Positions 1-64,000 of a stretch of DNA of 64,000 nucleotides are shown piece by piece; positions within the stretch are counted from its first letter, which is position 1, and each line of letters starts with the position of its first letter. Under the pieces are notes generated by a model. That model saw only the letters and a program-made list of their open reading frames with translations. It ran no database searches and was not told the origin of the DNA. The stretch covers positions 1-64,000 of the forward strand of contig CANLLN010000005.1 in NCBI GenBank assembly GCA_947491945.1, given 5' to 3'. The DNA comes from an uncultured Carboxylicivirga sp. Lineage in GTDB: Bacteria > Bacteroidota > Bacteroidia > Bacteroidales > Marinilabiliaceae. Both the position numbers and the translations under genes were made by a program.

Positions 1-999
<999 letters not shown>

Positions 1000-1247
1000 A
1001 TTAAAATTTTAAATATCTATCGAAAATCTTAATAACGCTAATTGACTTCAGGTTTCACTTTTACCTTTCTAATTTAATCGTTTAAATTAGGTACTATCCA
1101 ATATTTTCAAAGATCTTTCAGATGCCTTGCATCTTAGTGACATATTCAGAATCGAACTGAAACACTAACCATTATGTCTTTCAAAAAAGTCCGGAGTTCG
1201 TTGTCCGAAGCCCGTTTTTGCTACTCCCCTCGTTTGTGAAGCGGCTG
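1000..1247 (-). other. rRNA operon leader
   Basis: This is the transcribed leader between the rRNA promoter and the 16S gene, about 245 bases. It holds a perfect 9-bp hairpin at 1069-1090 (CTAATTTAA, loop ACGA, TTAAATTAG on the minus strand). On the minus strand GATCTTTGAAA at about 1101-1111 resembles the boxA antitermination element seen ahead of Bacteroidota rRNA genes. Leader role is inferred from position; the boxA reading is by resemblance only. Confidence 0.6.
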
Positions 1248-1280
1248 CAAAGGTAAGGTTTTTTATTCCAAACTTCCAAA
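1248..1280 (-). promoter_or_regulatory. rRNA operon promoter, Bacteroidota type
   Basis: On the minus strand TACCTTTG (1248-1255) is an exact match to the Bacteroidota -7 element TAnnTTTG. A TTTG (1277-1280) lies 21 bases upstream, at the expected -33 distance, with an A/T-rich stretch around and above it, as is usual for strong rRNA promoters. Confidence 0.8.
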
Positions 1281-1808
1281 ATTATTTTTTGATTATTTTG
1301 GAGCTTATTTTTGACAGAACAGGCAAGTTATGAACTCTCTTTTTCCATGTCAATAGCCCTTTGCAATTTCATCTTTCAAAATGTATCGATAAGCGCCTAA
1401 ACCCTTATCAATCGTGCCTTTCAGCAGAACCATTGTCCTCAAAAGCGGGTGCAAAATAACGACGTTTATTTCGCATATCCAAATTAAAAAGGAAGGTTTT
1501 TTGAGGCAAAAATCAGACTTGACAGTTTACACGCTGACTTGTCGACTGTTGCACGAGTGTTAAAATATGTTCCTAAAAACAACTCTCCTCATCGCAATAA
1601 AATCAACAATACTTACACATTACTTATGACGATGCTAAAAACAAAAATATTCATCACCCCTATTATATACGTGCATAATCATCAATAGTTGTCGTAAGCT
1701 ATATACACATTCCGAAGCTATAAAAGCAAAGCCGAAGCCTCCGTAACACTAAAATAAACCATATTTTTTTACCAACTTTGCAGCTTACAATATATTGAAA
1801 CACCAGCA
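1281..1808. other. intergenic region, no gene seen
   Basis: Divergent spacer between the rRNA promoter and the OstA-like gene. No credible coding region or tRNA was found. A weak -7-like CAACTTTG (1773-1780, plus strand) lies 28 bases before the OstA-like start, but no convincing -33 element accompanies it. Confidence 0.5.
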
Positions 1809-3401
1809 ATGCATATCAAAATATTTTTCATTCACATACTCATAAGTATATTAAGTCTCACACAATTGGAGGCACAATCCAAGAACAGAATAAAAATAGA
1901 TAACGCAAATTCAGGCGAACAACGAAAAAACCTTGGACCCAACGTACGACTCCTACTAGGCAATGTAAAACTAAGGCATGAGAATACTATAATGCACTGC
2001 GACAGTGCCTATTTTCACGATTATAAAGACTCAACATTTATCGAAGCCTTTAATCACATTCATATCATACAAAATGATTCCATCCATTTATATGGCGATT
2101 ATCTAACCTATAGTGGTACAGAAGGTATTGCCCGGGTAAGGCGCAATGTGAAAATACAGAAACAAGATGTTACCGTTTTAACGGAGTACCTGGACTACGA
2201 CCGGGTGAAGAATTTTGGTTACTATTTTAATGGTGGCGAAGTGTTAAGCGGGCAAAACACCCTTATCAGCGATTTAGGCCTCTACTACCCCGACCTCAGC
2301 GAAGTACACTTTAAAGATTCGGTTGTGGTAACAAATCCCAAATACACTATTTTTTCAGACACATTGAAATACCATACCATAACAGAGGTAGCAAGTATTC
2401 TGGGCCCCACCTTTATACAAAGTGATGACAACCTTATTTACAGCGAGGATGGTTTTTATGACACCCAAAACGATAAAGCAAAACTCTTCCGTGGGGCAAC
2501 ACAAAGCTATGTTCAGGGCAAGGAAAACACATTAAAGGGCGATACCATCTATTATGATCGTCAGGGTGGAATTGGGGAAGCATTCAGCAACTTTGAACTG
2601 CACGATACCACCAATAATATGATGATCAGGGGCAACTATGGATATTATAATGAGTCCACCCAATATGCCCTGGCAACAGAAAAAGCACAACTACTGCAGA
2701 TTTATCAGCGCGACACCCTCTATTTACATGCCGATACACTGCAAGCTATTCCCCTGCCCGATGAAGAGAGCCAACTCATTAAGGCCTATTACAATGTGAA
2801 ATTCTTCAGGAAAGATATGCAAGGACGATGCGACTCCATGGTGTATGATATGCGTGACTCAACCAACACCTTTTATAACAGTCCGGTAATATGGGCACAA
2901 GAAAACCAAATGACAGCTCAAACCATAAAACTGTTCAGTAGAAACAACGCCCTATACAAAGCCGAACTAATCAATTCAGCCTTTATTATAGCACCGGAGA
3001 AAGATAGCCTGCTCTTCAACCAAATAAAAGGGCGAAATATGATCGGTCATATTAGGAACAATGAATTATACCGCATTGATGTGGATGGCAACGGACAAAC
3101 TATTTATTATCCAAAAGACAGGGAAGCCGTTATTGGTGTTAACCGCGCTGAAAGTAGTACATTATCCATATTCCTGGAGAAGCGTCAAATTACCGGCATT
3201 AAGATGCGAACAGAGCCGGGTGGCAATTTAAACCCACCTTATCTATTGCCCGATGAAGATGTTAAGCTTCAGGGCTTCTTATGGCTGGAAGCAATACGCC
3301 CAAAGAATAAAACAGACATTTTTAAGCACGTGCCCATGCCTGCCCTCGACGAGTTATCCAAAGACTACGACGACTACCAATTTGGGGACGACAGCAAGTA
3401 A
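1809..3401 (+). CDS. OstA-like / LptA-like protein, probable LPS transport or outer-membrane assembly
   Basis: A 530-residue exported protein. The N-terminus (about residues 1-23) is a signal peptide ending LEAQ. The body is built of repeating beta-rich units with motifs of the type xxGDYLxYxG and xxGDTIYYDxxGG, as in the OstA/LptA beta-jellyroll (OstA_2-type) proteins of Bacteroidota, which are much longer than E. coli LptA (185 residues). By family it would bind lipid A chains and bridge the periplasm, or help LptD; that role is inferred, not shown. It stands alone, followed by a strong terminator. The start is the ATG directly before the signal peptide. Confidence 0.78.
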   Translation: MHIKIFFIHILISILSLTQLEAQSKNRIKIDNANSGEQRKNLGPNVRLLLGNVKLRHENTIMHCDSAYFHDYKDSTFIEAFNHIHIIQNDSIHLYGDYLTYSGTEGIARVRRNVKIQKQDVTVLTEYLDYDRVKNFGYYFNGGEVLSGQNTLISDLGLYYPDLSEVHFKDSVVVTNPKYTIFSDTLKYHTITEVASILGPTFIQSDDNLIYSEDGFYDTQNDKAKLFRGATQSYVQGKENTLKGDTIYYDRQGGIGEAFSNFELHDTTNNMMIRGNYGYYNESTQYALATEKAQLLQIYQRDTLYLHADTLQAIPLPDEESQLIKAYYNVKFFRKDMQGRCDSMVYDMRDSTNTFYNSPVIWAQENQMTAQTIKLFSRNNALYKAELINSAFIIAPEKDSLLFNQIKGRNMIGHIRNNELYRIDVDGNGQTIYYPKDREAVIGVNRAESSTLSIFLEKRQITGIKMRTEPGGNLNPPYLLPDEDVKLQGFLWLEAIRPKNKTDIFKHVPMPALDELSKDYDDYQFGDDSK

Positions 3402-3454
3402 GGTACAGTTCGTTTACATTAAGTCAAAAACACAGCAATGAACGATGAAAATAA

Positions 3455-3477
3455 AAACGGGGGCATTGCCCCCGTTT
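3455..3477. terminator. bidirectional intrinsic terminator
   Basis: Perfect inverted repeat AAACGGGGGCA / TGCCCCCGTTT with a very short centre, between the convergent OstA-like and DUF2795 genes. Short A and T runs flank it on both sides, so it can serve both strands. Confidence 0.8.
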
Positions 3478-3484
3478 GCTCTCT

Positions 3485-3706
3485 CTAATATTCATCTTCA
3501 TTAAAAAAGAAGTCCTCCTTACTCGGATAATCTGGCCAGATATCCTCAATACTTTCAAAAACTTCCCCTTCGTCCTCAATCTCCTGGAGATTCTCAATCA
3601 CCTCAAGTGGCGCTCCTGAACGAATTGCAAAATCAATTAATTCATCCTTTGAAGCCGGCCATGGTGCATCTTCCAGTTTAGAGGCTAGTTCGAGTGTCCA
3701 ATACAT
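3485..3706 (-). CDS. DUF2795 family small acidic protein
   Basis: A 73-residue acidic protein beginning MYWTLELASKLEDAPWPASK and ending in FFFNEDEY. The whole length resembles the very conserved Bacteroidota DUF2795 protein, including APWPASKDELIDFAIRSGAP and IWPDYPSKEDF. Members have no established function; the fold is thought to be a small helical domain. It is cytosolic, with no signal peptide or membrane segment. It is a single gene, convergent with the OstA-like gene. No clear -7 element was found upstream. Confidence 0.85.
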   Translation of the reverse strand: MYWTLELASKLEDAPWPASKDELIDFAIRSGAPLEVIENLQEIEDEGEVFESIEDIWPDYPSKEDFFFNEDEY

Positions 3707-3918
3707 AGCAACTCAATTTAACATTAATATAATTGTGTTATTTCTCACTAAACTCATCTGCGAATTTAAAAAAAATTTCCAATCTTACAACTTCGCTTTC
3801 ATTGTAATTTCAAAAACAATGAAATACTTTGATAAACGACACGATATTACAGTACAAATGGAAACCTATATAACTCTCTAGCAAAGGCGATTTACCCCAC
3901 AAGACAATACTAATTGCA

Positions 3919-4623
3919 CTACACTACAGTTACCTGTTCATTGATCATATCCGACTCAACAAGACCATCGCGCAAACGAATAATACGATGAGCATGCTGA
4001 GCAATATCCTCCTCATGCGTTACAAGGATAATAGTATTCCCCAGTTTATGAATCTCATCAAAGAGGCGCATTATATCAACAGAGGTTTTGGAATCGAGGT
4101 TTCCGGTAGGCTCATCGGCTAAAATAATGGAAGGTTTATTGATCAAAGCACGTGCAACAGCAACCCGCTGCCGCTGTCCCCCTGACATTTCGTTGGGTCG
4201 ATGATGCATGCGGTCACTCAAACCCACACTCTCCATCACTTCCTTACCCCGGGCCTGCCTATCATGCTTGGACACCCCGGCATAAATCAAGGGTAACATG
4301 GCATTCTCCAAAGCAGTGTACCGCGGCAATAGGTTAAAAGTCTGAAAAACAAAGCCAATCTCCTTATTCCGGATTTCAGCGAGGGAATCGTCAGTGAGTC
4401 GACTAACATCGGTGCCGTTCAGCACATATTGCCCTCCAGTGGGCGTATCCAGCGCCCCAATAATATTCATCAGGGTAGATTTACCCGAGCCTGAAGGCCC
4501 CATAATAGCAACATATTCACCTTTGGCGATACTAAGCGATACACTCTGAAGAGCTTTAACAACCTCGGTACCCACCTGATAATGCTTCTTAATTTCGGCT
4601 ATTTCAATGACGTTAGTATTCAT
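3919..4623 (-). CDS. ABC transporter ATP-binding protein, LolD/MacB type
   Basis: A 234-residue ATPase subunit. Walker A is GPSGSGKST, the signature is [14 protein letters not shown], and Walker B is [13 protein letters not shown], followed by the switch histidine in LVTHEED. The sequence [15 protein letters not shown] around the Q-loop is typical of the LolD/MacB/FtsE group, which work with MacB-like permeases in lipoprotein release, efflux or mechanotransmission. No permease gene is next to it, so the substrate cannot be stated. I chose the ATG at 4623 ([15 protein letters not shown]) over an in-frame ATG at 4680 because a good promoter lies between the two (4643-4675) and family members start there. 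Confidence 0.88.
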
Positions 4624-4642
4624 AGAGCTAAGTTTAAGCAAA

Positions 4643-4675
4643 CAAATATAACTTTTTAGAGCTGATTTAAAACAA
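4643..4675 (-). promoter_or_regulatory. promoter of the ABC ATPase gene
   Basis: On the minus strand TATATTTG (4643-4650) matches TAnnTTTG exactly, and a TTG (4673-4675) lies 22 bases upstream. Transcription would begin about 12 bases before the ATG at 4623, which excludes the longer start. Confidence 0.65.
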
Positions 4676-4742
4676 GACAAAAGATTTTATATCTTATCAC
4701 AGCACCCTTACCAACTTATCAGGTGAAGCCCCAAAGCCAGAA

Positions 4743-5531
4743 TTAATAACGCACTACAAAATGCTGTTTCTGACATTCTTTCCTAAAAAAGACAATTCCG
4801 AGACGAAACAAATCCATGGAAACCGTGACACGGGGGTGCTGACAAATGGTTTCCCAGGCTTCCTCCATCCCCTGTGACCAATGAATATCGTCAAACACAA
4901 AAACCGAATGATTATGCGCTTTTGTAAGGCACAGATTAAAATAATCGAGGGTGGCTTCCTTTTGATGATGCCCATCAAAAAGCACAAAATCAAGACTTGA
5001 CAAATCTGCCAGCAAAGAAGGCAGTACATCCTGAAATTGGCCAATAATTTGCTGCACATTATCACAACCCAACCTTTGAAAGGTCGTGCGAGCTAAGGCA
5101 GCTGTTGCTGCACATCCTTCAATAGTAATTACTTTTCGCCGGGTATCAGAAAGGCCAAGGTAGCCACCGCTAATACCCAGCGACGTACCTAACTCAATCA
5201 CAGTATTTGGCTGAAGCTCGCAAAGCAAGCGATACAATAGCTCACCATAACGTGGCGCTATAGACGAATACCTTGCAATATGCCCAACCTTCCTTCTTCG
5301 ACGGTTAAAACGTTTACTTCCGGCACCATAGTCTTGCACCTCAATAAACTTATCCGAGCGACACAACTCTTTCCGCAGCACATTTATTGTTTCAAAAGCA
5401 TAATACGAATGCGGACTGTAAAAAACATCGCGTACCAAATTAAATACAAAAGGGCTATGCAAGCCATAACCTTTATGGTACCGTGCTTTCAAAAGGTATC
5501 TCAAATAAGATTTTGCCTGAAAAAAATTCAT
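4743..5531 (-). CDS. class I SAM-dependent methyltransferase
   Basis: A 262-residue protein with the Rossmann-like methyltransferase fold. Motif I is VIELGTSLGISGGYL at about residues 111-125, the acidic residue after beta-2 is in VITIEGC, and DFVLFDGHHQ near residue 185 resembles motif IV of the O-methyltransferase (methyltransf_24) group. The N-terminal segment HKGYGLHSPFVFNLVRDVFY is typical of a Bacteroidota-wide branch of this family. The acceptor molecule is unknown. No signal peptide. It lies upstream of, and in the same direction as, the ABC ATPase gene, but that gene has its own promoter. Confidence 0.75.
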   Translation of the reverse strand: MNFFQAKSYLRYLLKARYHKGYGLHSPFVFNLVRDVFYSPHSYYAFETINVLRKELCRSDKFIEVQDYGAGSKRFNRRRRKVGHIARYSSIAPRYGELLYRLLCELQPNTVIELGTSLGISGGYLGLSDTRRKVITIEGCAATAALARTTFQRLGCDNVQQIIGQFQDVLPSLLADLSSLDFVLFDGHHQKEATLDYFNLCLTKAHNHSVFVFDDIHWSQGMEEAWETICQHPRVTVSMDLFRLGIVFFRKECQKQHFVVRY

Positions 5532-5797
5532 TTACAAACGCTCCCGGAATTTTATTGAGCACCACCCTTTCTCACTGTAAAATAAAAAGCCATGGTGCTT
5601 GTCAAAACTAATTACAATTCACAAAAGGCAAAGGTAAAAAAACAAATTAGTGAGTGAACAGATTGCAATTGAAAAGAACCAAACTACATTCTCAAAAAAG
5701 ACCTTGCCGCCAAGAAACTCTTTTGTGTAACCTAGTAAACACTTCGCCCCAGCCGTTGTTTACTGATTATAGTATACCGAACATTAGCATCAACTGC

Positions 5798-7045
5798 ATG
5801 GAAACTTATTTAACGCAACTATTGGAATTGATAGAAGAGGCAATTACAAAGGCGCCCCACAAAAAATATGATAGTGAGATAGATTTCAACAACATTACCT
5901 TGCTTGCACAAGAGTTCCTTCAAAGCAAGGCGGAGAAAATATCTGCTGTGACCGGCATTGAGAAGGTCAATTTTCCATCTCCCGATAAGCTAAATGCAAT
6001 GCAGATGAAAAATATCGTGAAGGCGCTGGAAAAGCTTCTGAAGGCCTACAACTGGGAGTTTATGTTTCCGGAGCAGATCGATGAAACCAACAAATACCAA
6101 TACATTCGTGACCATTGGGACACCCAGCAGTTATACTGCAAAGAAGGCATGATGCAAATTGAAACCTGCACCTTTGACGAGCGAAAGTGTCCCTTTCCCG
6201 GGCAATGCAAAGTATGCCACAGCTTCAAAACTGATGACGATGACAGCCATCATTTGTGTAAAGGACAAATTGACTTCACCGACCTCATACCGGAATTTCA
6301 GCGAGAGGATGATGAAATACGCGATGACGTTGATCGCTTGAAGAAGTTAATGCTGCAACCCAATGATGATTCATTTATTTCCGGCATTTACAATTATTGC
6401 GATGGCCGTTGCGAGAAATGCACCTTCACCCATCAATGCAGCTCGTACGCGTTAAACGCACAGTTTGATAAAGTAAAATGCAATGATGATGGCGCAAAAC
6501 AGCTGAAAGTATTTTTTAAGGCCACCTCTGAGATTATTGAAGAAGAGCTTTCAAACAAAGGCATTGACGTGGAAGAAGCCATGAACCTTATTAAAGAAAA
6601 TGAGCTGCCCCCGCAGCCTCCCAAACACAGCCTTGAAAAACAAGCAGAGTCGTATGCCGAGAAACTAAACCGCTGGTTTAATTCAAATCAGATGGAAATC
6701 GAAAGCCGCATAGTAACCGAGCAGGCTACCGGTCTGAAGGATGATTTTGAGACCATTACCTGGTTTCAGCTATTTATAGCCGCTAAGGTAAACCGAGCCA
6801 TTAATGGCAAACGCCAATGCAGGGAAGGCGACAATGATGAATTGCAAGACTCACTAGGATCAGCCAAGATTGCCCTTATTGCCATTGACGAATCCATACA
6901 CGCCTGGAATAACCTGCTAAACGCAATCCCCAGCAAAGAAGACAGTATATTAAGTATGTTACGTCATCTATCCGACTTAAGAGAAGATTTGGAGGGCTAT
7001 TTTCCGGAGGCGCGAAAATTTATTCGACCAGGGCTGGATGAATAA
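5798..7045 (+). CDS. unknown protein with two four-cysteine clusters
   Basis: I do not recognise the function. With the ATG at 5798 (METYLTQLLELIEEA) it has 415 residues and no signal peptide. Cysteines occur as C124-x6-C131-x5-C137-x2-C140 with H151, H152 and C154 close by, and as C201-x3-C205-x2-C208-x5-C214. Such spacing suggests two zinc or iron-sulfur sites. Cluster 2 contains the radical-SAM-like CxxxCxxC spacing, but no radical-SAM barrel motifs were recognised. Flanking parts are helical and charged. An upstream extension to 5654 is possible in frame but is rich in K, R, C and T and looks non-coding. It is probably a single gene. Confidence 0.6.
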   Translation: METYLTQLLELIEEAITKAPHKKYDSEIDFNNITLLAQEFLQSKAEKISAVTGIEKVNFPSPDKLNAMQMKNIVKALEKLLKAYNWEFMFPEQIDETNKYQYIRDHWDTQQLYCKEGMMQIETCTFDERKCPFPGQCKVCHSFKTDDDDSHHLCKGQIDFTDLIPEFQREDDEIRDDVDRLKKLMLQPNDDSFISGIYNYCDGRCEKCTFTHQCSSYALNAQFDKVKCNDDGAKQLKVFFKATSEIIEEELSNKGIDVEEAMNLIKENELPPQPPKHSLEKQAESYAEKLNRWFNSNQMEIESRIVTEQATGLKDDFETITWFQLFIAAKVNRAINGKRQCREGDNDELQDSLGSAKIALIAIDESIHAWNNLLNAIPSKEDSILSMLRHLSDLREDLEGYFPEARKFIRPGLDE

Positions 7046-7113
7046 AAAAATCTGAGAGAGCTTAGGTGGAAAGTGTAAGAATCATGAATAAATTCTAATA
7101 GCTTCTCTCAGAT
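7044..7113 (-). terminator. long-loop hairpin with T-run, probable terminator
   Basis: The arms ATCTGAGAGAGCT (7050-7062) and AGCTTCTCTCAGAT (7100-7113) pair over 13 positions with one bulged base, enclosing about 37 bases. On the minus strand the hairpin is followed by seven T, so it could end transcripts from the TPR gene with a long 3' untranslated region; on the plus strand it lies right after the stop of the cysteine-cluster gene. Confidence 0.45.
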
Positions 7114-7323
7114 ATTATCGCAAATAAATTGCGAAAAGTTACCTCCCGTTGCAGGTAAGCCAGTGACTTAACCGGACTTATAATTTTTAATCGCTGTAAA
7201 ACTATTAATTTATTTGACAGTACGATAGTAACAGTGTACTTTTTTGTATAAAATTCTTAATTTTTTGGAATATCGGCGTATTTTCTACTTAAAAACCCAC
7301 TCATTCACATGACTCACAAGCTA
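7114..7323. other. intergenic region, no gene seen
   Basis: Convergent spacer. It contains short inverted repeats: TTACCT/AGGTAA near 7140-7159 and AGTAC/GTACT at 7219-7240 followed by a T-run. No coding region, tRNA or known RNA motif was recognised. Confidence 0.4.
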
Positions 7324-8511
7324 TCACAAGTGCTTTAGGCTTTCGTCAATTGCCTGAAAAGCCTGATGACAAGGGTCAAAAACCTCCTGAAAATAATTAC
7401 GGGCTTTCTTAATCATACGACGTGCCCGTGCCCGCCTGCCATTTTTGTACAGTAGTTTTCCATAATGGAAATACAAATTTCCACAGGCTTCGGCATCATC
7501 GGCACAGGCTACAAGTACTTGCTTATAAACAGTAAGCAGTAAATCAGGTTTACCTACAGAGACAAATATACTGTTCAATTCATCGGGCAAGGTGGGAGTA
7601 TAGGGGGCACCGAGCAGCAAATCGTAAGCCAACACCCCACTGACACTATCCTTATTAAGCTTTAACTTCGCATTAAGCAAATACAACTCATTGGGCCGAT
7701 AGTTAGGCTGTAAGCGATTGGCATATTCAAAATAACACTCTGCTCTCTCCGGCTGCTTCGTTTTTAAGTACAAAACACCACTTATGCGGGCGGCATCCGA
7801 TCGCTCCAGTGAGTCAGCATAGAGCTCATAGGCCCTGACAGCATACTCAATTCCCTTTTGCGGCAAGCCATCGAAAAGGTATGTAACCGCAAGGCTGTAG
7901 TTGGTAAGGGCTTCATCGGGTTTTCTGTCAAGCGACATTAAAAACCACTGCTGAGCGGCGTAATAATTTTGCAATATTGATTGATAATATCCAAGGGAAT
8001 AAAGGCTATAAAAATCGTACACCCCATTTTCAAAGGCCTTCCGATAATAGTGATTGCTCTTTTCGAGTAATACTTCAGATCCCTCACCCCAACGATCACC
8101 AAAGTCGTGATACACCCTTGTATAAAAATCGCCCAACGCCTTGGTTATGCGAAAGTCAGCAGGATGAAGTTGCTGCATTTTCAGCAAAACGGAATCCACC
8201 TGAAAAATGATGGTTGCGGGTAGCAGTGGCTCCTGCCTCCGCAACTGATCCAATGATTCGCCTGAACGCAGATTGACAAATGAAAAACGCTGATGATAAT
8301 GACTGGTCAGATGATAATTTAATGCCAAATCAACCTTTTTAAGTACACAATCGGGCTGATCATCACAATGCTTCAGGCACTCAAAGGCACTCAAAAACTG
8401 TCCACGTTGAATTAAACTATCTACCCTACCCTGTGCATTAACAGACGACAAAAGCCCGGCAAGTACTGTCGCTGCAATGAGAAAAGTCGTTCGCAAATAT
8501 TTCTTACCCAT
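7324..8511 (-). CDS. exported tetratricopeptide-repeat protein
   Basis: A 395-residue protein with a signal peptide (about residues 1-26, ending SSVNAQ). The mature part consists of helical repeats of TPR character, for example the stretch with SLGYYQSILQNYYAAQQWF, then LDRKPDEALTNYSLAVTYL, then KQPERAECYFEYANRLQP, and a final helical pair YHYGKLLYKNGRRARARRMI. TPR arrays normally act as protein-binding scaffolds; the partner here is unknown. It is transcribed divergently from the sulfatase gene and is probably monocistronic. Confidence 0.7.
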   Translation of the reverse strand: MGKKYLRTTFLIAATVLAGLLSSVNAQGRVDSLIQRGQFLSAFECLKHCDDQPDCVLKKVDLALNYHLTSHYHQRFSFVNLRSGESLDQLRRQEPLLPATIIFQVDSVLLKMQQLHPADFRITKALGDFYTRVYHDFGDRWGEGSEVLLEKSNHYYRKAFENGVYDFYSLYSLGYYQSILQNYYAAQQWFLMSLDRKPDEALTNYSLAVTYLFDGLPQKGIEYAVRAYELYADSLERSDAARISGVLYLKTKQPERAECYFEYANRLQPNYRPNELYLLNAKLKLNKDSVSGVLAYDLLLGAPYTPTLPDELNSIFVSVGKPDLLLTVYKQVLVACADDAEACGNLYFHYGKLLYKNGRRARARRMIKKARNYFQEVFDPCHQAFQAIDESLKHL

Positions 8512-8894
8512 AAATTATACTTGAAATAAAGCTGTACAAGGTGCTAATAAATAAAATGACTCACAAAAAAATACGCTATCGCAGCTACTGGAAAGTGAAT
8601 AAATAAAATGCGATTAACAACTACAGAAGGAAAAAAGCAATCGCTACTATTACGCCATACAAAACCCATCCATCCATAAGGAGCAAGATAACAATACTTA
8701 GTTTATCACTAGTAAGATCAAGCCCACACACACTACTAACACACTACAAATCAATAATTGACATTACAGAATATCTCTCGTACTTTTAACCCTGCTCTAC
8801 TAAAAACTCATCACTCCCTTGATTTTATTATGGCATACAACTTTCTATGTAAATTACAATAAGTACTAAATCATCATTATTAAAAACTGGAATT
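8512..8894. other. divergent intergenic region
   Basis: This 383-base A/T-rich spacer separates the divergent TPR and sulfatase genes and should hold both promoters. I see no exact TAnnTTTG element on either strand. TGGCATACAACTTTC at 8832-8846 distantly resembles a sigma-54 site but lacks the essential GC at -12. No coding region or RNA gene was recognised. Confidence 0.4.
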
Positions 8895-10433
8895 ATGAGA
8901 AAACTTGGTTTTATTGGTGCGATTCTACTGCTGGCAATCGTAACTTATGCTCAAAAGAGTAAGCAACCCAACATACTTGTTATATGGGGCGACGACATTG
9001 GCCAGTCAAATATTAGTGCCTATACCAATGGTCTGGTGGGCTATAAAACTCCCAACATTGACCGCATTGCCGACGAAGGGATAATTTTTACCGATTATTA
9101 TGGCGAACAAAGCTGCACTGCTGGTCGATCAAGCTTCATTATGGGACAAAGTGTGTTCAGAACCGGATTAAGCAAGGTGGGCTTACCAGGTGCCGAATTG
9201 GGCATGCAAAAAGAAGACCCAACCATTGCCGGCCTACTCAAACCATTGGGCTACGCCACAGGTCAGTTTGGCAAAAACCATTTGGGCGACAAAGACGAAC
9301 ACTTGCCTACCCAGCATGGCTTTGATGAGTTTTTGGGAAACCTCTACCATTTGAATGCCGAAGAAGAACCGGAGCTTCCCGATTACCCAAGAAATCCGGA
9401 ATTCAGGGAAAAATTTGGTCCAAGAGGAGTTATTAGTTCGTCGGCTGATGGACCCGTAAAGGATACCGGCCCGCTTACCAGGAAAAGAATGGAAACCATT
9501 GATGACGAAACAGTGGCTGCAGCTGTTGACTTCATTAAACGAATGGATAAAGCAGGAACACCTTGGTTTGTCTGGTGGAATGGAACGCGCATGCATTTTC
9601 GTACACACGTGAAAGATGAGCTGATGAACGATCCGAAATACCAGGGACTGAATGAGTACGCCATTGGTATGATTGAGCACGACATGCATGTTGGCGAGCT
9701 ACTTGCTGTTTTAGATGAACTTGGTATTGCCGACGAAACCTTAGTTTTCTATAGTACCGATAACGGCCCTCACAAAAATTCATGGCCCGATGCAGCCGTA
9801 AGTCCCTTTCGTGGCGAGAAAAACACCAACTGGGAAGGCGGATGGCGTGTTCCTGCAATGGTACGCTGGCCCAAAAACATTGAGGCAGGCTCAGTATCCA
9901 ATGAGATTATGCACCACATGGACTGGTTACCAACCTTATTGGCCGTTGCTGGTAATGAGAATATTAAAAACGAACTACTCGAAGGTAAAAAAGTGGCTGA
10001 TAGAACCTATAATGTGCACCTGGATGGGTATAACTTTTTACCCTATCTGACCGGCAAGACTGAAACAGGGCCTCGAGAAGAGATTTTTTATTTCTCGGAT
10101 GATGGCGACCTGACAGCTCTACGATATAAAGACTGGAAAATGGTTTTTATGGAACAGCGCAAATATGGCACACTTGGTGTTTGGTCAGAGCCTTTTGTAG
10201 AGCTGCGGATTCCCCTCATCTTTAACTTAAGACGCGACCCATATGAACAAGCTCCGCTTACCTCCAATACTTATTACGATTGGTTACTCGATCATGCATT
10301 TATGCTTGTTCCTGCTCAAGCCTATGTGGGAAAATTCCTTTCAACTTTTAAGGAATATCCACCGCGGCAAGAGGCTGCTAGTTTCAGTTTGAGCCAAGTA
10401 ATGGAAATGATGAAAACTCCAACAAACAATTAA
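8895..10433 (+). CDS. sulfatase (S1 family), arylsulfatase-like, exported
   Basis: A 512-residue type I sulfatase that would hydrolyse a sulfate ester in the periplasm. A signal peptide ends at TYAQ (residues 17-20). The metal-binding aspartates are in WGDDIG (D33, D34). The catalytic motif is C74-T-A-G-R78, the form in which C74 would be converted to formylglycine; the proline of the CxPxR consensus is replaced by alanine, as in many arylsulfatases. STDNGPHKNSWPD supplies further metal and substrate residues. The substrate cannot be read from sequence. No maturase or polysaccharide-utilisation genes are nearby. The HAD lipoprotein gene follows in the same direction. Confidence 0.88.
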   Translation: MRKLGFIGAILLLAIVTYAQKSKQPNILVIWGDDIGQSNISAYTNGLVGYKTPNIDRIADEGIIFTDYYGEQSCTAGRSSFIMGQSVFRTGLSKVGLPGAELGMQKEDPTIAGLLKPLGYATGQFGKNHLGDKDEHLPTQHGFDEFLGNLYHLNAEEEPELPDYPRNPEFREKFGPRGVISSSADGPVKDTGPLTRKRMETIDDETVAAAVDFIKRMDKAGTPWFVWWNGTRMHFRTHVKDELMNDPKYQGLNEYAIGMIEHDMHVGELLAVLDELGIADETLVFYSTDNGPHKNSWPDAAVSPFRGEKNTNWEGGWRVPAMVRWPKNIEAGSVSNEIMHHMDWLPTLLAVAGNENIKNELLEGKKVADRTYNVHLDGYNFLPYLTGKTETGPREEIFYFSDDGDLTALRYKDWKMVFMEQRKYGTLGVWSEPFVELRIPLIFNLRRDPYEQAPLTSNTYYDWLLDHAFMLVPAQAYVGKFLSTFKEYPPRQEAASFSLSQVMEMMKTPTNN

Positions 10434-10457
10434 ATTAAACCTACCATTTCATATTCT

Positions 10458-10485
10458 CATGGCGTGCAGCGGGCTGTACGCCATG
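10458..10485 (+). other. hairpin between sulfatase and HAD genes
   Basis: A 12-bp stem with one G-U pair (CATGGCGTGCAG / CTGTACGCCATG) closes a CGGG loop. No T-run follows, so it is not a classical terminator; it may stabilise or process a shared transcript. Confidence 0.5.
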
Positions 10486-10511
10486 AATTACCCTCCTAAA
10501 CACTCACGAAA

Positions 10512-11489
10512 ATGCGTATTTCAGTACTTGTATTTAGTTTTACATTCCTATTGGCCTGCAACCAACCTGCGAAACACAATTACAATACATCAAAGGCCTT
10601 ACTATCTTGGAACAACACACCGGTGAAAGAGCAAATTTTTTCATTTGTAAAAAAAGTAACCGATCCATCATCAGTTGATTACGTGCCTGTTGAAAATCGG
10701 GTTGCTGTATTTGATAATGACGGAACACTATGGAACGAAAAGCCACTGTACATTCCGTTGGAATTTGAAATCAATAACATTCAAACAAAGCTTGCTGGCG
10801 ACACATCATTACTGTCCAATGAATTATACAAAGGCTTAGCGGAGGGTAACCTGGCCATTATGAAAGACTACAACACATTTAACCTAATTACACAACTATT
10901 TGCGTTACATAATGGTCAAAATGAAGATAAGTACAAAGAGTCCGTCTATCATTTCCTTTCCCATAACCTTCATCCAAAATTTGAACGCCCCTTTAAAGAA
11001 ATGGTGTACCAGCCAATGGTTGAATTGGTTCATCACCTACAACAACACGATTTTGAAGTATATATCGTTACAGGAGGAGAAATTTCTTTCGTCAGAACCA
11101 TCTCCAAAGAAATATATAACATCCCGGTTGAAAATGTGATAGGCAGCAGTGTAAAACTTAATTACATTTCCGATGAACAGGGCGTCAGAATAATTAGAAC
11201 AGGCACAATTCAATCGGCCAATGACAAACACGTAAAACCCTGTAACATTGAACTGCATATTGGTAAAAAGCCAATTTTTGCTGCCGGTAATAGCGATGGA
11301 GACTATGAAATGATGGAGTATACACTAGCTGGCGATGAGCCTTCCATGGCTATTTTGGTGCATCACGATGATGCAGAAAGAGAATACAGCTACATGCATG
11401 GCACCGAAAAAGCAGTTACAGATGCCAACAGCAAGGGATGGCATGTCATCAGTATGAAAAAAGACTTTAGACAAATCTTTCCGGATTAA
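10512..11489 (+). CDS. HAD-superfamily hydrolase, predicted lipoprotein
   Basis: A 325-residue haloacid-dehalogenase-type phosphatase. The N-terminus has a lipobox LLAC with Cys16 as the lipid site, so it is probably anchored in the outer membrane facing the periplasm. Motif I is VFDNDGTLW (nucleophile D68, acid D70), motif II is the threonine in YIVTGGE, and motif IV is GNSDGDYEMM. The layout resembles the phosphoserine-phosphatase-like branch. The substrate is unknown. It starts 78 bases after the sulfatase stop, which suggests co-transcription and perhaps a joint role in removing sulfate and phosphate from an external compound (inference). Confidence 0.78.
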   Translation: MRISVLVFSFTFLLACNQPAKHNYNTSKALLSWNNTPVKEQIFSFVKKVTDPSSVDYVPVENRVAVFDNDGTLWNEKPLYIPLEFEINNIQTKLAGDTSLLSNELYKGLAEGNLAIMKDYNTFNLITQLFALHNGQNEDKYKESVYHFLSHNLHPKFERPFKEMVYQPMVELVHHLQQHDFEVYIVTGGEISFVRTISKEIYNIPVENVIGSSVKLNYISDEQGVRIIRTGTIQSANDKHVKPCNIELHIGKKPIFAAGNSDGDYEMMEYTLAGDEPSMAILVHHDDAEREYSYMHGTEKAVTDANSKGWHVISMKKDFRQIFPD

Positions 11490-11600
11490 GAACACTACTA
11501 TAGGTTTTTATGCTCAGCCTTTCCTTAATAAGATGGGCTTGGCGTTCTGCTTTTGAACCAAAACGCTAACCATTTTAAAGGAATTATTATTTTTGCATCT

Positions 11601-13700
11601 ATGTCAGACTTAGCGATGCAAAATATAAACTACCTGCCGGGCGTTGGCCCCAAAAAGGCCGAACTGTTAAAGCAGGAGCTTAAGATTGCATCCTACGAGG
11701 ATATGCTCTATTATTTCCCTTATAAATACATTGACCGTAGTAAGTTTTATCAAATAAGAGAGGTTAATGCCAAGCTGCCTTACATACAGGTAAAGGGTCG
11801 GTTTACCGCGCTTAACACAGTGGGCACCGGCCGTCAAAGCCGCCTCACCGCAACTTTTACCGATGGTACAGGCGTACTGGAACTTGTGTGGTTCAAGGGT
11901 CATAAATATGTAAAAGAAGGCATCAGCTCCGAAAACGAGTATATTGTTTTTGGCAAGCCCTCTTCCTTCAACGGTAAAATAAACATTGTGCATCCCGAGT
12001 TGGAAAAAGTCAGCGAAACACAGGTGAAGATAACATCGGCACTACAGGCTTTTTACAATACTACGGAGAAAATGAAAAAGGGCTTTTTAAATTCCAAAGC
12101 CATTCAGAAGCTACAGCAAAATATATTCCTGTCATTTCAGGGAAAAGTAAGTGAAACACTGCCGGCCTCCATCATTGAGCGATACAAGTTTCTGAATCTA
12201 CACGAATCATTAAAGGCTATTCATTTTCCGCCCAATGCACAAATATTGGAGAAGGCACAGCTGCGCCTAAAGTTTGAAGAGCTATTTTATATTCAGCTAA
12301 ATATATTGCGACAACGCAACCAACGCACACGCGCCATCAAAGGGCATCTATTTGGAAAAGTGGGTGATTACCTCAATTCTTTTTACAGCCAGAAAATACC
12401 CTTTGAACTAACCAATGCACAAAAGCGCGTTATTAAAGAAATACGCCGCGACATGGGTAGTGGCAAGCAGATGAACCGGCTACTACAGGGCGATGTGGGC
12501 TCGGGCAAAACATTAGTGGCGCTGATGGTGATGCTGATTGCATTAGACAATAAGTATCAAACCTGCCTGATGGCACCCACAGAGATACTGGCCACCCAAC
12601 ACTTCGAAACCATCAGCGAGATGGTTGATGGCTTAAATATAAAAGTAGCCTTACTAACGGGCTCCTCTAAAAAGAAAGAGCGCGAACAGATCGACAAGGA
12701 TCTTCAATCGGGTGAGCTTCAGATACTCATTGGCACCCATGCCCTTTTGGAAGATAAGGTAATATTTAACAACCTGGGTCTAGTGGTGGTGGATGAGCAG
12801 CACCGCTTTGGCGTAGCACAACGTGCGCGCTTGTGGCGTAAAAATACCCAGCCCCCTCACATACTGGTGATGACGGCCACACCCATCCCACGCACCCTGG
12901 CCATGACTATCTACGGCGACCTGGAAGTATCAGTCATCGATGAATTACCCCCGGGACGTAAACCCATCGAAACAGCCCATTATTTTCACAACCGACGCAA
13001 TAACCTCAACAAATTTATCAAGGGCGAGCTGGACAAAGGCCGACAAGTGTACGTGGTTTATCCACTCATTGAGGAGTCGGAGAAGATGGACTTTAAAAAT
13101 CTGGGCGAAGGCTATGAGTATATGCAACGCGTATTCCCCGATTACAAGGTGAGCATGGTACATGGCCGCATGAAGCCGGCCGAAAAAGATGCCGAGATGC
13201 AGGAGTTTGCCGCCAATCGCTCGCAGATACTGGTTTCAACCACCGTGATTGAAGTGGGCGTGAATGTACCCAATGCTTCGGTGATGGTAATTGAAAGCGC
13301 CGAACGCTTTGGCCTGTCGCAGCTCCATCAGCTACGCGGCCGCGTGGGGCGCGGTGCCGATCAAAGCTATTGCATCCTGATGACCGACTATAAGCTATCG
13401 GAAGAGACCCGCAAGCGTATGGACATTATGACCCGCTCGACCGATGGCTTTGAAATTGCCGAGGCCGATTTAAAACTGAGGGGGCCGGGCGACCTGGAGG
13501 GCACCCAGCAGTCAGGCCTGCCCTTTACCTTAAAAATTGCCAACCTGGGGCGCGATGGCCAAATATTACAGTTTGCCCGCCAGGTGGCCGAAGCCATATT
13601 AAGCAACGACCCCCTGCTGGAGAAACAAGAAAATTTCATCCTCGATAAACAGCTAAAAAAACTGGCCAGTGAAAAGATGAACTGGAGCATGATTAGTTAA
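11601..13700 (+). CDS. recG: ATP-dependent DNA helicase RecG
   Basis: RecG reverses stalled forks and processes branched DNA. The 699-residue product has the N-terminal wedge/OB region (YLPGVGPKKAELL, then VKGRFTALNT), Walker A GDVGSGKT, motif Ia APTEILATQH, the DExH-type box DEQHRFG, motif III TATPIPRT, and C-terminal helicase motifs VSTTVIEVGVNVPNA and QLRGRVGR. Length matches the family. I chose ATG 11601 (MSDLAMQNINYLPGVG) over an in-frame ATG at 11553, whose extra residues look non-native. A TATTTTTG element sits at 11588-11595, unusually close to the start. It is convergent with the DUF3857 genes, 10 bases away. Confidence 0.95.
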   Translation: MSDLAMQNINYLPGVGPKKAELLKQELKIASYEDMLYYFPYKYIDRSKFYQIREVNAKLPYIQVKGRFTALNTVGTGRQSRLTATFTDGTGVLELVWFKGHKYVKEGISSENEYIVFGKPSSFNGKINIVHPELEKVSETQVKITSALQAFYNTTEKMKKGFLNSKAIQKLQQNIFLSFQGKVSETLPASIIERYKFLNLHESLKAIHFPPNAQILEKAQLRLKFEELFYIQLNILRQRNQRTRAIKGHLFGKVGDYLNSFYSQKIPFELTNAQKRVIKEIRRDMGSGKQMNRLLQGDVGSGKTLVALMVMLIALDNKYQTCLMAPTEILATQHFETISEMVDGLNIKVALLTGSSKKKEREQIDKDLQSGELQILIGTHALLEDKVIFNNLGLVVVDEQHRFGVAQRARLWRKNTQPPHILVMTATPIPRTLAMTIYGDLEVSVIDELPPGRKPIETAHYFHNRRNNLNKFIKGELDKGRQVYVVYPLIEESEKMDFKNLGEGYEYMQRVFPDYKVSMVHGRMKPAEKDAEMQEFAANRSQILVSTTVIEVGVNVPNASVMVIESAERFGLSQLHQLRGRVGRGADQSYCILMTDYKLSEETRKRMDIMTRSTDGFEIAEADLKLRGPGDLEGTQQSGLPFTLKIANLGRDGQILQFARQVAEAILSNDPLLEKQENFILDKQLKKLASEKMNWSMIS

Positions 13701-13710
13701 GGCATAACCA

Positions 13711-15678
13711 TTAAAGTTCTGCCAGCTCTTCATCTTCGATTAAAATTATCTTTGTATTAATTTTTGATGCCACCGTATTCATAAAATTCTTCAACTCGCG
13801 ATAATCACTGGCCAAATAACTTTGCTTTTTAAAGTTATAGCTGGCAATAATCTGAATACTCCCTTCGGCTTCCGTTACCACAAAATTAAATGCAACATTA
13901 TCCGAATTAATCTTTTGCTGGGTCGGTAACTCCTCAATGCGATAACCTTTGGGCACTTGAATAGTTGTTATGTAACGATAGCCTTGCCGATACACCATAT
14001 CAATTGGCAATGAACGATTTTCCTGTTTAAAAGGGTTATCATTTTGTGTTAAATTAGCAAAAGGAGAAATAATTAATTGATTATCAACCCTATCGATACT
14101 TTGAGAAAATTCAAAACTATACTTGAATGGCAAAGCCTTATCATATAGATTATCCGGCTCAATCTCATCCTTAATCGTTAAGCCCTTTTGGGCTATTCTT
14201 CTTTTAAATTTCTCTTTATCATTATGAAACCCGCTCCTGTTTGCCAGTGCCATGTAACCGGTACTTTTAGCTTTGCAAAGGCCTGCTAGCTGATTTTCTT
14301 CAACATCAAGATGTAAGGACAGATTAATCTCCTCAAGTGATGTTGCACTGTTGGCGATTGTCACCCAACTTTCACTATCTTCCTTTACTACAAAGCCTTT
14401 TCCATTAATACATCGGGCAGGTATCAGGTGATTAGGACACATAGACTGAGTTGCATCAACCAAACGCACCCTACCATCTACTTCAACTAAAACTAATACA
14501 TAGTTAAATAAGTTGGAATAGGGAAATGAGTCGGTAACTTTACCATTATCGCGCGTACTAACAATCACCGGGAAAGCTTGCAAGCCGACAGAACGTAATG
14601 CTCCAATGGTACATAAATTTATATTGCCAATATTTCCGGTATTATTCTCATTGAACTCCTTTAATGAATACTGAGCATACTTCCCATAGTATTCATTCCA
14701 TTTATAATTGGTTTTCATATAGTTTAACACCTCACCAAGGCGCTCTTCCTCGGCCATTTCTGCTAAATATGAAAGGTTTTTATCGGCCCACTTTTCTGAT
14801 CTTTTCAGGTATTTACCAAAGTCATCATGATCTAGCATTTCCTCCGCCAAGGATGGCCAGGTATTCATGTATGTTTTAGTATATCCGGATGGATAATTGA
14901 TTTCTGACATTTGGAAATCAATCTTTATTATATAATCATTTCTCGATGATATAAAGGTTTCATCACGAAAAGAAGGTACATTCTTCATCCCGAACTCATA
15001 CACCATGTCTTTAAAGGGGATATTGGCAAAAGTACGCTCAAATCCGGGTTTCTTGTAACTCTTAAAATGATCCATTTTAGTGGTTCCCTGCATACGGTAA
15101 CGATAGGAATAGAATGGAATCATATTCACTTTGTATTCACTATACAGGGTTGGGATATTGGTTTGAAAATCCCAATCTCGCAAATGTGTATAAAAAGGAG
15201 AATAGATGGAATATTGCACATCAATAATGGAACCTTCTTTAATCTGCGGCATGGCAAATTTTTTCACGTACCAATTGTTATTAATCTCTTCCTGGTACAC
15301 CTGATCGGGGTCAAGTGCTACTTTCTTTAAAATACCATCCTCATGGTTGAAAGTAAATGCGTTTACTTGTTTCAACTTTTCAAGTCCTTCTTTCGTTCGG
15401 TATAATGCAATCTCAAACTCACCCTGATCAAAGGCCGCCTCGTTAAAAATTTTAATCCGCACGTGTCGGTCAAAACGCAACACAAAACCGTCAACCTCCT
15501 GTACAAACCAAGAATTACCCTTGTCAAATAACACCACGGCGGGGGCATCTTCTTCGAAATCACATTCTTTAATTTGCAGTTCTTCAGGCTGTAAAAAACC
15601 AAACTTAACATCCTGGGCATTAACACTGAAACTGATAAATAATAAAAATAATGAGTAAGCTATAAATATTTTTTTCAT
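13711..15678 (-). CDS. DUF3857 / transglutaminase-like protein, triad incomplete
   Basis: A 655-residue exported protein with a signal peptide ending SVNAQ. The DUF3857 domain fills roughly residues 60-220, and a transglutaminase-like core follows at about 290-410. The catalytic cysteine is present (C356 in NINLCTIGALR) and the aspartate is present (D408 in RLVDAT), but the histidine position is occupied by Y393 in FNYVLV, where the neighbouring paralogue has FNHVIL. Cysteine-protease or transglutaminase activity is therefore doubtful. A C-terminal beta domain (DUF3858-like) ends the protein. It starts 22 bases after its paralogue and is likely co-transcribed with it. The biological role of the family is not established. 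Confidence 0.8.
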   Translation of the reverse strand: MKKIFIAYSLFLLFISFSVNAQDVKFGFLQPEELQIKECDFEEDAPAVVLFDKGNSWFVQEVDGFVLRFDRHVRIKIFNEAAFDQGEFEIALYRTKEGLEKLKQVNAFTFNHEDGILKKVALDPDQVYQEEINNNWYVKKFAMPQIKEGSIIDVQYSIYSPFYTHLRDWDFQTNIPTLYSEYKVNMIPFYSYRYRMQGTTKMDHFKSYKKPGFERTFANIPFKDMVYEFGMKNVPSFRDETFISSRNDYIIKIDFQMSEINYPSGYTKTYMNTWPSLAEEMLDHDDFGKYLKRSEKWADKNLSYLAEMAEEERLGEVLNYMKTNYKWNEYYGKYAQYSLKEFNENNTGNIGNINLCTIGALRSVGLQAFPVIVSTRDNGKVTDSFPYSNLFNYVLVLVEVDGRVRLVDATQSMCPNHLIPARCINGKGFVVKEDSESWVTIANSATSLEEINLSLHLDVEENQLAGLCKAKSTGYMALANRSGFHNDKEKFKRRIAQKGLTIKDEIEPDNLYDKALPFKYSFEFSQSIDRVDNQLIISPFANLTQNDNPFKQENRSLPIDMVYRQGYRYITTIQVPKGYRIEELPTQQKINSDNVAFNFVVTEAEGSIQIIASYNFKKQSYLASDYRELKNFMNTVASKINTKIILIEDEELAEL

Positions 15679-15700
15679 CGTTTGTGGGGTATTAGTAACA

Positions 15701-17545
15701 TTATAAATATTTTACAATTCCTTTTTGTAATTCAGCATTGTTACAAGCTTTAATAAAGGCATAAGCCTGGGGGTATTCCTCCACCGGAACAATGCCCGCC
15801 TCAATAAGCACCTGCCGATGCACCCGCAGACAATTGCCTTCCACCCTAAGCTCCCTTTTATAATAGCCATACTCCGATTCGAACTGAAGTGATTTGATGC
15901 CGGAAACGTCTGCTATTGCCTTAGGCATTTCATACACAATCGTATCACAGAAGCTGTAGGGATAATCAAAACGCAATTCCTGAGTTCTCTTCTCGGGTTT
16001 ATCAAGATGAAAGACAATGGGACGAATGGGTTTCAACAATAAGCGAGCGCCTATTTTCTCAACTGCATTATTTAGTGTTGCTTCCATGCTGATATCTATA
16101 AATGCAGAATCGGAGTCTGTGCGCTTCATTTCATAACTTTGTATATCGCAACGTTCAAACAAACCCAAATCTTCCAGATATCCTATTTTATCACGCTCCG
16201 ACAAAGCTTCATTTAACCCTTTCAGATAACTAAAAAGCAGCCCCTTCGCTCGTCCAGTACATACCATGCCTACCTCTCCGGAATCGTCAACCGTAACTTT
16301 AGTGCTAAAATAATTACCAACCTGCTCTGCCCTAAGACTCGGCGTACGGGTAAGCTTACTGTTTTCTCCATCTACTAAAAGCACTGAACGATTTTGGGTA
16401 GAAGTACCCAAATAATTAAAAGGGGCCGTGCTATCCGTACATTCAAGCCATATCGTATCATTAGCTTGTGGGACACAGAGTATCACATGATTAAACTGCT
16501 GAGATGGATAGTCTGTCCTAATTTTTACGGGATGAGAATCAGCATACACCAGTGTGTAAATGGAATTGATACCCACCTCCTTCAGCAGGGCCTGCATATA
16601 GTTAGTCAGGGCTTTGCAATCACCATATTTATTATTGCACACATACATCGCACTTTCAGGCATCAGGCCTCCTATATCTAAGGCTACATTGATATAACGG
16701 GTGTTATTTTGCAAATGCTGATACAGTACTTTTATCTTTTCTATGTCTGTGGCACAGTTTTGCGTTAAAGCATGAACCTTTGCCCTCTCTTCATTTGTCA
16801 AAAGATCGAGGTTAGATTTTAACCTACTCATCCAAAGCCCAAAACTCCTCCAGTTGTGAAGGCTACCCTTTATGCCATATTTAAAATCTTTCGGTACTAT
16901 AATAACCTTTGCTGCCAGCTCCTCTTTCCGTGGTCCATACTTTTCTCTTTCCACGTAGGGTATATCTTTAGCCTGCCATTGGTAGCGATAGCCACTTGAT
17001 AGTTCAGTGATTTTAGCTGAATCAATACCCTGCTGAAAAAGCTCAAAACTTGCTTCCCCGGGCACCTCAACTGTTAGCTCGGCATCTTTAACAGGAACTT
17101 TTTTCTGCCAGCGAGGAATCCAGTAAGCTAAAAATAAATAATCATTACGCTCCTGCGTATAGCTATACTTAATAACGTAAGGGTAACGATTATGAATTAG
17201 CTTAAAAGACAATATCATATCGTCGCCATGAAATTGTCCACTCGAATAGGCGTGAGAATGTATAATGTCTTTTCTCTTTAACGAACGTATTTCATCACCC
17301 ATCAAATCGTAAATACCTGCTTCCAATTCCTTAATATTATTGCCCTTGACATAAGAAATATCAATTTCGGCGAATTCGGCGCCTTTGGCTGTATTTATCT
17401 GAATTTCAAACTCAGCATGTTCAATAACCTTATTACCCGTATATTTTATGGAAGTAAGCCTTTTATTAATCTGGCAATCGGGCAGCTGGGCATACAATGA
17501 GGACTTTACTATTATCAATAGTAAAAAAATGAGGGGTAGGCGCAT
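15701..17545 (-). CDS. DUF3857 / transglutaminase-like protein, intact triad
   Basis: A 614-residue exported paralogue of the downstream gene, with a signal peptide ending SSLYAQ. DUF3857 spans about residues 40-200 and the transglutaminase-like core about 255-375. The likely triad is C310 (YGDCKALTNYMQALL), H353 (FNHVIL) and D371 (ECTDST). Family members act in the periplasm or at the cell surface; the substrate is unknown. It is the first gene of a two-gene unit. A weak promoter (TATCTTCA with TTTG 20 bases upstream) may lie a few bases before the start. Confidence 0.82.
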   Translation of the reverse strand: MRLPLIFLLLIIVKSSLYAQLPDCQINKRLTSIKYTGNKVIEHAEFEIQINTAKGAEFAEIDISYVKGNNIKELEAGIYDLMGDEIRSLKRKDIIHSHAYSSGQFHGDDMILSFKLIHNRYPYVIKYSYTQERNDYLFLAYWIPRWQKKVPVKDAELTVEVPGEASFELFQQGIDSAKITELSSGYRYQWQAKDIPYVEREKYGPRKEELAAKVIIVPKDFKYGIKGSLHNWRSFGLWMSRLKSNLDLLTNEERAKVHALTQNCATDIEKIKVLYQHLQNNTRYINVALDIGGLMPESAMYVCNNKYGDCKALTNYMQALLKEVGINSIYTLVYADSHPVKIRTDYPSQQFNHVILCVPQANDTIWLECTDSTAPFNYLGTSTQNRSVLLVDGENSKLTRTPSLRAEQVGNYFSTKVTVDDSGEVGMVCTGRAKGLLFSYLKGLNEALSERDKIGYLEDLGLFERCDIQSYEMKRTDSDSAFIDISMEATLNNAVEKIGARLLLKPIRPIVFHLDKPEKRTQELRFDYPYSFCDTIVYEMPKAIADVSGIKSLQFESEYGYYKRELRVEGNCLRVHRQVLIEAGIVPVEEYPQAYAFIKACNNAELQKGIVKYL

Positions 17546-17650
17546 TATTTTTTTCTTTGAAGATAGTATTTTTGTTAAAAACTAACCAAAATACTTCATA
17601 CTTACAATAACTTAACGACTGATCGCATAGCGCTTATCCAACAAGTTGTG

Positions 17651-17697
17651 AAAAAAAAGGGTCGTGTAAGATGTAAGAATAACAACACAACCCTTTT
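17651..17697 (-). terminator. intrinsic terminator after the GIN-domain gene
   Basis: On the minus strand AAAAGGGTTGTGT pairs with ACACGACCCTTTT (one G-U pair), and the second arm runs into eight T. It lies 13 bases after the stop of the GIN-domain gene. Confidence 0.82.
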
Positions 17698-17709
17698 CTA
17701 TTAGAACTT

Positions 17710-18399
17710 TTATCGCTGACTAATATCACCTGCACCTGACTCATTCAGCTCCTTGAGGTCTGGTTTCCCATAGTAGTCAATATCGCTGCCCCCACTGGCC
17801 TTGGCGATAATCTCCTTTTCAGCCCATACAATAGCTTCTGCACCACCCGATGTGGTAACTTTCACCTTTTGTGCTTTGAGCTCACGGGCATGAATATCAG
17901 ATCCACCACTTGCCGTAGCCTCCAACTGATCGCATTGCCCCTTCACCTTAATATCGGCACCGCCAGAACTTATCAGGGTCAACACACGGCTTCGCAGCTC
18001 CATATAAATATCAGCTCCTCCACTGGCATTTAATGTAACGGAAGCTCCTTTTATCACATTCTGTCCATACACATCTGCACCACCACTGGCACTCAGGTTT
18101 TCCAACTGTGCGGCAGATACATATACCTTGGGTGCTGCACCGGTAATCCAGTTCCAGCCACTGCTGCCCTCCATGTACACCTTTAGCGTATTGCCCTGTA
18201 CTTTGGTAATCAAACGATGCAAATCATCCTTGGAGCAAACTACCTCCACCTTTGTTTCCGATGCCTGCGTATAATACAGGTCAATGCCGGACGAAACGTC
18301 CACACTTACAAACTCGCTTACCGAACGTAGTTCCTTTTCTTGTCCCGCGATGACACTCGTGAATAATAGTGCCATCACCATCAATGCAATATTCCTCAT
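17710..18399 (-). CDS. GIN-domain (DUF2807) exported protein
   Basis: A 229-residue protein with a signal peptide ending VIAGQ. The mature part is a head GIN domain: a right-handed beta-helix built from turns marked SASGGADVY, NASGGADIY, SSGGADIKV, ASGGSDIHA, TSGGAEAIV and ASGGSDIDY, spaced about 20 residues. Such proteins are common in the Bacteroidota periplasm or outer membrane, and their function is not known; binding of carbohydrate or protein is often supposed. It is the second gene of a possible unit with the symporter, 55 bases downstream of it, and is closed by a good terminator. Confidence 0.85.
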   Translation of the reverse strand: MRNIALMVMALLFTSVIAGQEKELRSVSEFVSVDVSSGIDLYYTQASETKVEVVCSKDDLHRLITKVQGNTLKVYMEGSSGWNWITGAAPKVYVSAAQLENLSASGGADVYGQNVIKGASVTLNASGGADIYMELRSRVLTLISSGGADIKVKGQCDQLEATASGGSDIHARELKAQKVKVTTSGGAEAIVWAEKEIIAKASGGSDIDYYGKPDLKELNESGAGDISQR

Positions 18400-18454
18400 A
18401 GTTGTGGTTTTATATTAAAAAAGACGCATTATTATGACTTCCGGTTACAGGCTC

Positions 18455-19822
18455 TTATTTTTTCTTTTCTGCTTTCAATCGTTTAAAATAATCATTGGTG
18501 GCTCTTTTTACATGAGGCGCCAATATAATGGCAGCAATCATATTGGGGAAGGCCATTAATGCATAAGCTGAATCGATAAACGCAATCACTACATCAATGG
18601 ATACAACGGCAGCTACAACTGCACTTATCACACTTAGCACATTATAAATATTCCGCGATTTTGTACCAAACAAATACGAAGAGCACTTATTTCCATAATA
18701 GGGAAAAGTAAACAAAGTTGACAAGGCAAAAAACATTACACAAATAATCAGCAAGTATGGTCCGTACCCGGGAATAGCTTTATCAAAGGCCAAAGCGGTT
18801 AAGGTGATACCATCGGCATCGCTCGTTTGCCACACATCGGTTACCAAAATAGCCAGCGCCGTCATGGTACACACAATCAGCGTATCCACAATAGGCCCCA
18901 GCATAGCCACCAAACCCTCGCGCACAGGCTCGTTGGTCTTGGCTGCACCATGTGCCAGCGGCGCCGTACCAATACCTGCCTCGTTAGAGAAGGCTGCCCG
19001 CTTAATACCCGTGATAATAAGAATGCCCACGGCGCCCCCCAGCACCGACTCTGCCTCAAAGGCATCGGTAAAAATTAGTACCAAGGCACTCCACAACTTA
19101 TCGGGATGAGAAAAAATAATAAACAGCACCACCAACACATACAGCAATACCATGAAGGGCACGATACCTGCCGTTACCTTGCCAATGCGTTGAATACCCC
19201 CAAAAATAACAACTGACATGCATGCCGCAATAATAATACCCGAAATAAAATCGCTAGTAAAGCCGGTAGTAATACCATTGGGCTCCAATACAATATCGCG
19301 AAACACCTGTGTTAGTTGATTACTCTGAAAAACCGGAAAGACAGCAAACATAGCGGCCACAGCGAAAAATACGGCCATGGGCTTCCATCGTTTTCCCAAT
19401 CCTTCGGTGATAATATACATGGGACCACCCTGAACTTCGCCAGCATCATCCTTACCACGAAACATGACAGCCAGGGTGCCGGTAAAAAATTTGGTGGAAA
19501 CCCCCAATAGTGCACTGATCCACATCCAAAAGATCGCACCGGGGCCTCCGGCCATTATTGCCACCGCCACACCACTGATATTACCCATACCTACCGTAGC
19601 AGCCAAGGCCGTTGATAATGCCTGAAAATGATTAATCTGTCCGGCCTCATCCGCCTGATCATATTTTCCACGAAGAATGGCCACAGCATGAGCAATATGC
19701 CGAAAGGGCATAAGGCGACTGTAAATCATAAAAAAGAAACCACCACCCAAGAGCAATATTAAGAGTGGCGTTCCCCAAATAAACTCACTAAATTCGATAA
19801 TCCGTTGTTCAAAATCTTTCAT
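18455..19822 (-). CDS. alanine/glycine:cation symporter (AGCS family)
   Basis: A 455-residue inner-membrane transporter with about 11 helices. Family hallmarks are ATVGMGNISGVAVAIMAGGPGAIFWMW in the substrate/Na+ site region, GGPMYIITEGLG, and GIGTAPLAHGAAKTNEPVREG. AGCS carriers import alanine or glycine with Na+. The ATG at 19822 (MKDFEQRIIEF) is preferred over an upstream ATG at 19870: the first 16 residues of the longer form do not resemble the family, and a promoter lies between the two. The GIN-domain gene follows. Confidence 0.92.
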   Translation of the reverse strand: MKDFEQRIIEFSEFIWGTPLLILLLGGGFFFMIYSRLMPFRHIAHAVAILRGKYDQADEAGQINHFQALSTALAATVGMGNISGVAVAIMAGGPGAIFWMWISALLGVSTKFFTGTLAVMFRGKDDAGEVQGGPMYIITEGLGKRWKPMAVFFAVAAMFAVFPVFQSNQLTQVFRDIVLEPNGITTGFTSDFISGIIIAACMSVVIFGGIQRIGKVTAGIVPFMVLLYVLVVLFIIFSHPDKLWSALVLIFTDAFEAESVLGGAVGILIITGIKRAAFSNEAGIGTAPLAHGAAKTNEPVREGLVAMLGPIVDTLIVCTMTALAILVTDVWQTSDADGITLTALAFDKAIPGYGPYLLIICVMFFALSTLFTFPYYGNKCSSYLFGTKSRNIYNVLSVISAVVAAVVSIDVVIAFIDSAYALMAFPNMIAAIILAPHVKRATNDYFKRLKAEKKK

Positions 19823-19826
19823 CACA

Positions 19827-19858
19827 GAAAGATAAAAAAAACTACAAAACGAAACAAA
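19827..19858 (-). promoter_or_regulatory. probable promoter of the symporter gene
   Basis: On the minus strand TATCTTTC (19827-19834) differs from TAnnTTTG at one position, and TTTG (19855-19858) lies 20 bases upstream. The predicted transcript would be almost leaderless, starting very near the ATG at 19822. Confidence 0.45.
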
Positions 19859-20001
19859 ATGAATTGACATGCACCATCACCCCACGATTATCTGATTATG
19901 AGCAGACTATATATTTCAACCCGTTTCATTTACAGCCCTGCCTTTATATTTTTTTAACGCTAATAAAGACCTTTTTCCTTAATCAATGTTGAATTATATT
20001 T

Positions 20002-20009
20002 TAGATTTG
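20002..20009 (+). promoter_or_regulatory. possible -7 element for the fumarase gene
   Basis: TAGATTTG matches TAnnTTTG exactly, but the -33 position lacks a TTG. It would give a leader of about 130 bases before the fumarase start. Confidence 0.35.
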
Positions 20010-20142
20010 CATAACAAGGGGCGAAAAAAGCAATATTCGCCTAGCTGAATACGAATTACAAAATAACTAATCGTGCTTAAGCCAGTAGTTTCGTGTCATC
20101 CTCACAAACTAATGACTTCTGCCCAATAACCAATTTCAAGTT

Positions 20143-21747
20143 ATGGCTGATTTTAAATACCAAAAACCGTTTCCAATCTTAAAAGATACAACGCCGTATC
20201 GTTTGATTACCAAAGATTATGTTTCAAGCATTGAAGTGGATGGCCGAAAGATCTTAAAGATTGATCCCAAGGGCCTGGAGCTCCTATCAAAAGAGGCTTT
20301 TGCAGACGTTTCGTTTTACCTACGCCCAACGCACCTGCAAAAACTGGCCAATATTCTTCAGGACGAAGAAGCATCGGATAACGATCGCTTTGTGGCACAT
20401 ACCATGTTGATGAATCAGGTGGTAACCGCCGAGGGCGAACTACCCACTTGTCAGGATACCGGAACCGCTATTGTTCTCGGAAAAAAGGGAGAGAACGTAT
20501 TTACAGGTGCCAACGATGCCGAACACCTGTCAAAAGGCGTGTTTGAAACCTATCGCGATCGCAACCTGCGTTACTCACAAGTGGTTCCGTTCTCTATGTT
20601 TGATGAGAAAAATACGGGAACGAACTTACCGGCACAAATCGATATCTATGCCGAACAAGGTAATCAGTATGAATTTCTCTTCATGACCAAGGGAGGCGGA
20701 TCGGGTAATAAAACTTTCCTATATCAGCAGACCAAAGCATTGCTAACCGAGGAAAACCTGACAAAATTTGTGCAGGACAAAATTAAAGATCTTGGTACCT
20801 CTGCCTGCCCACCTTATCACCTGGCATTGGTTATTGGCGGTACCTCTGCCGAAGCAACATTAGCAGCCGTGAAAAAAGCATCGGCCGGATATTTTGACCA
20901 TCTACCTACTGAAGGCAACGAGGGAGGACAGGCTTTCCGTGATTTGGAGTGGGAAGAAAAAGTACAGAAAATTTGCCAGGAAAGCACTGTTGGTGCTCAG
21001 TTTGGCGGTAAATATTTTGTGCATGATGTGCGTGTTATCCGCATGCCTCGTCACGCTGCCTCTTGCCCCGTTGGCCTTGGCGTAAGCTGCAGTGCCGACC
21101 GCAACATCAAGGCAAAAATTACCGAGGAAGGCATTTTTGTTGAAGAATTGGAGAAGAATCCATCTCGTTTTGTTCCGAAAGAGGCACCACATATGGCACC
21201 GGCGGTTAATATCGACCTGGATCAACCTATGGAAGATGTTCTTAAAGAGCTTAGCAAGCACCCCATTAAAACGCGCCTGAACCTTTCGGGCACCCTTATT
21301 GTGGCACGTGATATAGCACACGCACGCATCAAGCAAATGCTAGATGAGGGCAAAGAAATGCCCGAATATTTTAAGAATCATCCGGTATATTACGCCGGTC
21401 CTGCTAAAACACCAAAGGGCATGGCATCAGGTAGCTTCGGTCCCACCACGGCCGGTCGTATGGATCCTTATGTTGATCTATTTCAGAAAAAAGGTGGCTC
21501 CATGATTATGGTAGCCAAAGGAAACCGATCGCAAGATGTTACCGACGCCTGCAAAAACAATGGCGGCTTTTATCTGGGCTCCATCGGTGGACCGGCAGCC
21601 ATATTAGCAAAAAACAGCATTAAATCGGTTGAAGTAGTGGATTTTGAAGAACTGGGCATGGAAGCCGTGCGCAAAATCAAGGTTGAAAACTTCCCCGCAT
21701 TCATCATTGTGGATGATAAGGGCAATGACTTCTTCGCTAAACTATAA
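20143..21747 (+). CDS. fumarate hydratase, class I (iron-sulfur)
   Basis: A 534-residue class I fumarase, which reversibly hydrates fumarate to L-malate and carries an oxygen-sensitive [4Fe-4S] cluster. Likely cluster cysteines are C103 (PTCQDTGT), one near residue 222 (TSACPPYHL) and one near residue 316 (VSCSADRN). The N-terminal alpha domain and the C-terminal beta domain ([16 protein letters not shown], then [11 protein letters not shown] and GPTTAGRMD) are in one chain, as in FumA/FumB. It is cytosolic. It stands alone with a strong terminator. In a Bacteroidota context it can serve either the TCA cycle or the reductive succinate branch. Confidence 0.95.
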
Positions 21748-21764
21748 TCAAAGTATCCTACCAT

Positions 21765-21802
21765 AAAAAGGTGCAGCTGAAATCAGCTGCACCTTTTTTT
21801 TT
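21765..21802 (+). terminator. intrinsic terminator after fumarase
   Basis: Perfect stem GGTGCAGCTGA / TCAGCTGCACC with flanking A5/T9 that extends the pairing, loop AA, then a long T-run. It begins 17 bases after the stop. Confidence 0.95.
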
Positions 21803-22146
21803 GCGACATCTCAGAATGCACAACAATTACGATTTGGAAGTCGTATTGAATACTTATTTCTTTAATTAATTTTTTATCCCTCTATATCAATACGTTACAC
21901 CACTTACAAAAACAAAGCTTAACAATTACTTGTTTATTTAACAACAATTAACAAACCTTAGCGTATTGTTTCATATTTCTTTGATGAAAAACATCTAATC
22001 AACTGATAATAAAGATGAATTTTCATCATTTTTATTCTATTAACATCGAAAAATCTGTTAAACATTTAAAGATATTAGGATATTTTTATCACAATCAAGT
22101 CACACTAAACCCCAATTAAATTTCTATTTGAAAGCAAACCCAATTA
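21803..22146. other. intergenic region upstream of PEP carboxykinase
   Basis: A 344-base A/T-rich region that should contain the pckA promoter. CTTTG at about 21980-21984 follows TATTT but does not fit TAnnTTTG. No gene, RNA motif or clear operator was recognised. Confidence 0.4.
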
Positions 22147-23781
22147 ATGAAACACAAAATGGAAGCAGTAAAATCAACAGTTCAGCTAAAGAAGTATGGC
22201 ATTGTGAACGAGCAAAACATCATTTACAATCCGTCCTATGAAGATTTATATTTAGATGAATTGAACAAGGAATTAGAGGGTTATGAAAAAGGCCAACTAA
22301 CCGAGTTAGGCGCAGTAAACGTGATGACCGGTAAATTCACAGGCCGCTCTCCAAAAGATAAGTACATCGTTAAAGATGAAATCACCAAAGATACTATCTG
22401 GTGGACTTCCGAACAGGCCAAAAACGACAATAAACCGATCTCGCCGGCGGTATGGAAAACCATCAAACAAGACGTTTGCCTGCACCTTTCAGACAAAAAG
22501 CTATATGTCATTGATACTTTCTGTGGTGCCAATGCCAACTCCCGACTGAAGGTACGCTTTATTACGGAAGTGGCCTGGCAGGCCCATTTTGTGAAAAATA
22601 TGTTCATCCGCCCCAGTGCTGAGGAATTATCTACTTATGGAGAACCAGACTTTGTGGTACTGAATGCCTCCAAGATGCGAAATAAAAACTGGAAAGAGCA
22701 AGGGCTTAACTCTGATGTTTTCACCATCTTCAATCTTACTGAACGCATGCAGATTATTGGTGGCACCTGGTATGGCGGCGAAATGAAAAAAGGTATTTTT
22801 GCCATGATGAATTACTACCTTCCCTTGCGCGGCATGGCAGCAATGCACTGCTCAGCCAACCGCGGAAAAGACGGTGATGTAGCCATCTTTTTCGGCCTGT
22901 CGGGCACGGGCAAAACCACCCTGTCGACCGACCCCAAGCGCGCCCTCATCGGCGATGACGAACACGGTTGGGACAATGAAGGTATTTTTAATTTTGAAGG
23001 CGGCTGCTATGCCAAAACTATCAACCTGGACAAAGAAAGCGAGCCGGATATTTACCATGCGATACGAAAGCACGCACTGCTGGAAAATGTAACGGTGGAT
23101 CAAAATGGCAAAATCGATTTCGACGACAACTCAGTCACAGAAAACACACGAGTATCCTACCCGATCTATCACATCGACAACATCGTTAAACCGGTTTCTA
23201 AAGCCGGCCATGCAACGAAAGTTATATTCCTAACAGCAGATGCCTTTGGGGTAATGCCGCCTGTTTCGAAGCTATCTCCGGAGCAAATGCAATACCACTT
23301 CCTGTCGGGCTTCACGGCTAAACTGGCAGGTACTGAACTAGGTGTAACCGAACCCCGCCCTACCTTCTCGGCCTGCTTTGGCGAAGCCTTCCTGTCACTG
23401 CACCCCACCCAATACAGCACCGAGCTGGTAAAAAAAATGGAGCAACACGGTGCAAAAGCCTATCTGGTGAACACGGGTTGGAACGGAACCGGTAAACGCA
23501 TCTCCATTCAAGATACGCGCGCCATCATTGATGCCATACTCGACGGCAGCATCGAAAAAGCAGAAACAAGCACTATTCCTATTTTCAATTTGGAAATACC
23601 CAAATATCTGCACGATGTTAATCCCGAAATAATGGATCCGCGTAATACTTACAAGAATCCCGGGGAATGGGATAAAAAGGCAAGGACATTGGCGAAAAAA
23701 TTTATTACCAACTTTAAAAAATACACCGACACCCCTCAAGGGCAAACACTTGAGAAGGCCGGACCCATCATTAAAGAGTGA
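22147..23781 (+). CDS. pckA: phosphoenolpyruvate carboxykinase (ATP)
   Basis: A 544-residue ATP-dependent PEPCK, which interconverts oxaloacetate + ATP with PEP + CO2 + ADP. The kinase-1a loop is [13 protein letters not shown], the metal-binding region is LIGDDEHGW, and [14 protein letters not shown] and [11 protein letters not shown] are family signatures. In fermentative Bacteroidota the enzyme often runs in the CO2-fixing direction to feed fumarate reduction, which fits its neighbour, the fumarase; that pairing is inference. The start could also be the in-frame ATG at 22159 (MEAVKS). Confidence 0.96.
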
Positions 23782-23795
23782 AAAAAGCAATTACA

Positions 23796-23826
23796 AAACG
23801 GTGTTATCCAAGGGATAATACCGTTT
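23796..23826 (+). terminator. terminator after pckA
   Basis: Stem AAACGGTGTTATCC / GGATAATACCGTTT with one G-U pair and a three-base loop, followed by a short T-rich stretch. It starts 15 bases after the pckA stop. Confidence 0.7.
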
Positions 23827-23866
23827 GTTTTATACCTCCCAAACACACAAAAACCTCCGTTTTTTT

Positions 23867-23881
23867 TGGCACACTTATTGG
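23867..23881 (+). promoter_or_regulatory. near-consensus sigma-54-like site
   Basis: TGGCAC, five bases, TTGG: this matches the sigma-54 consensus TGGCAC-N5-TTGC except at the last base, which is one of the most important. It would start a transcript with a leader of about 130 bases before the small unknown gene at 24022. Confidence 0.25.
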
Positions 23882-24021
23882 TGCAACATCAATCAACGAT
23901 CATCATCAGCTGCTTAGCATTTCGTTAGACAACTACTAGCACACTACAAGAAAGTTATTAATTGTTAAAAATGAAACCTCAATAAAGAATTTTGGTATAA
24001 TTGTCAAAAATTAATTTAAAA

Positions 24022-24258
24022 ATGTCAGCTATGAATCTTCGTATAACATCAAAAGCCAAGAATAAGCAAATAGCATTTTTAATTGCCTTAGATAATTTTA
24101 TTACCAAGCGCAACAATACAAAAGCATCCATTTTAATAAAACGCCTTCACCAATACATGGAGAAGCAAAATCCGGAATTTAGCTTTCAGATAAAGCAGGT
24201 TTCAGATAGCAGCATTGAGATGTATACCGATAAGAATCTAATTGCTTATTACGCCTAA
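24022..24258 (+). CDS. small basic protein of unknown function
   Basis: I do not recognise this 78-residue protein. The reading frame is open from a TTG at 24001; ATG codons at 24022 and 24031 (MNLRITSKAKNKQIAFLIAL) are the more likely starts. It is lysine-rich, with predicted helix, strand and no signal peptide or membrane segment. It lies between the pckA terminator and its own hairpin at 24316-24341, so it is probably a separate transcript. Coding status is supported only by an intact frame of 78 codons and its isolation between terminators. Confidence 0.4.
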   Translation: MSAMNLRITSKAKNKQIAFLIALDNFITKRNNTKASILIKRLHQYMEKQNPEFSFQIKQVSDSSIEMYTDKNLIAYYA

Positions 24259-24315
24259 AAAATAACTTTAACATGTGATGGACAGGGTACAATAACTTGT
24301 TCGACACAATTACGC

Positions 24316-24341
24316 AATGGCCTTTTCAAACGAAGGCCATT
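24316..24341 (+). terminator. hairpin, probable terminator of the small gene
   Basis: Perfect 9-bp stem AATGGCCTT / AAGGCCATT with an eight-base loop, followed by a T-rich but interrupted stretch. The second arm touches the -33 element of the next gene's promoter. Confidence 0.55.
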
Positions 24342-24369
24342 TGTGTTTTATTACTTTTCACCATCTTTG
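24341..24369 (+). promoter_or_regulatory. promoter of the DEAD-box-like gene
   Basis: TTG (24341-24343), 18 bases, CATCTTTG (24362-24369), one mismatch to TAnnTTTG. It places transcription start about 15 bases before the ATG at 24389 and so excludes an upstream in-frame ATG at 24317. Confidence 0.55.
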
Positions 24370-24388
24370 CAGTCAAAGAATCGTAGTA

Positions 24389-25021
24389 ATGAAACTTAAG
24401 AAAATATTCCCCCCACTGGCATCAGCCCTTGTTGATGCCGGTTTTGAGCATTCACCCAAAACAATTCAATCACTGTGTATCCCGAAAATAAAATCGGGTG
24501 CCGACCTGTTCTGCATTGCCCCCACCGATGCAGGCAAAACAAGCTGTGCCATCATTGGCACTATCCAACAGCTCAAGGAAGCCTTTGAAGAAGCTCCCCG
24601 TGCCATCATTATCACATCGAGCAAAGAGAAAGCCTTCGCACTGGAGGAGCAGTTTAAAGTACTGGGTAAAAACACCAATTTACGTACCTTCGTAGCCTTT
24701 GATCAAGGCATACTACAATATCAAAAAGATGAAATATACGACGGACTGGATGTACTTATCTGTACGCCCAAACGTCTGATGGAATTGGTCAACATCAACG
24801 GAGTGCCCATGACACAGGTGAAGCTGCTAATTGTTGACGATGCCGACTTGGTGATACGCAACACGCACCATGCCATTATTTACCGCATAGCCGATGGACT
24901 CAAAAATGCTCAGGTACTCTTCTTTGCCGATCAATGGCACCAAAGCTTTGATACGGTTGAGGAGCGCATCATGAAAGGGCCACACATCATCAACACCCTG
25001 AATGATATTGAACAGGACTAA
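24389..25021 (+). CDS. single-domain DEAD-box-helicase-like protein
   Basis: A 210-residue protein equal to the first RecA-like domain of a DEAD-box RNA helicase and nothing more. Visible motifs are a Q-motif-like region (SPKTIQSLCIPKIKSG, Q27), Walker A APTDAGKT at 44-51 where family members have AxTGxGKT, LICTPKRL for motif Ib, and VDDAD at 149-153 in place of DEAD. The second helicase domain is missing, and the frame ends normally rather than by a frameshift. It may bind nucleotide or RNA without unwinding. ATG 24389 is chosen from the promoter position. The YchJ-like gene overlaps its 3' end. Confidence 0.65.
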   Translation: MKLKKIFPPLASALVDAGFEHSPKTIQSLCIPKIKSGADLFCIAPTDAGKTSCAIIGTIQQLKEAFEEAPRAIIITSSKEKAFALEEQFKVLGKNTNLRTFVAFDQGILQYQKDEIYDGLDVLICTPKRLMELVNINGVPMTQVKLLIVDDADLVIRNTHHAIIYRIADGLKNAQVLFFADQWHQSFDTVEERIMKGPHIINTLNDIEQD

Positions 25022-25490
25022 GCACGCACCGCCGTACACAAAACAGCTAAAACAATACAAAAAACCATTAAGGCACAACACATTGATACAAGAAAGCCAA
25101 GAAAAATGCCCCTGCGGAATCGGCATTGCCTATTCGGCATGCTGCGCACCTTTTATCGAAGGAGCAGATAATGCCCCCACAGCCGAAAAACTAATGCGGT
25201 CGAGATACACCGCTTTCACCCGGGCCGCAATTGATTACCTAATGAAAAGCCACCATTCCAGTACTCGCCCTGTTCGCGAGAAAAACAGCATACGCCAATG
25301 GACTCAGTCAGTGCAATGGATAGGGCTAACAGTGATTAATTCAGATGCCGGACAGGCAAATGATAACACCGGCATGGTTGAGTTCAAGGCCGTATATATG
25401 GAAGAGGGGCAGCTAAAGGCCATTCATGAGCAGTCCTTATTTCGTAAAGAAAAAGGAATGTGGTACTATGTATCGGGCCAACATTATTAA
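25002..25490 (+). CDS. YchJ-like protein with SEC-C zinc motif
   Basis: A 162-residue protein of the YchJ (UPF0225) type. The SEC-C-like zinc motif CPCGIGIAYSACC begins near residue 36 and is followed by the family segment AEKLMRSRYTAFTRAAIDYLM and a C-terminal NTF2-like half ending YVSGQHY. Family function is unknown. Homologues normally begin just before the cysteine motif, so an in-frame TTG near 25089 may be the true start; the ATG at 25002 overlaps the preceding gene by 20 bases, which would couple translation. Confidence 0.78.
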   Translation: MILNRTKHAPPYTKQLKQYKKPLRHNTLIQESQEKCPCGIGIAYSACCAPFIEGADNAPTAEKLMRSRYTAFTRAAIDYLMKSHHSSTRPVREKNSIRQWTQSVQWIGLTVINSDAGQANDNTGMVEFKAVYMEEGQLKAIHEQSLFRKEKGMWYYVSGQHY

Positions 25491-25648
25491 GCCTCGCCTT
25501 TTTAAATTACTTTTGTAAGCCTAATGCAGACACGCCAAAAATAATCTAGGTGCCAAGCTGTAAATATCAAAATGAATTTAAAGCCAGTTAAAAAAACTTT
25601 GCCAACAAGCACAAAAATCTTATTTATTAGATTCTAAAATTCAGAACC

Positions 25649-25924
25649 ATGTCGATAGAAAAGAAATATGAAAAGTTGAAAGCCCTGCTGACTGAGAACA
25701 AAAAATGGCCCCTGCTATATATGTTTAAGTTTATTGCCCCCAATCAGGACGGCAAGGTGCAAGATGTTGTTGACCTATTGCCCAAGCATGGCACAGTAAC
25801 TTATAAGCACACGAAAAACTTAAAATATGTATCGGTAACCTGCAAAGCAAGCATGAAAAGCGCCGATGCCATTATTGAGGTCACCAGCAAAATTTCGGAA
25901 ATCAAGGGAGTTATCAGCCTCTAA
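25649..25924 (+). CDS. DUF493 / YbeD family protein
   Basis: A 91-residue protein of the YbeD family with an ACT-like alpha/beta fold. It contains the segments WPLLYMFKFIAPNQDGKV and YVSVTCKASMKSADAIIEV. E. coli YbeD lies near lipoate genes, but its role is unsettled. It is a small cytosolic protein, apparently a single gene, 159 bases after the YchJ-like gene. Confidence 0.78.
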   Translation: MSIEKKYEKLKALLTENKKWPLLYMFKFIAPNQDGKVQDVVDLLPKHGTVTYKHTKNLKYVSVTCKASMKSADAIIEVTSKISEIKGVISL

Positions 25925-26085
25925 AGACCTGACACCTAACCCCTCCCTACTTTATATCGAAGATACAACCCTAATTCTTCATTTCAATTTATGCGTCCTC
26001 TATTTTTCTGAGGTTTATTTTTCTGGACATTGCCTTTTAGCAGATAATGGGGTATTTTTATACTTTATCACTGAATATCACCATT

Positions 26086-26850
26086 ATGAAGTTAAATGCT
26101 TTTGTGCTTTTGGGATTAATGATTGCTACATTAAGCCTGGGACAAGACACACAAAAAATTGGGATCACCGAGCACCTGGACGAGTCGCTTCAGAATAATA
26201 TTGAGGTAATCAACACTCTAGGAGACACCATTAATCTCCTTTCCGTAATCAAACACAAACCCACGGTTCTTAACTTCGTTTACTACCGGTGTCCGGGTAT
26301 TTGCACTCCCTTGATGGATGGCCTTGCAGAAGTAATTAACTTGTCTGATATGCAATTGGGACAGGATTACCAAGTCGTTACCATTAGTTTTGACTACAAG
26401 GAAACACCGGAACTCGCCCTGAAAAAAAGAAATAACTACTCAATGCTGGTAAAAAAAGAGGGCATGGAGAAAGGATGGCTTTTTTTTACAGCCGACAGCG
26501 CAAATATCAGACGACTGACCACAGCGACCGGATTTACCTATAAAAAAACCGGCAACGATTATATTCACACAGCAGGCTTAATTCTCATTAGCCCCGAAGG
26601 CAAAATTACGCGTTACTTAAACGGCACCTATTTTCTGCCTTTTGAATTTAAACTGGCCGTTATAGAAGCGTCGAAAGGCATTCCCGGTCCCACCGTTAAT
26701 CGTATTCTGCAATTTTGTTACAGTTACGATCCTGTCGGTCAATCCTACGTTCTTAACATAACCAAAATGGCCGGCTTACTCATAATCATCATTGCCGGAC
26801 TCGTCTTATTGGTGTTAACCCTCAAGCCTAAAAGAAGTATCAAATCCTAA
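26086..26850 (+). CDS. SCO1/SenC family copper chaperone of the oxidase
   Basis: A 254-residue protein that would deliver copper to the CuA site of cytochrome oxidase subunit II or keep its cysteines reduced. It has an N-terminal signal or anchor sequence (MKLNAFVLLGLMIATLSLG), the copper motif YYRCPGIC (C69, C73) and the distal histidine in YIHTAG near residue 163, all three copper ligands. A C-terminal membrane helix (GLLIIIIAGLVLLVL) is an addition relative to standard SCO. ATG 26086 is chosen over 26047 because it starts directly at the signal sequence. It is the first gene of the oxidase operon, 11 bases before subunit I. Confidence 0.9.
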   Translation: MKLNAFVLLGLMIATLSLGQDTQKIGITEHLDESLQNNIEVINTLGDTINLLSVIKHKPTVLNFVYYRCPGICTPLMDGLAEVINLSDMQLGQDYQVVTISFDYKETPELALKKRNNYSMLVKKEGMEKGWLFFTADSANIRRLTTATGFTYKKTGNDYIHTAGLILISPEGKITRYLNGTYFLPFEFKLAVIEASKGIPGPTVNRILQFCYSYDPVGQSYVLNITKMAGLLIIIIAGLVLLVLTLKPKRSIKS

Positions 26851-26861
26851 ATCCCCATCCG

Positions 26862-28475
26862 ATGACCAAGCATGAAACAGTCAGTTTCAGAGAAGCACAA
26901 AGCCGCTATAAAGGCATTTTCGCCTGGATTTTCTCTACCGACCATAAACGAATTGGCCTACTCTATCTCTACTCCATTATTATCTTCTTTTTCACAGGTG
27001 TAATATTGGGAGCAGCTATGAAACTTGAATTATTAGCTCCCGGAAAAACAGTGATGGACGCAGCCACCTACAACGCCATCTTTACCTTACATGGTGTTAT
27101 CATGATTTTTCTGGTGGTGATACCTGGCCTGCCGGCTATATTTGGCAATTTCATGCTTCCCATTATGATTGGAGCCAAGGATGTTGCTTTTCCAAGGTTA
27201 AACCTCTTGTCCTGGTGGATTTACGTCATAGGCGCCATCATAGCGCTGTCCTCATTATTTATGAGTGGTGGCCCTCCCGACACCGGCTGGACTTTTTATG
27301 CACCCTACGCATTTAAGACAAACACCAACATGCTACCGGCTGTTATAGGAGCCTTCATTCTGGGCTTCTCATCCATCCTCACAGGCATTAACTTTATTGT
27401 AACCATACATCGCATGCGGGCACCCGGCATGACATGGTTCAAAATGCCTCTTTTCCCCTGGACACTATATGGCACAGGCTGGATACAAATACTGGCCACC
27501 CCCATTGTTGGCATCACCCTACTTATGATTGTTGGCGAGCGAATCTTCAGTATCGGCTTTTTCGATCCGGCATTGGGAGGGGATCCTATTCTCTATCAGC
27601 ATCTATTCTGGATATATTCCCATCCGGCCGTTTATATTATGATACTACCAGCCATGGGTGCCATCTCTGAAATAATTCCTACTTTTGCTAACAAATCCAT
27701 ATTCGGGTATAAAGTAATTGTAATATCTACCTTGGCCATCGCCTTTGTGGGGTATTTTGTTTGGGGACATCACATGTTTACCTCAGGCATGAGCGGAACT
27801 GCTTTGTATACTTTTTCGCTCCTTACCTTTATTGTTGCCATACCCAGTGCGATCAAAGTTTTTAACTGGGTGGGTACCTTACATAAGGCCTCTATTCAAC
27901 TGGAAACACCCTTTTTCTGGGCGGCCTCATTTCTATTCGTATTTATGATCGGAGGCTTATCTGGGTTGGCACTAGGTGCATTAGCTACTAATGTACACCT
28001 GCACGACACTGCTTTTGTGGTGGCTCATTTTCATTTTATAGTGTTTGGCGGGGTCGGTTTTGCTTTTATGGGTGCCATCCATTATTGGTTTCCAAAAATA
28101 TGGGGCCGAATGTACAACAGTAAGCTAGCCACCAGCGGATGGATCATCTTCTTCATTGGTTTTTGCACATTATACCTACCCATGTTTTTTCTGGGGGTAA
28201 GCGGAATGCCCCGCCGTTACTATGATTATGTGGAGCGTTTTCACGGCCCCAACATCGTTTCAACCATTGGCTCATGGGTATTAATACTGGGCCTGGTTAT
28301 TATTGTATATAACCTAATCAGATCTGCCTACAAAGGAGAAAAGGCAAGTAAAAATCCCTGGGGCGGACGAACACTGGAGTGGAGTGTTGACTCGCCACCA
28401 ACACTCGAAAATTTCGAAGAAATACCTGTAGTAACCCGAGGTCCTTATGATTATCGAAAAAAAACCGAGGCATGA
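26862..28475 (+). CDS. ctaD: caa3-type cytochrome c oxidase subunit I (A2 type)
   Basis: A 537-residue integral membrane protein with 12 or more helices, the catalytic subunit reducing O2 to water. Heme and CuB ligands are visible in FTLHGVIMIF, YSHPAVYI (with the histidine-tyrosine cross-link pair), WGHHMFTSG and VVAHFHFIVFGG. The residues before the HPxVY motif are Y-S rather than G-H-P-E; loss of that glutamate with YSHP in its place marks the A2 subgroup, as in Thermus caa3. Subunit II with a fused cytochrome c, encoded two genes downstream, agrees. The stop overlaps the start of subunit III by four bases. Confidence 0.95.
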   Translation: MTKHETVSFREAQSRYKGIFAWIFSTDHKRIGLLYLYSIIIFFFTGVILGAAMKLELLAPGKTVMDAATYNAIFTLHGVIMIFLVVIPGLPAIFGNFMLPIMIGAKDVAFPRLNLLSWWIYVIGAIIALSSLFMSGGPPDTGWTFYAPYAFKTNTNMLPAVIGAFILGFSSILTGINFIVTIHRMRAPGMTWFKMPLFPWTLYGTGWIQILATPIVGITLLMIVGERIFSIGFFDPALGGDPILYQHLFWIYSHPAVYIMILPAMGAISEIIPTFANKSIFGYKVIVISTLAIAFVGYFVWGHHMFTSGMSGTALYTFSLLTFIVAIPSAIKVFNWVGTLHKASIQLETPFFWAASFLFVFMIGGLSGLALGALATNVHLHDTAFVVAHFHFIVFGGVGFAFMGAIHYWFPKIWGRMYNSKLATSGWIIFFIGFCTLYLPMFFLGVSGMPRRYYDYVERFHGPNIVSTIGSWVLILGLVIIVYNLIRSAYKGEKASKNPWGGRTLEWSVDSPPTLENFEEIPVVTRGPYDYRKKTEA

Positions 28476-29077
28476 TGAGCATTCAATTACACCGAGATGA
28501 TGATGCCTCCAAATTGGGCATGTGGCTATTTATTTTCACAGAACTACTCCTGTTTGCAGGTATGTTCATCGTATATGGCGTGTATCGCTACCTTAACCCA
28601 GTGGCATTTCATTTGGCAGCCAGTGAACTAAGCATTACAGCAGGCACCATCAATACCATTATACTGCTTATTAGCAGTGCCACCATAGCCATGGCAAGCA
28701 GTGCACTCCGACTCAAAAACAAACAATTGACCATCATCCTATTATTGTCCACACTGTTTATGGCTTTTATGTTTATGACCAATAAATATTTTGAATGGAA
28801 AGGAAAATTTGGCCATGGCATATTCCCGGGCAGTGATGATCTGCTTCGATTGGGACATGGTGATACCCTATTTTATGGCCTTTATTTTTTTATGACTGGT
28901 TTACATGCCCTACACATTGTGGTTGGTTTTATTTTGATATCCGTTGTGTGCTACCGGGTGAATAACAACACCCTAACAAACAATAATCCTGTATTACTCG
29001 ATAACACAGGATTATACTGGCACCTGGTTGATTTAATCTGGATATTTCTATTTCCTCTTTTTTACCTCATCCCCTAA
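28472..29077 (+). CDS. ctaE: cytochrome c oxidase subunit III
   Basis: A 201-residue membrane protein with five predicted helices, the short form of COX III seen in bacterial caa3 oxidases. Family features are LGMWLFIFTELLLFAGMF at the start, FFMTGLHALHIVVG, and YWHLVDLIWIFLFPLFY at the end. It stabilises subunit I and the proton path. The ATG overlaps the subunit I stop (ATGA), indicating translational coupling. Confidence 0.93.
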   Translation: MMSIQLHRDDDASKLGMWLFIFTELLLFAGMFIVYGVYRYLNPVAFHLAASELSITAGTINTIILLISSATIAMASSALRLKNKQLTIILLLSTLFMAFMFMTNKYFEWKGKFGHGIFPGSDDLLRLGHGDTLFYGLYFFMTGLHALHIVVGFILISVVCYRVNNNTLTNNNPVLLDNTGLYWHLVDLIWIFLFPLFYLIP

Positions 29078-29087
29078 TTATACAACC

Positions 29088-29375
29088 ATGGACAAACAAG
29101 ATAATAATCATATTATACCCTATAAATTATACCTGACCGTATTAGCTGGCCTTATCACAATGACCATCGTATCGGTTGGGGTAACAAAAATAGATCTGGG
29201 CAATCTCTCAGTATTTGTCGCCATACTGTTGGCTTCGTCAAAATCCGCGTTAGTATTGGTATTCTTCATGCATCTGAAATTCGATAATACCCTTTTAAAA
29301 ATCCTTGTCACATCAGTTTTTATACTGGTCGCCCTAGTGCTTTTTATCACATTTCTCGACTATAACTACCGCTAG
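29088..29375 (+). CDS. cytochrome c oxidase subunit IV, caa3 type
   Basis: A 95-residue protein with three predicted membrane helices, matching the small prokaryotic COX IV family (for example the segment SSKSALVLVFFMHLKFD). It is structural within the oxidase. It sits between subunits III and II with spacings of 10 and 2 bases. Confidence 0.88.
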   Translation: MDKQDNNHIIPYKLYLTVLAGLITMTIVSVGVTKIDLGNLSVFVAILLASSKSALVLVFFMHLKFDNTLLKILVTSVFILVALVLFITFLDYNYR

Positions 29376-29377
29376 CT

Positions 29378-30331
29378 ATGTACGAACAATCTACAAATAA
29401 TGCCTCCAGCTTTGTTTCACAAGTCGATTCGGCCTTTGTATTTATCTTTGGCATCTCCTTGCTGTTTCTTGTTGGCATCACAGCATTTATGGTTTACTAT
29501 ATCATCCGGTATCGAAAAAGCAAAAACACAGAAGCCACTCACATCGAAGGCAACAACAAGCTGGAAATCATATGGACAATCATTCCCACAATATTAGTAC
29601 TTTCAATGTTTTACTATGGATGGTCGGGTTGGAAATTTCAGAGAGAAATACCTGAGGATGCCATTCCGATTAAAACAATTGCACGCATGTGGAGTTTTAC
29701 CTTTCAATATGAAAATGGCCTCATTACCGATACACTATATGTGCCCAGAGACAAAGCCGTAAACCTCGACCTTGTAGCACTAGACGTATTGCACAGCCTA
29801 TACATACCGGCCTTTAGGGTCAAGCAAGATATGGTGCCGGGCAAGCAAACAAATATTTGGTTTGAATCAGGTATGGAAGGGGAATATGAAATTTTCTGTG
29901 CTGAATACTGCGGACTTCGCCACTCCTATATGCAATCGGTGGTTAAAGTTATTCCTCCAGAAGAATTCGAAGCCATGACACGCATTGACTCTTCCAAGCT
30001 TACCAGCAATAACATGATTGTTGACACAAGACAAGCCGGCAACAGCATTGCCCGAAAGTACGGCTGCAATGCCTGCCATACAGCCGATGGCTCAAAGCTG
30101 ATTGGCCCATCCTACAAAAACATTATGGGACGTACACGAACAGTACTAATTGATGGAGAAGAACGCGAAGTAGTGGCAGATGAAGACTATATCAGGCGAT
30201 CTATTTATGAACCCAACGCAGAAATAGTGAAAGGCTATGAAAAAGGATTGATGCTTTCGTATAAAGACCAGGTAAGCGAAGAGGAATTTCAGAAGCTATT
30301 AGAGTATTTCAAATACTTATCGGATCAATGA
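29378..30331 (+). CDS. ctaC: cytochrome c oxidase subunit II with fused cytochrome c
   Basis: A 317-residue electron-entry subunit. Two N-terminal membrane helices (about 18-44 and 63-83) precede the CuA cupredoxin domain, with ligands H139, C174, C178, H182 and M185 (FCAEYCGLRHSYM). A cytochrome c domain follows with C230-N-A-C233-H234 and a probable axial methionine at M292. This fusion defines a caa3 enzyme that can take electrons directly from a quinol:cytochrome c oxidoreductase or a small cytochrome. The stop overlaps the heme O synthase start by four bases. Gene order with subunit II after IV is unlike the common ctaCDEF order. Confidence 0.95.
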   Translation: MYEQSTNNASSFVSQVDSAFVFIFGISLLFLVGITAFMVYYIIRYRKSKNTEATHIEGNNKLEIIWTIIPTILVLSMFYYGWSGWKFQREIPEDAIPIKTIARMWSFTFQYENGLITDTLYVPRDKAVNLDLVALDVLHSLYIPAFRVKQDMVPGKQTNIWFESGMEGEYEIFCAEYCGLRHSYMQSVVKVIPPEEFEAMTRIDSSKLTSNNMIVDTRQAGNSIARKYGCNACHTADGSKLIGPSYKNIMGRTRTVLIDGEEREVVADEDYIRRSIYEPNAEIVKGYEKGLMLSYKDQVSEEEFQKLLEYFKYLSDQ

Positions 30332-31191
30332 AGCAACTGATAAAACACATAGCTATTTTTGGAAAATACACCATTTCACTGCCTGTTGCTCTAACAGCCT
30401 ACACGGGCTATGCAATGTTTAGCGAGTCGTTAAGCTACAAAGGTTTGCTGGCAGCCTTGGGCATATTCTTTATGTCAGCCGGCGCCTCAGGAGTCAATCA
30501 ACTGCAGGAAGCTGACCGGGATGGTTTAATGTTGCGCACCAGTGGTCGCCCTCTTCCCCGTAAATTTTTATCACAAAGCGCGGCGATTACAATCATTCTT
30601 ATATATCTCGCCTTCGGCACCTGGCTACTCTCTCTTTTTAATGGTCAAGCCGTTTTATGGGGATGGATGGGACTCTTCTGGTACAATTTTATCTATACGC
30701 CACTGAAAGCAAGAACCGCTTTCTCGGTATTTCCAGGAGCCCTCGTGGGTGCCATACCCCCAATAGCGGGCTGGGCAGCTGCTGGAGGTTCCATCATCGA
30801 TATGCGTATTCACTTTTTAGCTTTCTTCTTTTTCCTTGGCCAAATGCCCCATTTCTGGCTATTGGTCATCAAGTATAAGAATCAGTATAAAAAGGCCGGC
30901 TTCCCTGTTATTACCGACTACCTGTCCAACAAGCAATTGTTCAGAATTAACATGATTTGGAGCCTCGCCACCCTGATGTCGGCACTCTTACTTCTACCTT
31001 TTCATATTATTGACTCAAAACTCATTAGCGCCATAATATCCATTAGTGTGCTTATGATGACTATTTGGGTTATTATAAGCACTTATCACATTCACCAAAC
31101 CACAACTAAATCAATGCTCAGGAAGCAATTTATCCTATTTAACAGCTTTTACCTATGGGTAATGATTCTTTTGCTTGCGGAGCAAATTTGA
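30328..31191 (+). CDS. ctaB: protoheme IX farnesyltransferase (heme O synthase), CtaB-like
   Basis: A 287-residue UbiA-superfamily prenyltransferase with about nine helices that would attach farnesyl to heme B, the first step to heme A. The first substrate motif is clear (N57, E61, D63, D65, then MLRTSGRP). In the second region, QMPHFWLL is kept, but the aspartate of the usual DYxxAG element is Q186 (QYKKAG). The operon position after subunit II strongly supports CtaB rather than another UbiA enzyme. No heme A synthase (ctaA) gene is in the window. Confidence 0.88.
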   Translation: MKQLIKHIAIFGKYTISLPVALTAYTGYAMFSESLSYKGLLAALGIFFMSAGASGVNQLQEADRDGLMLRTSGRPLPRKFLSQSAAITIILIYLAFGTWLLSLFNGQAVLWGWMGLFWYNFIYTPLKARTAFSVFPGALVGAIPPIAGWAAAGGSIIDMRIHFLAFFFFLGQMPHFWLLVIKYKNQYKKAGFPVITDYLSNKQLFRINMIWSLATLMSALLLLPFHIIDSKLISAIISISVLMMTIWVIISTYHIHQTTTKSMLRKQFILFNSFYLWVMILLLAEQI

Positions 31192-31195
31192 TATA

Positions 31196-31240
31196 AATAA
31201 AAAGCCGACACCCAACAAAGATACCGGCTTTCATTATTTT
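31196..31240. terminator. bidirectional terminator between oxidase and dcw operons
   Basis: The seven-base arms AAAGCCG (31201-31207) and CGGCTTT (31225-31231) enclose a 17-base loop. T-rich sequence follows on both strands; the minus strand has the better run, so it mainly closes the yqeY end. Confidence 0.55.
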
Positions 31241-31252
31241 AAGGGGTAAACC

Positions 31253-31702
31253 TTATCCTAACAATTGTTTTACTACTGCAGAGATATCTTTACCATCGGC
31301 CTTACCGGCCAACTCCTTGGAAGCAACGCCCATCACTTTTCCCATTTCTTTCATGGTGGTAGCTCCCACTTTTTCTATAATAGCTTTCACCAGGGGCTCC
31401 AGTTCGGCCTGACTTAACTGAGCGGGTAAATAACCTGAGATGGCCTCCACTTCAGCCAGCTCCTTTTCAGCCAAGTCCTCGCGATTCTGCGATTTAAAAA
31501 GCTCAGCGGCATCCTTGCGCTGTTTCACCATTTTCTGCACAATCTTCATCACATCAGCATCGGTCAGCTCCTCGGCTGCTCCTTTTGATGTTTTCGCCTC
31601 AATCACTTCCTTCTTCACACCACGCAATGCCTCCAAGCGAATACGATCCTTGGCCTTCATTGCCTCCTTAATGTCATTATTTATCTGTGCCTCTAAACTC
31701 AT
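31253..31702 (-). CDS. GatB/YqeY domain protein
   Basis: A 149-residue cytosolic protein of the YqeY family, related to the C-terminal tRNA-binding helical domain of GatB (MSLEAQINNDIKEAMKAKD at the start, ISGYLPAQLSQAEL in the middle, then GKVMGVASKELAGKADGK). The stand-alone role is unknown; a link to tRNA amidation or aminoacyl-tRNA handling is supposed. It is the last gene after ftsZ, 27 bases downstream, in the dcw transcription unit. Confidence 0.9.
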   Translation of the reverse strand: MSLEAQINNDIKEAMKAKDRIRLEALRGVKKEVIEAKTSKGAAEELTDADVMKIVQKMVKQRKDAAELFKSQNREDLAEKELAEVEAISGYLPAQLSQAELEPLVKAIIEKVGATTMKEMGKVMGVASKELAGKADGKDISAVVKQLLG

Positions 31703-31729
31703 AATATCTGATATTAATTATTTCTTACA

Positions 31730-33229
31730 TTAATCCACATTATCATGAAGATATGGATTGTCTCTGCTAATCTGCGGTCCCTTATCTGAATCATCAGACA
31801 AGGAAAAACGACTTACTTTTTTCTCCTGACTAAGGCGTCGACCTGCCGGATTTTCAATGGCCATCTTGCGTCGCTTATAGGCAGGTACATTCTCAATTTG
31901 CTCGATATAGCGCTCGTCTTCCATCTCTTCCTGACTCAACTGCGACTTATAATAACTGGCACCCGCAGCGCTAAAACCTTCATCGATAAAATTATCATTG
32001 GCCGGGTTATAATGATCCACCTCTGACTTACGGTTCTGTGGAGGTACTACGGGCTGATAAAAAGATTCGATACGGGCCTGTTTTTTGCGCTCTTCCACCT
32101 CAAAGTCGATGACACGCCCTTGCTCACTATTAACTTCAGGCGGCACATCCATAGTCACCTCACAATCGGGCGCTACTTCTGTAACTTGCCCTTCCTCATC
32201 GAGCGAAAAACGCTGCACCGTATCCTTTTTCTTACTCACACGATGCTCAATCAACTGATCTGACACAAAACCAGTGGCAATGATGGTGACACACACCTGC
32301 TTACCCAAGTCATGATCAACACCCGTACCCCAGATAATAGAAGCACCATCGCCCACTGCCTCCTGCACATAGTCAGTGATTTCAAACACCTCGTCCATGG
32401 TCACCTCCTCTTCGCCCGAGGTGATATTAAGCAGTATATTACGAGCGCCCCGTATTTCATTATTATTCAATAAAGGCGACTCTAAAGAAGCCTGAATGGC
32501 ATCGATCGCCCGCTTATCACCCTCGGCATAAGCGGAGCCCATAACAGCTACACCACTATCTTTCATCACCGTTTCAACATCGGCAAAATCCACATTTATA
32601 TATCCGTGTACTGTAATTATCTCAGCGATTCCCTTGGCGGCGGTTGCCAACACATCATCAGCTTTGGAGAAGGCGTTGGACAACTTTAAATCGCCAAACA
32701 TCTCACGCAGTCGTTCGTTGTTAATAATCAACAAGGAATCCACATTTTTCTCCATCTCAGCAATGCCATCAAGGGCTTGGTTAATGCGCAGCTTACCTTC
32801 AAAGCGAAACGGTATGGTAACAATACCCACCGTGAGGATGCCCATCTCCTTAGCTGTTTTAGCAATAATAGGAGCGGCACCCGTACCCGTTCCACCACCC
32901 ATACCGGCGGTTACAAATACCATCTTGGTATCTTGCTTCAGCACACTCACTACATCTTCCAGGTTTTCAATGGCCGACTCTCGTCCCCTTTCAGGACGGT
33001 TACCGGCTCCACGGCCTTCCGTTAAGGATTCGCCCAACTGTATTTTAACCGGCACAGGGCTACTCGCCAGGGCTTGTGCATCGGTGTTACACACCACAAA
33101 GTTCACATCTTTAATGCCCAGGCCATACATATAGTTAACCGCATTGCTGCCTCCTCCACCTACACCAATGACCTTGATAATGGACGATTCAGCTTGCGGG
33201 ATGTCAAAATTCATCAACTCTTCACTCAT
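31730..33229 (-). CDS. ftsZ: cell division protein FtsZ
   Basis: A 499-residue tubulin homologue that forms the division ring. The nucleotide site shows GVGGGGSNAVNYM and GGGTGTGAAP, and the synergy (T7) loop is in NVDFADVETVM. The core ends near residue 325; a long, charged linker typical of Bacteroidota follows, and the end DNPYLHDNVD is the likely C-terminal peptide that binds FtsA. It lies 18 bases after ftsA. Confidence 0.98.
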   Translation of the reverse strand: MSEELMNFDIPQAESSIIKVIGVGGGGSNAVNYMYGLGIKDVNFVVCNTDAQALASSPVPVKIQLGESLTEGRGAGNRPERGRESAIENLEDVVSVLKQDTKMVFVTAGMGGGTGTGAAPIIAKTAKEMGILTVGIVTIPFRFEGKLRINQALDGIAEMEKNVDSLLIINNERLREMFGDLKLSNAFSKADDVLATAAKGIAEIITVHGYINVDFADVETVMKDSGVAVMGSAYAEGDKRAIDAIQASLESPLLNNNEIRGARNILLNITSGEEEVTMDEVFEITDYVQEAVGDGASIIWGTGVDHDLGKQVCVTIIATGFVSDQLIEHRVSKKKDTVQRFSLDEEGQVTEVAPDCEVTMDVPPEVNSEQGRVIDFEVEERKKQARIESFYQPVVPPQNRKSEVDHYNPANDNFIDEGFSAAGASYYKSQLSQEEMEDERYIEQIENVPAYKRRKMAIENPAGRRLSQEKKVSRFSLSDDSDKGPQISRDNPYLHDNVD

Positions 33230-33247
33230 TTCCGTCCTTTATTTCTT

Positions 33248-34585
33248 CTACATTTCAACATCTTTCTCATCAAAGATATTTGCTATTCCATTTTTAAGAC
33301 CGCTAAACAAGTTACCGGTTTTAATCATAATTTCTTTCTTCGGCTTGTTTCGTTTGGCATTTACTTTCTTAACCGGCTCTTCCCATTGTGGCTCCACTTC
33401 GCCAAACAGCTGAGGCTCTACAATGCTTCGTCGAGGACGCTCCATAGCGCTCAACACAAGTCCTATGCTGGTAGAATAATTGGGTTTCATTGCTTCAGGC
33501 AGCACCTCACCGGTCAATCCCTGATCCGGAATACCGATGCGCACATCCAGTCCCGTGCGGAACTTTATCAGCTGGGGTAGATTCTTTAATAATGCACCGC
33601 CTCCAGTAAGCACAATACCGGCTCCCACCTTATCGTAACAACCCGAGTGCTCAATCTGATACATCACATAATCGATAATCTCCTCCATTCGGGCCTGAAT
33701 AATGTAGGCTAAACTCTTAAAGGAAATCTCCTTGGGTTCCCAGCCCGACATACCAGGGATAGTCACCACCTGATCTTCGCGCGCCATATCTCCCATGGCT
33801 GAGCCAAACTGCACTTTCAAGGACTCAGCTTGCTTATATAATACTGAACATCCCTCTTTTATATCAGAGGTAATCACATTACCACCAAAAGGAATTACGG
33901 CCGTGTGCCTGATAATACCATCATAAAAAACAGCAACATCTGTTGTACCGCCTCCTATATCTACCAAAACAACGCCCGCCTCTTTTTCCTCTTCGGTCAG
34001 CACACTCCTCGATGAAGCCAGTGGTTCCAGAATCAAGTCGTTTAATTGCAAGGCCACACGTCGAAAACATTTCTCAATATTTTTTACTGAGGCAATGCGC
34101 CCCAGCACAATATGAAAGTTACCCTCCAATCGTCGTCCCGACATACCCACGGGATTTTTCACGCCCATCTCATTATCCACAATATAATCCTGGGGGATAA
34201 CGTGCATAATTTTCTCGCCGGCATCCACCGGAATCTTAAAATTGTCATCAAACAGATGATCCACATCCTCCTGGGTAATTTCCAGTCCGCTATCAATAAA
34301 ACGGTACCCCCGGTTGCGCATACTTTTTATATGCTGCCCAGCTATACCAACATAAACATTGGTCAGCTTCGTGTTCAATTTCTCTTCAATACGGGTAATT
34401 GCCAATTTGATGGATGCTACTGTCTCATCAATATTTAAAACAACTCCTCTTTTCACGCCAATTGATGGCACTTTTTCCATCCCCAGCAGTTGCAACTTAC
34501 CGTTGTCCATTTTACGACCTACAATGGCCACTATCTTGGTAGTGCCAATGTCTATCGCTGCAATCAGGTTGGGTTCGTGATTCAT
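33248..34585 (-). CDS. ftsA: cell division protein FtsA
   Basis: A 445-residue actin-like ATPase that tethers FtsZ to the membrane. Phosphate-1 motif AAIDIGTTKIVAIVG, phosphate-2 motif VLVDIGGGTTDVAVF and the adenosine motif GIVLTGGGALLKNLPQL are clear. The end (LFSGLKNGIANIFDEKDVEM) is an amphipathic helix suited to membrane attachment. It sits 6 bases after ftsQ. Confidence 0.97.
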   Translation of the reverse strand: MNHEPNLIAAIDIGTTKIVAIVGRKMDNGKLQLLGMEKVPSIGVKRGVVLNIDETVASIKLAITRIEEKLNTKLTNVYVGIAGQHIKSMRNRGYRFIDSGLEITQEDVDHLFDDNFKIPVDAGEKIMHVIPQDYIVDNEMGVKNPVGMSGRRLEGNFHIVLGRIASVKNIEKCFRRVALQLNDLILEPLASSRSVLTEEEKEAGVVLVDIGGGTTDVAVFYDGIIRHTAVIPFGGNVITSDIKEGCSVLYKQAESLKVQFGSAMGDMAREDQVVTIPGMSGWEPKEISFKSLAYIIQARMEEIIDYVMYQIEHSGCYDKVGAGIVLTGGGALLKNLPQLIKFRTGLDVRIGIPDQGLTGEVLPEAMKPNYSTSIGLVLSAMERPRRSIVEPQLFGEVEPQWEEPVKKVNAKRNKPKKEIMIKTGNLFSGLKNGIANIFDEKDVEM

Positions 34586-34591
34586 AATTTT

Positions 34592-35320
34592 TTATCCTTT
34601 AGTACAAACGACTTGTCCTTTATATTTCAAGCTTACTTTCTTATACACATTCCACTCACGGCTGTTCCATCCGTTGGTGTAAAGCGCTCTGAGGTTACGA
34701 AATTTCACATCGATATCCTCCAGGTGGCCAAACTCTATAATATGATCGCCTACACGCGGCACTATGCTTAACTCACCTTGCTCATCCACATACAACTGCT
34801 CAATCTGCGCCTTCCAAAACGCATCCTTGTGTATAAAACGTGCCAGTTGGATCAGCTGATCCATCGACTTAAGACGCTTAATAAAACCAGTAACCACCAG
34901 CACATGTGCCGAGTGATTTTTGAACAATGGCATCTTATGCCCATCCTCATCCAGGTAATACGAAGCACTCACATCAAACACACGCAACAAAGGCTCGCGC
35001 TGTGTTACATGAACATGCAATGCCCCGCCGCAGGTCGTAAACACCTCACAATTCTTTACGGCCGGGTGGTTCAAAAAAAACGCTTCCATCTGATGACAGT
35101 CAAGCTCACCAAGGGGACGCCCCAATATACCAGCATACTCATCAAGAACCAGATCTTTGATCTCATTACCCGACACAAAACGATTGACCAAACTATCATT
35201 AACCACCGGCTGGATGCTGCCACACACCACCCGATCATTATCGTAGTTTACAAACGCAAAAACAACGGGAAAATATAATCCCATCACCGCTCCTATCGCT
35301 ATGTTCTTCCACCGTTTCAT
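34592..35320 (-). CDS. ftsQ: cell division protein FtsQ/DivIB
   Basis: A 242-residue bitopic protein: short cytosolic start MKRWKNIA, one membrane helix (about residues 9-25), then a periplasmic part with POTRA-like and FtsQ beta regions (for example GALHVHVTQREPLLRVFD and YYLDEDGHKMPLF). It links early and late division proteins. Identity rests on this architecture and on its place between murC and ftsA, since FtsQ is poorly conserved. The ATG at 35320 is preferred over a TTG at 35329. Confidence 0.92.
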   Translation of the reverse strand: MKRWKNIAIGAVMGLYFPVVFAFVNYDNDRVVCGSIQPVVNDSLVNRFVSGNEIKDLVLDEYAGILGRPLGELDCHQMEAFFLNHPAVKNCEVFTTCGGALHVHVTQREPLLRVFDVSASYYLDEDGHKMPLFKNHSAHVLVVTGFIKRLKSMDQLIQLARFIHKDAFWKAQIEQLYVDEQGELSIVPRVGDHIIEFGHLEDIDVKFRNLRALYTNGWNSREWNVYKKVSLKYKGQVVCTKG

Positions 35321-35415
35321 TTGTAACAACTCGCCATTATTCTGTTTAAATATAACTTTTTCCGACTTTTTACGATTATCTATCTATAATTTTTTATTAA
35401 CAATTTGCTAAACGA

Positions 35416-36804
35416 CTAGATATGACGGGTAAACCGACGCAAATGATCTTCCAAAACCGACACTTCCTTATCTATATCACCGGCTCCCATAGTTACAACC
35501 AATTCAGGCTGCTCACGAAGGAGGGCCTCGGAAAGATTCCCTCGTTTAACAACTTCAACATTTTTGTTCATCATCAAATTGGCAATCATTTCTGAACTTA
35601 CACCCTCCATGGGCAGTTCGCGCGCCGGGTAAATATCCATGAGCAAAACTCGATCGGCCACATCCAGAGCCGCCGCAAAACCGGATGCAAAATCGCGTGT
35701 GCGCGAATATAAGTGCGGCTGAAAAACAACCGTGAGATGAAGATTAGGATAAAGTGCCTTCACAGATTTCAGCGTCGCCTTAATCTCCTCAGGATGGTGA
35801 GCATAGTCATCAATAAATACCATATCATCAGACTTGATTCGATACTGAAAGCGACGACGTATGCCCTGAAAGGACGGCAGGGCAGTAATCACCTCTTCGG
35901 CTGCCACACCCCCCAGCAAGGCCAGTGCGATGGCACCCACAGCATTTTCCACATTCACCAACCCGGGTACCCCCATCTGCAGGCCTTTTATGCTACCAAA
36001 TGGCGTTGCCATATCAAAATGATACAACCCCTCCACCAGCCGTATGTTATGGGCACTGAAATCAGCTTTATCATCTACCGCATAACTAAAAATCTCAATA
36101 TCTTCATTACTTACCTCCAGGGGCAAGCCTTTCTTATACACCAGCACACCACCAGGTTCAATCTTGTCCACAAAATCATGAAAAGCATTGCTAATCTGTG
36201 TATCATCGCCGTAAATATCCAGGTGATCGGGATCCATGGCCGACAAAAGAGCAAAATGAGGTGTCAACTGCAAAAAGGAACGATCAAATTCATCTGCTTC
36301 AAGCACTACATAATTAGAATCAGCATTGTGCAGGAAATTAGTCTTATAGTTATTTACTACACCTCCTAAAAAGGCATTACAGCCCACTTCCGACTGCGTG
36401 TAGAGATGGGCCGTCATAGACGATATCGTTGTTTTACCATGGGTACCTGCCACACAAACACTATTCATACCCGCGGATATAAGCCCCAGCACAGCGGCGC
36501 GTTTTCGCACAACAAACCCCTTATCGCGGAAATAATTTAATTCTTTATGATCAGAAGGTACCGCTGGCGTGTATACCACCAACGTAGTTTTCTTATCACG
36601 AAAAGGCAGGGTAATCTTTTCAATATTATCCTCATAATGAATTGCTATTCCTTCTACCTCTAACTCACTTGTCAATACTGTGGCAACGCGGTCGTAACCG
36701 GCTACATGCAAACCTTCACATTTAAAAAAGCGTGCCAAGGCACTCATGCCAATACCACCAATCCCCACAAAATAAACACTTTGTATATCTTTCAACTCTA
36801 ACAT
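35416..36804 (-). CDS. murC: UDP-N-acetylmuramate-L-alanine ligase
   Basis: A 462-residue cytosolic Mur ligase adding L-alanine to UDP-MurNAc. The N-terminal domain starts VYFVGIGGIGMSALA, the ATP loop is AGTHGKTTISSM, EADEFDRSF carries the metal-binding glutamate, and DDYAHHPEEI is the MurC signature of the C-terminal domain. An 86-base gap separates it from ftsQ, the largest within the cluster; a TATATTTA there is only a weak promoter candidate. Confidence 0.97.
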   Translation of the reverse strand: MLELKDIQSVYFVGIGGIGMSALARFFKCEGLHVAGYDRVATVLTSELEVEGIAIHYEDNIEKITLPFRDKKTTLVVYTPAVPSDHKELNYFRDKGFVVRKRAAVLGLISAGMNSVCVAGTHGKTTISSMTAHLYTQSEVGCNAFLGGVVNNYKTNFLHNADSNYVVLEADEFDRSFLQLTPHFALLSAMDPDHLDIYGDDTQISNAFHDFVDKIEPGGVLVYKKGLPLEVSNEDIEIFSYAVDDKADFSAHNIRLVEGLYHFDMATPFGSIKGLQMGVPGLVNVENAVGAIALALLGGVAAEEVITALPSFQGIRRRFQYRIKSDDMVFIDDYAHHPEEIKATLKSVKALYPNLHLTVVFQPHLYSRTRDFASGFAAALDVADRVLLMDIYPARELPMEGVSSEMIANLMMNKNVEVVKRGNLSEALLREQPELVVTMGAGDIDKEVSVLEDHLRRFTRHI

Positions 36805-36810
36805 ATCCTT

Positions 36811-37905
36811 CTATTTTTTAGCCAAACCAATCACCTCGCGGGCAATATCACGAGCAGCATCTGGCTTGGCGAAAGCCTTAATACTGGTAGCAAGCGCCTC
36901 AAGTCGACTGCCATCGTTCAGCAATTCAGCTGCTTTATCAATCAATGTATTTACCTTATCATCACTCACTAAAACAGCCGCTCCTCTATGTACAAGGGCC
37001 ATGGCATTTTTTGTCTGATGATCTTCAGCAACATTAGGCGATGGCACAAAAATACAAGGTTTACCCAGTATGGCCAGCTCTGAGATGGAGCTAGCACCGG
37101 CTCTCGACACCACCAAATCAGCAGCTGCAAAAGCCATATCCATGCGACTGATAAAATCTGTTATAATAACGCGTTCCTTCAAGTGATCGGACAGCTGCGA
37201 TCGCATATCATCAAGGTAAAAACGTCCCGTTTGCCATATCACCTGAACATCAGGAGGCAGCTCATCAATACTTGAAATAATACCATGATTTATGGATCGG
37301 GCACCCAGACTCCCCCCAATAATCAAAAGTGTCTTTTTGCCCTCATCCAGGCGCCAAAAGTCCAGCGCTTCTTTATGTTGAATCTGGTTAAGTAAATCAT
37401 TGCGCACCGGGTTACCGGTTATCAATATCTTTTCACGATCGAAGAAACGATCCATCTGTTCGTATGCCACACATATTTTGGCTGATTTCTTTGCCAGTAG
37501 CCGATTAGTAACACCGGGATAGGAGTTCTGCTCCTGCAACAAACAAGGCACACCCTGCTGCGAGGCGATTTGCAAAACAGGGCCACTGGCATACCCCCCA
37601 ACGCCTACTGCTACATCGGGTGCAAAATCACGGATTACTTTACGGGCCTGCCATAGACTATTAATGAGCTTGAAGGGGAAAGCTAAATTTCTTAGGGTGA
37701 GCTTACGATGAAAACCCGCAACAGGCAAGCCGATGATGCGATAACCGGCTGCCGGAACTTTCTCCATCTCCATCTTTCCCAGAGCTCCCACAAACAGTAT
37801 GTCGGCATCAGGCCGGATAGCTTTTACGGCATTGGCAATGGCAATGGCCGGAAAAATATGGCCACCGGTGCCCCCTCCACTAATAATCACTTTTATTGGC
37901 TTCAT
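36811..37905 (-). CDS. murG: UDP-GlcNAc:lipid I N-acetylglucosaminyltransferase
   Basis: A 364-residue GT28 glycosyltransferase converting lipid I to lipid II at the inner face of the membrane. GGGTGGHIFPAIAIA and VGVGGYASGPV are the glycine-rich acceptor loops; the donor site is in SRAGASSISELAILGKPCI. It is packed tightly between ftsW (2 bases) and murC (6 bases). Confidence 0.97.
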   Translation of the reverse strand: MKPIKVIISGGGTGGHIFPAIAIANAVKAIRPDADILFVGALGKMEMEKVPAAGYRIIGLPVAGFHRKLTLRNLAFPFKLINSLWQARKVIRDFAPDVAVGVGGYASGPVLQIASQQGVPCLLQEQNSYPGVTNRLLAKKSAKICVAYEQMDRFFDREKILITGNPVRNDLLNQIQHKEALDFWRLDEGKKTLLIIGGSLGARSINHGIISSIDELPPDVQVIWQTGRFYLDDMRSQLSDHLKERVIITDFISRMDMAFAAADLVVSRAGASSISELAILGKPCIFVPSPNVAEDHQTKNAMALVHRGAAVLVSDDKVNTLIDKAAELLNDGSRLEALATSIKAFAKPDAARDIAREVIGLAKK

Positions 37906-37907
37906 AT

Positions 37908-39092
37908 TTATTTCTTTTCCTCGTTTTCCAACTGTTCTTTATCCACCATATTCGTTCGGCTTACGCTGAGAATAGCACCAAAGGCCAAACAGGTAAATAA
38001 AGTTGATGTACCTCCCATGCTTACCAAGGGCAATGGCTGTCCTGTAACAGGTAACACACCCACAGCAACCCCCATGTTAATAAATGCCTGCACCACCATC
38101 ATAGTAGCCAGGCCAATGACCAGAAAGGCCGGAAAGGTACGACTACAGGCTCTGACTATTACGCCCACGCGAAACAAGAGTATTAGATAGGCAAACATAA
38201 TAAGAACACCCCCAATAAATATACCCCACTCTTCCATAATAATTGCATACACAAAATCACTATAGGGATGCGGCAGAAAATATCGTTGCTGGCTATTACC
38301 GGGTCCACGCCCCCAAAAGACACCTCCGGTGGCAATGGCTATTTGCGAACGCTGCGATTGATAGTCGGCCGTTGAGCCTCCCTCGTTACCCTCTTCATCA
38401 CCACCTATAAAACGCTCAACACGGGCCTTCCAAGTGGATGCACGATGCAGTAAAGGCACATACTCCGACAGCCAGATAACCACGGAAATAAGCATTGCGA
38501 CCGCTATCACCGTCAAAGCGATCTTCTTAAGCGAGACACGCCCGATCACCATTACCAGCATACTGACAAATCCAATGAGTGCAGCTGTTGAAAAATCATC
38601 CTTAAAAATGAGGGCACACACAAGTCCCACGTGAATAATAATAGGCTTAAAGGCCTCATCGGCTGTGCGATCATTGGCCTGGTACTGTGCCAACACCTTG
38701 GCAATATACACCATGAGTGCCACCTTGGCCATTTCAGAGGGCTGAAATCGAAAACCCACAACAGGTATGGTGAGCCAGCGACTTGCCTGGTTAAGACTAT
38801 CGCCGGATACGGCGGTAATGAACAACAACAGCATAGAAAAATAAAGGCCAATGGTAGCAAAGCGAGCAAACCACTTGTAGTCAATGCGATGCACCAGTAC
38901 AATAAGTCCGATACCCACTAGCATAAATTTAACATGACGAAAGAGGAAATACACAGTATTGCCATCCTGCTGCTTGTAAGCCAGGTTTCCGGTTGCACTG
39001 TAAACAACCAGGCTGGAAAAAACCGCCAGCAATAAAATAACATACCATATAATACGGTCGCCTTTAATAAAATTTTTCAACTGCTCGTTCAT
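37908..39092 (-). CDS. ftsW: septal SEDS glycosyltransferase FtsW
   Basis: A 394-residue membrane protein with about ten helices, the SEDS polymerase of septal peptidoglycan working with FtsI. Signatures include RWLTIPVVGFRFQPSEMAK and, near the end, INMGVAVGVLPVTGQPLPLVS. The aspartate in IFKDDFSTAAL matches the catalytic region of SEDS proteins. It lies between murD and murG with spacings of 9 and 2 bases. Confidence 0.96.
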   Translation of the reverse strand: MNEQLKNFIKGDRIIWYVILLLAVFSSLVVYSATGNLAYKQQDGNTVYFLFRHVKFMLVGIGLIVLVHRIDYKWFARFATIGLYFSMLLLFITAVSGDSLNQASRWLTIPVVGFRFQPSEMAKVALMVYIAKVLAQYQANDRTADEAFKPIIIHVGLVCALIFKDDFSTAALIGFVSMLVMVIGRVSLKKIALTVIAVAMLISVVIWLSEYVPLLHRASTWKARVERFIGGDEEGNEGGSTADYQSQRSQIAIATGGVFWGRGPGNSQQRYFLPHPYSDFVYAIIMEEWGIFIGGVLIMFAYLILLFRVGVIVRACSRTFPAFLVIGLATMMVVQAFINMGVAVGVLPVTGQPLPLVSMGGTSTLFTCLAFGAILSVSRTNMVDKEQLENEEKK

Positions 39093-39101
39093 TCGTTCTG
39101 A

Positions 39102-40439
39102 TTAAAGGTTACGCACATGTTCCTTAAATAAATCGCCGCGCTGCATATAGTTATCAAACAAATCGAAACTAGCACAGGCCGGTGAAAAAAGAACCACATC
39201 GTTCTTCCGGGCCAGCTTATATGCCATCTTCACAGCTTCCTCCATCGATTGGGTTTCTTTTATCGTTTTGATACGATTACCGAAGGCTGCGTGCAACTTC
39301 GAATTATCAGCACCCAGGCAAATCAAAGCCTTCACTTTTTCCTCAACAAGTGGCATCAACTCATTGTAATCATTTCCTTTATCCACCCCGCCGGCGATCC
39401 ACACAACAGGCTGATGCATGCACTCCAAAGCATACCAACAAGCATTTACGTTAGTAGCCTTTGAGTCGTTAATAAACTCAATACCCCGCACGGCAGCTAC
39501 TTTTTCCAAACGATGGGCCACCCCTTTGAAACGCGCAAGACTCTCACGGATCAGTTTCTTTCGAATATTCAAGACCTTGGCTACAATACCGGCCGCCATT
39601 GAATTATAAATATTATGGCGCCCCTGTAACGATAATTCTTTGGCTAAAATGCTCATGGTTTCATCGTTATAATTAATAATGAGCTCATCCATGGTTGAAT
39701 AAGCTCCTTGCTTCAAAATATCATGCTGCGTAAAGGGTAATAATTCAGATTGTAATATCCTGCTTTTCAACTCCCGGGCAATCACCTCGTCATCCTGACA
39801 ATACACAAACACATCATCGGGCGTTTGATTTTGGACAATACGAAACTTGCTATCGATGTACTTCTGCATCGAATAATCATAACGATCAAGATGATCGGGT
39901 GTAATATTAAGCAAAACGGCAATATCAGCCTTAAAGCGATACATACCATCCAACTGAAAACTACTCAGCTCGATGACAAACCACTCTGGCTGCTTTCCCA
40001 TGGCCACCTGGCGCGCCAGGCTCGTACCCACATTACCTGCCATCTCCACCTTTACACCAGCCTGCTTCAGCAGAAAATAGATAAGCATGGTGGTAGTAGT
40101 CTTTCCATTGCTTCCGGTAATGCATATCGTTTTTGACGTAGTATAACGGCCGGCAAATTCAATTTCCGAAATTACCGGTATATCGCGGTTATGCAACTGC
40201 TGTATCATGGGTATCGTATCGGGAATGCCAGGACTCTTGACCACCTCATGCGCCTGAAAAATCAGCTCCAGCGTATGCCCCCCCTGCTCCCAATCAATAT
40301 TGGCAGCATCCAGCTCCTGCTGATACTTATCGGCGATTTTTCCATTATCCGATACAAATACATCCCAGCCCTGCTGATTCGCCAGCAAGGCTGCTCCAAC
40401 ACCACTCTCGCCAGCTCCTAATACAACCAGTTTTTGCAT
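39102..40439 (-). CDS. murD: UDP-N-acetylmuramoyl-L-alanine-D-glutamate ligase
   Basis: A 445-residue Mur ligase adding D-glutamate. The N-terminal Rossmann-like domain starts VVLGAGESGVGAALLA, the ATP loop is TGSNGKTTTTML, NITPDHLDRY is the central-domain motif, and NDSKATNVNACWYALE the C-terminal one. Spacing to mraY is 7 bases. Confidence 0.97.
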   Translation of the reverse strand: MQKLVVLGAGESGVGAALLANQQGWDVFVSDNGKIADKYQQELDAANIDWEQGGHTLELIFQAHEVVKSPGIPDTIPMIQQLHNRDIPVISEIEFAGRYTTSKTICITGSNGKTTTTMLIYFLLKQAGVKVEMAGNVGTSLARQVAMGKQPEWFVIELSSFQLDGMYRFKADIAVLLNITPDHLDRYDYSMQKYIDSKFRIVQNQTPDDVFVYCQDDEVIARELKSRILQSELLPFTQHDILKQGAYSTMDELIINYNDETMSILAKELSLQGRHNIYNSMAAGIVAKVLNIRKKLIRESLARFKGVAHRLEKVAAVRGIEFINDSKATNVNACWYALECMHQPVVWIAGGVDKGNDYNELMPLVEEKVKALICLGADNSKLHAAFGNRIKTIKETQSMEEAVKMAYKLARKNDVVLFSPACASFDLFDNYMQRGDLFKEHVRNL

Positions 40440-40446
40440 ATCCTTC

Positions 40447-41679
40447 CTATCGTACTTTGAGGGTTACTATTGTTAACACGGCCAGTATAATGCCGATGAT
40501 CCAGAAGCGGGTTACAATCTTTGACTCGGTATATCCCAATTTCTGATAATGATGGTGCAAGGGTGCCATTTTAAACACACGTCGTCCCTCGCCATATTTC
40601 TTCTTAGTATATTTAAACCACGACACCTGTATCATTACCGACAGATTCTCTACCAGGAAGATACCACATAAAATAGGTATCAGCAGTTCGATGCGCAGTA
40701 AGATGGCAAACACAGCAATAATACCTCCCAGGGTGAGACTGCCTGTATCGCCCATAAATACCTGTGCCGGAAAGGAGTTGTACCACAGAAAACCCACTGT
40801 AGCACCTATAAATGCCGCCATAAAGACCACCAATTCCTGCGAATGAGGGATGTACATAATATTAAGATAGTCGGCATAAATCACATTACTGGACAGATAC
40901 GCAAAAATACCCAAAGTAACTCCAATAATAGCAGAGGTACCCGTGGCCAGGCCATCGAGCCCATCGGTCATATTAGCCCCGTTGGACACAGCGGTAATGA
41001 TAAAAATAACAGCCACCACAAAAATAAGCCAGCCCCACTTCTTGGCCTGATCACCCAAGAACCACAACAAAGATGAGTAATCGAACTGATGATTTTTCAC
41101 AAAAGGAATATTGGTAACCGTTGACTTCACCTCACGCGTAGCACTCCGCTCTACCTGACTGCCATCCTCAAGTTGCACCATTACCGTTTCACCTGGCACC
41201 TTCTCACGAATTACCACATCACCACTACTAAACAAGGTGATGGCCACAATAAGGCCAAGACCAATTTGGCCGGCAATTTTAAAGCGCCCGGCCAATCCCT
41301 CTTTATCTTTTTTAAATACCTTAATATAATCATCGATAAAACCGATAGTACCCAGCCATACGGTAGAAATAATCATCAGTATAATGTAAATATTATCCAG
41401 CTGTGTAAACAACAGTACAGGCAACAGGATGGAGGCAATGATAATTACTCCGCCCATGGTAGGTGTGCCTTTTTTTGCAAACTGCCCCTCCAAACCCAAA
41501 TCACGCACTATTTCGCCAATCTGCTGTTTCTGAAGCATCAAAATGGCTTTTTTGCCAATAATAGTTGCCGTGAGTAGTGCCACAATAATGGCCATACCTG
41601 CCCTAAAACTGATGTATTGAAAAACACCGGCTCCGGGTACGTTCATTTTTTCAAGATATTCAAATAAATAATATAGCAT
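40447..41679 (-). CDS. mraY: phospho-N-acetylmuramoyl-pentapeptide transferase
   Basis: A 410-residue membrane enzyme that makes lipid I. Active-site signatures are [46 protein letters not shown] and [14 protein letters not shown]. It is longer than E. coli MraY (360) because of a hydrophilic insert around residues 170-200, common in Bacteroidota. The downstream order mraY-murD is standard. Confidence 0.97.
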
Positions 41680-41689
41680 GTTTCAGATT

Positions 41690-43150
41690 TTATCCTTCGT
41701 TAAATACTTCACTCACCACCTCGCGATCATCAAAATGAATGCGCTCCCCTTTAATTTCCTGATAGGTCTCGTGTCCCTTGCCGGCAATAAGAATAATATC
41801 GCCCGGGCCAGCCACCATACAAGCCGTGCGTATGGCCTCTCGACGGTTTACGATAGACAATACTTTGATACGCTCTTTAAAGCTTACGCCTTCCATCATC
41901 TGGGCAATAATATCTTCCGGCTCTTCACTGCGCGGGTTATCCGCAGTAAGAATTACCTTGGAGCTGCCCACCACAGCCTCATGAGCCATCTCGGGTCGTT
42001 TGGATGCATCGCGGTCGCCCCCGGCACCCACCACAGTAATCAACTGCTGATCGGGCTGACGCACCTGGTTAATGGTTTCAATCACATTCTTTAGGGCATC
42101 GGGTGTATGCGCATAATCCACAATGGCCGTTTTACCCGCGGCAGACCGTATGGTTTCAAAGCGACCATCAACCGGTTTTAAACGACTTAACGCTACCTGC
42201 ACCTCATCACGATCAAGCCCCAGCAAACAGGCAGCACCATATACATTTAACAGATTATAGGCATTGAAATCGCCCACAAACTGCGTCCATATCTCTTGCC
42301 CATCCAGCTCCAGCTGCATGCCCTCAAACATACTTTCGATAATGCGACCTTTAAAGTCGCCCATGCTCTTCAGCGAATACCGATAAACGGAAGCTTGGGT
42401 GTTCTGCACCATTATCTGCCCGTTTTTATCATCTCCATTAATGAGGGCAAAAGCCTCTTTTCCCAATTCATCGAAGAACAACTTCTTGGCAGCGATATAT
42501 GCCTTAAATGTAAGATGGTAATCCAAATGATCGTGCGTAATATTGGTAAACAGGGCACCTGCAAACTGTAAACCCGCCACCCTGTTCTGTGCCAGAGCGT
42601 GAGAACTCACCTCCATAAAACAGTATTCGCAGCCAGCGGCCACCATATCGGCCATTATTTTATTTAGCGTCACCGCATCGGGCGTTGTATGCGTGGCTTG
42701 TATTTTAGATTTGCCAATAAAGTTGGCCACCGTAGAGAACAATCCGGCCTTATAGCCCAGATCCATCACTAGATGATAAAGCAAGGTAGCCGTTGTTGTT
42801 TTTCCATTGGTGCCGGTTACCCCCACCAGCTTAAGCTGTTGTGAAGGATGACCATAAAAAGCAGCGGCCAGCAAACCCAGTGTCTTTGCACTATCGACCA
42901 CCTTAATCATAACTGCATCTGAAGGATAGGCAGCAGGTAATTCTTCGCACACCACACACCGACAACCGGCGGCCAACACCTGCTCAATAAAATCATGTCC
43001 ATCTACCTGCGTGCCCCGCATGGCTACAAACAGGCTTGACGCCCCTGCCTGACGCGAGTCAAACACAATATTCTCGATATCACAATCCATTGTATTGATG
43101 CGCTTCTCAACCTGCACATCCACTAATATATCTGATAATTTATGCATCAT
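41690..43150 (-). CDS. murE: UDP-MurNAc-tripeptide synthetase, meso-DAP adding
   Basis: A 486-residue Mur ligase. The ATP loop is VTGTNGKTTTATL and the C-terminal domain has VDYAHTPDALKN. The third-residue specificity motif is DNPRSEEP, the meso-diaminopimelate form (DNPR), so the peptidoglycan stem should carry meso-DAP. The start ATG overlaps the stop of ftsI (TAATG). Confidence 0.97.
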   Translation of the reverse strand: MMHKLSDILVDVQVEKRINTMDCDIENIVFDSRQAGASSLFVAMRGTQVDGHDFIEQVLAAGCRCVVCEELPAAYPSDAVMIKVVDSAKTLGLLAAAFYGHPSQQLKLVGVTGTNGKTTTATLLYHLVMDLGYKAGLFSTVANFIGKSKIQATHTTPDAVTLNKIMADMVAAGCEYCFMEVSSHALAQNRVAGLQFAGALFTNITHDHLDYHLTFKAYIAAKKLFFDELGKEAFALINGDDKNGQIMVQNTQASVYRYSLKSMGDFKGRIIESMFEGMQLELDGQEIWTQFVGDFNAYNLLNVYGAACLLGLDRDEVQVALSRLKPVDGRFETIRSAAGKTAIVDYAHTPDALKNVIETINQVRQPDQQLITVVGAGGDRDASKRPEMAHEAVVGSSKVILTADNPRSEEPEDIIAQMMEGVSFKERIKVLSIVNRREAIRTACMVAGPGDIILIAGKGHETYQEIKGERIHFDDREVVSEVFNEG

Positions 43151-45252
43151 TATCCCAGGCTTAAATAAATAGTTGAACCTTTGGTGTAGTTTTGGCCGGC
43201 AGAAATAGACTGCTGCACAACGCGCCCCACACCTCGCAAAACAACATTAAATCCCATATTCTCGAGTATAGATACAGCATCCTTGGCGCCCATGCCCCTT
43301 ACATTGGGCACTATCCCTTTCGGAAAACTTTTACGCTGCAGCGTAACATCGTGCTCACGGGCCGAAGCGGATATCCATTCAGAATTTACCTCCTGCCCCT
43401 GTACCATCACACCCACCTCGTCCAACACCGTCAATATCTCCTCTTTCTTCCCTCCCTTTGAATAGGGTTGATGACGAGCCAGCTCTACTTCGTATTCAGT
43501 TTCCACATCGTCATGGTTGTAGCTTTGAGCATATACCCTATCGGCTATTTGCTTGAAAACAGAGCCCGCCACCACATTGGCATAATAGACATTTTTTGAT
43601 GGCGCATTTACTACCACAATACAAGAATACAAAGGACGATCGGCCGGGAAATAACCCACAAAAGAGGCCTGATGCTTCTTATCATCATAAGAAGTCGTCT
43701 CGTTGGAAATCTGTGCCGTACCCGTTTTACCGGCAATCAGGTAGCGGTCACTTCGTATATTTCCGGCTGTTCCACGCTCCACCACGCCCACCAGCATCTT
43801 ATGAACCTTCTCAATGGTTTCCAATGAGCAGATCGATGGATTCAACACCGTAGGCTCCATCTCCTCCACATTTTCACCATGATGCTGTATGGCCTCCACA
43901 AACATGGGCTTCACCATTTTGCCATTATTCGCCACCGCATTGTAGAAGGTTAGTACTTGTAGCGGAGTCTGTTTTATCTCATATCCAATGGACATCCAAG
44001 GCAGGGTTACACCCGACCAGGTTTTATCACCCGGATATTTTATCAAAGGGTGCCCTTCACCTTTTATCTCAACACCCAGGGGTTTGTTAAGGCCCATCTC
44101 GTATATGCGATTGACGAATTTTCTGGGGTTGGCACGGTAGTTATCAAAAATAATTTTTGAAATCCCCACATTGGAGGATTTCTCAAACACCTGTTGCACT
44201 GACAACTTACCGAAGCCACCACGGTGACTATCCGTCATCTTTCGATCGTAAAAATAACAATACCCCTTTCCCGTTTGTATGCTATCCGTTAACTTCACTA
44301 CTCCGTCCTCCAGAGCCACAATCATAGATGCCAGCTTAAAGGTGGAACCGGGCTCGGTGGCCTCCCCAATGGCATAATTATATTTCTCTATGTATTTTCC
44401 GGTGCTTGTACGTCCCAGGTTGGCAATGGCTCGTATCTTACCCGTGGCTACTTCCATTAGCACAGCACAGCCATGATCAGCCTTATGCCGCTGCAATTGC
44501 TGCAACAAGGCTGTTTCGGCCACATCCTGCAAGCCAATATCGATAGTGGTTACAATATCATTACCATCCACAGGCTCCACCTGCTCCTCTTCTACCCAGT
44601 TACCACTCACCCGTGTACGCGTACTAATGCCGGCAACCCCTTTCAAACGGTAGTTATAAGCCATCTCCAGTCCGAAGCGTCCGCCCAGATCTTTCTCGGC
44701 ATAGAGGCTTCCTACGGTACGGGCCGCCAGCTCACCAAAAGGTAACTCGCGGTTTTCATACTTTTTAGCAATGAACCCTCCTTTATTCGCTCCCAAACGA
44801 AATATGGGGAACTCACGCACTTTTTTCAGCTCAGTAAAAGAGATACGGCGCGGATGCACCCGGTAATAACGTCGCCCCTTCACCCGCGCCTGCTTCAGGT
44901 CGCGTTTAAAAGCTGTTGAAGTGCGATCGCCATAGAATCGCGATAACATAAGCGCCAAACTATCGATATTGGCATTAAATACCTCATCGGTTAGCCCATG
45001 GGCACGCATATCCATATAAATACGGTAGCTGGGCACCGAACAAGCCAATTTACGATTATCTGTGGCCAGAATATCGCCCCGGTTGGCATCAATTACTATA
45101 TCCTTATTGGTATGCTCCTCCACAAGCTCCTCCCACTCTTCACCATGAGCCACACGCAGATAAACAGCCTTGCCAAGAATGACCACTGCCAACACAGAGA
45201 GGCATATATACGTCAAACCAAATCGTAATATGATACTCTTCTTAATCTGCAT
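43150..45252 (-). CDS. ftsI: septal transpeptidase FtsI (PBP3) with PASTA domain
   Basis: A 700-residue class B penicillin-binding protein. One N-terminal membrane helix (about 8-28), a dimerisation domain, then the transpeptidase domain with SxxK in PGSTFKLAS, SxN in KSSNVGISK and KTGT in AGKTGTAQIS. A single PASTA domain (about 635-700, IVPNVRGMGAKDAVSILE) closes the protein, as in Bacteroidota FtsI and Gram-positive SpoVD but unlike E. coli PBP3. It begins one base after the ftsL stop. Confidence 0.95.
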   Translation of the reverse strand: MQIKKSIILRFGLTYICLSVLAVVILGKAVYLRVAHGEEWEELVEEHTNKDIVIDANRGDILATDNRKLACSVPSYRIYMDMRAHGLTDEVFNANIDSLALMLSRFYGDRTSTAFKRDLKQARVKGRRYYRVHPRRISFTELKKVREFPIFRLGANKGGFIAKKYENRELPFGELAARTVGSLYAEKDLGGRFGLEMAYNYRLKGVAGISTRTRVSGNWVEEEQVEPVDGNDIVTTIDIGLQDVAETALLQQLQRHKADHGCAVLMEVATGKIRAIANLGRTSTGKYIEKYNYAIGEATEPGSTFKLASMIVALEDGVVKLTDSIQTGKGYCYFYDRKMTDSHRGGFGKLSVQQVFEKSSNVGISKIIFDNYRANPRKFVNRIYEMGLNKPLGVEIKGEGHPLIKYPGDKTWSGVTLPWMSIGYEIKQTPLQVLTFYNAVANNGKMVKPMFVEAIQHHGENVEEMEPTVLNPSICSLETIEKVHKMLVGVVERGTAGNIRSDRYLIAGKTGTAQISNETTSYDDKKHQASFVGYFPADRPLYSCIVVVNAPSKNVYYANVVAGSVFKQIADRVYAQSYNHDDVETEYEVELARHQPYSKGGKKEEILTVLDEVGVMVQGQEVNSEWISASAREHDVTLQRKSFPKGIVPNVRGMGAKDAVSILENMGFNVVLRGVGRVVQQSISAGQNYTKGSTIYLSLG

Positions 45253-45633
45253 TTACTTCTTCACTTTTAAGCGCCGCGGCGGTTCTGTTAATTCTTCCAA
45301 GTCAAGGCTTTTTTCCTTTATCTGTTTCAAAACTTCACTCTGCTTACTCATATACATCAACTCCGAGGATGTGGTAATGGCTTCATAACGCAAGGATTTC
45401 AGCTCTTGATTAAGCGAATCAATGCGGCGCATCTGCTCTTCCATTTTATAGTGATTACCAATATATAGAAAGCAGAAAAACGCCAGGAACAGACCCAAAG
45501 ACCACTGCTTGGCAATAAACGAACGGGTAAAAAGCCTTCCGTTTATAAGCTCACGCACCGAGATATTCTTCAGCTCATCAACTTCTTCTTTGGAAAGAAT
45601 AAAATCAGGTATTTTATCCATTTTCAACTTCAT
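45253..45633 (-). CDS. ftsL: FtsL-like cell division protein
   Basis: A 126-residue bitopic protein: charged cytosolic segment of about 50 residues, one membrane helix (WSLGLFLAFFCFLYIGNHY), and a periplasmic coiled coil (MEEQMRRIDSLNQELKSLR onward). Sequence similarity to other FtsL proteins is low; identity rests on this shape and on its place between rsmH and ftsI. Its ATG overlaps the rsmH stop by four bases. Confidence 0.85.
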   Translation of the reverse strand: MKLKMDKIPDFILSKEEVDELKNISVRELINGRLFTRSFIAKQWSLGLFLAFFCFLYIGNHYKMEEQMRRIDSLNQELKSLRYEAITTSSELMYMSKQSEVLKQIKEKSLDLEELTEPPRRLKVKK

Positions 45634-46538
45634 AGTCGCTCTGCTATTCTCAGTTTTGCACTGCGCGCCCTGTTGTTGCGCTCTATCTCCTCCTCACCGG
45701 GAATGATGATTTTTCTATTAACGGCCTTAAAGGGCAACTCAGCCCTGCCATAAATATCTTTGTCAGGCTGACTCTTGTCGCAATCACCTGAACGGATAAA
45801 ATTCTTAACTAAACGATCTTCGAGGCTGTGATAAGCAATAACCGACAGTCGCCCACCCGGCTTTATCACCGCCGCACTTTGCATCAACACCGATTTCAAC
45901 ACATCCATCTCTTTATTCACCTCAATGCGTAAAGCCTGAAATACCTGCGCAAGAAACTTTGACTGCTCTTTTTTAGGACCAATCTTCTCGGCTAATAATT
46001 TTAAATCGGTAGTGGTCTCGAAGAGCTTACTGCTTCTTTGTTTGATTATTTCAGAAGCCAGTTTATAAGATGATTTTATCTCTCCATACTGCCAAAAGAT
46101 GCGTTTCAGATCATCCAGCGGATAGGTATTCACCAGATCGGCCGCTGTCATCTTCAGACCCTGCCCCATGCGCATATCCAACTTCCCTTCAAAGCGAAAT
46201 GAAAAACCTCTTTCAGCCGCATCGAAATGATGCGACGACACACCCAGGTCACCCAAAATACCATCCACATGATTGATGCCCAGGTAGCGCAGAAAATGGG
46301 ATAGGTACTGAAAATTATGACGCACAAAAATCAGCCGCTCATCTTCGGGACGATTGGCATAAGCATCCTCATCCTGATCAAAAACAATAAGCTTACCTTC
46401 CGCACCCAATCGCGATAAGATCTCGCGCGAATGTCCTCCGCCACCAAAGGTCAAGTCAACATATACGCCATCCGGATGAATATTTAACCCATCTACAGAT
46501 TCCTTCAGTAAAACCGGTATGTGATACCCCTGCTCCAT
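45630..46538 (-). CDS. rsmH: 16S rRNA (cytosine-1402-N4) methyltransferase
   Basis: A 302-residue SAM-dependent enzyme (MraW). It starts YHIPVLLKESVDGLN; motif I is VDLTFGGGGHSREIL and the family motifs GILGDLGVSSHHFD, RGFSFRFEGKLDMRM and VIAYHSLEDRLVKNF are present. It methylates C1402 in the decoding site. Second gene of the dcw cluster, 5 bases after mraZ. Confidence 0.97.
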   Translation of the reverse strand: MEQGYHIPVLLKESVDGLNIHPDGVYVDLTFGGGGHSREILSRLGAEGKLIVFDQDEDAYANRPEDERLIFVRHNFQYLSHFLRYLGINHVDGILGDLGVSSHHFDAAERGFSFRFEGKLDMRMGQGLKMTAADLVNTYPLDDLKRIFWQYGEIKSSYKLASEIIKQRSSKLFETTTDLKLLAEKIGPKKEQSKFLAQVFQALRIEVNKEMDVLKSVLMQSAAVIKPGGRLSVIAYHSLEDRLVKNFIRSGDCDKSQPDKDIYGRAELPFKAVNRKIIIPGEEEIERNNRARSAKLRIAERL

Positions 46539-46543
46539 ACTAT

Positions 46544-47014
46544 TTAATTTTCTTCTTCGCCCGCAAAGTTACCACCTAGTAACTCTTCTGCCAACTCTCC
46601 GAGCTCATCAGCACTCAAATCATCCTTATCGAACTGCTGCTTACTCCATAGCTCAATATTACTTCCTACCCCTAACAATACCACTTCGCCCTGCACATCA
46701 ATCATCTCCATCAGACGCTTAGGCACTAAAAAACGACCATTAGCATCCAGATTAACCTCGGCCGTTGAACGATATAAAGCACGCTTCAATCGCTTATCCT
46801 TCTGACGAAAACCACTAAGCTTCTGCTCAAAAATATGAACTTCCTTCAACCATTCGCTCTGCGGTATCAAAACAAGGCAATTGTCAAAAAGATCTTTACG
46901 AACCACAAACGACGATTGCCCGGCTTCACTCATCACTTTTTTAAAGAGTGATGGCAGCACAATGCGCCCTTTTGCATCGGGCTTACAAACAAAATCGCCT
47001 ATAAATGTGATCAT
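46544..47014 (-). CDS. mraZ: MraZ, transcriptional regulator of the dcw cluster
   Basis: A 156-residue protein with two MraZ/AbrB-like halves, each with its DxKGR-type motif: KPDAKGRIVLPSLFK and DANGRFLVPKRL. MraZ proteins bind direct repeats ahead of their own gene and adjust dcw transcription. It is the first gene of the cluster. I could not identify clear TGGGN repeats in the upstream region by eye, apart from GTGGTT and GTGGGT repeats on the minus strand at about 47052-47078. Confidence 0.95.
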   Translation of the reverse strand: MITFIGDFVCKPDAKGRIVLPSLFKKVMSEAGQSSFVVRKDLFDNCLVLIPQSEWLKEVHIFEQKLSGFRQKDKRLKRALYRSTAEVNLDANGRFLVPKRLMEMIDVQGEVVLLGVGSNIELWSKQQFDKDDLSADELGELAEELLGGNFAGEEEN

Positions 47015-47036
47015 TATAAATTGCCTATCTCAATCG

Positions 47037-47067
47037 TAAAAGTACAAAACTTTCAACCCACATACAA
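47037..47067 (-). promoter_or_regulatory. probable dcw cluster promoter
   Basis: On the minus strand TACTTTTA (47037-47044) differs from TAnnTTTG at the last base, with TTG (47065-47067) 20 bases upstream. The nearby GTGGGT and GTGGTT copies could be MraZ sites. Confidence 0.45.
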
Positions 47068-47094
47068 CCACTTTAAACCACTTTATGACACTTG

Positions 47095-47126
47095 TTGATA
47101 ACTTTTACGCTACAATAGTACCTTTG
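47095..47126 (+). promoter_or_regulatory. promoter of the acyltransferase pair
   Basis: TTG (47095-47097), 21 bases, TACCTTTG (47119-47126), an exact -7 element with correct spacing. The leader before the ATG at 47217 is about 85 bases. It lies back to back with the dcw promoter. Confidence 0.75.
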
Positions 47127-47216
47127 CAATAAATCAGGAAAATTGAGGAAATACTGCTAAATTCACATAGTTTCTAAAATATTTCCTAAAATTGAACTCT
47201 GTTTGAACAAGCTAAT

Positions 47217-48053
47217 ATGGAGAAAAAGAATACAGAAGATAAATTTATTGACATCGACAAAGTCTTCCACGATAAAAACCCTCAACTAAAGCGTTTTATC
47301 CCGAGGTTTCTGATCAACTACCTAAAGCGCATCACCCATCAGGAAGAGATCAACACTTTTATTGCCGATCACAAAGACATTTACGGCATCGCCTATGCTG
47401 AAGCCATTATTGCCAACTTTAAGTCGCGCTACGAAATTAAAGGAGAAGAAAATATACCCAAAGAGGGTCGCTTTGTTTTTGTAGCCAATCATCCCTTGGG
47501 CGGAATGGATGGAATGGTGTTTGTTGCGGCTGTGGGGCGCTATTTTAATAAGCTAAAATTCCCGGTTAACGATATTCTTATGAATATCACCAACCTGAAA
47601 GAAATTTTCCTTCCCATTAACAAACACGGCGGACACAGTCGAGAAGCCGCACGCGCCATTGACGATGCCTACGCCAGCGACAGCCAAATACTCATGTTTC
47701 CGGCCGGCCTGGTATCGCGTAAACGAAAAGATGGCAGTATCAAAGACCTGGAATGGAAACCCAATTTTATTAAAAAAGCCCGCACACACAAGCGGGATAT
47801 TATTCCTGTACATATTTCGGGACGTAACACCAATCGCTTTTACAACCTGGCCAATTGGCGTAAGAAACTAGGCATCAAGGCCAACATAGAAATGCTTTAC
47901 CTGGTTGACGAACTTTATCTGCAGCGCCATAAAACAATTACCATTACTTTTGGGAAACCAATTAAAATAAGTGACGTAGAAGAACTAAAAACAGGTAAAG
48001 CGTGGGCACAAAAAATAAAAGATGAAGTGTATGCCTTACCAAAATTACATTAA
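47217..48053 (+). CDS. PlsC-like O-acyltransferase, probable glycine/ornithine lipid synthesis
   Basis: A 278-residue lysophospholipid-acyltransferase-like protein. The catalytic block is ANHPLGGMDGMVF, with five residues between His and Asp where classical PlsC has four, a form seen in the acyltransferases that work with OlsB-like partners. LMFPAGLVSRK is the third acyltransferase motif. No signal peptide; probably peripheral on the inner membrane. Followed 31 bases later by an N-acyltransferase-like gene; together they resemble the GlsA/GlsB pair that makes glycine lipids in Bacteroides. Product (glycine, ornithine or other aminolipid) cannot be told from sequence. Confidence 0.72.
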   Translation: MEKKNTEDKFIDIDKVFHDKNPQLKRFIPRFLINYLKRITHQEEINTFIADHKDIYGIAYAEAIIANFKSRYEIKGEENIPKEGRFVFVANHPLGGMDGMVFVAAVGRYFNKLKFPVNDILMNITNLKEIFLPINKHGGHSREAARAIDDAYASDSQILMFPAGLVSRKRKDGSIKDLEWKPNFIKKARTHKRDIIPVHISGRNTNRFYNLANWRKKLGIKANIEMLYLVDELYLQRHKTITITFGKPIKISDVEELKTGKAWAQKIKDEVYALPKLH

Positions 48054-48084
48054 ATTTGTAGCCTACTTGTTAAGATTTCACTGA

Positions 48085-49035
48085 ATGAGAGTAAAAGAAA
48101 TAATACCTCCTGTGCCGAGGGAAGAATTGGAAGCTGAGCTAAATCAGGAGACGTTTGTGCGCAACACCAACAAAGGTGACAACAAGATATACGACTTCAC
48201 AGCACAGCAGGCACCTGCCTTAATGCGCGAAGTGGGACGCTTGCGTGAAATCACTTTTCGTATGGCTGGTGGCGGCACCGGAAAGGAAGCGGATATAGAT
48301 GATTACGATACAGCCGAGGTACCCTACCGACAGCTAATCGTGTGGGATCCGCAGGCAAAAGAAATTCTGGGGGGCTACCGCTATTTGCTGGGTAGCGATA
48401 TTCCCGTTGACCAATTGGGTAATGTAAAACTGGCCACCTCGCGCTTGTTTCATTTCTCCGATAAATTTATAAAAGAATACCTGCCCCACATGATTGAACT
48501 GGGCCGCTCTTTTGTGCAACCCACCTATCAGTCATCCAAAGCAGGTACCAAAAGTCTTTTTGCACTGGACAACCTATGGGACGGATTGGGTTCGCTGATC
48601 GTAAGTCACCCTGAAATGAAATATTTCTTTGGCAAGGTAACCATGTACACCCATTTCAACCGTTATGCGCGCGACCTGATATTGGGCTTCATGCAGAAAT
48701 ATTTTAACGATCCCGACAAATTGCTCTATCCTCACGAACCCGTGAAAATAGATTTAAGCGAACAGGACTTGAAAGAAATTTTTTGTGGTGAAAACTATCA
48801 GGAGGATTATAAAATCCTAACGAAGCGAGTGCGTGAATTTGGCGAAAACATACCTCCGCTAATCAATGCATACATGAACTTATCGCCCTCTATGAAAACC
48901 TTTGGCACTGCTATCAACGATCGCTTTGGCGATGTGGAAGAAACGGGCATAATTCTTACAATCAATGAATTGTATAAACAAAAAATTACCCGTCACGTGG
49001 ACACCTTCAAGCCCAATGAAACACACGAAAAATAA
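48085..49035 (+). CDS. GNAT-like N-acyltransferase (OlsB/GlsB-like)
   Basis: A 316-residue protein of the OlsB/hemolysin-like branch of the GNAT fold, which transfers a 3-hydroxyacyl chain from acyl carrier protein to the amino group of ornithine or glycine. Typical segments are LREITFRMAGGGTGKEADID near the N-terminal part, LGGYRYLLGSDIP and MIELGRSFVQPTYQ. The preceding gene would add the second acyl chain. It is closed by a strong terminator 25 bases after the stop, so the pair forms a two-gene operon under the promoter at 47095-47126. Confidence 0.75.
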   Translation: MRVKEIIPPVPREELEAELNQETFVRNTNKGDNKIYDFTAQQAPALMREVGRLREITFRMAGGGTGKEADIDDYDTAEVPYRQLIVWDPQAKEILGGYRYLLGSDIPVDQLGNVKLATSRLFHFSDKFIKEYLPHMIELGRSFVQPTYQSSKAGTKSLFALDNLWDGLGSLIVSHPEMKYFFGKVTMYTHFNRYARDLILGFMQKYFNDPDKLLYPHEPVKIDLSEQDLKEIFCGENYQEDYKILTKRVREFGENIPPLINAYMNLSPSMKTFGTAINDRFGDVEETGIILTINELYKQKITRHVDTFKPNETHEK

Positions 49036-49060
49036 TCTTATCAACTAGATATAAAGAAAG

Positions 49061-49097
49061 AAGAGTCGCCAATAAACAATTGCGACTCTTTTTTTTT
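49061..49097 (+). terminator. intrinsic terminator of the acyltransferase operon
   Basis: Perfect 9-bp stem AAGAGTCGC / GCGACTCTT with a 12-base loop, running into a nine-base T-run. Confidence 0.9.
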
Positions 49098-49120
49098 ATA
49101 GTGTTATAAGTTTTTAACCG

Positions 49121-50605
49121 ATGATACACACTTACGACCTAGTTGTTATTGGCAGCGGCCCCGCCGGTTTCTCATCCGCCATTCGCGCATTAGACTATGG
49201 ATTAAATGTTTGCATAATTGAAGGCAAGCACTTGGGCGGCGCAGGCATTATGAACGGCGCTCTCACCTCCAAAACCATGTATGAACTATCCATGGATTAC
49301 GCCATCGCCGCACGCGTTGATCGAGGCTATCGTGTATCATCACTCAGTGTTAATTTTGAGAAGGTCAAGAAAACCGTAATTCAGGCTGCCAAAGAAAAGC
49401 AGTATCAAATGCTCAGTCAGATTGAAACCTTTTCGCCGGCACAGAACAAAAAAGGCGCTTTAACCATTGAGTACGGCTGGGCCGCCTTTGTTGACAGCGA
49501 CCACATTGAAGTAAGTAATGAAAATGATCGCAAACTTATTAAAGGTAAGAATTTTGTGATTGCCACCGGGTCGCGCCCCCGCCACTACGAAGGCTTACAA
49601 ATTGATGGCCAACGTATCATTACCTCCGATGGCATTCTCGATCTGAAAGAATTTCCAGAACGCATGCTCATCATTGGCTCCGGCATCATTGGCTGCGAGT
49701 TTGCCACCATCTTTTCCAACTTTGGCCAAACAGAAGTACACCTGCTGGATCGATCCAACCGTGTGCTACCCTACGAAGATGACGATGTAAGTAACTTCGT
49801 GTCGCACAACCTGGAAACCAACGGTGTAAATATTCACCACACAGCCACCCTGCGTCACATTCGCAAGCACCCCAATCACCTGGAGGTTGTGCTTGACTAC
49901 CACGATGGACACAGTAAGGTAATTGAAGTGGATGTGGCACTGGTGGCCATTGGTCGTGTTCCCAATACCGAAGGCCTCCAGTTGGAGAAAATTGGCATTG
50001 AGCTACACAAAAACGGCACCATTCCTATCAAAGACGACTGCCTTTTGGAAGATGACAAAGGCCACTGCCATGTGTATGCCGCGGGTGATGTTACCGGACA
50101 CACGCAACTGTATAGCGTAGCTGAATTTCAGGGACGCCTGGCGGCCGAAAAAATTGGTAATGTACCGGAATATCCCCTGGACTACTCCCACATGAGCACT
50201 CTTATGTTCTTTAAACCGGAGGTAGCGGCCGTTGGCGCCAACGAAAAAATGCTACAAAAAAAGAAGATCGCCTATAAGGCTGCCTATTACTCCAACCAGT
50301 TGGTTAACCGCGCTATCGCTATGCGCAACACCAATGGCTTTGTAAAAATACTTGTGAGTAACGATGAGGAGCAACGCATATTGGGCATGCGCGCTGCAGG
50401 CCCCCAGGCATCAGCCTTTATTGTATCGGTAGCCCACCTAATTAATCAGGGCAATAGCCTGCACGAAGTACTTAAAATATTTTATCCTCACCCCAGCATA
50501 CCGGAAGGCATACAAGAATGCCTGCGCACCCTCAGTGGCAAATCTATCTTCAAACCCGAAGCATTTCCCGACCTCATCAACATCAGAGAGTGGCGACCTG
50601 AATAA
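49121..50605 (+). CDS. FAD-dependent oxidoreductase, SthA/Lpd fold without redox cysteines
   Basis: A 494-residue flavoprotein of the pyridine nucleotide-disulfide oxidoreductase family. FAD site VIGSGPAGFSSAIRA at 10-24; NAD(P) site LIIGSGIIGCEFATIF; second FAD motif HVYAAGDVTGHTQL. In the region where lipoamide dehydrogenase has GGxCxNxGCxPSK this protein reads GGAGIMNGALTSK: both cysteine positions (42 and 47) are Gly and Ala. A disulfide mechanism is thus excluded, and a soluble transhydrogenase (SthA-like) or other hydride-transfer role is the best guess. The C-terminal segment PHPSIPEGIQECL keeps the His/Glu region of the dimer interface. It is a single gene. Confidence 0.72.
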   Translation: MIHTYDLVVIGSGPAGFSSAIRALDYGLNVCIIEGKHLGGAGIMNGALTSKTMYELSMDYAIAARVDRGYRVSSLSVNFEKVKKTVIQAAKEKQYQMLSQIETFSPAQNKKGALTIEYGWAAFVDSDHIEVSNENDRKLIKGKNFVIATGSRPRHYEGLQIDGQRIITSDGILDLKEFPERMLIIGSGIIGCEFATIFSNFGQTEVHLLDRSNRVLPYEDDDVSNFVSHNLETNGVNIHHTATLRHIRKHPNHLEVVLDYHDGHSKVIEVDVALVAIGRVPNTEGLQLEKIGIELHKNGTIPIKDDCLLEDDKGHCHVYAAGDVTGHTQLYSVAEFQGRLAAEKIGNVPEYPLDYSHMSTLMFFKPEVAAVGANEKMLQKKKIAYKAAYYSNQLVNRAIAMRNTNGFVKILVSNDEEQRILGMRAAGPQASAFIVSVAHLINQGNSLHEVLKIFYPHPSIPEGIQECLRTLSGKSIFKPEAFPDLINIREWRPE

Positions 50606-50655
50606 AGCAATACCCCTCCGTTTAGAATGAGTATAAATAACTATTATGAATGACG

Positions 50656-50677
50656 GCGCAAGTAAAAACTGCGCTTT
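50656..50677 (+). terminator. weak terminator-like hairpin
   Basis: GCGC, bulged A, AGT paired with ACT, GCGC around an AAAA loop, followed by only three T. It lies 50 bases after the flavoprotein stop and just ahead of the lysine operon promoter. Confidence 0.4.
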
Positions 50678-50683
50678 ATCATG

Positions 50684-50712
50684 TTGTATTTTTAACTACA
50701 TCTTTATATTTG
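50684..50712 (+). promoter_or_regulatory. promoter of the lysine catabolic operon
   Basis: TTG (50684-50686), 18 bases, TATATTTG (50705-50712), an exact TAnnTTTG element. It is the only good promoter found ahead of the ten-gene operon. Confidence 0.7.
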
Positions 50713-50923
50713 TGTATATTTTAACATTTATCACAGTGTGTTAATCTATATAAATATGCATTGGGTATTTAAATTTATCTACGACAAGTTTGAACGCATA
50801 GAAGTTACTGACTTCTAAATCTGCCCGTTACAGTCTCGCCAGACACGTAACTACTTGTTTGCACCCACACATTTAGCCCCCCTGGGCCCCTCCACACATT
50901 GAAAAGTTCAAAAATATAATATT
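50713..50923 (+). other. leader of the lysine operon
   Basis: About 200 transcribed, apparently untranslated bases. A perfect hairpin TAGAAGT-TACTG-ACTTCTA lies at 50799-50817. The last 60 bases are C-rich (CCCCCCTGGGCCCCTCC around 50877-50893), unlike most leaders here. I do not recognise the lysine riboswitch core or another known riboswitch. Confidence 0.4.
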
Positions 50924-52171
50924 ATGGAAGCAAAGAAGCTACAATTAGAGAAGTCATTAAACGAATTAGAAAAAGGTAGAACCCTGATTCCCGGCGGAGT
51001 ATTAGGCATTCGTCGCCCCTATAACTTCGTAGAAGGTGAGTTCCCCATTTATTTCGATCATGGTCAGGGTGGACGCGTTACCGACATCGACGGTAACGAA
51101 TACATCGACTATCTGTGTGCCTACGGCCCTATAATACTGGGGAACCGCGAGAAGGAAGTGGACGACGCAGTGATTGAACAAATTCAGAACAAAGGTTTTT
51201 GTTTCTCACTAACACAGACCTATCAAAACATGCTGGCCGAAAAAATGAACGAACTCATTCCCTGCGCCGAAATGAGTCTGTTTGTTTGCACAGGTTCTGA
51301 TGCTACCACCACAGCCATTCGTTTGGCCCGTTCCTACACTCAGCGTAACAAGGTGATGCGCTGCGGTTATCATGGCTGGCACGACTGGTGCGTGGAAGTA
51401 AAAGGCGGCATCCCCAAAAAGTTATATGAAGACGTGCATGAGTTTGAGTATAACAACCTGGATTCGCTGGAAAATCTACTGAAAGAATACGGTGACGATA
51501 CCGCAGCGGTTATCATCACGCCCCTGGGGCATCCCCTGGCGGCACCCATTACCGAGCCCAAGGCCGGTTTCCTCGAAGGCGTAAAGGCCTTGTGTGAACA
51601 ATACGGCGTGGTGCTGATCTTTGACGAAATTCGCACCGGTTTCCGTGCCAGCATTGGCGGAGCGCAAAAGCTCTACAAAGTAACACCCGACCTGGCCGTT
51701 TTTGGCAAGGCCATGGCCAACGGATATCCCATAGGAGCCGTTACCGGGAAGGCTGAAATTATGAAAGAGGGTGAGTCCAATGTTTTCATCTCCTCCACCT
51801 TCTTCCCCAACAGTCTGAGCTATATAGCCGCCCTTAAAACCATTGAAATACTTCAACGCGACAAGGTGCTGGACAAAATTTGGGAAAAAGGCGAAGAGTT
51901 TAACGGAAAAATTGAGAAGCTGCTGACGAAATATCCGGTTGGAGCACGCATTAGTGGTATTGCTCCAATGATGTTCATCACTTTTGATAAAGATGAAGAT
52001 GGAAGCTACAAAAAGAAACGCAACGATTTCTACACTCAACTGATTCGTCGCAAAGTATTCCTGCAGCCCTATCACCATGGTTACATCTGCCATCGTCATA
52101 CACAGGAAGACCTGGACTACACTGTGAAGGCCATTGAAGAAGCCCTGCAATATTTAACTGATAATTACTAA
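50924..52171 (+). CDS. kat: class III aminotransferase, probable acyl-CoA beta-transaminase (Kat)
   Basis: A 415-residue PLP enzyme of the glutamate-1-semialdehyde-aminotransferase-like group. CTGSDATTTAIRLAR is the phosphate-binding segment, GYHGWHDW at 148-155 stacks on PLP, D234 in IFDEIRTGFR binds the pyridine nitrogen and K262 in VFGKAMANGYPIG is the Schiff-base lysine. Heme-synthesis GSAM is unlikely: the gene heads a lysine-degradation operon that lacks the ammonia-lyase Kal. The acyl-CoA beta-transaminase Kat, first described from an anaerobic-digester metagenome, is a class III aminotransferase doing the replacement step, 3-aminobutyryl-CoA + 2-oxoglutarate to acetoacetyl-CoA + glutamate. 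That assignment is by family and context. Confidence 0.75.
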   Translation: MEAKKLQLEKSLNELEKGRTLIPGGVLGIRRPYNFVEGEFPIYFDHGQGGRVTDIDGNEYIDYLCAYGPIILGNREKEVDDAVIEQIQNKGFCFSLTQTYQNMLAEKMNELIPCAEMSLFVCTGSDATTTAIRLARSYTQRNKVMRCGYHGWHDWCVEVKGGIPKKLYEDVHEFEYNNLDSLENLLKEYGDDTAAVIITPLGHPLAAPITEPKAGFLEGVKALCEQYGVVLIFDEIRTGFRASIGGAQKLYKVTPDLAVFGKAMANGYPIGAVTGKAEIMKEGESNVFISSTFFPNSLSYIAALKTIEILQRDKVLDKIWEKGEEFNGKIEKLLTKYPVGARISGIAPMMFITFDKDEDGSYKKKRNDFYTQLIRRKVFLQPYHHGYICHRHTQEDLDYTVKAIEEALQYLTDNY

Positions 52172-52180
52172 ACACAAAGT

Positions 52181-52214
52181 ACCGCTGAGGCTCTGAAGGG
52201 TCTCAGTGGTTTTA
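52181..52214 (+). terminator. internal terminator-like hairpin after kat
   Basis: Stem ACCGCTGAG / CTCAGTGGT (one G-U pair), 12-base loop, then a T4 run. It lies between the first and second genes of the operon, 14 bases before the next start, and may reduce downstream transcription relative to kat. Confidence 0.5.
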
Positions 52215-52227
52215 AACCCTCCCCGAT

Positions 52228-53211
52228 ATGAGCAATCAACAATTAAAAAACGGTATTGGCGAACTATTTATGTCGCCCGATGCCGACCAAATGCGGGACT
52301 TTCTGCGCCACAAAAAAAAGCAACTAAAAAGCAAGGTGACAACAGTATCAGAGGCCATCGACACACTGGTGAATGATGGCGACTACCTGGCCATTGGTGG
52401 CTTTGGCGGCGTACGCATACCCACGGCACTGATTCATGAAATCATTCGCAAAAAGAAAAAAGATCTGGGCTTTGCCGGTCATGTATCCACGCACGATTGT
52501 CAGCTGCTGAGTGCCGGTCAATCTTTTAATCGCTGCGATGCGGCCTACATCGTGGGCTTGGAAGCACGGGGACTGTCTAAAAACTCGCGCCGCATGTTCG
52601 AATCAGGTAATGTGAAGGTAACAGAATGGTCCAATGGAGCCCTGTCGTGGCGCTTTAAGGCAGCCGCCATGGGTTTGCCCTATCTGCCCTCACGCGTAAT
52701 GCTAGGCACCGATACCTTTAAACACTCGGCTGCCAAAGAAGTAGCCTGCCCATTCACAGGACAAAAGCTAGCCGCTCTGCCAGCCCTCTATCCTGATGTG
52801 GCCATCATTCATGTGCACCGTGCCGATGTGTACGGCAACTGCCAAATCGATGGTATCCTAGTGGCCGATGATGATATTGCCAAAGCCTCCAAGCGCGTTA
52901 TCATCACCACTGAAAAAATCATATCCAACGAAGAAATACGACGCGAACCCTCAAAAACTGTTATCCCCTACTGGTGTGTAGATGCCGTGATTGAAGTTCC
53001 CTTTGGTTCCTATCCTGGCAATATGCCGGGCGAATACTTCTCTGACGAAGAACATCTTACCGATTGGTTAATGACCGAAAAGGACGAGGAAGCATTGAAA
53101 AAGTTTATCGATCACCATATCCTGTCGTCAAAAGACTTTTACGACTACCTATCGAAGAATGGCGGCATGAACAAGATGCGCAAACTCATGAAAGATGAAC
53201 ACCTGTACTAA
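52228..53211 (+). CDS. family I CoA-transferase, subunit A
   Basis: A 327-residue alpha subunit similar in size and features to glutaconate CoA-transferase A. LAIGGFGGVRIPTALI is the GxGGF-type CoA-binding motif and DVAIIHVHRADVYGNCQID is the family segment before the C-terminal half. In lysine degradation the enzyme can load CoA onto the acetoacetate released by Kce. The actual donor and acceptor are not readable from sequence. Subunit B follows after 20 bases. Confidence 0.85.
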   Translation: MSNQQLKNGIGELFMSPDADQMRDFLRHKKKQLKSKVTTVSEAIDTLVNDGDYLAIGGFGGVRIPTALIHEIIRKKKKDLGFAGHVSTHDCQLLSAGQSFNRCDAAYIVGLEARGLSKNSRRMFESGNVKVTEWSNGALSWRFKAAAMGLPYLPSRVMLGTDTFKHSAAKEVACPFTGQKLAALPALYPDVAIIHVHRADVYGNCQIDGILVADDDIAKASKRVIITTEKIISNEEIRREPSKTVIPYWCVDAVIEVPFGSYPGNMPGEYFSDEEHLTDWLMTEKDEEALKKFIDHHILSSKDFYDYLSKNGGMNKMRKLMKDEHLY

Positions 53212-53231
53212 CAATAAAAATACCCAACAAC

Positions 53232-54008
53232 ATGGAAAATTCATATAATCCAATGGAGCTGATGATTACGATTGCCGCACGTAGTCTGGAAGACGGCGCA
53301 ATGGTGGTCGTTGGAACAGGTGTTCCGGTGGCTGCTGCCATGCTGGCACAGATGACCCAGTCACCCAACCTCACAATTATGTTTGAGGCCGGCGGAATAG
53401 CACCCCTACTGCCCACCATGCCCATCTCAGTAGGCGATTCGCGCACCACCCACAAAGGACTGAAAGCTACTTCCATGGCCGAGATTATGGAATTATGCCA
53501 GGCCGGCGTGGTGGATTACTGCTTCCTGGGAGGGGCACAGATTGATCAATTTGGCAACCTCAATTCCACCCTTATCGGCGATGATTACAACAAGCCCAAA
53601 ACACGCTTCCCCGGCAGTGGCGGTGCCAACGACCTTGCCTCGCTGTGCTGGCGTACCCTGGTGGTAACGCCCCAAAACCCCAAGCGCTTTGCCAATAAGG
53701 TAGATTTCATCACATCGCCGGGCTATCTGGAAGGAGGTACCTCGCGCACCGATGCCGGACTACCGGCTCACACCGGCCCCTATAAGGTAATTACCGATAT
53801 CGGTGTATATGGTTATCATCCCACTTCCAAAGCCATGATGTTATTGTCCTTGCATCCCGGAAAAACACTGGAGGATGTGAAAGCCAATGCACAGTTCGAC
53901 ATCATCATACCCGATGACTACAAAACAACACTTAAACCCAGCGCCGAGGAACTAAAAATATTGCGTGAGAAAGTAGATCCATGCGGCGTGATCATTGGAC
54001 GTGGCTAA
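53232..54008 (+). CDS. family I CoA-transferase, subunit B
   Basis: A 258-residue beta subunit. The catalytic glutamate is probably E52 in IMFEAGGIAPLLP, matching the E-(A/S/N)-G motif of family I. VDYCFLGGAQIDQFGNLNST and FPGSGGANDLASLC are further conserved segments. It forms a heterodimer or octamer with the preceding subunit. In this operon it should interconvert acetoacetate and acetoacetyl-CoA using acetyl-CoA or another acyl-CoA (inference). Confidence 0.85.
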   Translation: MENSYNPMELMITIAARSLEDGAMVVVGTGVPVAAAMLAQMTQSPNLTIMFEAGGIAPLLPTMPISVGDSRTTHKGLKATSMAEIMELCQAGVVDYCFLGGAQIDQFGNLNSTLIGDDYNKPKTRFPGSGGANDLASLCWRTLVVTPQNPKRFANKVDFITSPGYLEGGTSRTDAGLPAHTGPYKVITDIGVYGYHPTSKAMMLLSLHPGKTLEDVKANAQFDIIIPDDYKTTLKPSAEELKILREKVDPCGVIIGRG

Positions 54009-54060
54009 TAACCCCTTCTTCACACCCACACCTTTAATCAACAACTAAAACTCTGAAAAA

Positions 54061-54888
54061 ATGAAAAAAATGATAATTACCTGTGCAGTCTGCGGGGCGG
54101 AAACCACCCGCGAGCACAATCCTAACCTACCCTTAACACCACTAGAGATTGCCGAAGCCACTTACGATGCCTACAAGGCCGGTGCCGCTATTGTGCACCT
54201 GCATGTACGCGATAAGAATGGTGGACCCACGCAGGATCCGGAAGTATTTAAAGAGGCCATACGACTCATTCGCGAGCGCTGCGACATTGTTATTGAAATA
54301 ACAACAGGAGGCGCCGTAGGCATGACCGATGACGAGCGGGTGGCGGTTATTAAAGAACTACAGCCTGAGATGGCCTCGCTGGACTGTGGCACCGTTAACT
54401 TCGGCGATGAATACATTGTAAATACCCTGCCGACCATGCGACGCTTTGCCAAAGAGATGAATAAATACCAGGTGCGTCCCACCCTCGAATGCTTCGACAT
54501 ATCGCATGTGACAGCTGCCGATATCCTGATTAAAGAAGGGCTGCTAACCCCTCCGTACCACTATGGCTTTGTAATGAATGTGCCGGCGGCCATCCCCTAC
54601 GATGTAGAACTGCTCAATCTGCTCGTAAATCGTATTCCAAAAGGTGCTTTCTGGACCGTGATGGGCGTTGGCAGAGCCTGTGTGCCGGCGCACTATGGAA
54701 CTTTTGCCCTTGGCAATGGCTTTATTCGTGTAGGCTTCGAGGACAATGTGTACTATTCGAAAGGTGTGCTGGCCGAGAGTAATGCACAGCTGGTAGAGCG
54801 CACGGCCAAACTATCGCGCGATGCGGGCTACGAAATTGCCACACCGGCCGATGTACGTGAAATATTGCAATTAAAAGGAATTCAATAA
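54061..54888 (+). CDS. kce: 3-keto-5-aminohexanoate cleavage enzyme
   Basis: A 275-residue TIM-barrel enzyme of the BKACE (DUF849) family: 5-amino-3-oxohexanoate + acetyl-CoA gives 3-aminobutyryl-CoA + acetoacetate. The zinc ligands H46 and H48 are in HLHVRD and E227 in VGFEDN, the same set as in the characterised Cloacamonas enzyme (H46, H48, E230). MGVGRACVPAH and SLDCGTVNFGDE are other family segments. The operon position before kdd supports Kce over other BKACE activities. Confidence 0.93.
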   Translation: MKKMIITCAVCGAETTREHNPNLPLTPLEIAEATYDAYKAGAAIVHLHVRDKNGGPTQDPEVFKEAIRLIRERCDIVIEITTGGAVGMTDDERVAVIKELQPEMASLDCGTVNFGDEYIVNTLPTMRRFAKEMNKYQVRPTLECFDISHVTAADILIKEGLLTPPYHYGFVMNVPAAIPYDVELLNLLVNRIPKGAFWTVMGVGRACVPAHYGTFALGNGFIRVGFEDNVYYSKGVLAESNAQLVERTAKLSRDAGYEIATPADVREILQLKGIQ

Positions 54889-54966
54889 TGTCTTTAAAAG
54901 ACAGATTTAACTACAAAGTCTATTGATTCCACAAACGAAAAGCTATCAGCAATTAGCTTTCTTTTA
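54889..54966 (+). other. two hairpins between kce and kdd
   Basis: TGTCTT/AAGACA at 54889-54903 starts directly after the kce stop. AAAGCTA/TAGCTTT at 54938-54960 is followed by CTTTTA and so resembles a weak terminator. They occupy most of the 91-base gap and may tune expression of the downstream genes. Confidence 0.4.
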
Positions 54967-54979
54967 TCTACGATAAAAA

Positions 54980-56020
54980 ATGAAGATAGGAAACAAATAC
55001 GGTACACACCGGGTCATCGAACCCCAAGGCGTACTCCCCCAACCGGCCACCAAGGTGAACAATAACATAAATACCCTCTACGACAATGAACTGCTCATTG
55101 ATGTGGACGTGCTAAATATTGACTCCGCCAGCTTTACACAGATTAAAGAGGAGGCCAACGGAGACAAGGAAGCCATCAAATCCATTATTTTGGATATCGT
55201 ATCAAAGCAGGGAAAAATGAAAAACCCGGTTACCGGGTCAGGGGGCATGCTCATTGGCACCGTCAACAAGATAGGCCCGGCGCTGCAAGGTAAAATTGAC
55301 TTGAAGGAAGGCGATCGTATTGCCACCCTGATATCGCTCTCCCTAACCCCGCTGCGCATCGATGAGATACTGGATATTAAGACCGACATAGACCAGGTAA
55401 GAATCAAGGGAAAAGCCATTCTTTTTGAGAGCGGCATATATGCCAAACTACCTGATGACCTTTCGGAAACTCTGTCGCTGGCGGTACTGGATGTATGTGG
55501 TGCCCCCGCACAAACTGCACGTCTGGTGAAAGAAGGTGATACAGTGGTAGTGCTGGGTGCCGGTGGTAAATCCGGAATTTTATGTTGTGCCGTGGCTAAA
55601 CAGATGGTAGGTGACCAGGGACTGGTCATCGGCGCTGATTATTCCGATGAAAACATAGAACGTCTTCGTCAGGTGGAGGTATGCCACAAGGCCATAAAGC
55701 TGAATGCCACCGATGCACTGGGCTGCTATCAGACCATCGAAGCATTGAGTGAGGGAAAAATGGCCGATGTGGTAATTAACAATGTTAACATACCCAACAC
55801 AGAGATGGGCAGCATTTTAATGTGCAAAGAGCGTGGAACCGTGTATTTCTTCAGCATGGCAACCTCTTTTACCAAGGCGGCGCTGGGTGCCGAAGGCGTG
55901 GGCAAAGACGTGAATATGCTCATCGGCAACGGATATGCTGTGGGGCATGCCAACATGGCCATCGACATTTTAAGAAGGAATAAAAAAATCAGAAGCCTAT
56001 ACGAAGAACTGTACACATAA
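54980..56020 (+). CDS. kdd: L-erythro-3,5-diaminohexanoate dehydrogenase
   Basis: A 346-residue NAD(P)-dependent oxidative deaminase forming 5-amino-3-oxohexanoate and ammonia from 3,5-diaminohexanoate. The nucleotide site is VVLGAGGKSGILCCAVA. Start and middle segments (YGTHRVIEPQGVLPQPA, PVTGSGGMLIGTVN) agree with characterised Kdd. It lies between kce and kamA as in other lysine fermenters. Confidence 0.92.
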   Translation: MKIGNKYGTHRVIEPQGVLPQPATKVNNNINTLYDNELLIDVDVLNIDSASFTQIKEEANGDKEAIKSIILDIVSKQGKMKNPVTGSGGMLIGTVNKIGPALQGKIDLKEGDRIATLISLSLTPLRIDEILDIKTDIDQVRIKGKAILFESGIYAKLPDDLSETLSLAVLDVCGAPAQTARLVKEGDTVVVLGAGGKSGILCCAVAKQMVGDQGLVIGADYSDENIERLRQVEVCHKAIKLNATDALGCYQTIEALSEGKMADVVINNVNIPNTEMGSILMCKERGTVYFFSMATSFTKAALGAEGVGKDVNMLIGNGYAVGHANMAIDILRRNKKIRSLYEELYT

Positions 56021-56073
56021 AAAGTGCTCAGTAATTAGTTCACTACGCAAGCATCGAACAAAAAATCTACACA

Positions 56074-57384
56074 ATGAAAAGAAAATTTACGAACGTTGAT
56101 TATAAAAGCATCCCCCTCTTTAAAGATGTAAGTGAGGAGGATTGGAACAACTGGAAGTGGCAGATGCGAAATGCCATTCGCGATGTACCCAGCTTACAAA
56201 AGGTATTACCCTTAAGCACAGAAGAACAGGAACACCTGGCCAGCACCCTGAAGAAATTCAAAATGGCTATTACTCCGTATTATGCGGCGCTGATGAGTAG
56301 GGAAGATGCCAAATGCCCGGTGCGCAAACTGGCCGTGCCAGCACTCAACGAGCTGCACATTGATGAGTCTGACTTAAGTGATCCTCTGCACGAAGATGTG
56401 GATTCGCCGGTACCCGGACTCACGCACCGTTATCCCGACCGCGCCTTACTGCTGGTAACCCATGAGTGTTCAATGTATTGCCGTCATTGCACTCGTCGAC
56501 GCATTGTGGGCGAAACCGATGAAGACATGGCCAAAGGACACTTAGAGCAGGCCTTTGAATACATTGCTCAAACACCCGAAATACGAGACATCGTCATCTC
56601 TGGCGGTGATCCACTGATCCTCAGCGACAATCGTCTTGACTATATCCTGGGAGAGCTGCGTAAGATCGATCATGTGGAGATTATTCGCATCGGCAGCCGC
56701 ATGCCGGTAGTATTACCCCAGCGCATCACCAATAACTTGTGCGAGATCATCAAAAAGCATCACCCCGTATATGTCAACACCCATTTTAATCACCCCAAGG
56801 AAATAACTGATGAAGCACGTTTAGCCTGTGAAAAACTGGCCAATGTTGGTGTCCAACTAGGCAACCAATCGGTACTGCTCAAAGGTATCAATGACTGCTC
56901 CAACATCATGAAAGCGCTAATGCACGACTTATTACGCATACGCGTGAAGCCTTATTATATCTATCAGTGCGACTTGTCCGAAGGAATATCTCACTTCCGC
57001 ACCACCATTTCCAAAGGCATTGAGATTATTGAGAACCTGCGTGGCCATACCACCGGAATGGCCGTACCTACCTTTGTTGTTGATGCACCCGGTGGCGGTG
57101 GCAAAATACCGGTGATGCCTGACTATCTGATTTCACAGACCGAGAAACGTGTGGTGCTGCGCAACTACGAAGGCATGATCACCAGCTACACACAACCCTC
57201 CGATTACCAAGGTCATAAAATTGAGGACTGTGATTTTTGCAGCGACGAAGCCCTGGTGGCCAAAGATGGTGTAGCCAAATTGCTGAATGAAGGCGGCACC
57301 ATCATTCCACAGTCACTTCGTCGCGAGAAACGCACCAATGGCAACAGCAAACACTATGTAAAGGCAAAAGCCGAGAGCAACTGA
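56074..57384 (+). CDS. kamA: L-lysine 2,3-aminomutase
   Basis: A 436-residue radical-SAM, PLP-dependent enzyme converting L-lysine to L-beta-lysine, the first step of the pathway. The cluster motif is C132-SMY-C136-RH-C139, followed by the family's TRRRIVG. PGGGGKIPVMPDY holds the PLP lysine, and CDFC near residue 390 belongs to the zinc-binding C-terminal part. Full length for the family. Oxygen-sensitive. EpmB-like enzymes are shorter and lack the C-terminal zinc region, and the operon context decides for KamA. Confidence 0.96.
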   Translation: MKRKFTNVDYKSIPLFKDVSEEDWNNWKWQMRNAIRDVPSLQKVLPLSTEEQEHLASTLKKFKMAITPYYAALMSREDAKCPVRKLAVPALNELHIDESDLSDPLHEDVDSPVPGLTHRYPDRALLLVTHECSMYCRHCTRRRIVGETDEDMAKGHLEQAFEYIAQTPEIRDIVISGGDPLILSDNRLDYILGELRKIDHVEIIRIGSRMPVVLPQRITNNLCEIIKKHHPVYVNTHFNHPKEITDEARLACEKLANVGVQLGNQSVLLKGINDCSNIMKALMHDLLRIRVKPYYIYQCDLSEGISHFRTTISKGIEIIENLRGHTTGMAVPTFVVDAPGGGGKIPVMPDYLISQTEKRVVLRNYEGMITSYTQPSDYQGHKIEDCDFCSDEALVAKDGVAKLLNEGGTIIPQSLRREKRTNGNSKHYVKAKAESN

Positions 57385-57392
57385 GAAGGTAT

Positions 57393-58256
57393 ATGAACAC
57401 AGGATACGCGCCATATCGCTTTACTAACACCACCACCTTTGTGATGGGCAACCGAAAGAATGCAGGTAAAACCACTTTTATGAACTGGGTTTTAAGCAGC
57501 ATTAGGAGGCTTGAATCACCGGCGTTTGCTACCATAGGGGTGGATGGTGAGCAACACGACCAGATTGATGGTCGTGCCAAGCCACAGGTTAAGTGCGAGC
57601 CGGGCGATGGTGTGGTAAGCAGCTATCCCATGTTGCAAAAAAGCAACGCTTTATTCAGGATAGAGAAGGCCTTTCCTATTAAAACACCCCTCGGCCAACT
57701 TGTTGCCGCCACAACCCTAAGGGCGGGTACACTTGAGCTGGTGGGCCCCGAACACAACGATCAGCTGCCGCTCATCACTGGTTTTCTTAAACATGAACTG
57801 GGTTATTCATCCCTAGTGATTGATGGAGCTGCCAGTCGTTTAACGCCGGTTGGGGCACTGTCCGACAGTGGCTTCTGCTACGTGCTTAACATCGACCGGC
57901 GCAACCTGAAGAAAGCCTTAGAACTGATGCAACTGTTGGCCTTTGGTGCAGCACTGAAAACCGCAACAGCCGGAGAGGAAGTGCATAGCATAGAGGGTGC
58001 CTTAACCGCCGCCCGCCTGCATACCTTGCCATCCGGATGTAAAGCTATTGAAGTAAATAATCTTACATCGCTCTTTTTGAGCTATGCACAACTTCAGAGC
58101 CTCACTTCAAATACCATACTGCGCGTACGACATCCACTTGAACTGCGTGCTTTTGTAATCATCCTCAAAGACATTACAGAAGCAGAATTTGAACAGCTTT
58201 ATCGCAGCAAAGGCATTAACACACCCTTAATCCACAACCCTTATGTGCATTCGTAA
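57393..58256 (+). CDS. kamB: KamB-like P-loop protein, probable aminomutase reactivase subunit
   Basis: A 287-residue protein found between kamA and kamD in lysine-fermenting bacteria. A P-loop is visible at 19-28 (GNRKNAGKTT); DSGFCYVLNIDRRN and SLVIDGAASRL may be the Walker B region. By context, and by the name used for this family in genome annotation, it should work with KamC to replace damaged B12 cofactor on lysine 5,6-aminomutase; I infer this and cannot see a catalytic proof. It starts 8 bases after kamA and overlaps kamC by 14 bases. Confidence 0.7.
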   Translation: MNTGYAPYRFTNTTTFVMGNRKNAGKTTFMNWVLSSIRRLESPAFATIGVDGEQHDQIDGRAKPQVKCEPGDGVVSSYPMLQKSNALFRIEKAFPIKTPLGQLVAATTLRAGTLELVGPEHNDQLPLITGFLKHELGYSSLVIDGAASRLTPVGALSDSGFCYVLNIDRRNLKKALELMQLLAFGAALKTATAGEEVHSIEGALTAARLHTLPSGCKAIEVNNLTSLFLSYAQLQSLTSNTILRVRHPLELRAFVIILKDITEAEFEQLYRSKGINTPLIHNPYVHS

Positions 58257-59826
58257 AGTCATAGCATTTACCGATTTCATGAGCTTCTACAACAAGTATA
58301 AGCCATTAACACCCTATGGCCATGCACATAAGGAAATGATGCCTTTCTACACCCGAGCCATGGAGCTGGACGAGATTCATCATCTTACAGATAAGCTAAT
58401 TGATTTTATTGGCAAAAAGGAAATGCAAGTCTTGAAAATGGAACATCATCTCAGTCGCATCGACAGACTAAATCCATTTGATAAGGAGACATATGACTGC
58501 GTTGACCTACATCTGATTAAGAAATTTCTGATTCACTTTAAGGCCATCGACGCCCTACTGGATGAAGATACTAAGAAACATTGCAGACTTGTGTTTGATT
58601 TATCGGAGACCTTGAATTTACTATCGCCCGATAAGGATAATAGCGAATCCTTCCATCTCTCATCAGCTTTCAACGATGAGTTAAAAAGCGCAAGAACAGA
58701 GCTAATTGCCACAGAAGCTGCCTTAACTGCCATACAACGGAATGTTCATCAGCAGATAAACAAACAATACAGCCTTGAACTGAATGGGCGCGACTTTATA
58801 CTGGTGGATAGATCCCGGCAGGAACTACTGGATGCCAGGCTGCTAAGCTGTGAATTTTACGATACACAACGAATGAAGATACTCCCTGTTTACGGCAAGG
58901 ATTATCTGGAGATACTGATAAAAAAAGAGGAACTCCTCATTAAGGAGGCACAAATTGAAAAAGCCATTCTCAAGCACCTCTCCATCCATATTCATAAGGT
59001 GAAGCATCGCCTGAAAAGTGGTATTTCAGCCATTCAACAGCTGGATACAAGCCTGGCCAAAGCACGCCTTGCCATCCGCTATAAACTAAGTAAGCCCGAC
59101 TTTACACATAGCAGTATCAGCATCAAAAATGGTGTCTACTATCCGCTTTACGAAAAATGCCGGGACAAAGGATTGGATTACACTCCACTGAATGCCAATT
59201 TCAAGAGCAACGCCAACCTACTATCAGGCTCAAACATGGGTGGTAAAACCGTGCTATTTAAAACCGTGGCCTTCCTGCAACTACTTACACAATTGGGCTT
59301 TCGCACTCCAGCCGAGGCCTATCACACCCGCCTCTTCTCCGGTATTCATATTTTGGGCACGCCCAATAACCGTAACATTGAAGGCCTCAGCTCTTTTGGG
59401 CAGGAGGTTCATCAGCTGTCCACCGCCCTGAGGGCCGGGCAGTCGCCCTTGCTACTGGTAGATGAACTGGCGAAAACTACCAATGCCACCGAAGCAAAAG
59501 CCATACTGTATGCCGCATTAAAGTATGTGGTGAGCAAGCCACTAATCAGCGGTTTTTTCTCCACGCACTTTATCAATATGCCAAAGATTAAAGGAGTGGG
59601 CAAATATCGCATGAAAGGACTTAATCACAAAGACTTGGGAAATTACTGTATGACCAAAACCTATGATATGGAGGAACGCATACGCCTGATCAACGCCTTT
59701 ATGGAGTATGAGGTGATAGAAGACAAAACAGGTGAACGCTCAAAAGATGCCATCGCCATTGCCCAACTACTTGGACTACAAGCCGAAATCATTAATGATG
59801 CCAACGACTACCTGGAACGAAAATAA
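58243..59826 (+). CDS. kamC: KamC-like MutS-family ATPase, probable aminomutase reactivase
   Basis: A 527-residue protein with the MutS ATPase domain but no mismatch-recognition domain. Walker A is SGSNMGGKT (329-336), Walker B and the following loop are LLLVDELAKTTNATEA near residues 405-420, and a long helical lever region (about 150-285) precedes them. LSSFGQEVHQLSTAL resembles the MutS signature segment. It is probably the motor of a B12-enzyme reactivation system rather than a DNA repair protein, because it is encoded inside the lysine operon directly before kamD. An in-frame ATG at 58279 (MSFYNKYKPLTPYG) could be the real start. Confidence 0.75.
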   Translation: MCIRKVIAFTDFMSFYNKYKPLTPYGHAHKEMMPFYTRAMELDEIHHLTDKLIDFIGKKEMQVLKMEHHLSRIDRLNPFDKETYDCVDLHLIKKFLIHFKAIDALLDEDTKKHCRLVFDLSETLNLLSPDKDNSESFHLSSAFNDELKSARTELIATEAALTAIQRNVHQQINKQYSLELNGRDFILVDRSRQELLDARLLSCEFYDTQRMKILPVYGKDYLEILIKKEELLIKEAQIEKAILKHLSIHIHKVKHRLKSGISAIQQLDTSLAKARLAIRYKLSKPDFTHSSISIKNGVYYPLYEKCRDKGLDYTPLNANFKSNANLLSGSNMGGKTVLFKTVAFLQLLTQLGFRTPAEAYHTRLFSGIHILGTPNNRNIEGLSSFGQEVHQLSTALRAGQSPLLLVDELAKTTNATEAKAILYAALKYVVSKPLISGFFSTHFINMPKIKGVGKYRMKGLNHKDLGNYCMTKTYDMEERIRLINAFMEYEVIEDKTGERSKDAIAIAQLLGLQAEIINDANDYLERK

Positions 59827-59835
59827 AAAGATACT

Positions 59836-61404
59836 ATGACACAATCTAAACTAAATCTGGATACCCAAAAAATCGACCTGGCGCGGGAGCTGTCGAAGCT
59901 GATTACCCGTCCCGTGAACAATTATATTGCACAGCATACCACCGTAGCCATTGAACGGGCTACCCTGCGCATGTTGGGTGCTGATGGCGTTACGGCCGAT
60001 GAAGTACCGGTGCCCAACGTTATTGTCAACGCTTTGGGCGACAAACTGCAATATGGCGCCTCTAAATATTACATCAATGCCCTGCTACGCAAAAACATGA
60101 GTATTGAACAGCTTAACGAAGCCATTGCCGACGGCCTGGACATCACCACCCTAACCCTCACTGACATGGCACTAATAGAAAACAAAGCCACTGAGCTGGT
60201 GACAGATTTCGCCCACCGTGTGAAGGAAAATGTAAACTATCGCAACGACCGCATCACAGCCTGTAAAGAAAAAGAAAATGCACCCCTGCTCTACCTCATC
60301 GTGGCCACAGGCAACATCTATGAAGATGTAAAACAGGCTCAAGCAGCTGCCCGTCAGGGTGCCGATATCATTGCGGTAATACGCACCACCGGCCAAAGCC
60401 TCCTCGACTTTGTGCCTTACGGCCCCACCACCGAAGGATTTGGAGGCACTTACGCCACACAGGAAAACTTTAAGATCATGCGCAAAGCCCTGGACGAGGT
60501 AGGCAACGACATTGGTAAATACATCCGACTGGTCAACTATTGCTCAGGCCTTTGCATGCCCGAGATTGCCGCCATGGGTGCCATCGAGCGCCTGGATATG
60601 ATGCTGAATGATTCCATGTACGGCGTACTGTTTCGCGATATCAACATGTACCGCACCTTCGTGGATCAGAAATTCTCGCGCATGATAAACGCCTTTGCCG
60701 GCATCGTTATTAACTCGGGCGAGGACAATTACCTGACCACCTCCGATGCCTATGAAAAAGCCTACACCGTAACAGCCTCACAGTTTATCAACGAGCAGTT
60801 TGCCTACGACTCAGGCTTACCGGCCAAACTGATGGGGCTGGGACATGCCTTTGAGATGAACCCTGAATTAGAGAACGGCTTCCTTTACGAGATGGCACAG
60901 GCTCAGATGGCACGCGAACTCTTCCCCGAAGCACCGCTAAAATACATGCCCCCTACCAAATACATGACGGGCGATATCTTTAAAGGCTATATCATGAATG
61001 TCCTCTTTAACTTCATCGCGAAAACCACCAACCAGGGTATCCTTTTGCTGGGCATGCTAACCGAAGCCATTCATACGCCCTTTATGCAGGATCGCTTTCT
61101 GGCGGTGGAAAATGCCCGTTACATAATCAATAACACCCGTGACTTTGCCAGTGATATAGAATTTAAAAAAGATGGCATCATGCAAAAACGGGCACAACAG
61201 GTACTGAACGAGACTATTGCCTTCCTGGAGCAAATCAATGAAAAAGGATTATTCGATTCCATTGAAGACAAATTATTTGCAGAGGTGAGTCGCCCTAAGC
61301 ATGGCGGTAAAGGATTTGAAGGTGTAAAAGAAAAAGCACCCGATTACTACAACCCTGTTTACGATTATTTAGAAGTTGAACTAGGCCTAAAAAATAAGAT
61401 ATGA
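59836..61404 (+). CDS. kamD: lysine 5,6-aminomutase, alpha subunit
   Basis: A 522-residue catalytic subunit. With KamE it uses adenosylcobalamin and PLP to convert L-beta-lysine to 3,5-diaminohexanoate. The TIM-barrel sequence contains the family segments IRTTGQSLLDFVPYGPTTEG and NYCSGLCMPEIAAMGAIE and keeps the family length. It starts 9 bases after kamC and overlaps kamE by four bases. Confidence 0.95.
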   Translation: MTQSKLNLDTQKIDLARELSKLITRPVNNYIAQHTTVAIERATLRMLGADGVTADEVPVPNVIVNALGDKLQYGASKYYINALLRKNMSIEQLNEAIADGLDITTLTLTDMALIENKATELVTDFAHRVKENVNYRNDRITACKEKENAPLLYLIVATGNIYEDVKQAQAAARQGADIIAVIRTTGQSLLDFVPYGPTTEGFGGTYATQENFKIMRKALDEVGNDIGKYIRLVNYCSGLCMPEIAAMGAIERLDMMLNDSMYGVLFRDINMYRTFVDQKFSRMINAFAGIVINSGEDNYLTTSDAYEKAYTVTASQFINEQFAYDSGLPAKLMGLGHAFEMNPELENGFLYEMAQAQMARELFPEAPLKYMPPTKYMTGDIFKGYIMNVLFNFIAKTTNQGILLLGMLTEAIHTPFMQDRFLAVENARYIINNTRDFASDIEFKKDGIMQKRAQQVLNETIAFLEQINEKGLFDSIEDKLFAEVSRPKHGGKGFEGVKEKAPDYYNPVYDYLEVELGLKNKI

Positions 61405-62168
61405 ACAATATGATACGTCCCTATGGCGATACCCTGAACGATGGTGCTGTACAACTCTCATTCACCCTGCCGGTGCCCCACTCTGCCAAAGCCGATGAGG
61501 CAGCCCGGCAATACGCTCACAAACTGGGATTTGCAGAAGTGGAAGTAGTGCATTCCAATCCCTTGTCGGCTGACTTCTCCTTTTTTGTGGTGTATGGCAA
61601 ATCACAGCATCAGCTGGATTATGACAAGATAGAAGTGGAGGCTGTGGAAAAGTCCATGGATTTTTATGAAGTGAACAACTACATCAAAGAGCATATCAAA
61701 CGCAAGGTAGTAGTGGTAGGCGCCTGCACCGGCACCGATGCGCACACCGTAGGCATAGACGCCATTATGAACATGAAAGGCTTTGACCAGCACTATGGCT
61801 TAGAGCGCTACCCCATGATGGAAGCCCACAACCTGGGAGCACAGGTAGCCAACGAAGAGCTCATCAGAAAAGCCATTGAACTGAATGCCGATGCAATACT
61901 GGTGTCGCAGGTAGTAACACAAAAAGAGGTACACATACAAAACATGACGGATCTGGTGGAACTACTGGAGGCCGAGGGCCTGCGCTCCAAACTGATTGTG
62001 TGTGCCGGCGGACCCCGCATCAGCAATAAACTGGCACTGGAGCTGGGCTACGACGCAGGCTTTGGCCGTGGTACTTTTCCCGAAAATGTGGCCTCCTTTA
62101 TTGTTGAAAAAATGGTGGAGCGAAAAAGCCAATTGCTACTGACTACAAACCAACAGCTATTTACATGA
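61401..62168 (+). CDS. kamE: lysine 5,6-aminomutase, beta subunit
   Basis: A 255-residue B12-binding subunit. The cobalt-ligand motif is D113-A-H115-T-V-G118, and K126 lies 11 residues after H115, the same distance as the PLP lysine K144 from H133 in the Clostridium sticklandii enzyme. The Rossmann B12 domain continues through AILVSQVVTQKEVHIQN and LIVCAGGPRIS. The ATG overlaps the kamD stop, keeping a 1:1 ratio. Confidence 0.95.
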   Translation: MNNMIRPYGDTLNDGAVQLSFTLPVPHSAKADEAARQYAHKLGFAEVEVVHSNPLSADFSFFVVYGKSQHQLDYDKIEVEAVEKSMDFYEVNNYIKEHIKRKVVVVGACTGTDAHTVGIDAIMNMKGFDQHYGLERYPMMEAHNLGAQVANEELIRKAIELNADAILVSQVVTQKEVHIQNMTDLVELLEAEGLRSKLIVCAGGPRISNKLALELGYDAGFGRGTFPENVASFIVEKMVERKSQLLLTTNQQLFT

Positions 62169-62234
62169 AGCTCAAATAAAAAATAATCAAACTTTGGACT
62201 CCGGACTTCGGATCCTAAACTAAAATATTTAATC

Positions 62235-63419
62235 ATGAAAGAAGTCTATATTATTGATGCAGCGCGAACAGCCATCGGAAACTTTGGTGGAACACTGGCC
62301 AGCATATCGCCGGCTCAAATGGGCGCCACGGTGGTAAAAACCCTTTTAGAGCGCAACAAGCTCGCAGGTAATGAAGTAGATGAAGTTCTTATGGGCAGCG
62401 TACTACAGGCAGGCCACGGCCAGAATGTAGCCCGGCAGATTGCGATGCAGGCAGGTATACCCAAGGAAAAAACCGCCATGACCATTAACATGGTGTGTGG
62501 CTCGGGTCTGCGCACTGTAGCCATGGCCGCTCAATCCATTAAATCCGGTGATGCTGACCTTGTAATTGCGGGAGGTGCCGAAAATATGTCGCAAGCGCCT
62601 TATCTGCTGCCTAAGGCACGCACGGGCTACCGCATGGGCGATGGCACATTAGTAGACTCCATGATTGCCGATGGCCTAAGTGATATTTTTAATAACTACC
62701 ACATGGGCACTACGGCTGAAAACCTGGCGCGTGAATACAAACTAACACGTGAGGAACAGGATGCCTTTGCAGCCACCTCACAAAACAAGGCAGAGAAAGC
62801 CATTAGGGAAGGCCGCTTTGAAACAGAAATTGTACCCCTTGAAATACCGCAGCGCAGGAAAGACCCCATCTGCTTTAAGCAGGATGAGTTTGTGCGCTTT
62901 GGCGTAAGCGCTGAAGCGCTCGCCAAGCTACGTCCGGCCTTTGCCAAAGAAGGCACCGTAACAGCCGCCAATGCTTCGGGCATAAACGATGGGGCTGCCG
63001 CCGTGCTGATAGCCAGTAAAGAAGCGGTTGAGAAATACGACTTAATACCCATGGCACGCATCGTATCCTATGCCTGGCATGGTACCGACCCGGCCGTAAT
63101 GGGAATTGGCCCGGTGGAAGCAGTGCGCAAGGCGCTGAACAAAGCCCACTGGAAAAAAGAAGAACTGGAGCTGATTGAGGCCAACGAAGCCTTTGCCGCC
63201 CAGAGCCTGGCTGTTATGAAAGAGCTTCAGCTCAACCCGGATATCACCAATGTAAACGGCGGTGCTATCGCCTTGGGTCATCCCATTGGTGCCAGTGGTG
63301 CCCGCGTGTTAACCACTTTGGTTCATGAAATGAAAAAGCGCAAAGTACAAAAAGGGCTGGCCACACTATGCATAGGCGGGGGCATGGGCATTGCCCTCTG
63401 TGTAGAAGGAATGCAGTAA
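62235..63419 (+). CDS. acetyl-CoA C-acetyltransferase (thiolase)
   Basis: A 394-residue biosynthetic-type thiolase. The nucleophile is C88 in NMVCGSGLRT; the other active-site residues are in NVNGGAIALGHPIGASGAR (His) and CIGGGMG (Cys), with NEAFAAQ in between. In this operon it should cleave acetoacetyl-CoA to two acetyl-CoA, completing conversion of lysine to acetyl units. It lies 66 bases after kamE; the gap contains only a small TCCG/CGGA inverted repeat. Last gene before the operon terminator. Confidence 0.95.
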   Translation: MKEVYIIDAARTAIGNFGGTLASISPAQMGATVVKTLLERNKLAGNEVDEVLMGSVLQAGHGQNVARQIAMQAGIPKEKTAMTINMVCGSGLRTVAMAAQSIKSGDADLVIAGGAENMSQAPYLLPKARTGYRMGDGTLVDSMIADGLSDIFNNYHMGTTAENLAREYKLTREEQDAFAATSQNKAEKAIREGRFETEIVPLEIPQRRKDPICFKQDEFVRFGVSAEALAKLRPAFAKEGTVTAANASGINDGAAAVLIASKEAVEKYDLIPMARIVSYAWHGTDPAVMGIGPVEAVRKALNKAHWKKEELELIEANEAFAAQSLAVMKELQLNPDITNVNGGAIALGHPIGASGARVLTTLVHEMKKRKVQKGLATLCIGGGMGIALCVEGMQ

Positions 63420-63462
63420 AAATACGTCCTATTTATTAATTGAAACCCTTAACATGATGAAG

Positions 63463-63496
63463 GAGCCGGCTTTATTCTTAAAGTTCGGCTCTTTTT
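63463..63496 (+). terminator. terminator of the lysine operon
   Basis: GAGCCG/CGGCTC arms extended inward by GCTTTA/TAAAGT with one bulge and one wobble pair, then a T5 run. It is 44 bases after the thiolase stop. Confidence 0.85.
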
Positions 63497-63517
63497 ATCT
63501 GAGAAAGTGCAGTACAT

Positions 63518-63590
63518 AAAAAAATGGGACTCAAACCGTTGCTTGAAATCCCATTTACTAACCTAACCCAAAATCTATGAAAAAAATCTA
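63518..63590 (-). ncRNA. candidate small RNA, about 73 bases
   Basis: Starting from the sigma-54 promoter at 63601-63616, transcription on the minus strand should begin near 63590. It would end at a strong intrinsic terminator: AAATGGGA (minus, 63549-63556) pairs with TCCCATTT (63522-63529), an inner 4-bp helix extends it, and seven T follow (63524-63518). No reading frame of useful length lies in this span. The 5' half is T/G-rich and looks unpaired. No match to a known RNA family was recognised. Confidence 0.5.
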
Positions 63591-63600
63591 CTAAGAACAT

Positions 63601-63616
63601 TGCAAGTGTCGTGCCA
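63601..63616 (-). promoter_or_regulatory. sigma-54 (RpoN) promoter
   Basis: On the minus strand TGGCACG-ACAC-TTGCA matches the full sigma-54 consensus TGGCACG-N4-TTGCW at every fixed position, with GG and GC exactly ten bases apart. A T-run precedes it, as is common. Predicted start near 63590. It points away from the purF-like gene and toward the 3' end of the lysine operon. Confidence 0.7.
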
Positions 63617-63698
63617 AAAACATCCACAATTTTGTTACTAAAAACTAATAATCGCAAACAGATGTAAATATCTAACTCTTTAGATGTTTCTTATAAGT

Positions 63699-63737
63699 AA
63701 AAACCCGCTAAGGTGTAATTTGTTCACCATAGCGGGT
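63699..63737 (-). terminator. intrinsic terminator of the amidophosphoribosyltransferase-like gene
   Basis: On the minus strand ACCCGCTATGGTG pairs with CACCTTAGCGGGT apart from one mismatch, with a nine-base loop, and runs into five T. It is 45 bases after the stop at 63782. Confidence 0.85.
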
Positions 63738-63781
63738 CTAAAAGTTATGCGCTAAACTTGCAAACTATACAAGTAGAATAT

Positions 63782-64000
63782 TTAATAAGCTCTGCCGGTA
63801 TTTCCCTCTACAAAATTGATAAAGGAAGTATTAACCACCTTGTTACCACCCGGTGTTGGATAATCGCCGGTAAAGTACCAGTCGCCATTATCATCGGGGC
63901 AGGCTACATGCAGGTTCTCCACCGATTGATATACAATCTCCACTTCGGCTTCGATATCCTCAGGACGCAGCATCTCTGCAATCTTTGCTGATATTTGCTC
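63782..64000 (-). CDS. amidophosphoribosyltransferase-like protein, C-terminal end (partial)
   Basis: The last 72 codons of a gene that continues beyond the right edge. The frame is open to 64000, reading EQISAKIAEMLRPEDIEAEV upstream of an internal Met. The end, with NLHVACPDDNGDWYFTGDY, PTPGGNKVVNTSFINF and a final GRAY, resembles the C-terminus of a Bacteroidota paralogue of PurF (about 620 residues). No catalytic part is in the window, so the identification rests only on this tail. It is closed by the terminator at 63699-63737. Confidence 0.6.
   Translation of the reverse strand, partial: EQISAKIAEMLRPEDIEAEVEIVYQSVENLHVACPDDNGDWYFTGDYPTPGGNKVVNTSFINFVEGNTGRAY

Follow-up and report, generated by a model that had tools for sequence, protein, structure and literature searches.

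According to PMC3958899, the native form of lysine mutase comes with an auxiliary protein, E2, that responds to ATP, has a size of about 80 kDa and enables activation of E1 by ATP. The recombinant work reviewed there used lysine 5,6-aminomutase (KamDE) alone, and this preparation was suicide-inactivated and showed no ATP effect. Suicide inactivation is presented in PMC12429584 as the obstacle to the use of lysine 5,6-aminomutase as a biocatalyst. Accessory proteins are described for other B12 enzymes in PMC10356863: the G-protein MMAA inserts itself as a wedge between the domains of methylmalonyl-CoA mutase and keeps the B12 domain rotated outward by about 180 degrees, so that cofactor can be loaded and off-loaded, and the diol dehydratase reactivase DdrAB and EutA mediate an ATP-dependent release of damaged B12.

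For lysine 5,6-aminomutase, NCBIfam names KamC (NF052383) and KamB (NF052386) as the ATPase and a subunit of a reactivase, and hence neither the family nor its proposed role is new. An earlier, sequence-only reading of the DNA studied here had called the mechanism poorly described. That description agrees with the open-licence publications searched, among which no paper on KamB/KamC function was found, although the role already has a name in NCBIfam. Text searches likewise gave no account of KamB/KamC function in PMC12429584, PMC3958899, PMC9105233, PMC3091704, PMC4697335 and PMC4256349.

The kamB-kamC locus and its products

The window, a 64,000-nucleotide stretch from an uncultured Carboxylicivirga sp., contains a lysine-fermentation operon in the order kat-like aminotransferase, CoA-transferase subunits, kce, kdd, kamA, kamB, kamC, kamD, kamE and thiolase. 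All of the genes and features with coordinates below are on the forward strand. The upstream part of the operon, from the kat-like aminotransferase to kdd, spans positions 50,924 to 56,020 and is followed by kamA, encoding lysine 2,3-aminomutase (56,074 to 57,384; TIGR03820, 616 bits), kamB (57,393 to 58,256), kamC (58,243 to 59,826), kamD (59,836 to 61,404; NF052384, 824 bits) and kamE (61,401 to 62,168; NF052385, 402 bits; Pfam B12-binding domain at residues 104 to 226). The kat-like aminotransferase was assigned by gene position, after a metagenome contig on which lysine-fermentation genes are clustered and kat occupies the kal locus (PMC3149608); a MutS-family gene is named in a figure legend of that paper for such a contig. 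The sequence-only reading had placed a P-loop protein and a MutS-domain ATPase between kamA and kamD with overlapping frames. Both open frames were found, but overlap was detected only between kamB and kamC (14 nt), with gaps of 8 nt between kamA and kamB and 9 nt between kamC and kamD; kamD and kamE overlap by 4 nt. The start of KamC was backed by an identical start in aligned Carboxylicivirga proteins. The kamB-kamC order between kamA and kamD was seen again across phyla, indicating that this arrangement is not due to chance. Scans for promoters (16 promoter-like sites versus a shuffle mean of 20.2) and terminators (16 terminator-like sites versus a shuffle mean of 14.8) were uninformative.

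KamC (527 amino acids) scored 386.2 bits against NF052383, above the curated cut-off of 300, with a match to model positions 2 to 508 of 508. Conservation was examined in an alignment of 36 KamC proteins (A3), from which four partial sequences (L099, L113, L116 and L127) were left out. The two motifs reported earlier were present, namely a Walker A motif, GSNMGGKT, at residues 329 to 336 (59,227 to 59,250), in which G329, N331, M332, G334 and K335 were invariant in 36/36 sequences, and a Walker B/D-loop motif, DELAKTT, at residues 407 to 413 (59,461 to 59,481), which occupies the position of DExGxGT in MutS and MutS2 and has D407, E408 and T413 invariant in 36/36. A signature-like motif, GLSSFGQE, at residues 381 to 388 (59,383 to 59,406; G381, L382, S383 and E388 invariant in 36/36) aligned with the 'ST' motif of MutS and MutS2, and the histidine of the His-loop was likewise invariant in all of the aligned proteins.

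Pfam analysis of KamC detected MutS domain V as the sole match and found neither MutS domains I and II nor MSSS/Smr. The MutS protein of the same genome has domains I to V, and its MutS2 has MutS_V, MSSS and Smr. The predicted model of KamC (pLDDT 90.8, pTM 0.85) matched residues 1 to 515 of Bacillus subtilis MutS2 (9a5o_B; Z 33.3, 467 aligned residues, rmsd 4.9), two further MutS2-core structures (7qv3, Z 30.6; 9kce, Z 30.5) and residues 268 to 796 of Escherichia coli MutS (3zlj, Z 30.4). The sole Pfam match and the start of the structural match at residue 268 of E. coli MutS agreed with the earlier statement that KamC has no mismatch-recognition domain. The long lever noted earlier was retained in the predicted structure and, in addition to that description, a clamp was located at about residues 178 to 222 (58,774 to 58,908). 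This clamp is a beta segment at the tip of the lever helices, flanked by helices 145 to 176 and 219 to 252 in the model, and aligned with the clamp of MutS and MutS2. The clamp had no residue at all in 8 of the 36 proteins of alignment A3 and fewer than 15 residues in 29/29 order-mates; its absence from these order-mates indicated that it is not essential. As KamC can drop a nucleic-acid clamp and keep the same enzyme, work on DNA appears unlikely.

The ancestry of KamC was examined with a tree of 59 rows (36 KamC, 3 candidates, 9 MutS2, 7 MutS1 and 4 other proteins). KamC and the candidates formed one group of 39 rows with a support of 100/99, and KamC together with MutS2 was split from MutS1 and the others with the same support (100/99). 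Against the mutS2 model, KamC of the window scored 110 bits, under the cut-off of 400. These results indicated that KamC is a MutS2-clade ATPase reduced to lever, clamp and ATPase, with an affiliation to MutS2 and not to MutS1. The MutS2 proteins of B. subtilis, T. maritima and T. thermophilus, its nearest clade, share the core fold (residues 1 to 515) but differ from KamC, which has no MSSS or Smr, has often lost the clamp and is linked to a metabolic enzyme. MutS1 differs in possessing domains I (mismatch recognition) and II.

KamB of the window is a short form, with 287 amino acids versus the 326 positions of the NF052386 model. It differs from the NCBIfam family in scoring 114.1 bits, below the cut-off of 210, with a match confined to residues 17 to 151 in the N-terminal half, and shares with it, as does KamC, the same operon setting. 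Iterative profiles and an alignment of 38 KamB proteins (A2; L105, L115 and, at a contig end, L173 were left out) relate this protein over its full length to long KamBs. Three conserved motifs, GxxKNxGKT, SIGxDGE and DGAxxR, were apparent in this alignment. The P-loop, GNRKNAGKTT, lies at residues 19 to 28 (57,447 to 57,476), with G19, K26 and T27 invariant in 38/38 proteins and K22 and G25 conserved in at least 90%. The DGAxxR motif at residues 144 to 149 (57,822 to 57,839), in which D144, G145 and R149 were invariant in 38/38, is the probable Walker B region.

The predicted model of KamB (pLDDT 91, pTM 0.88) had the fold of a P-loop NTPase. Its best 50 structural matches, with Z values of 9.5 to 12.8, were mainly SRP GTPases, Get3, BioD, MinD/ParA, HypB and NifH, and included FlhF (Z 12.8), Ffh (12.3), BioD (11.9), Get3/TRC40 (11.7), HypB (9.8), cobyrinic acid a,c-diamide synthase (9.8) and the nitrogenase Fe protein (9.5). 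These proteins are members of the SIMIBI class, to which MMAA also belongs; the folds of DdrAB and EutA presumably differ from those of KamB and KamC. A Foldseek search with KamB found nothing below E 0.001, the best match being Get3 (E 0.0038) and MMAA (2www) a weak one (E 0.4), and hence, also given the Z values above, the assignment of KamB stops at the broad SIMIBI class and does not extend to G3E. At this class level, the model predicts that KamB is a SIMIBI-class P-loop NTPase. KamB resembles MMAA/MeaB, the GTPase chaperone of methylmalonyl-CoA mutase, in this broad class and in the analogous action on a B12 domain proposed below; no sequence relation between them was found, and KamB instead partners a MutS-type ATPase.

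Pfam had no family for KamB of the window at E 0.1; cobW was matched in 2 of the 38 members (best E 0.081). Two other affiliations of KamB were rejected. For CobW, a CobW_C match at E 0.24 was regarded as noise. A phmmer search of PDB sequences returned repebody/LRR matches to residues 207 to 270 (best E 2.9e-5). A profile of the 38 KamBs had no LRR matches and the structural matches were P-loop NTPases, and the LRR matches were taken as leucine-rich chance.

KamB proteins fell into two forms. The short form, with 21 to 35 residues in a variable segment (61 in one protein), was present in the lineage of the window, and the long form, with 63 to 81 residues, was present in Clostridia, Bacteroidales, Asgard archaea and others. 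Among 39 genomes, all 10 of the scored genomes of the short-KamB lineage fell below the NF052386 cut-off, as did the window, and the sole other match below this cut-off was a contig-end fragment. A short KamB below the NCBI cut-off marks a distinct lineage that is out of reach of the NCBI model.

Distribution of KamB and KamC relative to KamD and OraE

Operon position by itself was dropped as evidence for a functional link in favour of co-occurrence among genomes in which the genes are not linked. In a phylum-level search, KamD was detected over the cut-off in 1 of 395 genomes, that of the window itself. Within the order of the window, KamD was present in 38 of 295 genomes; KamB (threshold E 0.001) was found in the same 38 and in 0/257 genomes without KamD. 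KamC (threshold E 1e-70) was over the cut-off in 36 of the 38 genomes and in 0/257 without KamD. One of the two exceptions (G399) had a fragment of KamC, next to kamB where the contig ends, and the other (G633) was a 68%-complete genome. In four genomes (G395, G474, G576 and G664), kamD, kamB and kamC were located on three different contigs, indicating that co-occurrence exceeds operon hitch-hiking.

A comparison with the sister enzyme, OraE, was performed in Clostridia. OraE was searched in 194 genomes of the order of Caloramator (G698), and KamD, KamB and KamC were searched in 78 chosen genomes, comprising 55 with OraE over the cut-off, a further 15 whose matches were KamD-like or broken and 8 of those listed without a match. 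KamD was present in 53/78 genomes, KamB in the same 53 and in 0/25 without KamD, and KamC in 52 of the 53; the exception (G755) had broken kamD, kamB and oraE genes. Neither KamB nor KamC was detected in the 17 genomes with OraE and without KamD (0/17 for each) or in the 8 genomes with neither enzyme. In both of the oraE operons examined (2/2), a GlmL-related Or-4 protein adjoined oraE. Like kamB and kamC, the Or-4 gene of ornithine 4,5-aminomutase accompanies a homologous PLP/B12 aminomutase as an accessory, but its product belongs to a family unrelated to KamB/KamC (Pfam MutL, PF13941), and so the two homologous enzymes keep different helpers. Overall, in these two sets of genomes KamB and KamC were tied strictly to KamD rather than to OraE, which supports a reading of the pair as dedicated partners of KamDE, in line with the earlier proposal.

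Wider sampling used 80 cross-phylum loci, the best 80 of 581, and 39 of 40 genomes (L133 was left out). The fetched flank contained KamB or KamC in 44/80 loci and neither in 36/80; some of these contigs were too short and in other flank-negative loci the genes lie elsewhere (e.g., G717, G719 and G720). Among these 39 genomes with KamD, which were drawn from many phyla, KamB was present in 35 and KamC in 30, with a further contig-end KamC fragment in a genome (G722) where KamB was missing at the contig edge. The 30 KamC proteins comprised 25 over the cut-off and 5 below it that were assigned through their operon or the tree (G694, G701, G696, G697 and G700). KamD occurred with neither helper in 3/39 genomes, namely a Fibrobacteria genome (G695, 5.4 Mb), G710 (1.0 Mb) and G715 (2.0 Mb). 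KamB occurred without KamC in 5/39 genomes, three from Lokiarchaeota (G703, G704 and G707), one of which is a single 3.3-Mb chromosome, and two from Paucibacter (G705 and G712). These five genomes keep KamB and KamDE, and KamC is therefore not always needed. A serine replaces the P-loop glycine in two of the Lokiarchaeota KamBs. The Lokiarchaeota KamDs nest beside those of KamC-bearing Asgard archaea and Clostridia in the KamD tree, which suggested that KamC was probably lost in Lokiarchaeota. In the genomes searched, KamB occurred without KamC, whereas KamC without KamB was seen only at the contig end in G722, supporting KamB as the core component.

The 22 operons in the KamC clade of the window also grouped by their KamD in a quick tree, with one foreign sequence among them: the Fibrobacteria KamD, whose genome lacks both helpers and which sits on the longest end branch (0.81). 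The short and long forms of KamB tracked the same lineage split as the KamC and KamD trees. These results indicated that kamB and kamC are inherited together with the KamD enzyme. KamD and KamC of the window grouped with those of Marinilabiliaceae and not with other Bacteroidales, and their neighbours were from Muiribacteriota, Elusimicrobiota, Spirochaetota and Acidobacteriota. Three other genomes of the family of the window were searched and had no KamD, KamB or KamC. This placement and the absence of the genes from the three relatives suggested that the operon was probably gained in one piece.

Candidate roles of KamB and KamC

The most likely role of KamB and KamC, judged by analogy and co-occurrence, would be to repair or reload the B12 cofactor of KamDE. 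They probably form a dedicated NTP-driven service system in which KamB would open the B12 domain of KamE and the cobalamin would be swapped. As KamB is the steadier component, the proposed mechanism is centred on KamB with KamC as a helper. KamB, the core part, would dock on KamDE and keep the KamE B12 domain turned outward and open to solvent, as MMAA does on methylmalonyl-CoA mutase. A damaged cobalamin, arising when the radical pair is lost, would then leave and an intact adenosylcobalamin enter, the cofactor being the presumed cargo. KamC would form a dimer whose ATP-driven lever motion acts on the KamB-KamDE complex and not on DNA, and would reset or release this complex, in a presumptive order of steps. 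It is possible, if somewhat doubtful, that KamB-KamC is the E2 of Stadtman, with a SIMIBI NTPase opening the B12 domain and a MutS2-derived motor, working off DNA and ribosomes and in some lineages even devoid of its clamp, powering or resetting it.

An alternative that overlaps with this explanation and stresses allosteric activation or in-place adenosylation over a swap of spent cofactor is that KamB, alone or together with KamC, is the E2 of D-lysine mutase and mediates the ATP response and the placement of adenosyl or adenosylcobalamin on E1. We regard this alternative as rather doubtful. Clostridial KamB has a computed mass of about 37 kDa, such that an assumed dimer would have about 75 kDa versus about 80 kDa for E2, and the computed masses of KamC are 56 to 62 kDa; mass is the sole link between E2 and KamB/KamC. 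As reported in PMC3958899, E2 had adenosylcobalamin synthetase activity and passed label from ATP to E1. An adenosyltransferase fold was not found among the matches listed for KamB and KamC, an absence that does not amount to exclusion, and, according to PMC3958899, ATP regulation was restored by OraS, a small subunit of the ornithine enzyme.

A role as a loading chaperone only, in which KamB and KamC bring adenosylcobalamin to apo-KamDE or gate a cognate adenosyltransferase and leave inactivated enzyme untouched, is unlikely. KamB falls in the same class as the loading GTPase MMAA/MeaB, and MMAA is described as serving delivery and repair alike (PMC10356863). Recombinant KamDE from E. coli, cobalamin-depleted as purified, was active without partners until it was inactivated (PMC3958899), and hence loading by itself does not explain the need for KamB and KamC.

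It is very improbable that KamB and KamC service the PLP side of the enzyme, where a PLP-lysine lock is present between the KamDE subunits, rather than cobalamin. KamDE does require PLP besides B12 (PMC3958899). OraE, however, also uses both PLP and B12 and has a GlmL-type accessory, of a family named for methylaspartate (glutamate) mutase. The latter is a B12 enzyme that is not known to use PLP, which points to B12 as the common need. Lastly, the complete MutS2-core fold and intact ATPase motifs would suit an ordinary DNA-repair or ribosome-rescue MutS2 paralog in the operon by chance, but a DNA-repair role of KamC was rejected and this explanation is barely credible given a clade separate from MutS2 and MutS1 (100/99), the lack of Smr and MSSS, the loss of the clamp in many members, the restriction of KamC to genomes with KamD among the 295 and 78 searched and the separate MutS and MutS2 kept by its own genome.

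Significance for B12-dependent aminomutases

What this analysis adds is a MutS2 ancestry for KamC with loss of the clamp, a place for KamB in the SIMIBI class, a strict preference of the pair for KamD over OraE, evidence that KamB is the steadier of the two partners, a lineage with short KamB proteins and a testable link to E2. If KamB and KamC restore KamDE, an enzyme that dies in the tube would become usable and the identity of E2 could be settled. Restoration would further mean that a MutS-family motor acts on an enzyme rather than on nucleic acid and that two homologous aminomutases have unrelated repair systems. If the identification with E2 is true, the pair would differ from the DdrA/GlmL type of B12-repair machine as well as from the MeaB/MMAA type, and KamB would be able to act alone in some archaea and proteobacteria.

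Upstream aminotransferase and other short MutS-like ATPases

A class III aminotransferase gene was identified by NCBIfam profile matches at positions 50924-52171 (+ strand) of the window, upstream in the operon. The top matches were to glutamate-1-semialdehyde aminomutase models, all of which scored under the cut-off. The position of the gene and PMC3149608 indicated that it is probably kat, encoding 3-aminobutyryl-CoA transaminase, an enzyme that belongs to a variant lysine pathway.

Additional short MutS-like ATPases of about 390 to 616 aa were observed, one in the window's own genome (locus L004, contig C6) and others at loci L214 to L216; in the tree, all were placed on the MutS1 side.

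Variation in kam gene content

Lysine-fermentation genes were present in Asgard archaea (Loki and Prometheoarchaeum; loci L142, L144, L157, L173 and L127), and these loci were mixed, with kamC being present in some and kamB without kamC in others. In the betaproteobacterium Paucibacter, the operon read in locus L149 had the order kamA-kdd-kamB-kamD-kamE, with a low-scoring kamA; for both L149 and L168, kamC was not found by locus reading and genome searches. In Fibrobacteria (G695, locus L122), kamD lies immediately 3' of kamA, a genome search found neither kamB nor kamC, and the KamD protein forms the longest end branch of the KamD tree. Three further KamD loci (L123, L124 and L131) come from Lujinxingia, from a proteobacterium and from a contig of Myxococcales, with neither kamA nor kamE found within the fetched flank of kamD and with KamB and a KamC-clade protein encoded elsewhere in these genomes.

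Duplication and decay in single genomes

Genome G909 carries the kamB-kamC-kamD set twice, on contigs C16 and C21, and both sets are full. In the Clostridia genome G755, stops or frame breaks were detected in kamD, kamB and oraE alike (near 766-770 kb and near 2025 kb of contig C1), which is joint decay of the three genes.

Follow-up and report, generated by a model that had tools for sequence, protein, structure and literature searches.

The window analysed here, a stretch of 64,000 nucleotides from an uncultured Carboxylicivirga sp., contains an apparent sigma-54 promoter in the intergenic space between two convergent genes, followed by a short stretch that ends in a terminator. This raises the question of whether a small RNA is produced from this locus under sigma-54 control and, if so, what its function would be. 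Our preferred reading, to which we assign a probability of roughly 0.75, is that the locus encodes a trans-acting, FopS-type small RNA whose transcription depends on sigma-54 and which targets SusC mRNAs. According to this model, sigma-54 RNA polymerase would bind at 63601–63616 and, once fired by an AAA+ activator, would transcribe an RNA of approximately 72 nt that starts around 63589 and ends in the terminator at 63518. Its 5' arm, whose sequence is complementary to a typical start region of Bacteroidota genes, would then pair with the translation start of mRNAs encoding SusC-type outer-membrane importers and block their translation, while an RRM protein like RbpB would probably modulate this block.

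A Predicted Sigma-54 Promoter and Small RNA between Convergent Genes

The sequence TGGCACGACACTTGCA, located on the minus strand at 63616–63601, matches exactly the full consensus of sigma-54-dependent promoters (TGGCACG-N4-TTGCA), including the invariant GG/GC spacing, as the original prediction had claimed. Further, TGGCACGNNNNTTGCW occurs only once in the genome of 4,897,006 bases, with no occurrence of the reversed control, and all the remaining sigma-54 motif matches within the window carry two mismatches each. By employing the usual geometry of these promoters (T of TGGC at −26), the transcription start was predicted at approximately 63588–63590. The spacing from the sigma-54 site places it where the FopS alignment described below predicts the 5' end. 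An rpoN gene, which a sigma-54 assignment presupposes, is encoded in the genome, together with eight activators containing a complete sigma-54 AAA+ domain.

The predicted RNA (AGAUUUUUUUCAUAGAUUUUGGGUUAGGUUAGUAAAUGGGAUUUCAAGCAACGGUUUGAGUCCCAUUUUUUU) is approximately 72 nt long and carries a 3' hairpin followed by U7; the region folds at −16.6 kcal/mol (z −2.6 to −2.7). A stretch of 73 bases from 63590 to the U7 tract had been proposed at this site. Its terminator was retained, while its start and length were revised, as R1, a covariance model built from the RNA alone without the promoter, aligns with 63589–63518 (about 72 nt). The sole reading frame over the RNA is a TTG frame of 59 aa, which also extends through the promoter. 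The flanking thiolase and purF genes converge on the locus, in line with the arrangement initially described, and by eye each of them has its own hairpin and U-tract (approximately 63459–63497 and 63705–63736, respectively). A consensus terminator scan of 63400–63800 reported none, but it also missed the hairpin of the RNA itself and was therefore uninformative. At the edge of the window, positions 1–999 of the minus strand correspond to a fragment of a 16S rRNA gene. The features of the locus are compiled in Table 1.

Table 1. Coordinates of the features at the small RNA locus and of its neighbours in the window.
Feature	Position	Strand	Basis or remark
Predicted sigma-54 promoter, −24/−12 elements TGGCACG-ACAC-TTGCA	63601–63616	−	Exact consensus, unique in genome; recurs across family copies
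FopS-like small RNA, ~72 nt	63518–63589	−	R1 match of 84.7 bits, full length; family alignment; Rfam FopS model matched end to end, below threshold
5' arm/seed UUUUUUUCAUAGAUUUUGGGUUAGGUUA, complement of start-codon region	63559–63586	−	Near-invariant over 36 copies
Terminator hairpin (stem-loop)	63522–63556	−	Fold; nine pairs with compensatory changes
U7 tract, intrinsic terminator	63518–63524	−	Sequence
Degenerate TTAAC-N5-nTAAC copy (TTAGTTTTTAGTAAC), possible activator site	63634–63648	−	Departs from family consensus
Imperfect palindrome AGATATTTACATCT, which might bind an upstream activator in purF-linked copies	63660–63673	−	By eye; weakly enriched in counts
Thiolase gene, end of lysine operon, non-conserved neighbour	62235–63419	+	Pfam thiolase; adjacent in one relative among those examined
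purF 3' end, conserved upstream neighbour	63782–64000	−	Complete gene in L033; purF-linked copies in nine genomes

The plus strand of the conserved stretch (ATGAAAAAAATC..) resembles exactly a gene start of Bacteroidota, and the stretch might consequently be read as a translation start or leader on that strand instead of an RNA on the minus strand. However, the frame encodes only five residues (MKKIY) and no gene follows it, a T-run adjoins the hairpin on the minus strand only, and the sigma-54 site is directed along the minus strand. Further, an antisense seed must resemble a start codon on the opposite strand. We consider the plus-strand reading to be very improbable indeed.

The RNA Belongs to a Multi-Copy Family

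The minus-strand RNA had been described as an orphan, a view that was rejected because both BLAST and R1 matches are multiple across relatives; it belongs to a multi-copy, FopS-like family of marine Bacteroidota. BLAST of the region against 40 relatives gave matches in 38 at a loose threshold, and those within the genus were strong and multiple, tandem copies included; in C. mesophila and C. sediminis, three copies are arranged in tandem. R1 matched 56 of the 71 genomes of the family (Marinilabiliaceae), with 3–11 matches per Carboxylicivirga genome. In the genome that contains the window, a second sigma-54-driven copy (TGGCATGCATATTGTT) is located at C31:4883–4957, and paralogs without a sigma-54 site are also present, e.g., at C11:92031. 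Scanning the whole collection with a pattern that combined the sigma-54 site and the seed returned 44 stretches, which, apart from a few from MAGs labelled Bacteroidales or Chlorobiota, carried the labels Carboxylicivirga, Saccharicrinis or Marinilabiliaceae. A phylum-wide R1 search matched 6 of 395 genomes under strict filters and with few candidates scored per genome, so this figure does not settle the range beyond the family.

Over 36 aligned copies, the 5' arm is near-invariant, while the terminator hairpin varies in sequence and keeps its pairing. All nine consensus pairs (9/9) showed changes on both sides, 91.7% of the cells paired, and covariation reached 0.901 against 0.256 in shuffled alignments and 0.22–0.28 when the partner was slid by one column, the structure employed in this test being the consensus of the same alignment.

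Relation to FopS and Other Small RNAs

The Rfam model of FopS (RF04319) covers the whole of the window RNA with a score of 24.2 bits, below the gathering cut-off of 56, which none of the relatives tested reached; paralogs with housekeeping promoters scored 38 (L019). On the other hand, R1 detected L209, which stems from another family of the order, with 37.6 bits, and L209 in turn scored 65.4 for FopS. Judging from this sequence bridge, the window RNA is probably homologous to FopS without being a member by the Rfam criterion, and the sub-cut-off score together with the bridge led us to the name FopS-like.

In B. thetaiotaomicron, 14 FopS RNAs base-pair at the start codon of SusC importer mRNAs and thereby repress translation; RbpB, an RRM protein, binds these RNAs, their promoters are of the sigma-ABfr type, and FopS RNAs described in Bacteroidaceae have promoters of the housekeeping type (PMC11697453). 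The window RNA shares with them a length of 65–75 nt (72 nt), a single-stranded seed arm (predicted here to be weakly folded and not fully open), a 3' intrinsic terminator consisting of hairpin and U7, and the presence of many paralogs in one genome. Likewise, its 5' arm contains UUUUUCAU and is complementary to start regions, and an RRM protein is encoded in the genome. It differs in that the window copy carries a sigma-54 site in place of a sigma-ABfr promoter, with sigma-A-like boxes in some paralogs, and in that two-module versions are found in a sister genus.

GibS of B. thetaiotaomicron (145 nt, with a second seed and the promoter motif PM2 at −10/−30) has the R1 type of seed in common with FopS and exerts its action at start codons (PMC7366714). 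The possibility that PM2 might be a disguised sigma-54 site was discarded, given its described position at −10/−30.

As the FopS promoters of B. thetaiotaomicron are of the sigma-A type, control by sigma-54 would be a new element. Neither a sigma-54-driven sRNA in Bacteroidota nor a report of a sigma-54 promoter for an RNA of the FopS type was found in the open literature searched. The Qrr RNAs of Vibrio are multi-copy, paralogous and Hfq-dependent sRNAs transcribed by sigma-54 together with an activator, and they take part in quorum-sensing control; they are like the window RNA in wiring alone, their sequences being unrelated.

Promoter and RNA Are Conserved Together

In 62 copies bearing a sigma-54 site, TGG is located 32–37 nt before TTTCATAG, with a mode of 34. 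Since part of this set was gathered with patterns or queries that included the promoter, the unbiased figure was taken from the promoter-blind R1 set. Here, of 42 modules classed as single or first, at least 17 had a strict sigma-54 site (TGGYAYR-N4-TTG within 80 nt of CAT), compared to 0.16% expected by chance from dinucleotide shuffles. The count of 17 is a lower bound, since the 42 include second modules that had lost their first module to filtering. The search in relatives with which the original prediction was to be checked thus revealed that promoter, RNA and terminator are kept together in dozens of copies. With rpoN also present, sequence comparison lends good support to the central proposal of that prediction, namely a small RNA dedicated to this promoter and dependent on sigma-54. 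A chance sigma-54 match beside a chance hairpin, a reading with nothing in its favour beyond the short length of the motif, is refuted by conservation across a whole family of genomes, and we give it practically no weight.

In the other copies, either TAnnTTTG-like boxes, the housekeeping type of promoter element in Bacteroidota, are present or no promoter was recognised. The window RNA might therefore be a genuine FopS-like sRNA that is made in vivo mainly from a sigma-A-type promoter or by read-through from purF, as such boxes occur in paralogs of the same genomes and sigma-ABfr promoters drive FopS in B. thetaiotaomicron (PMC11697453). However, many copies whose flanks are unrelated have the sigma-54 motif at a constant distance, much more often than expected by chance, and no TAnnTTTG box was detected at the appropriate position of the window copy, which makes this reading improbable compared with transcription from the sigma-54 promoter.

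Tandem arrays of FopS-like RNAs with a period of approximately 165 bp, sigma-A-like promoters and upstream TTAAC...TTCAC elements were observed in L052, L039 and L019, which belong to the same genus or family. In the sister genus g3 (e.g., G456 and G458), a sigma-54 site lies 45–49 nt before CAT and is followed by two arm-plus-hairpin modules, the second of which has no sigma-54 site of its own. The two modules were seen approximately 98 nt apart after the sigma-54 site in L245, L244, L235, L236 and L253. As the first hairpin is without a full U-tract, the whole looks like one small RNA, and the double arrangement is probably a two-module RNA.

Candidate Targets and an RRM Protein

The pairing capacity of the arm was determined at 41 SusC-type start regions in comparison with 401 other starts, taken from approximately 0.6 Mb of the genome, using the best-pairing ATG and ignoring accessibility. 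SusC starts paired better, with medians of −17.5 vs. −14.0 kcal/mol (p = 7e-8). Because every AUGAAAAAA can pair with UUUUUUUCAU, shuffling was confined to the remainder of the arm. Among 200 shuffled arms, 0 attained the SusC mean of the real arm (z = −3.6), and the difference between SusC and background was attained by 6. This enrichment of sequence complementarity is supportive of SusC targeting, to a moderate degree.

A sigma-54-driven sRNA might also act mainly on targets other than SusC, e.g., the starts of exported-protein or stress genes. The U-rich arm can pair with any AUGAAAAAA start, scores equal to those of SusC are reached by some other starts, and a pattern search of the own genome detected, besides the RNA loci, no near-perfect target and only a weak one at C33:5700 (3 mismatches). 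On the contrary, SusC starts as a class show enriched pairing, which holds in the comparison with shuffled arms too, and the related FopS targets SusC (PMC11697453); mainly non-SusC targets are thus unlikely, albeit a reading that carries some weight. Returning to SusC mRNAs as the preferred targets, by analogy with FopS and RbpB we infer that the RNA would repress importer translation and that the one RRM_1 protein of the genome (92 aa) may bind it and modulate this repression.

Signal, Activator and Genomic Neighbourhood

The location of the RNA next to a lysine operon had suggested a link with nitrogen metabolism, which did not hold. The purF-linked copy was found in 9 of the 14 genus genomes searched, own genome included, and in the stretches examined the lysine/thiolase operon adjoins it in two of these nine, i.e., the own genome and one other. 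The nitrogen/lysine link was rejected on this lack of conservation and because further sigma-54-like sites between genes are located ahead of chaperone and redox genes. In the own genome, these further sites lie before dnaK, htpG and a thioredoxin gene, the last observed near position 1500 of L285. Sigma-54-like sites before both dnaK and htpG were present in 14 of 14 genus genomes, and before dnaK in most other relatives examined. They likely represent a sigma-54 chaperone regulon, in agreement with the published enrichment of chaperone genes in the Bacteroidota sigma-54 regulon (PMC12316311). The dnaK and htpG upstream regions L311–L325 and L339–L353 display conserved sigma-54 sites, with repeated TGTCA elements at htpG.

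Upstream of the RNA genes, a TTAAC-N5-nTAAC repeat was detected in 20 of 72 sigma-54 copies, mostly 31–32 nt before TGG, vs. 0.5 in shuffles. An activator site shared with the chaperone promoters was considered and dismissed, as TGTCA is not enriched upstream of the RNA genes; this result, together with the presence of the TTAAC-N5-nTAAC repeat instead, makes a different activator likely. A search for an activator gene beside the RNA genes found the signature in 2 of 44 flanks, so rarely that the idea of an adjacent activator gene was dropped. In L121, a sigma-54 activator without a receiver domain (284–2034) is located beside a gene for an LptE-like lipoprotein and might be an envelope-linked activator.

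A Possible Stress Response Acting on Importers

A stress-induced halt of importer synthesis is attractive but unproven. MicA and RybB of E. coli are sRNAs under an alternative sigma factor (sigma-E) that, with Hfq, repress the synthesis of outer-membrane proteins. Their logic is like that proposed here, whereas the RNAs are unrelated, the sigma factor there is sigma-E, and a stress signal is only a proposal in the present case. Tentatively, and with more doubt than confidence, the Marinilabiliaceae may possess a multi-gene FopS-like family under sigma-54 and a dedicated activator. Jointly with the dnaK, htpG and thioredoxin sites, this family would constitute a stress response by which the abundant SusC importers are silenced. 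This would be the Bacteroidota counterpart of sigma-E with MicA and RybB, and the two-module RNAs would be an elaboration of it.

If the sigma-54-dependent, FopS-type reading is true, importer repression would be tied to an on/off signal gated by an activator, and sigma-54 in Bacteroidota would gain a post-transcriptional arm. Further, a single genome in which two sigma factors drive RNAs of one kind would constitute a natural comparison.
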